A stretch of DNA of 64,000 nt from Tenrec ecaudatus (Eukaryota; Chordata; Mammalia; Afrosoricida; Tenrecidae): assembly GCF_050624435.1 (NCBI RefSeq), contig NC_134539.1, forward strand, positions 48,392,001-48,456,000, given 5' to 3'. Both the position numbers and the translations under genes were made by a program. Below, piece after piece: positions 1-64,000 of the stretch (position 1 is the first letter of the stretch; each line of letters opens with the position of its first letter). The notes beneath the pieces were generated by a model. That model worked only from the letters and a program-made list of their open reading frames with translations, did no database searches and was not told where the DNA came from.

Positions 1-4
1 CAGG

Positions 5-158
5 CTGCACATTAGCCTCACCATGGGAGCTTTAAAAATGATCAGTGCTCATGTCTCTGTCAAGACATTCACTTTAATATGAGACGGAATCTGGGCATCT
101 GTATGTTTTAATATGTCCCTCAAACAGTTCTAATGGGCAGCCAAGGTTCAGAAAGATG
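5..158. repeat. MER5A-like hAT-Charlie remnant
   Basis: The segment has the two-armed layout of the old non-autonomous hAT-Charlie element MER5A. One arm reads 'accatgggagctttaaaaa', followed by an 'atctgggcatctgtatgtt' core and a closing 'gttctaatgggcagccaagg'. It is heavily diverged and the terminal repeats are not intact. The assignment is by remembered resemblance to the mammalian consensus. Confidence 0.55.
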
Positions 159-159
159 G

Positions 160-755
160 CCTCAGGACTGGAGAGCAAAAAGGCTGCAAAGAGAAGCAAA
201 CTAGGATGGAGCACTCAGAAACAGAGATTTAGGCCCAGCAAACAGATTAACGCCCATCCCAAAATTAATATTAAAGAAAGTGTGATCATTGTACTGGACA
301 AATTATAAAGAAGAAAATCCTGTACTAAAACGAAATGTTGCATCTTTGTAGATGCAAAGAATCATGTGAAAATCCTGATATGAGGCAAGCAAAGGACATT
401 CTCGTGCAGGCATGAAACAAAACAAGGAAAGGAGTACCAGGTTGGATCAGAACCAACGCTATTTGTTTCTTAAGGGTTATCACCACATACGGAGCTAGGA
501 AGGGCTTGAATGGTTATCGCAATCCCACTGAATAACCTTTTCCACATAGTTATGCTTGAGTGCCATACCCCGCTGGCAGTCAGTTGGTCAAACTGAGTCG
601 GTGTGTGTGCGTTGCTATGAGGCTGGATGTTATGCCACTGGCATTCCCAATTCCAGGAATGGATTATTCATGGTGGATAGGTTTCAGCAGAGCTTCTAGA
701 CTAAGATTAGCTAAAAAGAAAGATCTGGCAACCTATTTCCAAAAATTAGTCAATG
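160..755. other. Unassigned sequence
   Basis: I recognise no repeat, RNA gene or coding signal here. The longest open frame in the area runs into the poly(A) tract at 771 and has no recognisable composition. Confidence 0.5.
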
Positions 756-756
756 G

Positions 757-801
757 AAACCTATGGCTCAAAAAAAAAAAAAAAGTAAAACCTATGGCTC
801 A
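757..801 (+). repeat. Poly(A)-only insertion between direct repeats
   Basis: The 14-mer aaacctatggctca occurs at 757-770 and again at 788-801. Between the copies lie only about 14 A residues plus GTA. This is what target-primed reverse transcription leaves if the incoming cDNA is aborted almost at once: a TSD enclosing just a tail. A simple local slippage duplication is the alternative. Confidence 0.6.
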
Positions 802-1035
802 CAACAGACCGTTGTCTAACTTGCATACACCTGGACCAGTCATTGAGGGGGCACACGTGCTGGAGGAGGGCATCGGTTGTCACGAGGACTGGAGAGAATG
901 AAGGAAAAACTCGGTGAGCTGCATTGGCACATCTGCACATGCTGGTAATTGTGAGGAGGACCCGGGACCAGGCAGCATTTTGTTCTGTGGTATATAAGGA
1001 AGCCATGAATCAGCATCCACTCAGCACCACCTCGC
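800..1035 (+). mobile_element. RTE (BovB/RTE1-type) 3' end fragment
   Basis: The order of blocks follows the 3' end of the afrotherian RTE: a degenerate 'ctggaggagggcatc' segment, a diverged middle, then 'ggaccaggcagcattttgttctgtgg' split over 969-1000, and a segment corresponding to the end of the reading frame. It carries stops and indels and is an old, 5'-truncated copy. A short CTGT-type repeat follows at about 1043-1055. Confidence 0.55.
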
Positions 1036-1039
1036 TACG

Positions 1040-2125
1040 TATCTGTCTGTCTGTCTACCTACAGAACGATCTGTGGGTGTGCCGAATGCAGAGCATATAG
1101 AATTTATTCTAGAAGATGTTTTCTAAACAAATCATCCATAAAATTTCCACAAAATTTATTCTAGGAAGGTACATGGAAGGAACAAGGTATGGTGCTCAAA
1201 TGGAACAATCAAGTAAGAACTCTACTTCATGGACATTTTATTTTGTCTCTGCCCTGCATCCTCCGAGAAGGAAGGAATCATGCTAAGTCCCTTTGGGTTT
1301 GACTCTGGCAAGTATGCTTCAAATATTGAGCTTTGAAATAATCAATTCATCTGTTTCTTTGTTGTTGTTTTTTTTTAATGTTTTGGAAATTCATCCTTTG
1401 CCTGTTTTCCATGACCAGGATCAAGTACGGGTTGTATGTAAGATGGTTGGCAAAACTCATCCTAAGCCAAGACAGAGCATGACCTCGTTGTCAATAATTC
1501 CTAAAAGGTGTCTTGAGGCCATTCAGTGAAGTGAGCCTTTTGTTTTCCTATTTTCCAGAGAAGGGGGCTTGGAAAGCTGAGACGAGTCCGAGTACAGTCA
1601 TTTTATTTTCAAATGTGCAGAGGGAGGAGAGAGAGGTGGCCAGCCTGGCCCTTTGCAAGGCAAAGCGCTCTTGGCTCTGAAGGAGGAAAAGACAGTCCCT
1701 CTATTGTCCAGAAACCTGCTGCCCAGGAAGGACACAGAGGGGCCACTTCTAACACTCTCCTGCCCTCATCCACTTTCAAAGGCGCAAGGAAACACAGAAG
1801 GGTTGCAGAGATTGGGTTCTATCACTTTCTGGAAGCTCTCACCCGTCTGATAACAGCTGGCATGGCCCTGGCTTGCAGAATAAAGATATGGGGTCTTTTT
1901 TTTTTTTTTTTTTTTTGCTGCGTGGGCTGCCATTTCCCCCAGTGTACTCTTTGGTTCGTCTATGTGTAGTTATAGGATTTCATTAATTAACTTTGTTTTA
2001 ATTTGGCAATTTTTGCCTCGTAAAAATATGTTCCTTTGAGGGATCTGGTACCTTTTTCCCTGTCCTCTTGCTGCCACACTGGATTTAAAAAGTCATTTGT
2101 TATTAGGAGTTTTGATACATTTTCA
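1040..2125. other. Unassigned sequence with a long poly(T) tract
   Basis: A run of about 21 T lies at roughly 1895-1916 and may be the tail of a minus-strand retrotransposon that I cannot name. I found no matching flanking duplication. The rest shows no recognised repeat or gene. Confidence 0.45.
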
Positions 2126-2129
2126 TCCA

Positions 2130-2890
2130 TGGCACTATTATTTTTTTAATTGTTTTTGTCCAGGCTCTTACAACTCTTGTTACAAATCATACATCAATTG
2201 TATCCGACATATTCGTAAATGTATTTCATCGTTCCTTTCTGGACACTTACTTTCCATTGAGCCCTTAGGATCAGCTCCTCCTTTTTTCCCTCCTGCCTCC
2301 CCCCGACCCCCCGAACTCTCGTGGCAGATTGTTAATTATTTTCAAATCTCACTCTGACCGCCATCTCCCTTCCCCTCTGGTTTCTGCTGTTCTTCCCCTT
2401 GGATGGGTGGTGGTGGTGATGGTTATGTGCCCATTCGTTGTGATTGGTGCCCCCTCCCTCCCCACCTCTCCCCACCTACTTCCCCTTACCTTTTTGGTGT
2501 CTCTAGTCCCATTCCTGTTCCTGGGATTCATGTGTTATGGGTTTTATCTCTTGCCTATACCTATGTACATGCTCCTGTTTTGTCTAGATTGGGAGGTGGC
2601 ATTGAGGTCGTGGTAGTTGGGGGTGGGGATGTCTCCAGGAAACAGAGGTATATTGAGTGGCCCATTAGTGCTGTGCTGCACCCTGATTGACTCACCCCCT
2701 CCTTGCAACCCCTCTGTGGGGGGACCATAGCACTCTTCTAAAACAGCCATTTCTCTCACTTCACCAATGACCCAGAGACAATGGGACTCCTTCATGTTCA
2801 TCACTGCCGTGGATGGAATTATGCCCTCTCTCCTCACCCCAAGACATGGTGCCAACTGGCTGGGCCTTAATCCTTCATGTTTTGGCAATT
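2130..2890 (-). mobile_element. L1 3' UTR, 5'-truncated, minus strand
   Basis: Starting from a T-rich tail near 2135, the sequence reads as the reverse complement of the L1 3' UTR seen in several other copies here: the end block 'caggctcttacaactcttg', then 'cattgagcccttaggatcag', the pyrimidine-rich block, and the segment around 2620-2720 that precedes the distal UTR. It is moderately diverged compared with the copies at 15-17 kb. No convincing TSD was found. Confidence 0.75.
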
Positions 2891-3179
2891 GTGTAAAGCC
2901 ATAATCATCGATCTCCCATTATAAAATCAGCCAGCCCAGTATGAGAGAATTGGGGCAGAACGGATGGCCCTTACTCAGGTCACAGCCCTGATCCATGGAT
3001 GGAAGGGGGTTTTCCGGCTCACTTCTCTCTCCTGTTATCTCTGGTCAGATGAAAGGGGATGGAAGCCACACCCAGGGAAGCTGCCCTTACATCTCATTAT
3101 GAAAGGACATTAGTAAAAGTAGGTAGATAGGAAATATTTTATTTAGCAATGTGATAGCTTAAAGAACAACTTGTATGTA

Positions 3180-3385
3180 TTTAGACATCATAGTGTACGG
3201 GTACTCATGGTACCCTTGCCCCAAGTTGGTTCCAGACCTATACACAATGGAACAAGACACCAGCCCTGTGCGAGGCTCACAACTGTTATATTTGGGCTCA
3301 TTGTTATAGCCGCTGTGTCAATCCACTCATCAAGAATCTTCCTTTTCTTCAGTGCATCTCAATGGAGAGAAGACCAACTGAGGAA
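3180..3385 (-). mobile_element. RTE 3' end fragment
   Basis: The reverse complement matches the last about 200 bases of the RTE reading frame. The diagnostic block 'gccgctgtgtcaatccact' is at about 3311-3329 and is preceded by the 'gggctcattgttat' stretch. The same block recurs in the RTE copies at 13.6, 30.2, 52.7 and 55.9 kb. It is truncated at about 3385. Confidence 0.7.
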
Positions 3386-3389
3386 AAAT

Positions 3390-4155
3390 TAATTTGGCAT
3401 TCTGTCCAATTTGTTTCATACTCAAGAAGAATACAGCAGGACTCATCCTTTTTAAGTCAGGCTCAAAACCAAAACACGCGGCTGACTTGGTGTTCAACTT
3501 CGTGTGGAGCCAGGAAACATTAAGTCAGAATATGAGTTCCATATTTTGTGGGATGTGTGCCCATGAAGCGCAGGTGAATAGGTTGATCCTGGAACCAGAC
3601 AGAGCTAGGGTTTTTTGATGGTAAGTAAGACTAAGCTTAACTAAGACTAACCTAAGGGAAAATGATGATGGTGATGATGACAACGTTGAAAATGATGATG
3701 AAATGCTATGAGGGAGCTTTGAGAATCGAAGGGAAAGATGTTGAGTGAGTCCTAGAAAGAAACGCACCTATGGCACTCCAAGGACTATGGCCTTCCAAGA
3801 CATGGCCAGGAAACTATAAAGGCAGCCCTTTCAATGCTTCTCAGTTTTCCTGTGTACTTAAGATTTTTATTTCAGAAATAAAAGTATTCAGCTGGCTTTC
3901 CATGGATTATATGCCTCAGGTTAAATAGGAGAGAACAAGGTACTTGAATTAATAGTCACAAAGTATATCAAATAGAGAAATGGACAAATTTGTCCAAAAG
4001 GATTACCCAAAAAGGTGAAATGGACACAAAACAGCTAAAAAATGGGTAAAGGTCGCTGCAGCTTTTTGTTACTGGTATAAACTCAAATAAACTTACCCAC
4101 GTCCATTCTTATTAAAATAAGACTTCACTCCTTAGAGATCCTGGTCTGGTATATT
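3390..4155. other. Unassigned sequence
   Basis: AT-rich with a short GATGAT-type repeat at about 3663-3703. I see no gene or named repeat. Confidence 0.45.
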
Positions 4156-4159
4156 CACT

Positions 4160-4218
4160 GATGTGCCCTAATTATCTCAAAGACACCTGACACGTGATAG
4201 GTGCTTAATTAATCTTTG
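4160..4218 (+). repeat. MIR/L2-type 3' end
   Basis: The stretch 'gataggtgcttaattaatct' followed by 'ttgttgaatg' is the typical ending of the MIR core-SINE/L2 shared tail. It is an ancient mammalian repeat, present only as a short end piece. Confidence 0.5.
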
Positions 4219-4269
4219 TTGAATGTATAAAATACCCAAAACAATCCCCCACTTTTGAAACTGAGTTAC

Positions 4270-4450
4270 CACATCGAAAACAAGTAAACAAAACCACTGC
4301 CATCAAGTCCATTCTGGCCCAGAGACCCCACGTAGGGCTCCAGGACTGTAACTCTTAGAGAAGCAAATAGCCTCATCTTTGTCTCAAGAAATGGCAGGCA
4401 GATTTGAACTGCCAACCTTTTAGTTAGCAGTCAAATGCTTATCTGACATC
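4270..4450 (-). mobile_element. AfroSINE, old copy
   Basis: The reverse complement shows the AfroSINE order: a tRNA-like head ending in 'gttggcagttcaaatctgcc', then the body with the multi-indel 'gggctccaggactgtaactc' block, then the 3' end near 'aaaaccactgccatcaagtcc' (read on the plus strand). It is diverged. Confidence 0.55.
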
Positions 4451-4489
4451 AACATCAGAATTCCTGGAGATAAATCATAAAAAACAAAG

Positions 4490-4662
4490 ATGCTCTCTGC
4501 CAATGAGTCAATGCTGACTCATAGTAAACCCCTGTGGGTTTCTGAGATTATAACTGTTTATAGGAGTAGAAAGCCCCGTCTTTCTCCAACTAGTGGTTTT
4601 GAACTGCTGACTATACAGATTTCAGCATGATATATAGCCACTAGTCACCAGGGTTCCTTCAT
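4490..4662 (-). mobile_element. AfroSINE, minus strand
   Basis: Read on the minus strand it begins 'ggaaccctggtgactagtgg', continues to a B-box-like 'cagttcaaaaccactag' and ends with the body blocks 'aaacccacaggggtttac' and 'atgagtcagcattgactca'. Those two body blocks are the standard AfroSINE 3' half. It lies only 40 bases from the previous AfroSINE in the same orientation, and the two are probably separate insertions. Confidence 0.7.
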
Positions 4663-4664
4663 AG

Positions 4665-5171
4665 ACATAGGTAAAATTTATGCCAGAGAAATTTTCATTA
4701 TTGTTATTGTTTTTAAGATGCATATGTGGGGATTATTTACTCTATGGTAAAATATTTGCATTGCTAATATACACTAGTTACTCTGTGATTCCCAACAACA
4801 AAAACAATTACTAGCTAAATGAAGTCTGCTACTGAATGCTGGGATATAGTATTCAAATGGATGATATAATAATATGAAAGGAAATGGAAAAAAAGAATTT
4901 TAACAGGTTGGCATCTTCTCAGGAGTCCAGCAGCCTAGGAGTGGCACCAATGTGTCATTAGCTCCAGACCCAAAGTGATGATCTCTGGCCTCAGTGTTTC
5001 CCTGGACTTCTCTTCCTTCCCTCTCAGCTGATGTCACCACAGAGAAGATATCCCCACAACCGTCATCAGACTGCAAGCCCGATGAGCCTCCACTCCTGCT
5101 TCCTTCACTCTTGGAGGATCACCTTTCTGCTTCTCTTAAAAAATCAGCAGCCTGAAAAAAAGGATACCTTC
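4665..5171. other. Unassigned sequence upstream of the L1
   Basis: AT-rich to 4900, then mixed. No recognised element. The L1 homology begins abruptly at about 5172. Confidence 0.45.
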
Positions 5172-6150
5172 CTGCAGAAAAATGAAGCAAGACCTTTATC
5201 TCACTCCATGCACAAGAATAAACTCAAGGTGGATCGCAGACCTCGAGGTAAAACCCCATATCATTAAGGCATTTAAAGAGGGAATTGGGACAAACCTGAG
5301 GACCTTGGCACAGGGAATACATAGGCTGTCGGAAATAGAGAAGGACACAAACACAGAGGAAGCACAAAGTGACAAAGTGGGATGTACTGAAGATAAAACA
5401 CCTGTCTGTATACATCGAAAGAATTTTCTAAGAGAGCCCACAGACTGGGAAGGCATCTTTAACAATAACACAGACAAAGGCCTTATGACTAAAACCTACA
5501 ATAGTCTGCTAGCCTACATACAATGAGAAAGAAACAAATAGCCCATTGAGGAGGTGGGCAAAGGACCTGAAGAGAAGTTTCACAAAGGTAGAAATTTGAA
5601 TGGTCAATAGATGAGAAAATGCTCCCAATCATCAGCCATAAGGGACATGCAAATTAAAATAACTATGAGATACCACCTGACACCCTCAAAGATAGCCCAA
5701 CTCAAAACATCAGAAAGCAACACGTGCTGGAGGGGCTGTGGTAAGATAGGAATTCTCATCCACTGCTGGTGGACGTGCAGGCATGTGCAGCCATTAAGGA
5801 AATCGATATGGAAATACCTAAAAAAAATTAAAATCAAGCTACCATATGACCCAGAAACCTCCCCACTGGCCATACACCCAAATATGTAAGACACAACCCA
5901 CATATAGACATCTGTGCTCCAATGTTCATCACAGCCCAATTCATAATCACAAAGAGTTGGAAACAACCGACATTTCCATTAATGGATGGATGGATTGAAA
6001 CTCTGGTTTATACATACAGTGGGTACTGTACACCTTGAAAGCACTGATGAATGCATGCATGCAGCACTTACCACCGCATGGGAAGAGTTGGAGAATATCA
6101 TACTAAGTGAAGTAAGCCACACACAACAGGGCAGGTGCAACACGAATCAC
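5172..6150 (+). pseudogene. L1 ORF2 C-terminal remnant
   Basis: The segment encodes the post-RT, C-terminal part of L1 ORF2 in several broken frames. It aligns well with the second copy at 37597-38570: both share 'gcagaaaaatgaagcaagac' at the start, the block equivalent to 'ACEHMCSLLLAL'-type downstream motifs such as 'LPYDPE', and the end block with 'MEYY'-like coding. The cysteine-containing stretch around 5725-5790 corresponds to the L1 zinc-knuckle-like CWWTC region. Stops and frameshifts make it non-functional. It is 5'-truncated, so RT and endonuclease are absent. Confidence 0.85.
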
Positions 6151-8565
6151 TGAGGTGAGCTAAAACAGCACAGGGGCAAAGGGGAAATGCCATGAAATGC
6201 ATCCATTCCCAGGATGAGGCGCAAGCACTCTGGCAGGGGTCTGACCCAACCAGGAATGCATATGGAAGCAGACAAAACGGAGGGGAGGGGGAAAAAAAGA
6301 GGACGTGGATAGTGGGGAAATAGGGCACTAACCCAGTCATGGGGACGATATTGTCTCCACAAGAACGGGAGAGAGGGACCAGACCTCAACCTGGTTTGCC
6401 AAGCCTTTAGGGCAGTGGTTCTCAACCTTCCTAATGCCGCAACCCGTTAATATAGTTCCCCATGTGTTGTCCCAGCCATAAAATTATTTTTGTTGCTACT
6501 TCATCACTGTCATTTTGCTACTGCTATGAATTGGGCAACCCCTGTGAAAGGGTCATTTGATACACACCCCCCCCCACCCAAAGGGGTTGCGACCCACGGG
6601 TTGAGAACCACTGCTTTAGGGCAACATACCAGCATGAAGTATTGAACTAACAGAGAGGTCTGCAGGGTCAGCTCAAATCCCAGTTACATTGACCCCCTCC
6701 CCAAAAGACTGCACTACAGAGGACAGTACTGGACATACAGCCTGGGGAGAGGGGCAGGTCTCCCCAGACCACACAGGAGCAAACTAAGGGAAAGAGAGAG
6801 AGTGGACCACCCCTTGGCCCACTAAGCCCCAAGGACAACACTCCTGCTCGGAGCAGCCAAGGCAAAGAAAGGATTGTACAGCTGGCCCCACCCTGCGACA
6901 CAATGTCCCCTCACTGACCCACGGTGCTACAGGTGACAGCACTGGATTCACTGTGTGGAAATTGTGCCCAGTCTGAACCACCACCACCACCACCCACACG
7001 GGGGTGAAACACGAGGGAGAGCGACAGAGTAGCAAGGGGAGCAAAGCAAACCCTGAGGGATCCCAAAAATAGGCTTCAGACTTGGAAGGCAGAGCTGGGC
7101 ACCTCAATTGGAAAACATCACAAGTGTCAGCAAACAGACCTGGAACTATTTATAGGTCCTTTTTGGTTGTTGTTCTTCTTTTTTCATATCTATCTATAGA
7201 AGATAGGCAAGATAAACAATCCTGAGGAGAAAACAACAGGACTAAAAGTTCCAGTGGGGACAGGGGAGAGGGGGAGGGAAGGGGGAAAGAGAGTGGGGAG
7301 GAACAAAATCAGGGACAAGGGAAAAATAAAAGATTTAAAATCAACGGCGAGGAAGGTGTAGAATGTCTGGTGACATTTGATCAAGTGCAACGTAGCTGAG
7401 AGGAATTACTGAGGGCTGAATGAAGGTCGAACATATAATGGGACAGGAGGAAAGTAAAGGAAACAGAGGAAAGAACTAGTAGGCAAAAGCCATTTATAAA
7501 GGTATAAATATAGGCATGTATGTATGTAAATATATTAATAGGGACATAGGTCTATGTACCTATATTTATATGTTAAGTATCAAGGTGCAGATGGACATTG
7601 AGCCCCTACTCAAGTCCTCCCTCAACGCAAAAACACTTTGTTCTAATAACCTGGCACTCTGTGATGCTCACCTTCCTGACACAATCACTGAATTCACAAT
7701 GGGTGCATAGAAAATGTGGTGAAGAAAGTTGATGGTGCCTAGTATCAGAAGATATAGAACCAGGGTCTTAAAGACTTGAAGTTAAAAAAGTAGCCATATG
7801 GTAGGGAAGCAACAAAGCCCACATGGAAGAAGCACAGCAGCTTGTGTGATCACGGGGTGTTGATGAGATCAGGTATGAGGTATCAGAAGACCCAAAACAA
7901 GCAATTATATCAATGTAAATGAGGGGGGTGGAGTGGAGAATGAAAGCCCATCTATAGACAATTGGACAACCCCTTACAGAATGGTCACAAGGAAGGGACA
8001 AGCCAGCTAGGGTGCAGTATAGCACTGATGAAACACACACATTCCTCTAGTTCTTTAATGTTTCTCTCTCCCCGCCCCCCTCCACCATCCTGACCCCAGT
8101 TCTACCTTACAGATTCAGCTAAATGGGAGCATGTGCACTGGTACAGAGAAGAGCTTTTGATACACAAAATCCAGGACAGATAAATCTCTCAGGAAGAATC
8201 ACGGGAGTAGAGATACCACGAGGGTAGGGAGAAGATTGCAGGGAGAGGGGGAATGGATTGTAATGGTCAACGCATAACCCCCTCAAAGGTGTTCGAACAA
8301 CAGAAACATGGGAGAAGGGAGACAGTGGACGATAGATATGAAAATAGTAATTTATAGTTTAACAAGGGGTCACATGGGTGAGAAGGGGGGAGGGGAAACA
8401 GAGGAGCTGATACCAAGGGCTCAAGTAGAAAGAATATGCTTTGAAAATGACGATAGCAGCTTGATACAATTGCTGTGTGGATTGTTATAAGAGATGTAAG
8501 AGGCCCCAATAAAATGATTGAAATGTAAGAGATGTAAAAGGCCCCAATAAAGTGATTCAAAATAT
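6150..8565 (+). mobile_element. L1 3' UTR, long, with duplicated tail
   Basis: This is the unusually long 3' UTR of the same L1, split by the SPIN-like insertion at 6413-6613. It includes the block with 'aagcccacatggaagaagca' near 7817 and the distal block 'ctgataccaagggctcaagt' near 8407. The last about 75 bases hold two near-copies of a 38-base unit, each with an AATAAA hexamer (about 8490-8527 and 8528-8565). The same terminal doubling is seen in L1 tails at 17.2 and 45.0 kb. Confidence 0.8.
6413..6613. mobile_element. SPIN-family-like hAT MITE (201 bp)
   Basis: The element begins CAGTGGTTCTCAACC (6413-6427) and ends with its exact inverse complement GGTTGAGAACCACTG (6599-6613). It is flanked by an identical 8-bp duplication, ctttaggg, at 6405-6412 and 6614-6621, which is the hAT TSD length. 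The internal blocks 'cctgtgaaagggtcatttg' and 'aaaggggttgcgacccac' are those I recall from SPIN_NA elements. There is no coding capacity. It sits inside an L1 3' UTR, so it is younger than that L1. URR1-like rodent hAT elements share these ends, so family assignment needs alignment. Confidence 0.88.
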
Positions 8566-11140
8566 GAACACCTATTCTGCCTTTGTTTGAAACTTCTTGA
8601 TCAATAAAACTCACAAACAAATGTTTTCTTTTAAGAAAAATAATCAGAAATCATTAAGCTTGGACTAGGAAGGAAGGTAGGGAATTGAGCAAAGAGATTG
8701 ATGACTTTCACCCAAAAATCCTTTCTTTATTCCTTTTTCATTAGAAGGAAATATACTGTCACCTAAAGGCAGGCTCTCCACCTCTCAGGCATTCCTTCAG
8801 CAAATCAGCTCTTCTTTATTGGGTCTTCATTGTCACCCACCACCCCCATTTTTACATGGGTCCTCTTTTCTAGACAACAGGCCAGCTCATCTTTCGCTTT
8901 CCTACAACTACGTTCATGACCTCTCCCCTCCAATCAAGCACTCTTTCTGCCTGTGCTCTCAGTGACCGCCTGCTTGCAAAGGTGATCTAGACTCACCGCC
9001 TCCCCTTCCCACTCACTCCAGAAAAGCAAACAGTCTTCCAACATGTTATTGAAACTACTGAGACAAAGTCCACCATGACCACCAATTGCAAGATCCACCA
9101 TCTGCTATGAAATCATTATGCAACCTGAACTTCGTGCCTTGTCTCTCACCTGGACCTCCACTTCGTCCACCACTGTGAGATTCTGGTTGTTTTGTCTAGT
9201 TTATTCACTCAGAAAGCATATACTAAGCACCTTTCCTAAATATAAAAATGATACCCGAACTACAAACGTGAATATAAAATACTAGAAATATGAAAGAGCA
9301 CCAGCTCTAAAGGCAGTATTATAACCTGGAGTGAATTCTGGAAGAGTGGAAGGCTATTGGCCAAAACACCTGCTGGAAAAAAACCTACAGAATATTAACT
9401 GTAGTTCAGTTAGAATTATGCTCATGTTAATATTCATTTATTCCAAATATTCTGTAGTTTTGTGGAAGTTGAGTTGTACAATGGTTGGAGGTTGGAATCA
9501 ACCCAGAGGAAGAAAAGCCACTTAAAAAAAATTCCTATTTTAAAAAACAACAACAGCCACTGAAAACCTTACAGGGGGAATTCTATTTAGCACTGTTCTA
9601 CTCAGACATCACGAAGTTGCAGGTCAGAGTCAAATCAAAAGCAGTGGGGAGGTTAACGATTTGGGTGAAAGATACTTTTCTAAATATCTTTATAATTTTT
9701 ATATAAATCTAAATCTGTTCCAAAATAAAAGATCTGTAAAGTGAATAAAATATGCTTCCTTGTCTACAGGGATCTCACCATGATCCACTGTCTTGGAATA
9801 GATGAGATAGATGTTGGAAAAAATTTATGAACCACTGAAGTAAATCAGGAGTAAATACAGACACCAATCTGCTTTCATCCACAGTTTCCCCCATCGCATG
9901 TTGCACAGTTTGCCATGTATCCTTGGACTATGTCATAGGCATTCCATATAAATAGGAGAGAGGCACATCCAAGGGTGAATTTTTACACATTCCTAGATAA
10001 TAACTTTTGAGGTTTGGGAAAGACCCAGAAAACTATAAGCCAACTCAAGCTAAATCACTTTCTAAGAAGCGGAACGCTAATATATCATCTACATACTTGC
10101 AATGTTTGAAAGAGTTCGTGCCAGAGAGGTGATTGCTCCTTTCTGATTGTCTAACTGCCAGGATTCCTGAAAATGGCATTTTAATGAAGGGTTTCCACGG
10201 CCCCCTCTTCAAGCAGACTTTGATGTGGTTGAAAATTTATTTCTCTCCCAAGTGTAGACAAGGCACCAATTAACTCACATAGAGCACTCTTGCTGTCTCC
10301 CAGCTTGGAGTTTATTATGGTTACCACGCAGCGTCTTAGCCCATTGTCTCACCGCCTGGTAGGCTTGCCTCCTACAGACTCAACGTAATTTCATAACCAT
10401 CTTTCTGCTTTCTCCTTCTTTTTAAAATATGTCCATCTTTCATTTTTCCACAAATGCTCTCATAGTAGTAAGGGGTATAAACCGAGGAAAAGGGTGAGAT
10501 AGACAAGCTGCTTCATCAATCAATGGAGTCTGCGATAGTGTTGGTTTTATTAACTGTGGCGTGCATTTACCCAGACCTACAACCTAACACATAAAGGTAC
10601 AAGATAAATAAATACATGTCTAAGAATTTGGAGTTTAATGGTAGAAATTGCCATGCTCATAGCTATAGAATAGGAGGAAATGTAAATTAGAACTATGCCC
10701 TGAATTTTCTTGTTTTGTTTTTATGGTGACAGTTACATTTAAAAAAATGCTTTCATACACAAGGGCACTGCCTCTTGGTTAAATGGGAGTTATGTCAGTC
10801 TGTGAATTTAAGGCTTTTTTTATTCTGGTGATTGGAAAAATCATTAAGAAAGTTAAGGAAAAGTAATTGAAACAAACCTTGGAGACACTGAGCCTCTGCT
10901 GCGGCTTCAGTTTGCTGACTCGGGCTCTCTCTTCCTATCCCAGTTAAGGTATCAGGAAACTACAAGAAAAAGAATCCACATGATTTCACTGCATCACGTG
11001 ACCACACCTAGCTGCAAAGGCAACTGCTAAATAGTGTCTAGCTGAGCAGCCTTTTTGCCCTTCTAAAACTCCTAGGACTAACAAGTAGATGTAGAGAAGA
11101 ATTCTTGGGAAGAATTACAAGTCTCTGCCAGTGAAGGTAA
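8566..11140. other. Largely unassigned sequence
   Basis: No gene recognised. A possible very old AfroSINE body fragment lies at about 9545-9655, around 'ccactgaaaaccttacaggg' and 'tcagagtcaaat', but it is too diverged to call with confidence. The remainder is AT-rich and unremarkable. Confidence 0.4.
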
Positions 11141-11147
11141 AGGTGAT

Positions 11148-11335
11148 GATGGAGGGAATCCCCAGGTGGCACAACCAGCTACGCACTTGCCTGCTAACCC
11201 AAAGACTGGCCGTTTGAACCCACCCAGAAGCACGGTGGCAGAGGCGTGTTGAAGTGCTTCTGAAAATTCGGTGGAGCATAGTTCAACTCTGCAACGCATG
11301 GGGTCTCTAGGAATCAGAATCAACTCTGTGGCCAC
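11148..11335 (+). mobile_element. AfroSINE, older copy
   Basis: A tRNA-like head from 'gaatccccaggtggcacaac' leads to a B-box-like 'ggccgtttgaaccca', then a body with 'agttcaactctgcaacgcat' and 'ggaatcagaatcaactctg'. The order and spacing fit the AfroSINE subtype whose body has the 'gcagttctactctg' block. Confidence 0.65.
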
Positions 11336-11779
11336 CGGTATGGTACTACTGTTGAGTTTTGCCTCCACGTGGGAGGGAAGAGAGTTCATGGCTGCTGGGG
11401 CAAAGCCTTTCTCTTCCACACAGACTCTCCAGAACTCTAGAACGGGAACTGTATATTCCAGATGCATACGACATCTTTCACTTAGGCAGCCCACAGAGAC
11501 TGGAAACTCAACCTACACGAGACACACCCTGCTACCTATATCCTGGTACCCACTCTCCTGCTCTTCCTACCCACCCCCAACTTCTTCCTTTCATAAAAGA
11601 ACACTAAAATTTCAACTGGGAGTTTCTGTTATGCCAGACTATCCTGGAATCCTAACAAATGCAGGATTCCTTGCCTCCCTGAAGGCCTCTAAGTATATAG
11701 TCGCAAAGGCCACTGAGTTGCCCAAACCAAAAAGAAGTTGGCCCTGATTCCTTGCTCTTCTCTTAAAAGTAGGCTGTGG

Positions 11780-13120
11780 CCACACTTCAGTATCATCTGG
11801 AGCTTCCCTGAGAGACAGTGGTAAAAGGAGATCTTCACAGTGGACAGAACTTTGAGCAGTACACCTGGTTGTTCACTTTGTGGCACTGGGCAGCTGTAAC
11901 ATTTTATATTGAGTCTTGGACTGTGGTCAATGGTTTGGCTGGCTATTCAAGGACTTGGAAGGTACATGATTGGAACATTGGTGACAAAGAGGTATGGGGA
12001 AGAGGAATGTGGATAAACCTCTCTGAATGGACCACAGAAGTGAAGCTATTTTTATCTCATGTGAATGTTCACCAAAGGGTATCCTCCATAGAGTAGGATT
12101 TAAACAGTCAAGGGGATATGGTGGCATGTTCTAGGGAAACCAGTCATTCTCTTTCCCCAGGACTCACATTATTACCCCGTGGGCTCATGAACAAAGTGGC
12201 CATGGTGGCAGGGATGGAGATCATGCCTGGGCTCAATGATGTGGACTTCTACTCACCACCACTGACTTGGCTACAGCCATTGCTAAAGTTTCCAATCTGC
12301 CAATAGGAGAGACTAACACTGAGTTAGTTATTTGGAACTTTTCTTTAGGGCGATCAGCCAAGAACGTGATGGCAGTTTAATTATATTGGGCCACTCCCAT
12401 CATGGAAAGAGCAGCACGTTGTTCTTACTGGAATAAATACTTCCTCTGAATAGGAATTTGCCTGTCCTGCCTGCAAGGCTTTTGCCAAAACGATCTCTTG
12501 TAGACTTACAGACTGTCTTACCCACATCACGGTGCCTCACTCAGCATTGCTTTGGATCAAGGGACTCACTTCACAACAGATAAAGGGTAACAGTGGGTTT
12601 GTGCTCATGGATTTCACTAGTACTGGCATGTTTCCCATCATCCTGAGGCCTGATGAATGGCCTTCTATGGATTCAGTTACAGGGCCAGCTGGGTGACAGT
12701 CCCTTGCAGGGTTAGGGCAGTGTCCTCCAGGAAGTGGTGTGTGTTCTAAGCCGGCAGCCAAGGTACGCTGCTCCTTCTCTCATAGACAGGATTCACAGTC
12801 CTGGAATCAAGGAGTAGAAATCGGCGCAGCACCACTCCCTACTCCCCCTTGAGACCCACTCACAAATTTTGTTTTGTATTTCTCTGACTCTGTGCTCTGC
12901 AAGACTAGACGTCTTAGTTCCAAAGGGAGGAATGCCCCTTCCAGGAGACACAAGACTTATCCATTGAGCTGGAAGTCCAAAAAATGTCACCTGGCTACTT
13001 TGGACATCTTGTATTAGAAAATACAGATCATCTGAAAAGAAAGGAGCTCCTCTATTGGCTGATGTGATTGACGCTGATTACCAAGGGGAAGGGTCACTCC
13101 ACCAGACAAGGAACCGTGGC
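11780..13120 (+). pseudogene. ERVL-type endogenous retrovirus pol remnant (RNase H to integrase)
   Basis: This stretch resembles, in order and over more than 1 kb, the 3' half of the pol gene of class III (ERVL) endogenous retroviruses: an RNase H-type segment (about 11.8-12.1 kb), the connection to the zinc-binding start of integrase (about 12.2-12.3 kb), the integrase core (about 12.5-12.75 kb) and the C-terminal part (about 12.8-13.1 kb). Frames are broken by many stops and indels, for example the frame changes around 12310 and 12450, so it is a non-functional fossil. No flanking LTRs were recognised. Identification is by remembered similarity and would be settled by a translated search. 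Confidence 0.8.
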
Positions 13121-13124
13121 CAGC

Positions 13125-13580
13125 TGAAATACTTACTGGGGTAAGAGGAAATTGGTGGTGGAAGAAGGTAGATCTAAACATCAGCTACAACCAAATGACC
13201 GGTTGCTGAAATAAGGACTAATTGTTTTTGAGTGTTTCTTTCTTGTTTTGTTATATGTGGATAACAAAGCACCATCTTTTTCTGGAGCCCCATTGAAAGT
13301 AAATAGTTAACATAAAAGGGCGGGGTCTAAAAATCTCAGAACAACCCAAGACACCAGGCAGAGCTGTCCTCTAAAAGGACTAGTCTGTTGAATTAAGTAT
13401 TGTCCAAATGAATGGCAGCTAGGGAAGATGCCTTTCCTGTAAGTAGCTAGCTGATATTAGGAATAGGGAATGCGGGACTCAAGTATCATTCACTAGGTCT
13501 GGGATGTCAATGACTGGGAAAATGCTAGACTACCTCTTTGCAGAACAGAGAAAATGGCCATTTCAAAGAACTTTGTTCTT
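13125..13580. other. Unassigned sequence
   Basis: The first part may be the continuation of the ERVL element. Nothing else is recognisable. Confidence 0.4.
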
Positions 13581-13582
13581 GT

Positions 13583-14785
13583 AGTCATGTGGTTTGGTGC
13601 CACCGAGATGGTTCCAACTCATAGTGCTCCTGCGTGCAACAGAGTGAAGCGCTGTTTAGTCCTGCCCTGTCCTCCCAGTCTTCTATGTGTGAGCCTATCA
13701 ATGCAGCCACTATGTCGATCCACGTTGCCAAAGGCCTTCCTCTTTCCTGCCATCCCTCTACTTTACCGAGCACGACATCTGTCCATAGGGACTGGTCTCT
13801 CCTGACAACATGTCCGAACTACCGGGGAGAAGTCGCACCATCCTGCTTCCTAAGGAGCATTCCAGCTGTGCTTCGTTCAAGACAGACTTGTTTGTTCTTC
13901 TGACAGTCCATGGTTCTGTCGATGCACCATAATTCAAATACATCAACTCTTCTTCAGTCTTCCTTTTTCAATTATCCAACATTTGCATGCGTATGAAGTG
14001 ACTGGAACCATCATGGCGTAGGTCAGGTTCACCATAGTCCTCAAAGTAACACCCTTGTTTCTCTATATATTCAAAAGTTTCGTGCAGCAGATTTCCCCAG
14101 TGCAATGCATCCTTTGATCTCTTGACTGCCGCCTCCATGAGTACTGATTGTGGATCCAAGCAAGACAAGACCCTAAACAATTTCAATCTGTTCTCTGCTA
14201 TCATTACATATGTTACCTAGTGGTCCAGTTGTGAAGAACTTAGTCTTCTTTGCTTTGAATTAAAGGTAAAGAAGAAATCCATAATGATTTCCATAAAGGA
14301 ATCCCTAAGGAAGCCTGCAGTCCTTGATCTTCATTAGCACGTGCTTCAAGTCCTCCTCACCTTCAGCAAGCAAGGTTGTGTCATCTGCACATCACAGGCT
14401 TTTAATAAACCTTCCTCAAATTCTGATGCCAAATTCTTCTTCATATAATCCAGCTTCTTTGATCATTTGCTCAGCATACAGATTCAATCAGCATGGTGAG
14501 AGGGTGCAAACCCGACACACATCTTTCTTGATTTTGAGCCATGCAGTAAGCCCCTTGTTCTGTTTATCAACGGCCTCTTGCTCCGTGTGCAGGTTCCGCA
14601 TGAGCACAATGCAGTGTTCTGGGTTCTCCTTCTTCCAAAGGTTATTCATAGCTTGTTATGTCCACTAAGTCAAATGGCTCCGAGAGTCAATAAAACACAA
14701 GTAAGCATCTTTCTGGTAGTCTCTGCTTTCAGCCAAGATCTCTCTGACATGAACAATGATACCCCTAGTTCCTTCTGATCACAGC
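13583..14785 (-). mobile_element. RTE, 1.2-kb 3' portion, minus strand
   Basis: Read on the minus strand, it covers the end of the RTE reverse transcriptase and the full region downstream to the end of the reading frame. On the plus strand it is recognisable from 'gcttcaagtcctcctcacc' (14345), 'aaggttgtgtcatctgcaca' (14371) and 'ctcctgacaacatgtccga' (13799). Many frameshifts and stops are present, as in the fragments at 14204-13968 and 13946-13758. This is the best preserved RTE 3' half here along with 30165-31475. Confidence 0.85.
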
Positions 14786-14789
14786 ATAC

Positions 14790-15392
14790 ATTTAAATTGT
14801 ATGTTTTTTCTTACTCTGTAAATTTTAAATAAGCAATTTTTCATGTGCTTTACCGGCTTCATGATATTTCTCTGGCTCCAATATAATCCATAAAATGGAT
14901 ATGCTATGATTTTTGAACTGTCTCCAAGATTCAAATATTTACCTCTTTCTAGTATTATATATTAAGTCAATAAACAGTCTTTTCCTGACTTGACCCATTC
15001 TAAATTCCCAAAAATGTTGGATACTGAGTCAAAGTAAGTAAACGATTTTTACTCTTGATTACTACTTTTCTAGTTTAATTTTTTACCTGGAAAATATAAC
15101 TGTCATTATAAACAAACAAAAAATACTACGTCGTTCTCATGACTCTCACCTCAAATGTCACTGTCAGTTTAAGAAATTCAAGTTCTAATTTCCTGTTTTC
15201 CTTCTTTCCTTGCCTGTTTCATTAAGTGAGGAACAGCTGACTGGCGGCGTTCTGCTATGTTGGTGGGCCGTTGGTGTAATCCCATGGGTGTTCAATGACG
15301 TTTTGTCCACATTCAACTGTGGTTATTTTTCTGAATTTTCTTTTCATTTCTTTTGCCCACTAAAATTCCATGTTACTTTAACCTCTCTAATA
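14790..15392. other. Unassigned sequence
   Basis: AT-rich. No recognised gene or repeat. Confidence 0.45.
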
Positions 15393-16046
15393 ATTGACCA
15401 CAGTTTTATTTTTTAACATTTCATTAGGGGCTCATACAATTCTTATCACAATCCATACATATACATACATCAATTGTATAAAGCACATCCATACATTCCC
15501 CGCCCCAATCACTCTCAAAGCATTCACTCTCCACTTAAGCCCCTTGCATCAGGTCCTCTTTTTTTTCCCTCCCCCCTCCCTCATGTGCCCTTGGTAATTT
15601 ATACATCGTTATTTTGTCATATCTTGCCCTGTCCGGAGTCTCCCTCCCCACCTTCTCTGCCGTCCCTCTCCCAGTGAGGAGATCACACGTGGACCCCTGT
15701 AATCAGTTCCCCCTTTCCAACCCACTCGCCCTCCACTCTCCCAGCATCGCCCCTCTCACCCCTGGTCCTGAAGGTATCATCTACCCTGGATTCCCTGTGC
15801 CTCCAGCCCCCATATGCACCAGTGTACATCCTCTACCCTATCCAGCCCTGCAAGGTAGAATTCGGATCATGGTAGTTGGTGGGAGGAAGCATCCAGGACC
15901 CGGGGGAAAGCTGTGTTCTTCATCGGTACTACCTCGCACCCTCATTGACCCATCTCCTCTCCTGAAACCCTCTGTGAAGGGATCTCCATTGGCCGACACT
16001 TGGGCCTTGGGGCTCCACTCTGCACTTCCCCTTCATTCAATATGGT

Positions 16047-16057
16047 ATATACATACA

Positions 16058-16088
<31 letters not shown>
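16047..16088. repeat. (ATAC)n microsatellite
   Basis: About ten uninterrupted ATAC units inside the minus-strand L1 3' UTR, followed by interrupted units to about 16106. A probable length polymorphism. Confidence 0.95.
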
Positions 16089-16091
<3 letters not shown>

Positions 16092-16117
16092 GACATACAT
16101 ACATATTTTTTTTTCAT

Positions 16118-16610
16118 GATGCCTTTATACCTGGTCCCTTGGGCACCTCGTGATCGCACTGGCCGGTGTGCTTCTTCCATGTGGGCTTTTTGCTTCTGAG
16201 CTAGATGGCCGCTTGTTCACCTTCAAGCCTTTAAGACCCCAGACACTATCTCTTTTGATAGCCTGGCACCATCAGTTTTCTTCACCACATTTGCTTATGC
16301 ACCCATTTGTCTTCAGCAATCCTATCATGGAGGTGTGCAGTCAATGATATGATTTTTTTGTTCTTTGATGCCTGATAACTGATCCCTTCAGGACCACTCG
16401 AGCACACAGGCTGGTGTGTTCTTCCATGTGGACTTTGTTGCTTCTGAGCTAGATGGCCGCTTGTTTATCTTCAAGCCTTTAAGACCCCAGTCATTATCTC
16501 TTTTGATAGCTGGGCACCATCAGCTTTCTTCACCACATTTACTTGTTCACCCACTTTGGCTCCAGCCGTTGTGTCAGGAGAGTGAGCATCATAGAGTTCC
16601 AATTTAATAA
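16118..16610 (-). repeat. Tandem duplication (about 249 bp x 2) in L1 3' UTR
   Basis: Unit 1 begins at the 'gatgcctttatacctg' of 16118 and unit 2 at 'gatgcctgataactga' of 16367. Both proceed through 'ttcttccatgtgg', 'gagctagatggccgcttgtt', 'tttaagaccccag' and 'tcttcaccacattt'. The single-unit form is present in the L1 copies at 7.6-7.9, 39.9-40.2 and 61.9-62.1 kb. Confidence 0.85.
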
Positions 16611-16714
16611 AAGAAAGTATTCATGCATTGAGGGAGTGTTTGAGTAGAGGCTCAAGGATTGACCACAGTTTTGTTGTTGTTTTGAAGGATCTTTTTTCTT
16701 CAATTTTTTATTGC

Positions 16715-17338
16715 AAATTGGGTGAAGACCATGATCCGAATTCTACCTTGCAGGGCTGGATAGGACAGAGGCTGTACACTGGTACATATGAGGGCTGGAG
16801 GTACAGGGAATCCAGGGTGGATGATACCTTCAGGACCAAGGGTGTGAGGGATGATGCTGGGAGAGTGGAGGGTGAGTGGGTTGGAAAGGGGGAACTGATT
16901 ACAAGGATCCACGTGTGACCTCTTCCCTGGGAGAGGGACAGCAGAGAAGGGAGGAAGGGAGACTCCGGATAGGGTAAGATATGACAAAATAACGATGTAT
17001 AAATTACCAAGGGCACATGAGGGAGGGGGGAAAGGAGAGGGAGGGGGGAAAAAAAGAGGACCTGATGCAAGGGGCTTAAGTGGAGAGCAAATGCCTTGAG
17101 AATGATTGGGGTAGGGAATGTATGGATGTGCTTTATACAATTGATGTATGTATATGTATGGATTGTGATAAGAGTTGTATGAGTCCCTAATAAAATGTAA
17201 AAAAAGAAAAGAGGAGAAAAAATGATTAGGGCAAAGACTGTACAGATGTGCTTTATACAATTGATGTATGTATATGTATGAACTGTGATAAGAATTGTAT
17301 GAGCCCCAATAAATTGTTTTAAAAAATTGGGTGAAGAC
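16715..17338 (+). mobile_element. Young 5'-truncated L1 with perfect TSD, opposite orientation
   Basis: The insert 16730-17323 is distal L1 3' UTR in plus orientation, flanked by identical 15-mers aaattgggtgaagac at 16715-16729 and 17324-17338. It begins only 57 bases beyond the first L1's TSD. Its last about 140 bases are a double tail: the end unit 'gctttatacaattgatgtat' to 'aataaaa' occurs twice, near 17130-17200 and 17248-17315. The 5' part is a near-exact inverted match to the previous L1, for example at 16730-16764 against 15841-15875. Confidence 0.93.
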
Positions 17339-17339
17339 T

Positions 17340-18228
17340 TACGGGATCATCTTTACATTGAATAATTCATATACACTTTGTTTCAGCTCATTCATTGCAA
17401 TTTCCTCACTGTAACAGCACTTATTCTACTCCTCCCCTGTGGTCTCTGTTTTCATTCCTCAGAAACCTTCTAAGGTTTGTTTTTGAGTCAAGTCTGGCCT
17501 TTTAATCTCAAATGGTTATTTGCTCTAAGCTGTTATTTTTCCGCTTGTAGACCTATTGCTTGGCTGAAAATTGAGCCACGGAGGTACGTTCCATCCCAAA
17601 CCTGAAGAATGATGAAGGGCCATAATTTGGGGGAGTCCATCCGTCTGCATCCAACCAATAAATCTTTTTTTTAAATCAATTTTGAAATTTGTTCCATGTT
17701 TTTCTCCCATTCTTCCTAGAACCTTTCAGAACACTGCGTGGTGATAGCTGGAGACTTACTAGTTCTTCTGGTCTCGGGTTCTTGGAGACTGTTGTTCACA
17801 TGGCTCATTAGTCCACTGGACGTTGATTTTCTTCACTCTTCTTTCCTGTGGATAAGGAAAGATCCCTGATTGCACCTTAGGTAGCGGCGCACAAGCTTTT
17901 AAGATCTTAGTCAGTACTCACCAAAGGAGAATATAGAACGTTGTGTTTGTAGGCTGACTGTGTTATGCCAATTGACTTTGGTGTGTCCCACATTCCACAG
18001 ACTTTTGGTAACCTGAATCCAAATTTTAATCTGTGCTCAAATAGGAAAGGAATCAAGTTACAGAATAAATAAAATCACATCCTTCCCAAAGATCAATACA
18101 ATTAAGTGTTAAATAATATCAATGTATAAGTTATAGTCTATTAATTTATATAATGTATTAACTATTTAATTGAACAAAAATAATTTTATTATTATTAATT
18201 ACCAAACATGTAAGTATGATGCATGTTA
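17340..18228. other. Unassigned sequence
   Basis: No named repeat or gene. AT-rich from 18040. Confidence 0.45.
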
Positions 18229-18229
18229 T

Positions 18230-20039
<1,810 letters not shown>

Positions 20040-20044
20040 ATAAT

Positions 20045-20244
20045 ATGCACACCCAAAAAAGTACATAATTAGTAAAAAGAAAAAAAGATATTCAGCAACC
20101 ACAAAAAAGAGATTTATTCATTAGGTCTATGCATACAGTAAACTAAATTATATAACAGGTAATACATACAGAAATAGCTGTAAAAATACATAATTAATAA
20201 ATTAAATCACATACTTTCATAATAGCAGCCTTTACATGAACAAC
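20045..20244. other. A/T-rich sequence after the RPL23 retrocopy
   Basis: Degenerate A-rich sequence with TACATA-like motifs resembling the left flank at 19390-19510. It is probably the rest of the interrupted L1 tail region. Confidence 0.4.
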
Positions 20245-20420
20245 TAGCAGGTGCTAAGAAATTTATTTTGAATTACAAGTGATAAACATCTCTATAAAAA
20301 ATCAAATTAAACTTCATGGAAAAGGAAATTGAAAATCAAGGTCATCCTGCTAGTACATCTTAGATCAAGAATTCAAACCTTGATTACTATGATTTCAAAA
20401 TCATGACCTTCCTATGGTGT
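20245..20420 (-). repeat. MIR, minus strand
   Basis: The block order 'aaacttcatggaaaaggaaattgaaaatc' (split over 20310-20338), 'ctgctagtac' and 'agaattcaaaccttg' fits the reverse complement of MIR, an ancient tRNA-derived core SINE. Confidence 0.55.
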
Positions 20421-20924
20421 TCTTCACCATTGCGTTGTAGAGTAGATTGTATGAAAGAGTTGAGAGGTCATGAGTCTTATATTTTCTCCTGAAGTCTTAT
20501 TTTCAGTACTTATATTCTCTGATACATGACTGCTATGGTTTTAAAAAACAATTATAAGTTAGTTTGGGCATATGCAAAATTAAACAAGAGTATAGTTAGA
20601 CAGATATTATGGAAATAATAAAGTCTTACAATTGTACCTTTTGTTTCTGCCTACCAAAATGCCCCAAATATATATTTTTCCATTCACAAGTAGAAATTTA
20701 CCTTTCAGGTAAAAACACAATAATGGTACATTGTAGAGTGAGCTCTTTCTCTATGACATCTGTTATCTGAATTTTGATATTTCATTACTTTGTGAAATTT
20801 TCATATCCTTGTGATAAATTGTAGCCGTAGTAGTTAGTATATAACCATTCACAAGAGTGATGAAAACTTCAGTGGATGGTTTTCAAGAGTGAAAGGCAAA
20901 TGCGGTTGTATCCCTAACCTACAA

Positions 20925-21785
20925 TGGCGGTGGCCTAGGAATAGGTGCTAAGGTAGACATGCAGGCTGAGCACACATTGTGGGGAAAGTGGAAGGATACC
21001 CAAGAATATACCAATATTTGACAGAAGACGTTCCGTATGTGTATTTATCTTCCCTGCAAATATATCCCGGAATGGGGTGGAGCATAAAGGATCAAAGTTA
21101 TGGATATATCTTAGACATAACCAAACTCGTTAAAGGAGTGAGTCCCTGGGAGATCAGGACCATAGTCTCAAGAGACATCAAGGTCCATTGTCATAGAATT
21201 GACAAACCAATGTTCTACATCCTACATAGGGTAGAGTCTTAAAATTGTATGAACAGTCATCTAAAGTGCAATCCATTGGTCTTTCCCAGTCCAGAGGAAA
21301 GAAAAGTAGGAGGGTGGGGGGGGACACACATGGAAATTAGATGGTGCCCGGTATCACTCCCAACTGCTCTGAAAAGGTTCACGTTGCAAGGTCCTGGATA
21401 GAGGGTGAGAAAAAAATTCAAAATCAGAAAACAGACCAGGCATACTGGTTAGAGATAGACAGAGAGACCACCAAGATTATGACGGCGGAAAAAATGTTTA
21501 CAAGACTGAATTTAGTGACCCTTCAATCTGGAACTGAATCTACTCCCAGAGAAATAATAATCAGCCATTTAAGATCAAAAGAACAGCATTTACCCAATGA
21601 CGAAGTTCAAAGGTTCCTTCTTTGTTAAAAAAAAAAAAAAGGGAGGAACAAAAACAGGGGTCACAGGGAAAGCAGATTAAGTGATGGTACAATGAAGGGA
21701 TTGTAGTGGAGGAGTTGGAACAAAATGCCTATGAATTGTTGAATGTAAAACTGATAATGTGCTTGATAACCCTCATCTGATTCAC
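20925..21785 (+). mobile_element. Old L1 3' UTR, plus strand
   Basis: Blocks such as 'tatatcccggaatggggtgg' (21060), 'tggatatatcttagacata' (21101), 'agatggtgcccggtatcac' (21340) and a tail around 21640-21780 ending near 'cagtaaaaag' follow an older L1 3' UTR type recurring at 51.2-51.6 kb. An A14 run at 21627-21640 is internal. Confidence 0.6.
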
Positions 21786-21789
21786 AGTA

Positions 21790-22858
21790 AAAAGTTTCTT
21801 TTTAAATCATATAATTATTCTCGACAAGTGGAAGGTTATTTCTCTATTTTCCAATTTGATGGGAAACCCCACAGAATGGAAATTGTGCAATGGACATTTT
21901 TCTGCTTTCGTAGCTTAGAACAAACACAAAGTCACATTTTTAACCCTTCATCTCTCTATAAAACACTTCCTCTTCCACATGTCACCACCACATACGAGCA
22001 AAGTTCAACAGCCCCAAGAGGTAGGAACTTCATTCCTGGTCACAGTGTCTTTTAAAGAGAAATTGTACTTACCATAACTCTTATGTAACAGATGGCTTCA
22101 TGCTGTACTTCTACTGTAACTCCTTCAGTGAATGTCACGTATCCTACTTCCTCCCTCAGCTTCCTGTTTTCATTCCTCCTTTTTCCCTACCCCTTCTAAG
22201 TTTGTCCGTTGGTGTAACTGGGTTCACTCTTGAAGTCAAGCTGGCTCAGACATCTGGGCCCTAAGCTGCTTGTTCCAGATTTATGACAAAACGGATTCGT
22301 ATCAAAAATATTTTAACCTAGAACCTTTGTGATAATTAAGTTCGCGACAGCCACAGACCCCTCAGCTCACTTGTTCAACTAATGGAAATGGGTCAATAAG
22401 CGTAAGAGAAGCACAGCCACCTGGTATCCTAGCTTGCTCTAGGGGTACCATATGGGGCCTCTTAAACAATGGCCCAAACACAACTCTGTCCTGTATTAAT
22501 CTTGCCCTTACACTCACAAGAGTTGTTTTCCCCAAGACATACTCAGTGCTAAGACGACTGGATCTGGGCAGGTTTCAAATCTCAACCAGTTGCCCATTCA
22601 TTCACTTTCTCTCCTTCTCTCTCTCTCTACCCCTCTCTCAAAGATCGTTCTTCCTGCAAGCGGAACATGCATCGCTTCTCATGCTCAAGATCTGCCCTTT
22701 TCCCCTCTTCTCTGTGACTAGGAATCTTCTTCAAGAAAGCTCCAACTTCATTATGGTTGAAAAGCCCTTTTCAGAACCTTTTTGTTTCAAAACTAATTTC
22801 TTGTGTTGAATCGTGAGCCTAACAAGGAACACTTTAATTCACATTATTCTTAAATCCA
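21790..22858. other. Unassigned sequence
   Basis: Contains a CT-rich stretch at 22608-22632. No gene or named repeat recognised. Confidence 0.45.
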
Positions 22859-22859
22859 T

Positions 22860-23065
22860 TGATTTGATTTACATTGAGCCTCAATCCATACTGAAGGTTG
22901 CAGTCCTTGATCTTCATCAGTGATTGCTTCAAGTCTCCCTCACCTTCAGCAATCGGATGGACGCTGTGTCATCGGCATATCAAAGGGTGTTAGCAAGCCT
23001 TCCTCCACTCCTGATGCCACATAATCCAGCTTCTCTGATGATTGTTCAACACACAGATTGAGTAA
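22860..23065 (-). mobile_element. RTE fragment (RT region), minus strand
   Basis: Contains the RTE blocks 'tgcagtccttgatcttcatc' (22899), 'gcttcaagtctccctcacc' (22926) and 'gtgtcatcggcatatca' (22966), the same as in 14.3, 25.5, 30.9 and 57.2 kb. Truncated on both sides. Confidence 0.75.
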
Positions 23066-23069
23066 GTGT

Positions 23070-24250
23070 GGTGAGAGGATGCAATTTGTATGGGAAAGAA
23101 TAGCAAATGTTGGCTCTACAAACTTCACAAAATGACTATTACCAAGCCTTGATTGCTCATCTCTAAGTAAATAATGCACAATAGTTATAAATGTCTGGCA
23201 ACATGAATAAAAAAATCAGCTAGTATAATTTTAATTGGGTGCTGGAAATCAATTCTTGGATTGCCAACAAAAACAAATGGAAAGTATCATTTCCAAGAAA
23301 GAGGCAATGAAAGTTCTTTAAAGAAATTGCTTAAGAAAACTGGTAACACTTAGTAACAGATTAAACTTTAAGAATGCAAACCATGTGACATCTAAATGGG
23401 GGGAAAAGGCATAAAAAGAAAAAAACATAAGAGAAAATCGATGACTTCATTCTAAATATATATGTAAATCTGACGTCTGGAGAGTGCCAGGCTCTCATTA
23501 GTCACATCGTCAGCCTCCCTGGCATGACATTGCCCATTATAAGGAGAGAAAGTTGAGGCTGAGCCAAGCAGTGGACATGGATGGCTCAGTTGAAGTTTAT
23601 TTACATAAATGCTAAAGAACCCAAGGCCAAAAGATACATACAACACCTGTAGGCAGAGGGTGAGAATCTGGATAGCTTGAACCAAATAATAGTTATTTAG
23701 TCATTGGTTTCATTAAAATAAAACCTCAGTGGCCAGAAGATTCTTATGACTCGTGAAAAAGGGAAATTTTCCCATTCCAGTAAATGAATTTCCAGCTGTT
23801 GGATAGCTTTGATTAAGACTGGGAAGTAGGCAGTTTAATTTGAGTGGATAATCTATTGTTAATCATTTAAAATAAATACTCGAAACAAAAACATCTTTGT
23901 GCTACGCTTCTGAATAGACAGAAAAGTACAGGCTAATGGCATCCCATAGTTCTTAGCCATCCTCTTGTGACAACGCAGCACTCTTTATTACGTAAGAAAA
24001 CTCCCTTTTCACAATGTTGTCTCTGGTGGTCCATTACCAGCAACATCTCTGGCTCTCTTGCTTGGTTTTATTCTTTATAGCAGATGAAGAATTCACTTCC
24101 AGCACTGAGGTTACTATCAAACACTTAAAAACACATTTTAAAATATAGATTCTGATTTTTCCCCTACCTGGCTATATTGTTTTGAGCATGTTACAACACA
24201 TTCTGGGTGGTTTTCTCCATTGTTTAAAGTAAAGGATTGTTGGTTAGTGT
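23070..24250. other. Unassigned sequence
   Basis: No recognised gene or repeat. AT-rich. Confidence 0.45.
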
Positions 24251-24254
24251 TTTC

Positions 24255-24440
24255 AGTCAAATCAATCCCAACACATGACTCCATGAGTGGATAATAGAAT
24301 TATCAAGGCTATGGGTTTTCACTGCTATGATCTTTTCAAAACAGATCACCAGGCCTATCTTTTGAGACACCACTGGGTAGATTCGGTCAACCATTCAGCG
24401 AGTAGTCAAGTAGTAAACTAAGTGGGCCACCTAGAGACTC
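24255..24440 (-). mobile_element. AfroSINE, old minus-strand copy
   Basis: The reverse complement gives a head near 24440, a diverged B-box region near 24385 and a body ending near 'aaatcaatcccaacacatga'. It is a low-similarity old copy. A partial second SINE body follows at about 24455-24520. Confidence 0.5.
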
Positions 24441-24534
24441 CTAAAGTGGGGGGTTATTGTTAGGTACAGTCAAGTTGGCTCCAGTTCATAGCAAATTCAA
24501 GCCTGGAGTTGTAAAATTGAAGGATTTTATGGGC

Positions 24535-25112
24535 AAAATATTGAAAGAATTTAAAAATGATGGAAGGAATACACGGAATATTACCAAAAATAACTGGTCA
24601 ATATTCAACCATTTCAAAAGGTAACATATAATCAAGAACCTATGGTACTTAAGAAGGAAATCCAAGCTGCATGGAAGGCATTAGGATGGGGGGGCGGGGG
24701 GGAAGGCTCCAGGAATTGGCAGACTACCAATACAAATGTTTCAACAAACTGGTAAAGCCCTGGGAAGCATTCACTGGCCTATGCCAAGAAATTTGGAAGG
24801 CAACTACCCGACCAACCAACGGAAGAAAGGCTACAACCTTGACATACACTTTTCTTGATTCTAAATGCTCCGGTGAGAATGGCAAGGCTTCATCTCACAT
24901 ACTTTGGATATGTTATCAAGAGAGAGAATTCCCTGGCAAAGGACATTATGGTTGGTCAGTAAAAAAGGGAAGACTCGATGAGCTGGATGGACACAGTGGC
25001 TACAAAGAGGGACTCAGACACTATAATTGGGAGGATGGTACAGGACCAGGTAGTATTTTCTCTGCTGTAAGTAGGGAGGCTGAGTCAGACCAACTTGACA
25101 ACATCTAACAAC
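24535..25112 (+). mobile_element. RTE 3' portion, plus strand
   Basis: Two RTE parts are joined. 24535-24840 corresponds to an RT-region segment. 24840-25112 corresponds to the 3' end, with 'ttggatatgttatcaagaga' (24904), 'tggacacagtggctac' (24987) and 'gaggatggtacaggaccagg' (25031), ending in a CAACAACAG terminal repeat typical of RTE. An internal deletion has removed the sequence between them. An open frame spans 24671-25108 by chance or by youth, but it mixes the two regions. Confidence 0.7.
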
Positions 25113-25243
25113 AACAGCTCATGCTATTACTCAAAGGTGTGGATCAGTGCTATTCCCTGTCCAGTCTTCAAATGCATATGATTTGAGGTGTTTGAATATG
25201 CCATGATTTGAATGAAACACACCTGAGTCTTCAAAGTGGCATC

Positions 25244-25860
25244 TTAGCTTTGGAATACAGTAAGGAAATCTTGTGGAAAAGATTTTCCCAATGCAATCTG
25301 CTGTTTAATTTCCTGTGTGCTTCCATGGGAATTAATTTTGGGTTCAAATAAAGTGAAATTCTTGGCAATGTCTGTCTCTTCTGGGTTTATTGTAATGTTA
25401 GTTATTGGCCCAGTTGTGAGGGTTTTTCTGTTATTTGTGCTGAGATGTAACATGCTGCAGTCATAAGTAAATGCTTCAAGTTCTCTTCACTTTCAGCAAG
25501 TCAGGTTATCTGCAGGTTGTTAATGAGTCTTCCTTCAATTCTAATGCAGAATTCTTCTTCAGACAATCCTGCTGCTCCGAGGACATGTTGAGTATGCATA
25601 TTGTTGAAGTATGGTGAAAGGACACACCTTGACACACACTTGTCTTGATTTTAAAACATTCAGGATCCCCTTGATCTGTTCAAACAAGTGCCTCTTACTT
25701 TGTGTACAGGTTCCAGGTGAGCACAATTAAATGTCATGGAATTCCCATTCTTCGTAATGCTAGCCATAATTTGTTGTGATACACACAGTTGTATACTTGT
25801 TTCACATGCTCTTTTTCCCCTTCTTTTTAACACTTTTATCAGTACTTCATCCACATGTCA
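25244..25860 (-). mobile_element. RTE RT-region fragment, minus strand
   Basis: On the minus strand, 25453-25244 encodes a stretch with the IKQQIALGKS block of RTE ORF and 25854-25660 a stretch before it, separated by frame changes. Plus-strand landmarks are 'gcaatctgctgtttaattt' (25294) and 'gcttcaagttctcttcac' (25473). It is older than the 13.6-kb copy. Confidence 0.75.
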
Positions 25861-25959
25861 CACAATTCAATAATTCAATCGTATCAAGAAGAGTTTTATA
25901 ATTTTCACCTTATTCAATTCTAGATTATATTCTTCCTTGCCTCATTATTATTCATGGTT

Positions 25960-26130
25960 TTTTCCTAATGGTGGCAAAAATATATGCACAATTGCCAATT
26001 CCACAATTTCTATGTATGTAATTCAGTACCATTGATTATACTCTTCATGTTGTACAACCATTATTGATCTCTTTTTCCAAATTCCTCCACCACCATTAAC
26101 ATAAACTCAATGCTCCCTAAGCAATATCAT
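25960..26130 (-). mobile_element. Old L1 tail, minus strand
   Basis: The sequence 'ggtggcaaaaatatatgcac' to 'gttgtacaaccattattgat' resembles the reverse complement of an older L1 3' end common in Afrotheria. It interrupts the RTE copies on either side. Confidence 0.55.
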
Positions 26131-26204
26131 CTTCTTAATATCACTTGAATTTCTGGTGCAGTTTTTTTCTTCAGCAAAATTTTACTTATAGGTGATATTG
26201 ATGG

Positions 26205-26590
26205 TATTGTTCAATGATTCCTACATTTTGTTGGGTCATCTTTCATAGGAAAGGGTAAAAATATGGACCTCTTCATGTCAGTGGGTCAGGTATCTGTCCT
26301 CCAAATTTCTTGACATAGACAACTGAGCCCCATCACAAGTACATCCCTTTGTTGTTGAATTTTAGTTAGTATTCAATCAATTCCTAGAGATTAGTTTTTC
26401 ACCAATGCTTTCAGTGCAGCTTGGATTTCTTCCATAGCACCAGTAGTCATAGACCACCTCCTGAATCTGTTGAATGCTGACCAATATTTTTTGATACTAA
26501 GATTCTGATTCCTTCTTTTTTAATATTTCCTATAGCATTAAATATTTTGCCCATAGAATCCTTCAGCATAAAAACTCAAGCCTTGAATTC
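26205..26590 (-). mobile_element. RTE internal fragment, minus strand
   Basis: Landmarks are 'gggtcatctttcatagga' (26235), 'ccaaatttcttgacatag' (26302) and 'gcttggatttcttccatagc' (26420), in RTE order, upstream of the RT part. Interrupted at 26590 by an L1 tail. Confidence 0.7.
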
Positions 26591-26895
26591 TTTTTAAATC
26601 ATTTTATTGGGCTCATACAACTCTTATCACAATCCATACATCAATTGAATCAGGCATGTTTGATATGTGGCCCTCATTCTTTTCTAGACATTTACTTTCT
26701 GTTGAGCCCTTGGTATCAGCTCTTTTTAATTTCCCCTTCCCCTGCCCCATTCCTTCCCCACCTTCAGAACCACCTGATAGATTGTACATTGTTGTTATTT
26801 TCATCTCTCACACTGACCGCTGTCTCCCCTCCCCATGTTTGCTGTTGTTCTTCCCCCTGGAGCTGGGCATAGGGTTATGTGTCAATGAATGTGCA
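26590..26895 (-). mobile_element. L1 3' end, minus strand, inside RTE
   Basis: Begins 'aaatcattttattgggctca' and carries 'tttctgttgagcccttgg' (26697) and the pyrimidine-rich block, as in the 2.1-kb copy. The RTE sequence resumes after it but about 1 kb of the RTE consensus is missing, so the insertion went with a deletion, or the RTE was already broken. Confidence 0.75.
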
Positions 26896-27120
26896 TCATT
26901 CCTCTTCCATTCATCAATCCTGGCAGAGTCAGCTACATGATTACCTAATTCATAAAGTCAAGACCAGTATATTGCAGCTCACTGATGCTTAGGATATTGA
27001 TCTTTATGTTTTCAGTTTCATTTTTGATGATTTTCAATTTTCCTAGATTCATACTTTGTACATTCCATGTTCCAATTATTAATGGATGCTTGGAACTTTT
27101 TCTCATTTTGAGTCAGGACA
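26895..27120 (-). mobile_element. RTE endonuclease-region fragment, minus strand
   Basis: Landmarks 'cattcctcttccattcatca' (26897), 'cagctcactgatgcttagga' (26974) and 'cctagattcatactttgtac' (27042) match the 42.4-43.6-kb RTE, which carries the AP-endonuclease-encoding part. Confidence 0.7.
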
Positions 27121-27335
27121 ACCCAGAAGGATAGCATTCATGGTAAAATAGAGAGACAGCAAAAAAAAAAAAAAAAAGCCCTTGACAAGATGAATTGACA
27201 CAGTGGCTGCAACAGTGGGCTCAAACATAAGAACAATTGTGGGATGATGCAGAACCAAGCAGTATTTTGTTCTGTTGTGCATAGAAAGGCTATGAGTCAG
27301 AACTAACTCAAAGGCATCTAACAACAACAACACAC
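27120..27335 (+). mobile_element. RTE 3' end nested inside an older RTE
   Basis: A plus-strand RTE 3' end, with 'gaattgacacagtggctgca' (27191) and 'gcagaaccaagcagtatttt' (27249), ends in AACAACAACA (27322-27332) and interrupts the minus-strand RTE. An A17 run lies at 27161-27177 inside it. The host sequence continues immediately with 'aaaatcaaggtcctgaaagc' (27339), so the insertion left little extra damage. Confidence 0.75.
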
Positions 27336-27440
27336 ACAGAAAATCAAGGTCCTGAAAGCTTTGCTCTATGCATGTCACTAAGGCCAACTCTACTTTGAGA
27401 AGGTAGCCCTTCCCAAGTCATATTTTGAATGCCTTTCCAA
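27335..27440 (-). mobile_element. RTE 5'-ward continuation, minus strand
   Basis: The sequence 'cctgaaagctttgctctatg' and 'aaggccaactctactttgag' is the continuation of the RTE at 26895-27120 after the nested insertion. Confidence 0.6.
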
Positions 27441-27444
27441 CTGA

Positions 27445-28018
27445 ATGGGCTCATCCATTGCTATACGTAAGATTTGCAATGGTTCATCTCTAAAAAGTAT
27501 ACCATCTCCTCCTTATTCTTAGTCCGTCTGAATCTGGAAGCTTTCTGAAACCTGCTCACCATATGTGGCCCTACTGATATTTGAAATACTGGTGATATAG
27601 TAACATGTAACATCACAATGACAAACTGACCTATGAGTGGTGGAAAATCAAGGAATGAAACTGGAAAACCTGAAAGCTCCCCCTCAGGTTACCAAATTTC
27701 TATTCTAGAATTAACAGCAATATCACAGCAGTTTCCAACTTGGATTACTTTGGCAGCATGCATCATGAAATCGGATCACCACACAGCGCTCTGCGGAAGG
27801 GAAGGCAGATGGTACCAGTTGCTGTCCAGTTCGTTCTCCCGAATTAGTGTCAGAGTAAAGCATGCCCATGGCGTTTCCTGGTCGTGACTTTTCAGAAGCA
27901 CATCGCCAGCCCTGTTCTCTCACGTGCCTGTGGACGACCTCAAACTGCCAGGCGTTCCGTGAGTAACCCAGGGCGGCACTCTTTCTGCCTCCCAGGGACT
28001 CCAAGGCAGACATTAGTA
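27445..28018. other. Unassigned sequence
   Basis: Mixed composition with a CpG-containing stretch at about 27780-27970. No gene recognised. Confidence 0.45.
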
Positions 28019-28019
28019 G

Positions 28020-28157
28020 TCCCCATTTTAGAGTGAGAAAAATAAGGTGTAGCTAAAAATGGACAGAAGTCGTACCACTTCATGGTAGCAGAAGTTGGGC
28101 TAAAACACAGATCTTCTGAGTTTTAACTAAGCGCTCTTTTCGCTCCACTGTCTCTGG
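28020..28157 (-). repeat. MIR, minus strand
   Basis: The order 'cattttagagtgagaaaaa', 'agaagtcgtaccact', 'acagatcttctgagtttta' and 'agcgctcttttcgctccact' fits the reverse complement of MIR along most of its core. Confidence 0.7.
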
Positions 28158-28159
28158 AA

Positions 28160-28665
28160 GACTGGTAAGTCAATGGAGGCTTCCAGAGGCCATGCTTGAG
28201 TGACAGAGATGGCGGAGGCTATGGCTAACTTTGACGTAGGACAGTCTTTGGGTGGCCTTTTGCTGGATGGATTTTGAAACAGGTGTGCAAGCACAATGCT
28301 GAAAGGGATGGAAAGGGGTGGGGCACTTCCTCAAGTAAAGGAGAGGCCACAGAAGGAAAAAAGGTCGAAGTATTGGTGCTAATGGAGTGAAATGAGGGAA
28401 GGAAGATGCTCAAAAAAGAGCTTTTGAGAAGGTTTTGTTCTGTGCACTAAAACTCCTGCCCCTGTTTCCATAAGAAAGCGACAATAACAATCGACATGTA
28501 TTTTCACATTTTAGCTTCATTGATTATTTATCATTGCTTGTCGTGCGTGTGTTCTCCTCAGATTAGCCCTAACATTGAGTCGTAGTGAAACAGGAATTGC
28601 TTTGGCACAGTCACAATATCCCTGGTGGAGAAAGTAACACACGAACACATTGAAAAATTGCACAT
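28160..28665. other. Unassigned sequence
   Basis: No recognised gene or repeat. Confidence 0.45.
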
Positions 28666-28669
28666 CACT

Positions 28670-28775
28670 ATTTTACCCTGAAAATATATAGCACTACACT
28701 CACCATTTTATAGAAGGAAATGACAAATTGTGAGCTCATTGACTGGCCAGGGTGCCTGTGAGAAATTTTTGTCAT
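28670..28775 (-). repeat. MIR fragment, minus strand
   Basis: A weak match around 'caccattttatagaaggaaa' followed by diverged MIR-like sequence. Confidence 0.4.
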
Positions 28776-28782
28776 TGATGGT

Positions 28783-29308
28783 TGTGTTAGTCAGGGTTGA
28801 CTACAGAAACACATCCAGTGACATTCATATGCGTGTAAGAGAGAGTTTTATGTCAAAGAGTAATTGTATATTAAAAAAGCATCCCAGCCCAGCACAGATC
28901 AAGTCCATCTGCCCAATATTAGCCCATATGTCTGATACCAGTCTATAAATTCCTCTTCAGACTGACACAACACATACAATGACACCGAACGCAGGAAGAT
29001 CACAGGCCAGTGGGTGGAAAGTCTTGTGGATCCAGTTACAGTGGAAACATCTCACCACTGGCAGGGGTCTTCACATGGCTCTGCCAGCTCCAGGGCTCTG
29101 GCTCCATCAGCATAGTTCCATGTGGGTTGTCAACAGGAATGTCTCACAGGGAGAGTGTGTGTCCTGCCTTCAAGGAGGAAAACAGGAGTTTCCTCCTCAG
29201 AATCCTCAGGAGAAGGCCATGCTCACACAAAGGCTTCATTGGCTAATCTGATTGACAGGCTAGACTCCACCCCTTTGCAAGTTGACAGGAGATTATGTAA
29301 CTGCCACA
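28783..29308. mobile_element. Solo-LTR-like element (526 bp), TG...CA, 4-bp flanks
   Basis: The block starts TGTGTTAGTCAGGG and ends CTGCCACA and is flanked on both sides by TGGT (28779-28782, 29309-29312). The TG/CA termini and a 4-bp duplication fit an ERV1-type solo LTR. No pol or gag sequence is attached. Orientation is not certain and no clear AATAAA/R boundary was found. The flank match alone could be chance, but the termini and element-like uniform divergence support it. Confidence 0.6.
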
Positions 29309-29314
29309 TGGTGA

Positions 29315-30083
29315 AGGAAAAAAAATGGGAGGATATGAAAATGTCCTTCCATTTGACCTCAATTGAATGCTGAACTCAATTGAGCACAGTGCTCAATTGA
29401 ATTCACAGTGCTAAATTTGATTCCAAACTTCTGGATATTGAGGATTCATCTGGAGCACAAGGAAGCATGATGTCCTGAAAGTAAAGCAGAATAAATCCAA
29501 GGGAAGGATTTTCATTTCCTGAGCTGAATAAGTCTTTCAAACCTAAAGTATCTCCCAAATGTCAGTATTTCCCACGCCAGCAAATAAAAATTTGTGGAAG
29601 GCTGCAATTCATATAACATATGAATTTTTCAGCAAACAGATACCTAAAATACAACTAGTTTCATGCTGGGGTTGGGAGGGGGCAGGCTTTGTGAACTTGA
29701 AAAGTTTGTAAACTGGCTTGAGGAGAAACATGACTAAGTGTAACTTATATTTCAGATCAGCTTAAAGAGATTTCTTTGTACTTCATAGAATGATTTTATT
29801 TTCCAAACCAACCCAAGAAATCTGTCAACTAACAAGAACAATAGTGTACTCAGGTAATTTGTTTGGTAGATGAATATCTTTTACTATTTCAACTTGGGAA
29901 GCCATTTTTTAAAAGACCATTCAAATGAGTCATTTCTCTATGATAATGGCAGTAAAGAATAGCCCAAATTTCTTAGTCTGCATGGTGGAATAATACATAG
30001 AGAACATTCAAATTTAGTATAAACAATGTGGTTCCAATAAAACTTAAGTCTATAACTTTGGATTCATGAGAGGTGGAAGTGCC
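29315..30083. other. Unassigned sequence
   Basis: Contains a local ATTGA/GCTCAATTGA near-inverted repeat at 29360-29405. Nothing else recognised. Confidence 0.45.
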
Positions 30084-30084
30084 T

Positions 30085-30158
30085 ACTGTCTGAGCTTCTA
30101 CTACATGGCAAAGATTTAACTCCAAGTACAGGTAGGTATCATTTAATGCCCACTATCT
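30085..30158 (-). repeat. MIR fragment, minus strand
   Basis: The run 'gagcttctactacatggcaa' to 'catttaatgcccactatc' fits the reverse complement of the MIR 3' part. Confidence 0.5.
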
Positions 30159-30164
30159 TGTTGC

Positions 30165-31475
30165 CAGGTGTCATGAAGTTGGCTCTAATTTGGAGCAAGC
30201 CTACAGAAACAGAAGGAAACACAGCCATCCTCAAAATTATGACGTCTGAGCTCATTGTTGCAGCCACTGTGTCATTCTATCTTGCGGAAGGTCTTCCTCT
30301 TTTGTGCTGATCCTCTACCAAGCATGATGCACTTTATCAAGGACTAGTCTCTCCTGATAACATGTCCAAAACATGTGAGATGACGTCTCACAATCTTTGC
30401 TTCTAATAACCTTCCTGGCGCTGTAGAGCCAGACAGATTTCTTTGTTCCTCTGATAGTCCATGGTTTCAATATTCTTCTCAAACATTATCATTAACCTGT
30501 ATCAAGCTTCCTTTGTCTTCTTTATTCTGTGTCCATTTTTCACATGCACATATGCATATGAAAATATTGAGAATACCATGGATTGAAAACAGCAAAGATT
30601 AGGTGCACTTTATTCCTCAAAGGGCCATCCTTGCTTTTCAACACTTTCAAAGAGCTTGTGCAGCCGATTTCCCTAATGCACCGTTTTTGTTTCCTTGACT
30701 GCTACTTCCATGAACACTGATTACAGATCCAAGCAAAATGAAATCTTTGACAACGGCAATATTTTCTCTGTTTATTATGATGTTTTCTATTGGTCCAGTT
30801 ATGAGGATTTTGGTTTATTCACACTGAGTTACAATCTATACTGAAAGCTTCTGTCCTTAATCTTTATCAGCAAGTGCTTCAAGTCCTGGCTTTCAGCAAG
30901 CAAGGTGGTGTCATCTACATACCATGGGTTATTAATATGCCTTCTTCTGATCCTGATGCTGAATTCTTCATACCGTCTGGCTTCTCAGATTTATCTGGCA
31001 CCCAGGTTGGTAAGTATGGTGAAAGGATAAAACATCTTTCCTGATTATAAACCATCCACTATTCCATGGATGCGTCACACAACTGCCTCTTGGCCCATGT
31101 GCAGATTCTGCATCAGCACATTGAAGAATTTTGGAATTTCCATTTTTTCCTATGCTATCCAGAGTTTGTAATGACCCACAGAGTCAAATGACTGCACATA
31201 GTCGATAAAACACAAGTAAACCTCTTTCTGGTTTTCTCTGCTTTCAGGCCAGATTTATTAGACATCAGCCAATGACATCCCTCATGCCACATTCTCTTTT
31301 GAATCTTACATGAAATTCTGGCAGCTCCCTGTCTGTGAACTGCTGCAACCATTGCTGAATTATCTTTTGCAATATTTTACTGGCCTGTATATCACATGCT
31401 ATTTATTAATGCTATTTTTTATATTTTCAATCATTTCTACACTAGCTTGGGTGATCTTTCTTTAGAACTGTGAAA
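30165..31475 (-). mobile_element. RTE, 1.3-kb 3' half, minus strand
   Basis: Colinear with the 13.6-14.8-kb copy and extending farther into the RT domain: 'gcagccactgtgtcattcta' (30261), 'ctcctgataacatgtccaaa' (30350), 'ttccctaatgcaccgtttt' (30669), 'gcaagtgcttcaagtcctgg' (30870) and 'gataaaacacaagtaaacct' (31203). Frames are broken, for example in the 31352-31155 segment. There are AT-rich insertions near 30470-30600. Confidence 0.85.
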
Positions 31476-31479
31476 TAGC

Positions 31480-31992
31480 TAGTATGTGGGAACATGTCGG
31501 TTATCATCGTCTCTGTCACTACCATGTCTGCTGCTACTGGAGCTGCTAGCAGAAGCCAGAGGAGCAGTCTGGAGGGCAGCAGAGACTGACAGGGCAGTTG
31601 GGGGAATGGAGCTAGAGGAAGCAAGTGGGAGGGAGCAGAGCACAGTCAGCCCCATCCCATGGTAGGATCCAGCTGGTCCAAATGAGTTGGGCAGGACAAA
31701 TACCTAATTTTTTGTTGAGTTTGGCAAACCAGTTGTTAAAATGGCACTTGCCAGCCACCCAATGTGGAAATCACAGATTTCCATTCCTTCCTTTTTTTTA
31801 GCACTCATCTGTGCGACAGCATACTCTAAATGACTATAATAATGTTCATTCCATCCATAGGTATAAAAATGTAGATGGGACTACGTTTGTAACATTTATT
31901 TATTCGTTTCATAAAAGTCGCTATATTTTTAATGAAATATTACATTTTTATGTCCTTGTGTAAAGAGAAAAAGAGTCGAACTAGCAGAGGGT
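31480..31992. other. Unassigned sequence
   Basis: 31500-31700 is richer in GC with purine-rich stretches. No gene identified. Confidence 0.4.
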
Positions 31993-31996
31993 GACA

Positions 31997-32432
31997 TGCT
32001 GCCACTTTGTTAGATCTCTCAGGGGAGAGATACACCTCAGTCCTTGGCTCCGCGCAAGAAAGAATTCACGCCGAAGCCTGGTTTGTGATCCAAGTGAGTT
32101 TTATGAGAGTTAGAAGAAGTTACGGGTTTACACGGGCACCAGCAGGGCTCCTCACTTTCCAATTATTCTGCAGGAGGCATGGTGGATGATCCTGGTCAAC
32201 CCTATTGGCTGAATTGAATGCGCCTGGCCTAGGTGGGCCAATCCAGGTGCAGCACCCACCCAGGTGTACCTCTCCTTCCTGGTGGGAAAACCTGAGCCTC
32301 TGAGCATGTGAAGTGTGTCGCTCCTTGTTCCGGTAGCTCAGACCTCTGGGCATGCGTAATAGACACCCCAGTCCCTAAGCCAGACTACCTACCAATTCGT
32401 TTGAGCTTTGTGCTATGCCCCAAATTCCCACA
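31997..32432 (-). mobile_element. ERV1-type LTR-like element, minus strand
   Basis: On the minus strand it begins TGTGGGAATTTGGGGCAT (32432 leftward) and ends near GGCAGCA (about 31997), giving TG...CA ends. A U5-like 'gcgcaagaaagaattcacgc' (32051) and an ATAAAA-containing stretch (complement of 32097-32103) fit an R/U5 boundary. The flanks are tgaca (31992-31996) and agaca (32433-32437), a 5-bp duplication with one mismatch. No internal retroviral genes are attached. Confidence 0.6.
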
Positions 32433-32434
32433 AG

Positions 32435-32880
32435 ACATTGTGAGTGAATTATGAAATTACTGAAAATATTCAAAGAGCTAAAAATTATTGTCAGACCAAT
32501 TGCTGTAAGTTCAGCAGAAGCAAAGAGGGGGTTTTCAAAGATGTAAATAATATGTTCAGAAAAGAGAAGTCCTGGTTTCTATTATGTCAAATACAATGAC
32601 TCCTGTCTCCTTGGCCTGCCTCTGAAGGAATGGGGAAGAGGGTTTGGCGTACATCACAGAGGCGCTGATGCTCAGAAAAAAAGCAACAAATGCTGTCAGT
32701 GAAGATGCCAACCAAGACACAATGTGGAAATGTCCTAAATAACGCTTTTATTGGTTTCTGTCAGGTGGTATTTCATATTTTTCATTAATATTTTAAAACT
32801 TGTTACAACATAATGTAGTTTTGTTTACCTCTTTTAGTATTCTTACTTAAGAATTAACTATATAAAATAGTAAATTACCA
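32435..32880. other. Unassigned sequence
   Basis: AT-rich. Immediately precedes the L1 5' UTR. Confidence 0.45.
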
Positions 32881-32882
32881 GA

Positions 32883-35785
32883 GTGGAGGAAAATGGCGAC
32901 TAGTTAAGACTCATCCGTCCGGAGCTCCTGCAGCCAGATCAGAAAATTGGGAGGTAAAGTGAAGGAAACGGGGAGGTGGAGTCCTGAAATTAGAATTAGG
33001 ATACTAGGGTCTCTCCTGAACCCCTTTTTTGTGTGTGATTTCCACTCACAAAGCGGACCAAGAATGCTCTAAAGTGTTCTGGGTTCGGCGAGCTGGGCTC
33101 TCAGGCTCCAACTGAAAAGCTCCTCCGGTCCTTTCTCCCTGAATAGCGATTTCTCCAGGCTGGCGCCTTAAAGGGGACAGAATCCCAGACACGAGGAGAA
33201 CCCCACGCCGGAGCTCTCTTAGCTGTTAGCTGCCTTGAGCTCATAGCCATAATTTAGAGTAGAAGAAAAAGCAGAATTTTACCTGAGGTAGATCTGGTGT
33301 GGGAGAAAATGGGCAGGTTCCAATTGACTGAGAAGGAAACAAGCCCACTGATAAGCTGGATGTTCCTCTCTGGGGTCAGCATGACAGCCCCCAAATCACA
33401 GCACCTCATGAGCATAATATAAAAAAGAGGGAAATACATATTACTGGTAAAAACTCAAACCCAGTCTTGTTGCTTAGCTTCAAGGAGCACTTGGTGGGGG
33501 TGGGGGGTGGCCTTACCATAAATCAACATAAGAAGAAGCCCAAGCTACGGAATGCCAGAAGTCAGCCACAGGGCCTGAAGGCTTTTTGCATAACAAAGAC
33601 CTGCTGAAGCAAGGTTAAGCTTCTAACAGAGCACAGAGCTAGAGACAATTTAATTTGATTCTATTCTAGCTGACCAGGAAGAAAAAATAAAATCCTCTGA
33701 TCTAGTAGGGCACCAGCAGTCCAGATAGGCCAATAAGCCCAGCTTCCCTCTCAGTGATTCTACACACAGCTGGGAGGTCATGCCTGTCCTTGGGCCCTAC
33801 AGGGGACTGTGGGAACACCACCCCACCCCACCCCCCACCCCCCGCTGTAGGGCTACATACAGCACAAGGCAGGTATACCAGTGAACTCCAGCGCTCAGTA
33901 CCACTGTGGGAACTGATGCCCCTGACCGCTGGAGTAATCTCACCTTGCATCTGTGGAACCCTACATCAAGTGGGCACACCACCCCACTACCTTGAGGAAG
34001 AGTTGGCACTGCTCCAGCCTCCCGGACAGGTGATCAAGTCTGTTATCTCCTTACTTAACACTCTATTTCTTCTTCCTTTACTCACTCGCCCTTCTCTCTT
34101 TCCCACCAGTTGGTCTCAGTGAGTTCAGGTTTGTGTTGGGTGTTTTTCTCTCTCTTCTTTTTCCCTCTTTTTTCCCCCTTTCCCTCTTTCTCCTCTTCTC
34201 TCCATCACTTTCCTATCATGCACCACTACTGGCTTCCAGGTCAGTACCCTCCACGTAGGGCAAATCAACCCAAATAGCAGGGGGAACTCCAGTCTGTTGC
34301 TGTACACCATAAGAGGCACCTGTGACAGCCATCTACACTGCGCTGTGCTGCTGAGGAAAATTCCATCGGACCTCTAAGGCGATCTCATCAACTAGGAAAA
34401 TTCCACCCAGCACCACTGGGTCCCTGCATTAAAAGGGCACACCAACCCTCCATTGTGGGTCAGGGTCTAAACCCCTCTGGCCCCACATTCAAGCAATCAG
34501 GGATCAGCTATCACTTTATTCTTTATTTCCTCCTTCTCGCTTTCCTCCCTCTTTATCATCACAGCCAATCTTAGTGAACACAGTTGAGTTTCCCCCTCTT
34601 TCTCTTTCTTCTCTCTGTCTTTGTTCTCTTCTCTCTCTGCTCTTATTCTTTCTTCTCCCTCTCTTTCCTTCCATATGTCACTCCTGATTTCCAGACCCCC
34701 ACCCTCTGCCTACCTCTAAGACAGTGCTGCACACAGCATGAGATGATGTTACACACAGCACAGCATGGAGTTCAGCTATGTATTTATCTATTTTTAAAAT
34801 TTTTCTCTCCACTTCCTTTTTCTTCTTTTTCTTTAATTCTTTTTGTTCTTTTTTTCACATTTTCTTCTTTTTTCCTCTTCTTCTACTTATTCTCTCTTTC
34901 CTGTTACAGTCTCAGCAGATTCAGTTCTCCTTTTTTGATGTTTTCTTTTTTTTTTTTCACTGTTTTCCCTTTTGTTCACTGTGCATTTTAGTTGTATGTG
35001 AGTGGGTGTTAGTTTGCCTGGAATTGCTGCTCCAGTCTTTGTTTTCTTCTTTCTCTCTTTTTCCTCTCCTTTCACTCTCTTTCCTTTCACAAGCCACTAG
35101 CAGCCTCCAGCCCACTCCCCTCCACCTAGGGCAACTCTGAAGGCCCAGCCTGGGGAGCTCCCACCCGCATTTGTTGGTTTTGCACGCAGCTGAGGAAATC
35201 ATGCCAGTCCTCTTCCATACACCAAGCAGCAGGGGTTCTCCCCTGAAAACAGTGGGGGTATCTCCAGCCTAAACCCCAAGGCCCGACAAGTGACTGGGGG
35301 AAACTCCTGCCTGCCACCAGTGGGGCTCCACGCTACTGCAGGAACATCCACCCAACCTCCAAGGTGATCTGTCTGTCTACGGTAATTCCCCCTGCCAGCT
35401 ACAGAGCTCTACACCAAGGAGGGTACACCCACACGCCCTCCTCAGCACTCCAGTTTCAGAGGGAAGCACCAGGCTACCAGAGGTGCTCCAAGAACCGTGA
35501 GACCTACTTAGAGATCATCCAGTGAAGCAACACTCTCGTGGACCCACAGCAACCTAATAAGCATCACATGAGAGGACTATCCAACTCACATTCCAAATAA
35601 CGGAATACTGCATGGCTAGGGTAAGAGTGAAACCACAGGAAGATATAGCAATAGCCTGACCCCTCAGTACAGCTACCGGAAGGTAGTTCGTAGAAGCACT
35701 CACATGAGTCCCCAGGAGTATGAAAAAGGAAGAGAGACTCGTGGATGATATGCTGGCACAAAACTTACACCAATTACAGCAGAGT
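32883..35785 (+). mobile_element. L1 5' UTR with three degenerate pyrimidine-rich modules
   Basis: This segment precedes ORF2 of the same L1, starts with an 'aaaatggcgac' motif as mammalian L1 5' ends do, and is GC-rich then strongly pyrimidine-rich on the plus strand. Three modules repeat the order (T/C)n tract, 'CACNNCTGGCTTCCAG'-like, 'CCTCCACNTAGGGCA'-like. The third block lies near 34240, 34695 and 35118, giving spacings of about 455 and 425. No ORF1 follows: sequence passes at about 35785 straight into ORF2. Confidence 0.7.
32888..32900 (+). promoter_or_regulatory. Possible YY1-type site at the L1 5' end
   Basis: The sequence gaaaatggcgac contains the core ATGGC motif of YY1 sites, found near +13 in human L1, where it directs the transcription start. 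The position here is about 5 bases into the element. Inferred by analogy only. Confidence 0.4.
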
Positions 35786-38575
35786 CAACAGAACAGCCCA
35801 ACTAATAGCAAGAGGATAGAATAATAAAAATCAGAGCTGAGATACAGGAGAGGGAAAAGAAAAAACTGGGGAAAATTAATGCAGCTAAAAATTGGTTCTT
35901 TGAAAGAATTAACAGAATTGATAGACCACTGTCAAACCTAACCAAAGAAAGGAAGGAACAAATGACCATTGCAAGGATTAGGGATGAAACAGGGGACATT
36001 ACAATGGACCTTAATGAAATCAAAAGGATAATTACACAATACTTTGTAGTGCTATACTCTAATGAATTCAACAATTTTGAAGACATGGACAAAATTTGGA
36101 AACACAATCCCTCCCTAGACTATCCCAGATGGATGTCAAGAACCTCAACAAACCCATCGCAGTGGAAGAGATAGACAAGGTTATCAAGGGATTAGCAACA
36201 AAAAAATCCCCCCCAGGCCAGATGGCTTTACAGGAGAATTCTACCAAACATTCAGGGAAGAACTGACACCAATCCTACACAAACTCTTCAAAATATAGAA
36301 AAAGATGGAAAACTCCCAAACTCTTTCTATGAAGCTAGTATAACTCTGATACCTAAAGCGGGAAAAGATCCCACAAGAATTGAGAATAACATGAACATTG
36401 ACGCAGAAATCCTTAACACAATACTGGCCAATAGAATACAAAACATATTTAAAAAATAATTCACTATGACCAAGTGGGATTCATACCAGGGATGCAGGAA
36501 TGGTTCAACATACGAAAAACCATCAGCATTATTCACCACATTGGCTGAAAAAAAAAATGATGAGAACCACATGATAATACAGATAGATGCAGAAAAAGCA
36601 TTCGACAACATCCAACATGCATTCTTGTTTAAGACACTCAAGAAGATAGTACTAGAAGAAAAATCCTCAATATATATTATATAAGCTATATATTAAAAAA
36701 CCAACAGCCAACATGGTAGTTAATGGAGAAAAGACTAAAACAATTCCACTGAAAAAGGGGACCAGACAAAGATGCCCTTTGTCCCCACTCCTATTTAACA
36801 TTGTACTGGAGGTCCTAGCTAACAACATAAGACAAAGAAAAACATTACATGTATTCAGCTGGGGAAGAGGCGTAATTATCATTATTTGCAGACGATCTGA
36901 TTCTATATATTGAAGGTCCCTTAAACTCCACAAGCGGAGTGTTGGAAGCAATAGAGGAATATGGCAGAGTGGCAGGATACAAAATCAACAAACAAGTTTA
37001 TTAGACTGCACTAAACATCAGATAAGACCACAGAAGAGACTATTAAAAAGGTAGTGCCCTTTACAATAGCCAAGCACAAATTGAAATATCTAGGGATATA
37101 CCTGACTCAAAAAACAAAAGATTTGTATGAGGAAAATTACAAAAAACTACTACAAGGAACCAAAAGTGACCTCAACAAAAAGAATATCCTATGCTCGTGG
37201 ATTGGAAGACTCAATATAGCAAAGATGTTAATTCTACCCAAGGCCCTATATAAGTTCAATGCTATCCCGATATGAATACCACCATCCTTCTTCAAAGAAT
37301 TGGAAAAACAGATTACCAACTTCGTATGGAGGGGGAAGAAGCTCAGAATTAGCAGAGAACTCCTCAAGAAGAAGGACCAAGTGGGAGGGCTTTCGCACGT
37401 ACTATACGGCCAAAGGAGTCAAAACAGTGTGGTGCTGGTACAACAACAGACACTCAGACCAATGGGAAAGAGCTGAAGACCCAGAAATAAAAACATCAGC
37501 ACACAGGCAACTGATTTTTTATAAAGGCCCAAAAAATATTAAATGGGAAGCAGATGCCATCTTCAATAAATGGTTCTTGACAAAATGGATATCTAGCTGC
37601 AGAAAAATGAAGCAAGACCCTTACCTTACTCCATGCACAAGAATAAACTCAAGGTAGATCACAGATAAAACCCCAAACAATTAGGACCATTAATGAGGGA
37701 ATTGGGACAAACCTGAGAATCTTGGCACAGGGAATACATAGGCGATCAGAAGTAGGGAAGGATACAGATACAGGGGAGTCACAAATAGACAACTGGGATA
37801 TACTGAAGATAAGTCACCTGTGTACATTGAATGAATTCACCAGAGTAATAGGAGAGCCCACCGACTGGGAAAACATTTTTAGCAGAGACACATCACACAA
37901 AGGCCTTATTACTAAAATCTACGATACTTTGCAAGCTTACAATGAGAAAAAAAAATAACTGCCCACTGAAGAGGTGGGCAAAGGACCTGAAAAGAAGTTT
38001 CACAGTCTGAAATCCAAATGGCCAATATGAGAAAATGCTCCCAATCATTAGCTATAAGAGAAATGCAAATTAAAACAACTATAAGATCCCACCTAGCACC
38101 CTCATAGACAGCCCAATTAAAAAACTCAGAAAGCAACAAGTGTTGGAGGGGCTGTGGTGAGATAGGGACTCTCACCCACTGCTGGTAGACCTATAGGTAT
38201 GTATAGTCACTATGGAAATCTATTTGGTGACATATAAAACAGATGGAAATTGAGCTACCATACGACCCAGAAATCCCCCTACTGGGCATATACCGAGAAG
38301 GGGCAAAAAACAAACTACAGCCAGACATCTGTGCTCCAATGTTCATTGCCGCACAGTTCACAATCACAAGGAGTTGGAGACAACCCAAATTTCCATCAAC
38401 AGACGAATGGATTAAAAAACTGTGGTACATACATACAATGGAGTACTATCCATCGCTAAAAAGCAGTGAATATGTGAAGCATATCGCCACAGGGGAAGAA
38501 TGGGAGAAAATTATGCTAAGTGAAGTAAGGCAAGTACAAAAGTACAAGTACAACATGAGTCCGCTGAGGTAAGTT
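35786..38575 (+). pseudogene. L1 ORF2 remnant (RT to C-terminus), endonuclease and ORF1 absent
   Basis: Broken frames give the L1 ORF2 order: the pre-RT linker (35790-36170), RT, and the C-terminal region. In the RT the FADD catalytic motif is intact at 36885-36896 but in a frame shifted relative to the upstream 36466-36684 segment. Other clear landmarks are '[14 protein letters not shown]' (about 36571), '[14 protein letters not shown]' (about 36758), 'NFVWRGKK' (37318) and 'LPYDPEIPLLGIY' (about 38253). ORF1 and the N-terminal endonuclease of ORF2 are missing. Stops at many points rule out function. Confidence 0.93.
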
Positions 38576-40626
38576 TATAAAAAAAGAAAAGAAAAATGCA
38601 AAAGGGGCACAGGGAAAAGCTACTGTACACAAACACTCCAGGGGTGAGATCCAGCTAGTATGGCAGGGGCCAGACCAAATCCAGGGGTATATATGGCAGC
38701 CAACTAAAAAGGAGTGGGGTGAGGAAAGGGGGAAAAAAAAGAAATATGTGGCAATGGAATAGGGTACTGACCCACCCAAGGGGAGGGTATTGTTTGTGTC
38801 TCTACAGGGAACGAGGGACCATACTTAAATCCAGTGTTCCAGAATGCGAATTCAGCGGGCCGTCATGGAAAGGGGAGCCAGTGGAGGGGTCTGAGGGTTC
38901 GGCTCCCATATCAACTACTGGGCATCTACCCCTCCTCCCAGAAGAATTTATTTTAGAGGATGCAGCTAGGGGAGAGGGACATGATCAGAGCACATGGGAG
39001 CAAATGAATGGGGAGGAAGAGAGAGTGGAGCACAGCCTGGCCTACCAGGCCTGGAGGACGATATCTCTGCTCTGAACAGCCAATGCAGAGTGGACCATAT
39101 GGCTGATCCCACTATGAGACACATCCCTCACTGACCCATGGCCCTACGAAGGACAACACTGGAGACTCAGTGTTGGGATTGGCCTGGACTAAAGACGTGA
39201 GGCAGAGCAATGGGGAGAGCAGAGCAGGAACCTCCCAAGGGAGTGCAAAGGATAGACCCTGGGGCCAGAGTGTGGCACCCCATTGGATTTGACTGGAGGA
39301 CATGCCTAGAGGTCAAATATCAGACCTTGATGTATTTACAGGTTTTTCTTTCTTTTAATTTTTTTTCTTTTTTTTAATTAATTTAGTCTTATTGTTTATT
39401 GGTTTTCATTTTTGTTGTCATAGTTGTGTTCTCTTTTATCAATTTGTCTTGCTATGCCTTGTTTTTTGGTGCATATTATTATCTCTACAGATCTCTCTAG
39501 ATAAGATAGGCTGGATGAACAGTCTGGAGGAGAAAACAACGGGACCAATGTTTCCTGGGGGACATGGGAGAGAGGGAAGCGGGGTAAGAAGGTGGTGTTG
39601 ACCAACCCAGGGACAGGGGAGCAACAAGTGATTCAAAATTAGTGGCTAGGAGGGTGTGAGAGGCCTGATAGGGATTGTAACTGAGAGAAATTACTGAAAC
39701 CCAAATGAAGGCTGAGCATGATAATGGGATAATTGGAAAGTAAAAAGAAAATAAAGGAAAGAACTAGGAGACAAAGGGTATTTATACAGGTCTAAACACA
39801 GGTGTGTACATATGTAAATATATTTATATAGGATGGTGGGGAAATAGATCTATGTGCATATATCTATAGGTTTAGTATTAAGGCAGCAGATGGACATTGG
39901 ACGTCCACTCAAGTACTTACTCAATGCAAGAACTCTTTGTTATATTAAATTGGCATTCCATGATACACACCTTCTCAACAAAATTGCTGAAGACAAATGT
40001 GTGTATAAGCAAATGCAGTGAAGAAAGCTGATGGTGCCCGGCTACCAAAAGATATATAGCGTCTTGGGCCTTAAAGGCTTGAAAATAAACAAGCAGCCAT
40101 CTAGCCCAGAAGCAACAAAGCCCACATGGAAGAAGCACACCAGCCTGTGTGACCAGAGGTGTGTGACCATAAGGCATCAAGTAACAAAAAAATCATATCA
40201 TTGTAAATAAGAGTGAGTGCAGAGTAGAGACCCAAAGCCCATCTGTAGGCAACTGGACATCCCTTTGACTAAAGGGTTGTAGGGAAGAGATGAGCCAGTC
40301 AGGGTGTGGGTAGCAACAATGAAACATACAACTTTCTTCTAGTTTTTAAATGTTTCCTTCCCCCACTATCATGACCCAATTCTAACTTACAAATTTGGCT
40401 AGACCAGAGGATGCACATTGGTAGAGATAGCAACTGGAAACACAGGGAATACAGGTTAGGTGACCCATTCAGGGCCAGTGGTGAGAGTGGTGATACCAGG
40501 AGGGTGGAGGGAAAGTGGAGTAGAAAGAATCAATTGCAAAGATCTACATATAACTTCTTCCCTGGAGGATGGACAACAGAAAAGTGGGTGAAGGGAGACA
40601 TCTGACAGTGTAAGACATGACAAAAT
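38575..40626 (+). mobile_element. L1 3' UTR, cut short before the poly(A)
   Basis: Colinear with the 6150-8565 UTR (without the SPIN insert). It ends abruptly near 40626 at 'agacatgacaaaataac' instead of continuing to the tail. The following sequence repeats an earlier part of the UTR, so a rearrangement cut the element here. Confidence 0.85.
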
Positions 40627-40790
40627 AACCAGACTTCAACCCAGTGCCGCAAGGTATGAATGCAATATCCCGGCATGGAGTAGGGAACCAGTGGAGAGGT
40701 CTGGGAGGCTGGCCCCAGCACCATAAATTAAGTGGATTCCTGCCCCTCCCCCGAGAAGAATTTGTTTCAAAGGACGACATTGTGCAGCTC
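40627..40790 (+). mobile_element. L1 3' UTR segment out of order
   Basis: The 'ccagtggagaggtctgggagg' and 'ctcccccgagaagaatttg' blocks (40688-40766) match the upstream UTR at about 38878-38950 of the same L1. This indicates a duplication or a second L1 joined here. Confidence 0.75.
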
Positions 40791-41935
40791 TGTCTATGGG
40801 GTTGTTTGCGCTCTGATTTGGGCTGTCCTCAGGGGTGTTAGGTGATATCCTACAGTTGTTTTAATTTGCATTTCTCTGATGGTTAACAATCGGGGGCATT
40901 TTCTCATATTTATTGGCCATTTGGGTCTCCTCCCTAGTGAAACTTCTTTTCAGATCCTTTGCCTACTTCTTTAGGGGTCAACTGTTTTCTTCTTTACAAA
41001 CTAGGAGGGTATTGTAGATTTTAGTAATAAGCCCCTTGTCTATTGTGTCATTTCTAAAACTCACATCCCAGTCTGTGGTTCTCTTGTTACTCTCTTGGTG
41101 AAGTCTTTCAGTGCACACAGGTGTTTGATCCTTAGTATGTCCCATTTGTTGATTTCAACTTCATCTGTATATGTACCCTTCCCTAATACAGTTAGCCCAT
41201 GTATTTCCTGCAAGATTCTTAGGTTTGTCCAGATTCCTTCATTGATAGTCCTGATAGTTGGGGGTTTTACTTCTAGGTCTTCGGTTCACCTTGAGTTCTT
41301 CTGCGTGAGATAAGGGTCTTGTTTCATTTTATACAGGTGGATATCCATTGTTTCCAGTACCACTTATTAAAGAAGGCATCCACCTCCCACTTGATGCTTT
41401 TTGGCCCCTTCTCGAAGATCGGCTGTCTATATGCTGATCATTTTATTTCTGGGGTTTATTTCTGTTCTTTTCCATTGGTCTGAGTATCTGTCATTATTCC
41501 ATTACCATGCTGTTTTGACCACTGTGGCTGTGTAGTAGGTGTTAAAGTCAGGTAAGGTGAGCTCTCCAACTTTGTCCTTCTTCTGGAAATGTTCTCTGCT
41601 AATTCTGGGTTTCTTCCCTCTCAATATGAATTTGGTGGTCTGTTTTCCAATTCTTTGAAAAAGGTTGTTGGCATTTAAATTAGGATAACGTTAAACTTAT
41701 ATAGTGACTTGGGTAAGAGTGACATGTTTACTATATTGAGTCTTCTGATCCACGAGCATGGGATATTCTTCCATTTGTGGAAGTCACTTTTGGTTTCCTG
41801 TAGTAGGGTTCGGTAGTTTTCCTTGTATAGTTCTTTTGGGTTTTTTGGGGGTTTTTTTGGTTAGATAGATTGCTTGAAATTTCAGTCTGTTCTTTGCTAT
41901 TGTGAAGGATACTGCCTTCTTGATCTTTCTTCTGT
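40790..41935 (-). pseudogene. L1 ORF2 fragment, minus strand
   Basis: From 40840 the sequence is the reverse complement of the L1 ORF2 C-terminal half, as in 36900-38100. Landmarks are 'tgatatcctacagttgtttt' (40844), 'cctttgcctacttctttagg' (40958) and 'gtttccttgtagtagggttcg'-like at 41795. The RT finger part is not reached. It abuts the plus-strand segment head-on at about 40790. Confidence 0.85.
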
Positions 41936-41939
41936 GCAA

Positions 41940-42448
41940 GAGACATTTGGAACCATTCCCTCTCTTCTTTTTAACATCTGTCATAGGCTTCTTCTCATAA
42001 ACTGGATTCTCTTGTACAGAAGCATGTGGTTTCTTATATACCTCCTCCATCATCTCTAGAGCTATGTTGTTCTTAATACATTCAGAGGACTACTTCTATA
42101 AGCATCTTCACCTTCTCCCATAGGTAATGCATACAATCATCTCCAGTCAGCTCCACTCCTTAGATCTTGCTATTGCATGCTAAGCCTACTGAGAAATTTT
42201 CAAGCCAGCAGCAGGCCAGTGCGATATGCCATAGCATCATTTGTCAGGCCAGTTTTCACATGATTTGGGAGTTGAGCATAAACTGCACAATCCTATCTCC
42301 TTTTATATGGGCCTAAGGAATCTGACAAATAATATCTCTGTTCATTACATAAAATATCATCCTGTATTTGGGTGTGTTGTGCTTATTGTTATCTGTATTA
42401 CCAAGGATTTCATAACATAGTAATCAGTTTTGCCCTCTTCTTCTTCTA
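41940..42448. other. Unassigned sequence between L1 and RTE
   Basis: A possible extension of the L1 or RTE up to 42060 cannot be confirmed. No gene seen. Confidence 0.4.
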
Positions 42449-42449
42449 A

Positions 42450-43612
42450 ATTCAAGTGGGCATCTCTGGAAGATTTCTAACTCCAGGACTTTGCACATTT
42501 TATTATATTTTTCATGGTCTTCCTGAATTGCTGTTTGAGATGCTCTGTTCAGTTATTTTCAGTTATCTTATTTCATCACTTCTTTTGGTTACTTAAGATA
42601 TTATGTTCAAGAGCAAGTTTCAGAATTTCTTCTGACATCCATTTTGTTTTTGTCTTTCTGCCCTGTCTTTTTAATGACCTTCTGCTTGTTCGTGTATGAT
42701 GTTCTTGATATCATCCTACAACTCCTCTGCTCTTTGGTCATTGGTGTTCAATAAGTCAAATCCATTCTTGAGATTGTCTCTTAAGTCAGGTGAATATTAT
42801 GCAATGTTGTATTTTGGCTCTTCTGGACTTGATTTTAATTTTCTTCAACTTCATCCCGAACTTGCATATGAGCAATTGAGGGTCTGTACCTCAGCTGGCC
42901 CCTGGCCTTGTTTAGGATGGTGACCTTGAGCCTCTCCATGATAATGTTCCACATTTGTAAGTCAATTTGAGTCCTGTTTATTCCGTCTGGCACGGCTCTG
43001 ATGCATGGTTACACAGGTTTGTTATTAAACAAGGGTACTGAATAAATTATCATCTTGGAAAATCCTATCATGTACTATCTGGTGTCATTTGTATCACCCT
43101 GGCCATCCTTCCCAACTACCAGTCCTATCTCTTTGTTTACAGCGTTTGCATTCTCATCACCAGTAACTGTCTATACATCTTGATTGCAGGTTTGATTAAT
43201 TTCATCCTGAAGACTTTGGTGGAATTCTTTGGTTTCTCTATCATTATCATTAGTGGTTGAAGTATAAATTTGAATCGTAATTTCATTAACTGATATTTCT
43301 TTTAACCATATGGATATTATCCTATTACAGACAGCACTGTACTTCCACACAGACCTTGAGATGTTATTTTTGAAGTACGCTGTTTCCTTTTCAACTTGTC
43401 CTTCCTGGAATAACAGACCACATGATGATCCGATTCAAGACAGCCAATACTAATCTATTTCAGCTCACTAAGGACAAGGATATTCATCTTTATGTGTTCC
43501 ATTTCATTTTTTATGACTTCCAATTTTCCTAGATTCATACTTTGTGCATTTCGTGTTCTGATTACTTATAGATGCTTGCCTTTTTTTTTTTCTCATGCTG
43601 AATCATGACACA
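42450..43612 (-). mobile_element. RTE 5' half (endonuclease region), minus strand
   Basis: Read on the minus strand this covers the AP-endonuclease part of the RTE reading frame and the linker to RT: 'agcaagtttcagaatttct' (42612), 'ttgcatatgagcaattgag' (42861), 'gatattatcctattacagac' (43313), 'ttcctagattcatactttgt' (43526). It ends with a T-run at 43580-43591. Reading frames are broken. It overlaps the part missing from the 26.2-27.4-kb copy. Confidence 0.8.
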
Positions 43613-43714
43613 GCAGCAAATGAAAGTCGATAACTACAAGAACAGTACAGAGAAGCTAGGTGTGGCATGGGGTGGGTACCAAAAAAAAAAGTAGCACAGA
43701 ATATCTCCAACCCA

Positions 43715-43850
43715 TAAGGCCCAAGTTCTCGTTACAGTGCTAAAGAGCCACGGTGTCACTTTGAAGTCTAAGATGTGCCTGACCCAGTTGTTGGCATTTC
43801 TAGTTGCCTCAGATGCATCCAAAAGAGAAGATGTATCAGAATCATTAAAT
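43715..43850 (+). mobile_element. RTE fragment, plus strand
   Basis: Contains a 75-base stretch (43722-43796) differing at about one position from 52937-53011, then diverges. It corresponds to the RTE 3'-half block with 'tgcctgacccagttgtt'. An A10 run lies at 43681-43690. Confidence 0.7.
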
Positions 43851-43859
43851 AAACGATTT

Positions 43860-44125
43860 TTTCAAGCATAGAGAAACATTTCACACTAATCTCCATGATA
43901 AACAACTGTGTCAGTCCTGGGACCCCATCTACCTTTTCTCATTACCCGCCCCCCCCCCCATACCACACCTGCTTCTCTGTGCTGCTCGGGTGGTTATTGT
44001 CCAGACACAGTTCTAGGTCAAGGATGCCATGCTCCCTGCTCATGCAGAGCGCGTACAGATATGCCTGGGAGTTTGGGACCCCCTGCATGGATCTTAACTA
44101 ATGACTAACTTATTGGGAAACAACC
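43860..44125. other. Unassigned sequence
   Basis: Includes a C-rich stretch at 43947-43961. Nothing recognised. Confidence 0.45.
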
Positions 44126-44127
44126 AA

Positions 44128-44305
44128 ACCAAACGCATCGCCATCAAGTAAATTTCATCATATGAATGTAGCAGAACTATTCTTAGAGTTTCTTAGGCTG
44201 GACTCTTTACCAAAGCAGACTGCTACCCCGGCAGAGGGACCAGGGAGTTTAAACTACCCACCTTTCAGTTAGTAGGCGAGCACGTGACCATGGCATCACC
44301 AAGGG
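44128..44305 (-). mobile_element. AfroSINE, minus strand
   Basis: The reverse complement starts near 44305 ('ggtgatgccatggtcacg'), has a B-box-like region at about 44240-44262, and continues through the body to 'gatggcgatgcgtttgg'. Old copy. Confidence 0.6.
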
Positions 44306-44644
44306 CCCCGCTTTCTTACCTCCCTTTCGGAGCTGACTTTCTTTCCTCTGCAGAGTGTTCTGTGAGACCAGGCTGTCTGGCCCTTTGCCCGAAGTTGTAC
44401 CTTTGCTTACGTTCCTCTCTTTCACCCATTCGCTTTTCCTGCCCCCTGGCCTATTTCTCTGAGGAACATTTTCTCCAATAAATCATTAACTGCCACACAA
44501 ATCCTCCACTCAAGACATATCCCCAAAGAACAGGACACAAAGTAACCCTTACTTTTAAACATCGCATTACATCCAGAATGAGTATATGTCTAAGAATGTA
44601 TACCTAATTCTATATGCTGTTGTTAGTTGGGGGGTGGGGTGTCC

Positions 44645-44828
44645 ACTCTTACCCCGTGTGGCACAAATGGTTTAGAAGTAGACTACTAGCCAAGAAAGGT
44701 TGGTGGTTCAAACACACCCAGAGGAGCCTCAGAAGACCATCCCTCAGAAAGCAACCTGCCTTCAAAAGGTTTCAGCCTTGACTGAAACGGAGCGGTTCAA
44801 CTCTGCCTGCTGGCGGTGCCGTGAAGCC
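44645..44828 (+). mobile_element. AfroSINE, plus strand
   Basis: Head 'ccgtgtggcacaaatggttt' leads to a B-box-like 'ggtggttcaaacaca' (44702) and a body with 'ggttcaactctgcctg' (44794). Old copy. Confidence 0.55.
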
Positions 44829-44910
44829 CATGCTCTCACGTGCAGTACTAATGATTTACACGAATTCTTTCTGTTTTTATTTGAAGTGAATGGGTTCCAT
44901 TAGGATCAAC

Positions 44911-45203
44911 CATAAATAATTTTTAAAAAACATTTTATTAGGGACTCATACAACTCTAATCAGAATCCATGCATATAAATACATCAATTGTATAAAGCAT
45001 ATCTGTACATTCTTTATCCTAATCATTTTCTTTCTTTTTTCTTTTTTTACATTTTATTAGGGGCTCATACACTCTTATCTCAATCCACACATATACATAC
45101 ATCAATTGTATAAAGCACATCCGTACATTCTTTGCCCTAATAACTCTCAAAGCATTTGCTCTCCACTTAAGCCCTCTGCATCAGGTCCTCATAAATAATT
45201 TTT
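44911..45203 (-). mobile_element. Young short L1 tail with perfect TSD and doubled end
   Basis: The insert 44925-45189 is the last about 265 bases of L1 on the minus strand, flanked by identical 14-mers cataaataattttt at 44911-44924 and 45190-45203. Two successive L1 end units are present (about 44933-45030 and 45048-45189), each with its own TTTATTA (TAATAAA on the minus strand). The double-tail structure is the same as at 17.1-17.3 kb. Confidence 0.92.
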
Positions 45204-45890
45204 ATCATGACCAGTCCACATCTAATCCACGAGTGTCGTCTGTCAGTCAGGGCACACCAGCGACACATCACAGGATTAAGTCATCTGCATCCGGGGAGCA
45301 GTAGCATGATTGAAAACCGAGCCAGGCTTCACTGTTTGAGATGTGTAAAACCTCTCTGATCCTTGGCTACAAGCGAGCTGGTCACTGTGTCTCAAGACTG
45401 AATGTAGCACAGATCATTGTCTAGGAGACAATGAAGCCAGTGTTTGGGCCTCAGACTACATGTTTCAAAGGGAATCTTTGTCTACTTAACAAGGAAAAAA
45501 TAGGCTCTATATTTATTGGGAAAAGACCAGTCCAGCAGCCTTCAGTCAAAGAAAGTAGCCCCGACGGTGTTAAGTTACGACTGTTGATAAAGCTGGAGGG
45601 GTCCATTTAGTAATACAAGGACAAATGAGGGCAGAGACGCCTGGGCGACTGAAAACAACCCAGAAAAGAGGAGCAGCCTCTCACTGCTCTTTGACCATTC
45701 TTAGTCTCTCAGAACCTTTTCTACATGTACACAAATGGTTTCAAGCACACTCCTACAATATTTCATAAACTAAAATTTCCCCAGTGCCCCTACTTAACTA
45801 TTCACAAATATAATACATAATAGTTTGTAGTTTTGTAAGTACCATAAAGAAAGTTTATCAATATGGCTACAATAGTTGATCATAAATATA
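45204..45890. other. Unassigned sequence
   Basis: No gene or named repeat recognised. Confidence 0.45.
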
Positions 45891-45894
45891 TATA

Positions 45895-46125
45895 TTTTTT
45901 AATCCTTGTATTGGGGGCTCTTATAGTTCCTATAACAATCCATACATCAATTGTATCAAGCACATTTATACATATATTGCCATCATGAATTTCAAAATAT
46001 TTTATTTCTGTTTAAGCCCTTGATGTCAGCTCCTCATTTTTTCCTCCCTCTTCCACCCTCCATCCCTCGTGGACCTCCGATAAATTATAAATTATTATTA
46101 TTTCAGGATCAGAAATATTTTAGAA
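45895..46125 (-). mobile_element. L1 3' end, minus strand
   Basis: 'ttgtattgggggctcttata' (45906) to 'gtttaagcccttgatgtcag' (46010) and the following pyrimidine-rich block match the reverse complement of the L1 tail. Moderately diverged, no clear TSD. Confidence 0.75.
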
Positions 46126-46129
46126 GTGG

Positions 46130-49100
46130 TTTTCTGAAGTTCATACATGAATACACACAGATATGTGTATTTAAAGAAATATAGAATTAACAATCATATT
46201 ACCAGGAAGGGCAATAGATAGTGACATACAAGATAGAAAGATTTCCTTATATCCATTCGTACTTCAGACCCATTTGAATCCTACTACCTTTTCAAACGCT
46301 GTTTGTAAGAGCATTTTATCTTAATCATGAATGTGAGACAATAAGAAAACACAAGCTTCACTTCTATTGATGTGTTGGGGTTTTCAGGGGGTGGGGGGGC
46401 TGTCCAGCATCATTACATTTTTCACTTGTGAAAGTATGATTAAAATTCCTCCAGCGGACCTGAGTCCCGGAGCACATGTTGGAACAGCTCAAGTTCACTG
46501 GGACTTTGGGTAGCAGGTATGCTTGTCCTTGGACACCATAGGCAAGGCCTGTGCACCCCGCTGTCATCCTTGTGCTTCCTTTGTGAGCCCTCTGGGGGTG
46601 ATAAGGGAGCAAAGAACAATTGGTTGCTTGGGCTCTTACTGTTTCTCTCCACTGCACCACCAAGGGCAAAAAGGAGAACACACGGCTCCTTGCCATCGTG
46701 GTCGCACGAAGCACATGCATGCATATAAAGGCATGGAATGAAGGCATTACCAGCCGTATCAAATCAAAGAGCCCTGAGACGAGTGAGCTGCCTGGCTGGG
46801 ACACAAACATTGGGTAATCAGAACTCCCCGATAACTGGTTGTGCAAGGCAATTAAATAAACACATGTCTTCAATCAATGCTCTTTAATGAACATTAGCAA
46901 AAGCACATTATTCCCCAACTACTTTTAAACCAATAAAATGTTATGACGTGTAAGTAAAGAAAAGGCTTAAGTTGGATTTTATTGACACAAGATTTTTTTT
47001 AATTAGCAAGCTGTGTTCTTATTTGTTTGAATAACTTTCCAATGATCAGTCTGAATAATGTTGAAACAGCTTACATGTTCGCATGACTAACCTAACTTTT
47101 CCAGTGAAAAACTTCCTCATCACCCCAGCTTAGAGGACATCATATTGATGGCGTATTTTCTCCCGCGTGTGTAAAACAGCTTTGTCTGTTGAATAGATTT
47201 TGTTTCTCAGTATCTGCCTTAAACAGCAAAGAAGACTCTCCATCACTGCCAGAACGGAACTTAGGAGAAAATGCAGGAACAACTTGGAACAGGAATGCTC
47301 TCTTGAGTCCCAGAAGAGACCTGTTCTGGCAAGACCTGGTCGGAGGACTGGGCAGTGCGGGGGCAGGTCACAAGGCTGGTTTGGGCGAGCTTATTTGGTG
47401 AAGAAACATGATTTCTAGCTATGAGGCTGTTGTTCCTGTAACTTTTTAGCAAAAGTAAAACCTTTTCCAAAATGACAACAGAAGAAAGGAAAATTCTGAA
47501 TACATTGCAGATGAATGGTCTCCCCCCCCAACCCCCCACCCCCGCTTCCTTAGGGATTTTATGAGCCGCTTACAAAGGGGTCATATCTTGTTTCTTTCTC
47601 TGGTTGCTACAACTGTAGTTTGTATATTGGCTGTAACACTAATACGAATTTATATCTCAAACTGCCAAAAAAAAAAAAACCCACATCAGCACTCCTCCAC
47701 AAATATGCAGTTTTCCTGCTGCAACTTTCAACAAGGACTGTTTATAATCCTCATTACTTTTTTCTGCACTGGAAGCAAATCCGCACATCTTTTTCATAAC
47801 AGAAGGTGAAGCACTGACATAAATGGAAGGAGTTGCAAGTTCAGCATTAATAGAAACCAGGCAAATGCTCCTGAGGGTGTTTGTAACTCAACAGTGCCCC
47901 CTACTGCAACCATGAAAACTAGCATGAGCCCAAGAAACGAGTAAACGAGGGGACAAGAGAGCATTGATCCTTTTAAAGCACTAAAGAATTTCTCTTGGGG
48001 GGTGGGGAGGTTTGAGCCTGATTAAGCTAACAAGATGCACACATTATTTTCAGCTAACAGAGCAATAGGAAAGACTAATTTAGGTGGGAGGAACTCAATC
48101 GAGGCATGGGAAAAACAATGCGCTAAACCAGCACAGATTTTGAAATAGAGAGAGATAAAGAAGTGCTAAGGAAGAGAAGACACACAGGAACTCTTTCTGT
48201 CTGTCTGCCTCGCCCCGGGGCATACCAACTGGAAGAAAGATGAAGACCATAGATCATAATACGGCATTTTACTCTGGGCCAATAGGCAGTCTGCTCATTT
48301 CCTCTGAAGGAAGCTCACATCCACACGGCCTTTGCAGGCTAAGCCTCTGTTATCACTGGTGCCTCCTTAACCATGACCCTGATCTTGCACCACAGCCAGC
48401 TGTGCTCCCCAGGTCAGAGCTCTCCAAGCACCTGATCTCTGAAGGTTTCCAACATTGGGATTATGAAAAGAAGTCAAGCTATCAAGTCAGCCAAGGTATT
48501 CATCCAAGACAAAGACACTGTGCTAGCGCCTCTGGAGTGTCTCATTCCCTGAAAGCTTCCCGGTTTGATGTCAGGGATGGAGCGTCAGCGAGAATTCCCA
48601 CTCTCATACTTTCTTTGGGACGGTGGGGGATGTCCAGCCACTTTCTTGAGGAGTTTCTGCTGGGAATCATGGGGTAGCCAATGAGGTCCAACAATCTCGG
48701 GACAACTGGGATTTCCTGCACCTCAAAGCCACCAAAGGCCCTACTCTCATACCTTCACCTTCTTCTCGGTTCATCAAATATGTGTGTAGACGTTCCCATT
48801 GCCTCTTTCAATCGTATTGTCCTCAATAGTCCCCCTGTCATTCTTTTGGAGAAAGTGTCTCTTCTCAATGCCTGCGAAAGGTTGTGAAAGTTAAACTGCA
48901 TCATGGCCCCTATGTGGAAGATCAACAGAACTTAAGTCATGTAAGGAAAGAAATTTAGCTAGGACTAAGAGATAGGAAACTCTTACAGTTACACCTAACT
49001 TAAATATTAATATCTAAATCCTGCTGTCTATTATGTACATTTTATTGTATATCATTCTTTTTAAAATTTATTTAAAAGATTACTTACACTATTTCCCCCA

Positions 49101-49247
49101 ATTTTTGGTCTCTTCAAAAAGTTTATAGTAAAGGTTACTTCCAAGTACTGCTCTGGAAATATATTTGGATAAGAGTCAACATTCCATTTTCCCAAATGGG
49201 ATGACATAGGTACCCAGACCCATTCTGTCACACTAGAATTAATTCTT

Positions 49248-49294
<47 letters not shown>

Positions 49295-49840
49295 ATCGTG
49301 AAGCTGCAAGGAACAATACTGAAGACTCTTCTTCAGTTCTCAGATCAACCCAAAATTCTTAGAGAAGGAGTCTGCCTGCTTTAAGTAAATTAGGCTGAGT
49401 GAAAGCTCCTGTACCTTCAGGGTTGTTTTTGGCAAAAGCAACATCACGGAGAATTGATACTTTCTTTTTGTTCCACTAAAGTCAACAAATATGTAGCAAT
49501 TCTAAACAGACGAGACTCAGCTGAAAACAATGTCATCCAGACGGCATGTAAACAACATGGAAAGCCTGAGCAGCAGACAGGAGAACTGGATTTGTCCCTG
49601 GTCCAATGGACAAAATGGAATTGCTCAACGACGGAACAACTGTGTATATTCAGAGACACGCAAAGCAATGTTAAAACCACGACCTGTTCCCAATATGGAA
49701 TAACATGTATCATTTAAAATTGGTTTAGGTTTTATTCAATTGGGGGGGGGGGGCGAGGAGAAATGTGATAAATAAAAGGCCAAAGAAATTATCTAGACAA
49801 AATACATTATATACATATATGCATATGTAGATTCCTAACT
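46130..49840. other. Long stretch without recognised elements
   Basis: About 3.7 kb in which I recognise no gene or repeat family apart from a (TG)n microsatellite at 49253-49289, an A13 run at 47667-47679 and G/C homopolymer-rich spots at 46390, 47520 and 49741. The longest open frame, 48240-48677, has no recognisable domain or coding-like context and is not called. Confidence 0.45.
49253..49289. repeat. (TG)n microsatellite
   Basis: About 18 uninterrupted TG units. Confidence 0.97.
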
Positions 49841-49842
49841 AA

Positions 49843-50032
49843 GATGACCTGCTGGTGCAGTGATTAAGCACTTGACTGTTAACCAAAAGGTTGACAGTTT
49901 CAATCCGCCTACTGCTCAGAAGGAGGAAGATGTGGCGGCAGCGGACTCTGTAAGGATCAGAGCCTTGGAAAGCCTACCGGCAGCTCTGTCCTTCTGGGAC
50001 CCCTATTCCTCATAGTCTATCAGAAAGGAACG
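49843..50032 (+). mobile_element. AfroSINE, plus strand
   Basis: The head 'gacctgctggtgcagtgatt' passes to 'ctgttaaccaaaaggttgac' and a B-box-like 'agtttcaatccgcc' (49896). The body has 'cttggaaagcctaccggcag' and 'cagctctgtccttctgggac'. The tRNA-derived head is the best kept part. Confidence 0.75.
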
Positions 50033-50214
50033 CTAAGAGAGTGCTGCTCACATCAATCCCTTCTCCCTGAACTTCCGCCCTCTTATCTTGAGCAAACACC
50101 TTCAGCAACTGACCTTGTTTTCTGTCCGTTTTGCTAAAACTTGTCAGCTAGATCCTCATCATCTTTGAAATCCTGCTCTTTTCCTGCCTTCGAGGCCCAG
50201 CATCTCTCCGGCAG

Positions 50215-50500
50215 GATAATATTGTAATGTTGCCCTTCTCGTTCGCTTAGTCACCAGGAGGGGAGATCAGAGCAGATCTTGGTGGGAGCCCGAGCTGTCT
50301 TCAGGGAGCGAGGGCTCTGCATCATCTCCGAACCAGGAAGGAGAAAGCCGAGGCGGCGACTGCAGGGCAGTCGGGAAAGTCAAGAGCTTGAGGACGCACC
50401 AGAGCACTGTCCTCCTCCAGGTGCCAGGGGTTTACCTCTCCCAACCTTAGCCTTACAGACCCGCCTTCATTTAGAGTTCAATTGCTCTTGTAATTAATTC
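50215..50500. other. GC/CpG-rich segment, function unknown
   Basis: This stretch is clearly richer in GC and CpG than its surroundings, with several CpGs between 50340 and 50400. An open frame at 50279-50497 encodes an arginine/proline-rich 72-residue peptide that I do not recognise. It could be a decayed retrocopy 5' UTR, an unmethylated regulatory island or an exon. The sequence alone does not decide. Confidence 0.35.
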
Positions 50501-50549
50501 TCAACCCCTGAGAGTTGTCTAGAGCGCTGAAAACGCAAACAAACCGATT

Positions 50550-51605
50550 CAGGAATAAGATTTTGGAGTATTTTGCCTGTCTGGAGTAAAGAGACAACCT
50601 ATGGACTAGGAGTAAAGGGGTCGTTGAGAATGATGTAACTGATAAGGAACTAGTACCCAGAATTTATAGAAAGTGTGTATAACCTAAGAACAGGAAAATA
50701 AAAATAAATAGGTAAAATACACAAATGCTTAATCAAAGAAGCTATTCAAGTGGCCCAGAGACACGTGAAAAGCTCATGAGCAGCTAGCTCAGGGGCACCT
50801 ATCGGTTTCTCCCTATTCAGAGAAAGAAGGGTGATGGATGTGGAAGACAGGAAAATTAGTCGAATGGATGAGTGACTCATGCAGACAACCATCTTTACAA
50901 ACCCGAGACCAGAAGAACCGGAGAGTGCCCAACTATCAGTGCCCACTTCTCATGATAGGGTGAGAGAAACATGTGGCGCAAACTCAAAATCATAAAAGAA
51001 ATTAGGATTAATGATCATTAGAGACCGGTGGAACCCCCAAGCCTAAGGCCCTTAGTCACCTTTCAGGTCTGAAAATAAGTTCACTTCAATGGGTCAGTTG
51101 TCAGCCAAACAATAAACAGTCTATAAGGGGAGCAATAATACTTTGGAGAGGCGCCAACCTGAGAATAATCCATCTTTAGAGATCAAGAAGGCAGCATTTA
51201 CACAAGAGCAAAGCTCAGACGGCTTAGGAAAGACCGAGAAGGGGAGACGGGGGGACTTGGGCATATTGTCGGGTGCAATCGATGACGTGAAACAAAACAT
51301 GCACAAATGGTTGAATGGGAAACTAACCTACTTGGTAAATCTGCACCCAATTCACAATAAATAGTTGATTTAAAATTACTGATATGAGACCAAAGGATCA
51401 ACAATTAACAACAAAAACGAGAATGTAACAGAGGAGGGAAATTAGCCTAATGGAAACAGAGCAGGAAGAATGAAGATCATGAGAATGTTCACATGTTGTG
51501 AAGAATGTTGCCCATGTCACCATACAATTGGTGTAGAAAATGTTGAATGGGAATTAGACTGCTGTATACCCTCAAAACACAATAAAATCCCATTTTTATA
51601 AAGAA
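50550..51605 (+). mobile_element. Old L1 ORF2 end and 3' UTR with two tails
   Basis: 'gataaggaactagtacccag' (50641) and the next about 140 bases fit the C-terminal part of L1 ORF2. The rest follows the older 3' UTR type seen at 21 kb. Two tail-like ends are present, closing with 'cacccaattcacaataaat' (51344) and 'ccctcaaaacacaataaaat' (51569). Confidence 0.65.
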
Positions 51606-51609
51606 AGAA

Positions 51610-52688
51610 AAAGAGCAAGTGCGCAGTATTGAGCAGAGGGACAAGCTGAACAGAGATATAACATCAACAGAAGCTTCAGTCAATCCCTGAGGAGTTCTGA
51701 CAATCTGCTGCCCTACAGAACTACCTGGAGACGAGGGAGAACTGACCTCCGGGGAGCCAGCCTTTCCAGGTAAGACACCCAGGAAGGAAGAGGCCACTTG
51801 GCAAGCCAGCTGCCTGCAATCCAGGCAGTCCTCGAGGGCTTCCGACTGCTGAGCAGTGTCTGTTGGCAGCTCGCTCAGCAGCGGGGGAAACTAGTCCTTC
51901 ATCCTGAGGGGGTTTCTGAGCAGCACAGGCCAGCATCCCCCGTAAGAACGCAGGTACACTCAGGTGTGCTACAGATCCTTGTCTCTGTAAGAATGAGAAT
52001 TAACATAAAATATAGTAGCAACCTGGAATGAAAATGTCAGATGTAGGCATGGGAGAGGAAAGAGAAAAGGAAGTACTTCGTACATTTTTTAAAATATTTT
52101 TAAAATTATCTTATTGAGGGGAAGACTGTTGTGGTCAAATCGTTATTACAAATGTGAATTCTCTACTTAGTAATACAATTATATCTCCACTTTCTTATAG
52201 CTCTATCCAGATAGATGGAAATAATGAGACAATTTTGTGAGGAAGTTTTTTGAACATATGTGGATGTTCAAAAAAATTAAATTGTATTAAAACACAGAAG
52301 AGATATCAATGATTTGCAAAATGTAGAAGTGGTATAGATCATGCTACTTAATCATAAGATAAAATTAAGACAATAAAAAATAACCACAAAGAATTATTCA
52401 ATATAAATACCTAAGCACTTTTCTTTATAATTAATGTGTCAAAAATTAACTCAAATAAGTGCCAAGAACTGTGTGATACATCAAAACCCATTTATGAAGC
52501 TGTATCCACAAAAAATACTGATTTTTAATTTTTTAAATACTGATTGAAAATAAGAAGACTAAGTTTCCAATTTAAGAAGCAAAAAAAATTAAAACAAAGT
52601 TGGAACTATTTAAAAGAGCAGAAATTAATAAATGAAGGGTCTCAAGAAATTATATTATTTAGATCCAAAATCTAATTCTTTATACACT
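51610..52688. other. Unassigned sequence
   Basis: 52080-52690 is very AT-rich. No gene or named repeat recognised. Confidence 0.45.
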
Positions 52689-52689
52689 G

Positions 52690-52855
52690 ATTCGTTAGTA
52701 CCATTGCGTCAATGCCAACTCACAGTTGTTGTGTATAGTAACGTATATACAACAAACAGAAGCACTCACCGCTCAGGCCGGCGCCATCCTCAACATTGTC
52801 GTGTTTAAGACCATCGCTGCAGCCACTGTGTCAATCTGCAATCAAGGCTTTCATT
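52690..52855 (-). mobile_element. RTE 3' end, minus strand
   Basis: Carries 'gctgcagccactgtgtcaat' (52817), the diagnostic RTE 3'-end block, followed by truncation. Abuts a plus-strand RTE copy, making a head-to-head pair. Confidence 0.7.
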
Positions 52856-52857
52856 TT

Positions 52858-53372
52858 ACTTATATTCACAACCAATGCCCCTGGAAGTGACGATCAGAGA
52901 TCCATGTGGTATCATCCATTAGGCAAACACACGGCACAAGTTCTCGTTACAGTGCTAAAGAGCCACGGTGTCACTTTGCAGTCTAAGATGTGCCTGACCC
53001 AGTTGTTGGCAGTCCCCGGTTGCGTCAGATGCGTTCCAAAGCTAGACAATCAGTTGGGAAGCCTGGAGAGGAACTGGTGCATTTGAATTCTGGCGTTTCA
53101 AAGAATCTTGAAAGTAAAATGAACCTGCGGAACAACAAATATCCCTTGGAAGAAGTTGAATTGGACAGTTCCTCTTGTTTCCTTTCAACATGGTGAAGAC
53201 AGCGGACTTGGGAAAGCGTCAGATATGAAGAGGAAGCCCTCACTAAGATGGACCGACACGAGGACACAAACATAATGATTGTGGGGGTGGGGCGGGACAG
53301 GGCAATATTTCGTTCTGTGGCACATCTCACTGCTTTGCGTTGGAACCAACGCAACAGCTCCTAACACAAGAA
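52858..53372 (+). mobile_element. RTE 3' portion, plus strand
   Basis: Continuous RTE 3' half with landmarks 'gtgctaaagagccacggtgt' (52952), 'gatggaccgacacgaggaca' (53248) and 'cagggcaatatttcgttctg' (53299), ending 'ctcctaacac' (53359). A short open frame 52796-53086 covers part of it but is broken afterwards. Confidence 0.8.
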
Positions 53373-53399
53373 CAGCACTATATTTCAGGACGAATGAAC

Positions 53400-53780
53400 A
53401 TAGCTGCCTTGAAAGTCTTGATGCTCCCTGGCAATGAGAGGATACGACTCGGGCGCCTGCACTTCGGCCATGGCAGCAGGAGCAGTTAGCCCTCGGAGCA
53501 GGAGAGTCAGCAGCGGACAAAGAAGCGCCGCGGCGAGCTGCGTGGACCCAGGACGTAGCTGCCGTAGTGGACTCAAGCCGCGATGACTGTGACAATGGCC
53601 CAGGCGCCGGCAGTGCTCAGTTTAGTTCTGCTGTAGCTGGGTCTTCACTGGGTCAGAACCAACGAGCTGGGCCCGAACAACAGCATCTGCGATGTGAACA
53701 GTGAAGGATCGCCAGACCTTTCACCAAACGTTACCATGAAAAGCACATCAAAGCAGATAAGTGGGGGGAAATAGCAAATG
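53400..53780. other. GC-rich, CpG-containing segment; possible retrocopy 5' region
   Basis: 53440-53700 stands out by GC and CpG content. On the plus strand an ATG at 53595 opens a signal-peptide-like hydrophobic stretch (A-V-L-S-L-V-L-L) interrupted by TAG at 53634. On the minus strand an ATG at 53471 opens a 28-codon frame. Neither is a protein I recognise. No TSD or poly(A) was found. A decayed processed pseudogene with its 5' UTR is one reading. Confidence 0.35.
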
Positions 53781-53784
53781 AGAA

Positions 53785-54825
53785 TAAAACAAGTTATGTC
53801 AGGAGATGAAATGTTTCCAGGGAAGAGATGCTATCGCCTCGCTGAAATATGCATCGTGTGTTTAACCAGAGAGCATTCAAAAATGAAAAACAGCCCTAGG
53901 AAATGAAAAATATGGTCAAATCAGGGAAAAGTAAGCAGAAAAGCAGGAGATTGAAATTGAAATTTTTTCCCAAGATAGAAAAAAAAAGCACAGAGACAAA
54001 GGGATAAGAAAATGAGAATACAAGTGCAACATGTTAAAAAAAATTAAAGAAAAACAAAGGGATGGGCATCCCCAAGGCAAACCTTTTCTTTTTCTAGTAT
54101 CGCAGACACAGGTTTTCTGATTGTGAGAGTCTGAGTAGTACCAAGTCCAATAGTGAAATGAATCCAGACCAAGCCCGATGAGCATGACATTTCAAACCAC
54201 CTGGAGAAAAAGAGGCAATACAAGGAATTCCCAGAGGAAGCTAAACAAGCTTCCCACAAAACCAAGAATCCGAATGGCTTCCTGATCCCCAACAGCCACC
54301 TGGGAGTTAGAAGACAGTAGAGCAAATCACAACTTCAGAATTCTAAATAATGAGGAGTTCCACACTAGAATTGTATAGTCATACAATCTATCTATCTAAA
54401 ACAAATATATTTTCAAATATTCAAAGTCTCAATAAAAGATCACTGTTTCAAAAACCACTTGAAAGATGTTTAAAAAAATTTTTTTTAATTAAGAAAAAGG
54501 AAAATGTCAGATTTAGGCAACAGAAAAACAAGTCACGTGAGAGGTCACAGAGACCTCCAAGGTAGCGATTATAATTCCAGAGCAAGTCTAACACGCATCC
54601 AGTAAAGATTGTAGCAGATGAGAGTCTTTGGGCCAAGATTTCAATAAATGAAATTAATAAGACAACACATTTGTTTGGATATACTGAGCGGAAATTTATA
54701 CCATTTGGCTAGCGTTTGAGCTAATGAAAAGAATATAGCTAAAACAACACACGCACAAAGAATAAATAAAAACAATTGGGACTGAATTTCTGTGCAGTTG
54801 TGCAAGAAAGGAAAAAGGGGTTTTA
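53785..54825. other. Unassigned A-rich sequence
   Basis: A-rich, with possible L1-derived parts that I could not place. No gene recognised. Confidence 0.4.
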
Positions 54826-54827
54826 CA

Positions 54828-54890
54828 CCCGCGAAGATTTACAGTCTCAGACACCTACAGGGGCAATTCTACTCTGTCCTCAAAGGCAGA
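54828..54890 (+). mobile_element. AfroSINE body fragment
   Basis: 'gaagatttacagtctcagac' (54833) and 'cctacaggggcaattctact' (54855) are the AfroSINE body blocks. Head missing. Confidence 0.6.
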
Positions 54891-55097
54891 GAGCTTGGCA
54901 TTTTTTTTGAGAGACTCAACAAAACTTCAACATCGTTGCTCACAGGTCCATCCCACCCCGTGGTGACCCGGGTGTCACAGAAAGAGCTGCTACAGCGCCT
55001 CTTCATGGACGCAGACTCCAGGGACAGCACTGAGTGAGTTCAGACCACCACCCTTAAGTTCACAACCCATTGCCACAGACTTGCATTTCCCAGGGCC

Positions 55098-55684
55098 CCA
55101 AATTTAACTTCTTTTTTTTAACAGTGTGTAAAGACATTTTATCTTATTTATTTTTGTTATCTCTGAACATTTACCATTGTGTGGTGGTGACAGCATTGCT
55201 TGGTAAAACATGACTGGATATAAGTTTTGTAAGCCCTTCCTTGTGGAGAGATTTTCCCTCTACTAACAGTCTTGGAAAATAAGACCTGTTTTTAAGGGAA
55301 AGGATAAATTTTTCTTTACAAGTGGCATGGCTGATGTGATCTACCAGTTCATCACTGATATTAAGTATGCATAAAGCAAAAATCACAATAATAAAACACA
55401 GGCTGGACTCATATTTGAAACAAAACTTTTAAGTTGAACACAATCATGGGAAAATATTACTTACTAAGACTGTAATTGGTGTCTCTTCCACAGATTGCTG
55501 AGATTTTTCTTTTTCAGGCACCTTTTTCTCAGGTAGTTCTTGCTTCTAGACTTGAATGTATGGTTGTTACAGAAGCGGTCATCTACCTTAGTTCCCCATT
55601 CTGCTGGATCAAAATTGGTTTCTCTGCTTTCTCTACGAGCTGCTGCCGCTGGTTCTGGCTGTTTTTTTTCCAAATTTAACTTCT
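55098..55684 (-). pseudogene. Unidentified processed retrocopy with perfect 15-bp TSD
   Basis: The 15-mer ccaaatttaacttct is repeated exactly at 55098-55112 and 55670-55684. Between them, on the minus strand, lies a 557-base insert ending in a short A-tail (T-run at 55112-55119) with AATAAA 20-30 bases upstream of it (plus-strand TTTATT near 55146-55152). These are the marks of L1-mediated retroposition of an mRNA. The 5' part (55669 to about 55464) has an open minus-strand frame with a charged peptide containing FDPAEWGTKVDDRF, ending in TAG. The rest looks like 3' UTR. I do not recognise the parent gene. It is 5'-truncated. Confidence 0.8.
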
Positions 55685-55689
55685 ATTGC

Positions 55690-55852
55690 CATTGTCCAGT
55701 AGCTTCCCACACAAAGCGACACTATACTGCAGAGTAGCATCGTCCCATCGGTTTCCTAAGGTTGTAATCTTTCAGGAAGCAACCTGCCACCTCTCTCTCT
55801 TGAGTGGGTTTCAATGACCAGCGCCTAACACCCTCACCCCAATTCCTCAAGT
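55690..55852. other. Unassigned sequence
   Basis: Short spacer between the retrocopy and the RTE. Nothing recognised. Confidence 0.4.
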
Positions 55853-55854
55853 TG

Positions 55855-56405
55855 TTGGTGTTGTTATTGTTGCTAAGGCCCTTCCAATCAGTTGAGGTAC
55901 ACCAGAACAAAACACTGCCCGGTCCTGCGCTGTCTTGTCATCATTGATGTGTGTGAGCCCAGCGTTACAGTCACCGTGTCTGCCCATCTCAAGGAGCCTC
56001 TTCTTTGTCACTGGTCCTGCTCTTGACCAAACATGCTGCCTTGTCCAGGGACTGATCTCTCCTGATAACATGTCCAAAGTCCGAGAGATGCAGGCTCACC
56101 ATCTCTGCTTCGAAGAAACATTCCGGCACTTCTTCCAAGACCAATTTGCCATTCTTTGGCCAGCCCGTGGGTACTTTCAATATTCCTCATCAACACCGTC
56201 ATTCAAATGCATCCATAACTCTGAGCCTTTCTTACTGATTGCCCAGCTTTCACGTGCATATGAGATTGAAGTCACCATGCCCGGGGCCACTCCCACCTTA
56301 GTGCTCAAAGGGACATACCTGTCCTTCAACTCGCTGAGAGGTCTTGTGCAGCGCATGTGCCGATGCAATGTGTTGTTTGAGTCCCACTTTTTTTCATGTT
56401 TGTTA
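55855..56405 (-). mobile_element. RTE 3' portion, minus strand
   Basis: Begins with a GTTGTTGTTATTGTTG terminal-repeat-like end (55852-55873), then 'aacactgcccggtcctgcgc' (55911), 'ctcctgataacatgtccaaa' (56059) and 'cattcaaatgcatccataac' (56200). Colinear with the 13.6- and 30.2-kb copies. Confidence 0.8.
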
Positions 56406-56439
56406 TAAAGATCATTATTTGCTTCTGCTATTGGAATCC

Positions 56440-56905
56440 TGGCTTTTTAAAGTTTTATTGACATGGAATTCACGTCATGCAATTCAATGGTGCGAACATA
56501 TTGAAAAAGAGTTGTGCCGTCGTCGCTACAATTTAAGAACATGCTTTTCTTTCTTGTCCTTACAGTGATTACTTCTGCATTTCCTGCCCTCCCCCACCTC
56601 TCCTGCCATACGCCTAAGAAACTATTATTCCCACTACAGTAGCTATAGACTAACCTATCCTGAATTTCCTATAAAGAAAAATACACAAAAACAAAAAGAA
56701 AAACCCACCAACAAAAATTAAAACCAAGAAAAATCTCGATTGGAAAGAAAGCAGAAGATAATAAAAATTAGAACAAATGTAAAATGTGTCCAAAGGGAGA
56801 ACAAATGACAAGGAGCCCAGTTTTAAGCTCAGTACACCTGCATTCGTCCACTCTGCATTGCCCTCTGTCTGATACAGTGGTTATTCGCATCTCTAGGCAA
56901 GGGTC
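56440..56905 (-). mobile_element. Old L1 3' end, minus strand, splitting an RTE
   Basis: The tail 'taaagttttattgacatgga' (56449) to 'actattattcccactacag' (56620) fits an older L1 end. An A-rich block follows (56660-56800). RTE sequence lies on both sides, so this L1 probably inserted into the RTE. Confidence 0.6.
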
Positions 56906-56957
56906 AGAGGGGCTCACAGGAGGCTTACTTTACACGGGACCCAGAGAATGGATTCGG

Positions 56958-57292
56958 GGCTTTCGCTGCCTTCTGTGAGTTGTCGAATTTCTTGCCTGTT
57001 GCTTCTGTGAATATTGGCGATGGAGTCAAGCAAAATGAAATCTTTGACCCTAGCGGCCTACTGTCCGTAATCATGATGCTGTCTGTTGGTCTAGCTCCGA
57101 GGATTTGGGTCTTCTTTACATTGAAGTACAATCATGCTGAAGGCTGCAGTCTCTGATTTTCATCCACTAGGGCTTCACGTCCTCCACATGGTCAGCAAGC
57201 AAGGTTGTGTCATCCGTGTATCGTAGGTCATTAATAAATCCCTATGGATCAGTAATTATGCAGATGTGGATTCCATCCAGAGTTCACTTTCA
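56958..57292 (-). mobile_element. RTE continuation, minus strand
   Basis: 'gcaaaatgaaatctttgac' (57030), 'ctgaaggctgcagtctctga' (57138) and 'aaggttgtgtcatccgtgta' (57201) continue the RTE of 55.9-56.4 kb after the inserted L1. Confidence 0.8.
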
Positions 57293-57444
57293 GTTGGTTA
57301 ATGCAAGAAATCAAGCACTAGAAAAAAATGTTGATGATGTACTTAATTAATCCCTCTCTTCGGCTAGCAGGTAATCTGATACTGAAGTAGCCTTCTATGG
57401 ACCAGAACAATTCAGAAGAATTGCTAATGTTAGTGCTGCTGTTG

Positions 57445-57652
57445 TGAGGTCCGGTTGGGTGCCATTGCGTTGATTTTAACTTTGAGTGAACCCATCTGAT
57501 GTAGCACAACTTACCCCGTAAGGTTTTCCAGGCTGTACTCTTCGCAGAAGCATTGCCAGATCTTTCTCCTGCTGCCAGGCAGAGTAGATTTGAACCGTCA
57601 ATCTTGTAGGCGCAGCTGAGCCCTTACTCATTGTGTCACCGGGGTTCCTTAA
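57445..57652 (-). mobile_element. AfroSINE, minus strand
   Basis: The minus strand starts 'ggaaccccggtgacacaatg' (57650 leftward), has 'gattgacggttcaaatctac' as B-box region and proceeds to 'gttgattttaactttgag'-complement body blocks. Full-length, moderately diverged. Confidence 0.75.
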
Positions 57653-57689
57653 AGCAGGTGGCACATTTCATTACACTTAAATTAAAAAC

Positions 57690-57990
57690 AAAAAACCCAC
57701 TGCCATCATGTAAATTCTGACTCGTGGCGTTGCCTGCCCAGCACAGAATCACGATGGTTCTGACTGGCTTTTCACTGTTTATGAGTATTGTGCCACTGTT
57801 CGTGGTCCTGGTGGGGCAGTTGGGTGCCACATTAGTGGCGTTGGTAAGCACAAGATCAGCAGCTTAACTCGCCAGTGGCTCCACAGGAAAGACGGGGTTC
57901 CCAACTCCTGTAAAGATTGGCAGTCCCAGACACCGGAAGGAGCCCCTGAGGAACAATGGTTCGGTTCGGTGCTTTAACGATGCTTTCAGC
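57690..57990 (+). mobile_element. AfroSINE pair (minus fragment and plus copy)
   Basis: 57690-57785 holds a minus-strand AfroSINE 3' body fragment ('aaaacccactgccatcatgt'). 57800-57990 holds a plus-strand copy starting 'tggtcctggtggggcagttg' with body block 'aaagattggcagtcccagac' (57910). The plus copy has lost the usual 3' end. Confidence 0.6.
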
Positions 57991-57994
57991 ACCA

Positions 57995-59225
57995 CGTGGA
58001 GGAATTCTTTTTTCTCATTTTGATGCGTGAGAAGCTGTGGTCAGATTGAGGCCTTGGTCAGTCTGGAGAGACCATTGGACTTGATGGGACATGGAGAAGG
58101 GGGACCTGGAGCCACCCTGGGAAGGTGCTCCTGTGCTCAGCGAGCTGTAAATTATACGCGACCCCACTCCACCTAGCACCCCTTCCTCATTCCCGAGGCT
58201 CGCCCCGACTCTGAGGACGCCTTCCCAGGGCTCTGGGCGCAGCAGCCACTTGGTTTAACTCCGCAAACAGGATGAGAGCGTGTTTGTGTTGACAACGTAT
58301 GCAAAGCCAAGGCCGTCGTAATGTTTTCACTTTTCTGCCCGACCTCAGGTCTTCATTATGGCACACTATTCCCACAAGTACAAGTCCCAAGCTGATCCTC
58401 ACTGCGCCGGGTGCCACGGGGAACTGGGTGCCACGGGCTTCATCGTGGCTTAGGCCCTGAGTGCCTGCGGAGCCTGGGAAGTTAATGCCGGTTAACTACG
58501 GCACCAAGGGACTCAGCCTCTTGCGCAGGCAGCAGGTAAGGAGCAAGCTTGTGATAAAGTCAATTGAGACTGATTAGCCAAGAACTTTTCTTCTATGAAA
58601 GTTTCTCATAGGGAATTTGAAGGATCTCCAAGGTGAAATTGATCTACTTAGGAAACATGGTTAATATTGGGAAGTGGAATGGGTCAAATTAGTTATCAAC
58701 GGGTCCAAGAAAGCATATTCCTCTCATGTTTAAGAAATTTACTCTAGGTGATCGACGCAATACTATGGTATTTCATAGAGAAATGGAGTACTTGAAAATC
58801 ATATTTCCATTGGAACTTGTGAACTTTGCTCTAGAATCAGGTTGCTCAAAATGGGAGAGAATCGCTCACTGTGGGGTGTGCTTCAGCTCTGTTTCTTGCC
58901 CAAATCTTTCGAGTATCCAGCCTAAACTTTCCAAGCCAATATGTGTTCCACATGGAGAGATTTGGAGGTACACAAATATTAACATAAGGATGTCTATTCA
59001 TCGGTTCTGAAACAGTATGCTTGCCACCTCACACGTCTGCTCCATTTCCACCCAAACTGATCCAGGGCCTTCTTTCCAGTGTCTCAAACCACCAACCAGC
59101 CAGATAGCTTCTCATCGGGGCTGATATTGCTGAGTGGTTTAGAGATGCATGCTAATTTTGATTAAAATATTAACACTAACCAAATAAATTATAGCATTAT
59201 TTATTTAGTACTGGTGAGATTAAGC
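57995..59225. other. Unassigned sequence with a GC-rich interval
   Basis: 58150-58560 is richer in GC and CpG. An ATG at 58359 opens a histidine/tyrosine-containing short frame that ends quickly. No gene recognised. The remainder is ordinary AT-rich sequence. Confidence 0.4.
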
Positions 59226-59235
59226 AGGTGCTTTA

Positions 59236-59452
59236 GGGCAAGTAGGACTCCTGGTAGTGTAGTGGTGGTTATACATTGGGCTGCTAACCCGAGGTCAGCA
59301 GTTCTAAACCACCAATCACTCAGAGGGAGAAAGGGTCTTTCTAGTCCCATAAAGAGTTGCAGTCTCAGAAACCCACAGGGGCCTATTAGAGTCGTCATGA
59401 GTCAGAATCAACTTGATAGCAATGAGTTTGACTTGGTTTGGTTTAAGGTAAG
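59236..59452 (+). mobile_element. AfroSINE, well preserved
   Basis: Complete order: head 'gactcctggtagtgtagtgg' (59247), A-box region, 'cattgggctgctaacccgag' (59274), B-box region 'ggtcagcagttctaaacc' (59293), linker 'cagagggagaaagggtcttt', body 'cagtctcagaaacccacagg' (59361) and 'atgagtcagaatcaacttga' (59397), and the TTTGGTTT-type end (about 59437-59445). Near-matching flanks tttagggcaagt and tttaaggtaagt (two mismatches) may be the TSD. Confidence 0.88.
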
Positions 59453-59636
59453 TCTTTCCTCATCTATATTTGGAACACTAAGTCGTTATATTGTGGTCCT
59501 TGGTCAGTGACAATTTCAACAGTCTGCTTAAGGAGAAATAACCCTTAGGGAATCATTTCCAAAGATCTTCAAAGCTCTTCTGGTTAGAACCATATTATCC
59601 CAACACATCAGGAGTCCCATATAATGCATGCCCCTG

Positions 59637-59832
59637 TACCATCTCCATCAAGGGAGCCCTGATAGCACAATGGGTTGTGCATTGGGCTGCTAACCACAGT
59701 TAGCAGTTCAAAACCATGTCACTCTGTAGGAGAAAGATGAGGCTTTCTATTCCAGTGGAGGGGTATAGCCTCAAACACAGGCTTGGTTCTAAGAAACAAC
59801 TAAAGGTCAGTGAGTTTGGTTTACCATCTCCA
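59637..59832 (+). mobile_element. AfroSINE with 11-bp TSD
   Basis: Head 'gggagccctgatagcacaat' (59652), 'cattgggctgctaaccacag' (59680), B-box-like 'agttagcagttcaaaacc' (59698), body with 'tatagcctcaaacacagg' (59764), end 'gtcagtgagtttggttt'. The flanks share taccatctcca at 59637-59647 and 59822-59832. The body is shortened compared with the 59236 copy. Confidence 0.85.
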
Positions 59833-59834
59833 GC

Positions 59835-60325
59835 GATCTCCTTATCAAAATGTTTGTTGGGTTTTTTTTTTTTTTTTAACTTTCTGGGCAAATCAAAGCT
59901 GTTTTCTCTTCGTTTTTCTTTTTGACAATATCTGACAATGCTGATCATTAAATCAAACAATAGCCACCAGCACTCCTATTGAGCCAGCCAGAGACATCAT
60001 TTGTTTTGCTTATAAACTTTAAACTATTTGTTTATTGTGCATTAATGTTCAGTCTCTGACAAAATAATCCTCCAAGCGGGTCCCTATGAGCATCTTAACT
60101 CTATAGCACGACTTCCCTTTGACACAGCCGCCCCACACTCACAACTAACCGCCTTTGCCCTCTTTCCGTTCCTCGGACATCAGAGAAAACCAAGCTCAAA
60201 TGTCTATAGTTGACCCTCTACCTTCTACATGCTGGGACTCCACTGACCCACCTGTGTCAGTCTCTTTCTCAGTGGTACCCATGGATGCCGGCAGCACACA
60301 CAGGAAATGCGGTGAGATGTCGTTT
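59835..60325. other. Unassigned sequence
   Basis: Includes a T-run at about 59862-59878. No gene or named repeat. Confidence 0.45.
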
Positions 60326-60329
60326 TCCT

Positions 60330-61080
60330 GCAGAGCTTGATGATAGTGAGCTAATAACACAAACAGAAAAATCAGGATCACAATGAGATATCCATCATCT
60401 GGACTTTTCTTGGCAAATATGAAGACAGCTGACATATCAAGTGTGGAAAGGGTGTGCGTCAGTGGGATCTGTTATTGTGCGTTATTACTCACAGGAGTGT
60501 AAACTGTTGCAACCACTTTGGAAATGAGTTTGGGGCTTATCTATTAAAAATTGAATATTGACATTCTCTGCAATCCAGTATTTTTGCTCCTGGGTTAAGA
60601 AAAAAATGGGAAGAGTGACAAAACCAAAAAGGGTCATGTAGACAGTTCCTGGATTCTGTCCCTCCCCAAAGCCAGCAGATGGGCTGACACATCCATGCCC
60701 ATAGCAGTACCAGTCTCAATAGCAAAAAGATTAGGGGGCACCGTAAGTGAACATGAACAAATGGATAGACAAAGGAACTATGGTCCATGCATACAATTAA
60801 ATTCTACACAATGTTAGAGAATATTGAATCTGTGAAGCACTTCATGACGTGGATGAACCTGGAATACATCACGCTGAGTGAAATAAGTCAATCCAAGAGG
60901 ACAAATCGTGCAATGAGATCATTAATACCAAAAGTCAGAAAGAAACTTCTTGATGGGCATCGGGTGGGATGGTAAGAGAGGGCAAATCACAAGTTAAAGA
61001 CACTCGCATATTAACTTAGATGAAAGGAAAGGCGATGTTCAATAAGGGGGACATCAGCGCAAAGTGACCAAAGCCAAAGA
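60330..61080 (+). mobile_element. Old L1 ORF2 C-terminal remnant and 3' UTR
   Basis: 'aatcaggatcacaatgagat' (60370), 'ggaactatggtccatgcata' (60774) and 'ctgagtgaaataagtcaatc' (60873) are the closing blocks of L1 ORF2. Frames are broken; the 60787-60975 segment keeps a short open part. Confidence 0.75.
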
Positions 61081-61091
61081 AAACACTGGGA

Positions 61092-61310
61092 GGAGCACAA
61101 GAGCTCTGGTGGCATAGTGGTCACACATAGTGGTCACACATTGGGTGGTTAACCTCAAGCTCCGCCATTCAAAACTGCAAGGTGCTCCTCGGGGGAAAGA
61201 CGAGGATTTCTACTCCAGTAAAGATTTACAGTCTCAGAAACCCACAGGGGCAGTTCTACTGTTTCCTGCGGGGTCGCTGTGAGTTGGAACGGGAACAATG
61301 GCAGAGGGAT
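61092..61310 (+). mobile_element. AfroSINE with a short internal duplication
   Basis: Head 'agagctctggtggcatagtg', then the 15-base 'catagtggtcacaca' repeated in tandem (61114-61128, 61129-61143 approximately), 'ttgggtggttaacctcaagc', B-box region, linker 'aaagacgaggatttctactc', body 'cagtctcagaaacccacagg' (61230) and 'gtcgctgtgagttggaacg' (61273). Well preserved apart from the duplication. Confidence 0.88.
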
Positions 61311-61499
61311 GCCATGCACAATCCTATAATAGCAGTCATACGATAACCTCCGAGTGCATGCTTCATGCCGCGCTGAAGTCATTCACCAGAAACGACGTGT
61401 CAGGGTTGTGTCCTCTCATTATACCTGATCGATCTGTATGCGGAGTGAATCATTGGAGCAGCTGGACCATCAGAAGGAGGAGAAGGCGGCATGATGACT

Positions 61500-61833
61500 G
61501 AAGGAGGGCGTGTTAATAACCTTGCTTGCTGAATGTGAAGAGGATTTGAACCCCTTGCTGATGACGATCAAGGATTTCGGTCTTCAATATGGATTACAGT
61601 TTTATATAAAGATAACAAAAATCCTCACTACTGTACTAATTGGTAACATCAATATAAATGGAGGAGAGATTGACATTGTCATGAATTTCTTCTTGCTTGG
61701 GCCCACAACCAATGCTCATGGAAGTACCAGTCAGATTAAATGACACATTGCATTGGGGAAGTCTGCCGCACAAGACATCTTTAAAATGTTGAAAAGTAAG
61801 GATGCTGCTTTGAGGACTAAAGTGCGCCTTAGG
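61500..61833 (+). mobile_element. RTE, 5' portion of a copy split by L1
   Basis: 'gaccatcagaaggaggagaa'-type lead, then 'cttgggcccacaaccaatgc' (61697), 'cattgcattggggaagtctg' (61746) and 'gctgctttgaggactaaagt' (61804) follow the RTE frame. The frame is interrupted at TGA near 61741. Continues at 62802 after the L1. Confidence 0.85.
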
Positions 61834-62801
61834 CCTCCACTCAAGTCCTCCCTTAATTCAAGAACACTTTGTTCTATTAAACTGTCATTCCGTGATGCTC
61901 ACCTTCCTTTCACAATTGCTGAAGGCAAAGGGGTGCATAAGCAAATGTGGTGAAGAAAGCTGATGGTGCCCAGCTATCAAAAGATATAGCATCTGGGGTC
62001 TTAAAGACTTGAAGATAAACAAGGGTCCATCTAGCTGAGAAGCAACAAAGCCCACAGGGAAGAAGCACACCAACCTGTGTGATCATGCAGTGTCAATGGG
62101 ATCAGGTATCAGGCATTAAAGAACGAAAAGTCATATCATTGTGAATGAGGGGTAGTGTGGAGTGGAGACCCAAAGTCCATCTATAGGCAACTGGACATCC
62201 ACTTATAGAAGGGTTGCAGGGAGGAGACGAGCCAGTCAGGGTGCAGTGTAGCAATGATGAAACATACAACTTTCCTCTAGTTGCTAAATGCTTCCTCCCT
62301 GCTGGCCCCCACCCCACTATCATGATCCCAATTCTACCTTACAAATCCAGCTAGACCAGAGGATGTACACTGGTACGGATAAGAACTGGAAACACAGGGA
62401 ATCCAGGACAGATAAACCCCTCCATACGAATAATGAGAGGGGAAGGAGAAGGTGGGGTAAAACGGGGGAACCAATCACAAGGATCTACATATAACCCCCT
62501 CCCTGGAGGATGGACAACAGAAAAGCAGGTGAAGGGAGACATCAGACAGTGTAAGACATGACTAAATAATAATAGTTTATAAATTATCAAGGGTTTGTGA
62601 GAGAGAAGGGGCAGGGAGGGGGTGAAACACGAGGAACTGATACCAAGAGTTCAAATAGAAAGAAAATGTTTTGCGAATGATGAGGGCCACGAATGTACAA
62701 ATGTGCTTGACACAATGGATGGCGGCATGGATTGTAATAAGAGTTGTATGTACCCCCAATAACATGAATTGAAAAAGGAATAAAATAAAGTGCACCTTAG
62801 G
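61818..62801 (+). mobile_element. 5'-truncated L1 (3' UTR) inserted in an RTE, 16-bp TSD
   Basis: The insert 61834-62785 is plus-strand L1 3' UTR, colinear with 7590-8565, ending 'cccccaataacatgaattg' and an A-rich tail. The flanks are taaagtgcgccttagg (61818-61833) and taaagtgcaccttagg (62786-62801), one mismatch in 16. The RTE reading order is continuous across it. Confidence 0.93.
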
Positions 62802-63220
62802 AAGTCTCACCACCTTAGCCTCTATGAGGTAAGTGACAAATGCATGTGACAGTTAGACATTGAATCAGGAAAAATGAAGAAGTATCAATGCAGTTGGATT
62901 ATGGTGTTCTGAAAAATACCGAGAGGACCATGCCTACCAAAGAACAAACAAATCTGTCTTGGAGCAGTACAGCCAAAATGCTCCTTAGAGACAAAGATGC
63001 CAAGACTTCATCTCTTGTGCTTTAGGCATGTTACCAGTGACACCAGTGTCTGGGAAAGGACATTGTGCTCTGGTTGGTGAAGTCACAGGACAGAGAAAAA
63101 GAGCCAGGCTCCCCACAAAATGGCTGACACAGTGGCTGCTAACCTGGGCTCAAACACTGCAGTAGCTGTGATGACAGCACAGGCTAGAGAAGGCTTTGTT
63201 GATAGGGTCGAACCAGGGGA
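62802..63220 (+). mobile_element. RTE, 3' portion of the split copy
   Basis: 'gttggattatggtgttctga' (62893), 'acaaacaaatctgtcttgg' (62943), 'gctgacacagtggctgctaa' (63122) and 'gacagcacaggctagagaag' (63172) continue the RTE to near its end. Confidence 0.85.
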
Positions 63221-63224
63221 AAAC

Positions 63225-63588
63225 TTGGTAAAGAAAGAAACACTGTTGCATATTCAACTATCTTCTATCTTCCCCAGGACCCCAAACACCCAATCTCGAG
63301 ATCCGTAGCTCACACTGCTGGCACAGGTTGCCTATGTCAGAGAGAGCAAAGCTCGGCAGGCTTCCTGGGCAGCTCCTGCCGCAGACATTTAAAGGCACGA
63401 ACATTAACCACAGCAGACTGGGCTCAGGAACAGCAGTCAGGGCAATTCCAACGGTCTTGCGCCTGACATCATAGGCCAGGCAGCCTAAAAACTCCGTCAA
63501 GTTATGTGTGCTCCGGTCTTGAGACAGAGCCCTTCTTCCTCTGGAAGGGGATCACTCATGTGATCTGCTTTACTTAAGGTCGACTCCT
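63225..63588. other. Unassigned sequence
   Basis: No gene or named repeat recognised. Confidence 0.45.
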
Positions 63589-63589
63589 T

Positions 63590-63800
63590 TTTTATGATTA
63601 AATAATTTAGCATATTCACAGAGTTGTACAATCATCACCAGAATCAAGTTTAGAACATTTTTTATAACCCAAAAAAATAAGTGAAGCAGTCACTTTGAAT
63701 TACTTCCAAACTCCCAAACCCTAGGCAACCATTAATCTACTCTCTACACCTATAAATGAGCTTTATTTTGCACATTTCATATAGATGGGACCATATGATA
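63590..63800 (-). mobile_element. Old L1 3' end, minus strand
   Basis: 'gagttgtacaatcatcacca' (63621), 'caaccattaatctactctct' (63726) and 'cacatttcatatagatggga' (63771) match the reverse complement of an older L1 tail widespread in mammals. Confidence 0.65.
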
Positions 63801-63904
63801 GGAGATTCCTTTTGGACAGCTTCTTTTTATCTCACTTTTAAATAATTTTTATTTAAATTTGAAGATGATTTGAACATTTAATAAAATGTAAGCATTTGTC
63901 TCTT

Positions 63905-64000
63905 CTTAACATTTCACTTTTTAAAAATCGTTTTATTAGGGCCTCTTACAACTCTTATCACATCCATACATACATCAATTGTGTCAAGCACATTTGTACA
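63905..64000 (-). mobile_element. L1 3' end, minus strand, cut by window edge
   Basis: 'aatcgttttattagggcctc' (63927) and 'catacatcaattgtgtcaag' (63968) are the terminal L1 blocks. The element continues outside the window. Confidence 0.8.

Follow-up and report, generated by a model that had tools for sequence, protein, structure and literature searches.

A SPIN-type MITE nested in an aged L1 3' untranslated region, with autonomous partners and open transposase loci in the same genome

An inverted-repeat element interrupts an L1 3' untranslated region (UTR) in the 64-kb stretch of DNA analyzed here (the window), and it raises the question of which transposon family it belongs to, how it was mobilized, and whether it arrived before or after its L1 host. 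The initial annotation had described it as a 201-bp element with perfect 15-bp terminal inverted repeats (TIRs) and a perfect 8-bp target site duplication (TSD), CTTTAGGG, and that description was accurate at every coordinate. The element and its surroundings comprise the following features.

6405..6412, no strand: left TSD, CTTTAGGG, of the form nnnTAnnn
6413..6613, + strand: SPIN-type non-autonomous hAT element (MITE), 201 bp
6413..6427, + strand: left TIR, CAGTGGTTCTCAACC, 15 bp
6599..6613, − strand: right TIR, exact reverse complement of the left TIR
6614..6621, no strand: right TSD, CTTTAGGG
6413..6532, − strand: MITE half corresponding to the autonomous element's 3' end (bases 1-124 of the consensus, with the junction placed to within a few bases)
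6533..6613, − strand: MITE half corresponding to the autonomous element's 5' end (bases 124-194 of the consensus)
5153..8523, + strand: host L1, with an ORF2 remnant and a long 3' UTR (approximate limits, set by similarity to further L1 pieces in the window)
38620..39200, + strand: paralogous L1 3' UTR lacking the element (an empty site that has diverged)

The inverted arms match over 16 bp, because the last base of the left TSD is G and the first base of the right TSD is C. A scan of the window for perfect inverted ends (8 bp or longer, 60 to 3000 bp apart) flanked by a perfect 8-bp TSD returned the element at 6413-6613 as its sole match; in 100 simulated windows the same scan gave a total of 12 matches at an end length of 8 bp and none at 10 bp. 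The 201-bp element has no coding frame that reaches 110 codons. With Rfam models, the whole window had no match at gathering thresholds; at E 0.1, the one match across 4000-9000 was a weak tRNA hit that lies outside the element.

We searched the element against its own genome (3.92 Gb in 2140 contigs) and scored the best 40 of 2879 candidates. The 39 copies other than the window copy were 81 to 85% identical to it over almost the full element length, and the majority of all 40 gave a consensus of 194 bp. Mean K2P distance to this consensus was 0.088 for the 40 copies and 0.073 for the window copy, figures that are biased low because the 39 copies are those most similar to the window copy. By this measure the window copy has become about 7% diverged from its family since insertion. 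Among the 39 other copies, TSDs were perfect in 10 (in L037 once its right end was moved by one base), had no more than one mismatch in 23, and no more than two in 29; the remaining 10 had no convincing duplication. The form nnnTAnnn was present in 31 of the 39 left flanks and 32 of the 39 right flanks, compared with a frequency of 0.058 for TA across the window, and a central TA was present in all 10 perfect TSDs. The form nnnTAnnn is the target of TcBuster, and SPIN is placed in the Buster family (PMC3499496).

The family is also abundant. The first 25 bases of the element had 10,206 exact copies in the genome and the backward-read control had none; with about 91% retention per base, this points to a copy number of the order of 1e5, which is a rough estimate. 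Such a number fits the figure for the lesser hedgehog tenrec. An exact 25-mer of the element had no matches in viral and prokaryotic contig collections, which were searched as a source of SPIN relatives. Within the consensus, GCGACCC occurs four times over both strands, a count reached in 38 of 2000 simulations.

Autonomous partners were sought in the same genome with a Buster-type C-terminal motif, and 150 of 2595 candidates were scored. Four of these matches contained unbroken frames of 614 to 615 codons that belong to the SPIN family: L128, L129, L130, and L131, on contigs C55, C121, C40, and C40, respectively (three contigs). One further open frame had 700 codons, and the other 145 matches had at most 259 codons. 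Both element ends were present in L129 (2786 bp) and L131 (2834 bp). The 3' ends of L128, L129, and L131 matched MITE consensus 1-124 (3-124 for L128) at 84 to 91%, and L130 has lost the corresponding end. The 5' ends of L129 and L131 matched consensus 123/124-194 at about 89%, and L128 and L130 matched this half in part (124-177 and 130-189). The two halves of the MITE are therefore the two ends of elements of about 2.8 kb, and the MITE is an internal deletion derivative from which about 2.6 kb has been lost.

All four open frames keep the motifs QLDESTD, CTDGAPA, THC, RWLSRG, and TTYLCE, which we take to be the hAT catalytic motifs. The transposase open reading frame had no Pfam match at E 0.001, with the hAT C-terminal domain PF05699 appearing below that cutoff only (E 0.003), and as a single sequence it matched no chain in the PDB. 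PF05699 was, however, present in 15 of 26 transposase relatives. A profile of the 26 relatives matched Hermes in the PDB weakly (E 2.5e-4, with no stretch passing alone), and the 11 top structure matches to the predicted fold of one relative, P0001 (pLDDT 81), were all Hermes chains (E 1.6e-8 to 1.4e-6). The transposase of the SPIN partner thus belongs to the hAT superfamily. A second route to the partner, through PF05699 itself, returned 30 of 147 matches, and SPIN ends surrounded the domain in none of these 30 loci; L095 carried one MITE piece at the edge of the locus. A second hAT family was seen along this route (L071 to L095), mostly with short frames and a common C terminus like TNAATERVFSTVNK.

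The distribution of the transposase outside this genome is patchy. With 7978 candidates scored and 120 of the 1835 matches listed, the L131 transposase was 92% identical to that of Protobothrops, 89% to those of Crotalus, Bufo, Nycticebus, and Myotis, and 88 to 89% to that of Pantherophis. Because the transposase is 92% identical to that of a snake and 89% identical to that of a toad, we infer that SPIN arrived by horizontal transfer. In a transposase tree built by a quick method, 12 of 35 inner branches were starred, and the four transposases of this genome joined Xenopus with a support of 80; the tree is poorly resolved, and we therefore name no donor. Two groups of relatives stand out in their own right. 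A protein from the tunicate Clavelina lepadiformis (P0042; 15 member sequences) covers 95% of the SPIN transposase at 78% identity and may represent a SPIN-like invasion of a marine non-vertebrate. Eight muroid rodent proteins of 624 to 757 amino acids (P0019, P0025, P0027, P0028, P0032, P0033, P0034, and P0038) form one strongly supported clade within the SPIN transposases, which, judged from these proteins, looks like a single co-opted SPIN gene. The patchy distribution at high identity fits the published picture of SPIN: SPIN with vertebrate relatives in Rhodnius (PMC11614815) and SPIN_NA_1_Et in a bat, probably through horizontal transfer (PMC3183009).

Comparison with known systems led to the same family. 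The element resembles SPIN and SPIN_NA (e.g., SPIN_NA_1_Et) in its 8-bp nnnTAnnn TSD, in being a deletion derivative of about 200 bp with an autonomous partner of about 2.8 kb, and in a transposase common to snakes, frogs, Myotis, and slow loris, and no difference was seen. SPIN MITEs are already known from tenrecs. A working sequence of URR1, a murine SPIN-type MITE with which the initial annotation had suggested an alignment, did align, at 184 of 192 bases identical to the consensus, with one 33-base internal gap and one 2-base gap; URR1 differs in having the 33 extra internal bases and another deletion junction. OposCharlie1 (OC1) has a transposase and ends that we assume to differ from those of SPIN. 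Like SPIN, it is a horizontally transferred hAT element, found in Echinops with a mean divergence of 8.1% (PMC3621081). TcBuster, from Tribolium, is likened here by description: it shares the Buster family and the nnnTAnnn target but is an insect element (PMC3499496). The suffix of SPIN_NA_1_Et points to the known tenrec MITEs (PMC3183009), and a printed mouse primer matches 19 bases at the right end of the element (PMC2767504). Two printed stretches from the mouse Pqbp1 region are SPIN-like in look and are not counted as proof (PMC3713010). A k-mer match in PMC10794066 was rejected, being an amphioxus primer unrelated to SPIN.

It is thus nearly certain that the element is one of the many copies of a non-autonomous SPIN (hAT superfamily, Buster family), a derivative of an autonomous SPIN of about 2.8 kb, that transposed into an aged L1 3' UTR. 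The proposal of a SPIN-type MITE in the initial annotation is backed by the family consensus, the nnnTAnnn target, the autonomous partners in the same genome, and the patchily distributed transposase. An older hAT MITE family with similar ends, common to all Afrotheria and distinct from SPIN, is very improbable. Other hAT families do exist in this genome, and many of the 30 PF05699 loci have another C terminus; however, the elements whose ends correspond to the two MITE halves encode a transposase with 89 to 92% identity to its counterparts in pit viper, rattlesnake, toad, slow loris, and Myotis. Such identity to distant tetrapods speaks against a vertically inherited, Afrotheria-wide family, as does the mean family divergence of 8.8%, measured on copies selected for their similarity to the window copy. 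We give practically no credence to the idea that chance or misassembly produced the inverted and direct repeats; that idea is ruled out by the simulation control and by the 39 other genomic copies, the majority of which have recognizable TSDs of their own.

The SPIN element thus identified could be ordered in time relative to its L1 host. The initial annotation had placed the insertion in an L1 3' UTR, with the L1 first, and had offered the stretch at 7.6-8.5 kb as the L1 reference. This stretch proved unsuitable, as it consists of the 3' portion of the host L1 itself and leaves out the insertion point. Usable empty sites were instead provided by the window L1 at 38.6-39.1 kb and by 30 other L1 copies. 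The latter came from a sample of 39 copies besides the host L1, which together are the best 40 of 7765 candidate matches to 6622-7021. The junction was spanned by 30 of the 39 copies, none of which contained the element, and the other 9 do not reach across; these empty paralogous copies bear out both the L1 placement and the order. The majority target in the other L1 copies is CTTGAGGG, and a central TA was present in none of the 30 (one is gapped there). The T of the TA core, at 6408 and 6617, was, among the copies compared, found in the host L1 alone. Since both flanks read CTTTAGGG with TA and none of the 30 other copies has TA, the host L1 had changed GA to TA before SPIN inserted. Further, the K2P distance of the host L1 from its family was 0.128 (mean of the 39 others, 0.140), versus 0.073 for the MITE from its own. 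Nesting, mutated target, and divergences agree, and the relative date, L1 before SPIN, is solid. The 3' end of the L1 also holds a duplication of a 38-bp unit with an AATAAA-type signal (8488-8561).

A series of events would connect the ends, duplication, family, autonomous partners, empty sites, and order of events described above. An autonomous SPIN of about 2.8 kb would have undergone internal deletion that kept its two ends only, yielding the MITE. With SPIN transposase supplied in trans, a MITE would then have been excised from another site and integrated at CTTTAGGG through a staggered cut of 8 bp, whose repair would have produced the 8-bp duplication. The target would have been the 3' UTR of an L1 copy that was already aged and mutated. 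The cut-and-paste chemistry in this proposal is modeled on hAT elements in general.

The element had also been taken as a hint that the host is a tenrec. Matches to a working AfroSINE consensus numbered seven at E <1e-4, versus none at that level in three shuffled decoys. The AfroSINE-like fragments lie at the following positions.

4385-4657: AfroSINE-like fragment
49848-49917: AfroSINE-like fragment
59245-59428: AfroSINE-like fragment
59653-59716: AfroSINE-like fragment

The first of these fragments contains a weak match to the tRNA model (4389-4450). A ZMYM1 fragment was most similar to manatee (82%), followed by anteater (78%) and carnivores (77%) among the 120 of 128 matches listed, and, against expectation, only 71% identical to an African elephant record; no tenrec protein was present among the 120 listed of 128. 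The ZMYM1 fragment and the AfroSINE-like repeats suggest an afrotherian ancestry of the host. We counted 18 autosome-like contigs plus one X-like and one Y-like contig, or about 2n = 38; contigs were counted from matches, so that smaller chromosomes were possibly missed. Sengis have 2n = 26-34. Golden moles have 2n = 26-34 and Tenrecidae 30-56 (PMC13063843), and about 2n = 38 is compatible with Tenrecidae and outside the golden mole range. A tenrec host is therefore strongly indicated by the AfroSINE-like repeats, ZMYM1, and the chromosome number, but with elephant ZMYM1 at only 71%, the hint falls short of proof. Another afrotherian host, such as a golden mole or a sengi, which would mean that SPIN invaded a further lineage, is improbable given the chromosome number and the estimated copy number; a sengi (2n = 34) was set aside once C130 and C133 raised the count of large contigs above 17.

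Two further observations concern the assembly. A ZBED-type frame of 727 codons occurs with the same score at C139:712739-712975 and C152:19688341-19688577, and the X-like contig C139 (169.7 Mb) is out of size order. Because C139 and C152 share this frame, it is probably a pseudoautosomal X/Y gene and the individual probably a male. All 25 cytochrome b matches (on C71, C40, C1, C22, and others) lie on large contigs, and nearly all have stops, as expected of nuclear copies of mitochondrial DNA; no mitochondrial contig was found among them.

The four open transposase loci differ from decayed copies of the family in their pattern of substitution. Pairwise dN/dS among the four was 0.25 to 0.38. The decayed set consisted of 14 of the 150 scored matches, all with broken frames (2 of the 14 cover <225 codons). 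The ratio of nonsynonymous to synonymous changes was 2.50 in the decayed copies, which also had 60 stop changes, and 1.24 in the open copies, with a neutral expectation of 2.37 under an assumed CpG weight. Private synonymous changes per codon were 0.0245 in the open versus 0.0236 in the decayed copies (4 versus 14 copies), whereas private nonsynonymous changes were about 3-fold fewer in the open copies (0.0282 versus 0.0813; Fisher P = 5.6e-8). Each open locus taken singly gave P values of 0.0003 to 0.03. Choosing copies by their open frame eliminates stops, yet such a choice alone does not reduce the number of missense changes.

The age of these loci bears on how they are read. Mean 5' noncoding divergence was 0.091 for the four open loci versus 0.094 for 11 other copies (a set that differs from the 14 above), with L131, the reference row, having the lowest value (0.053). 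When the L131 frame served as a DNA query, the three remaining open loci ranked first (93 to 94%) and the next copies reached at most 91%. On these identities the open loci could be a younger subfamily, yet their noncoding 5' and 3' parts differ by 14 to 22%, which counts against that reading. The TSDs of L129 and L131 have two mismatches and one mismatch, respectively, and the ends of L128 and L130 are eroded or lost; the insertions are therefore old. The best reading of the four open loci, as far as their sequences go, would be co-option after insertion, and we put at about even the chances that the tenrec lineage, once invaded by SPIN, independently retained four or more full-length copies of the SPIN transposase as host genes. 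Long-lived active SPIN lineages are a weaker alternative explanation of the open loci. The apparent constraint may also possibly reflect a small sample that was chosen after the frames were seen.

The single insertion at 6413-6613 is an ordinary event involving an element of an already known kind. It is, even so, a clean case in which the host L1 supplies a relative clock for a SPIN insertion, and both TSD copies preserve a pre-SPIN L1 mutation, GA to TA, that is the core of the SPIN target. If co-option of the open loci is true, the presence in one mammal of several SPIN-derived transposase genes under constraint would matter more than the single insertion and would allow testing of the repeated recruitment of horizontally acquired transposases, for example, as repressors of their own MITEs.
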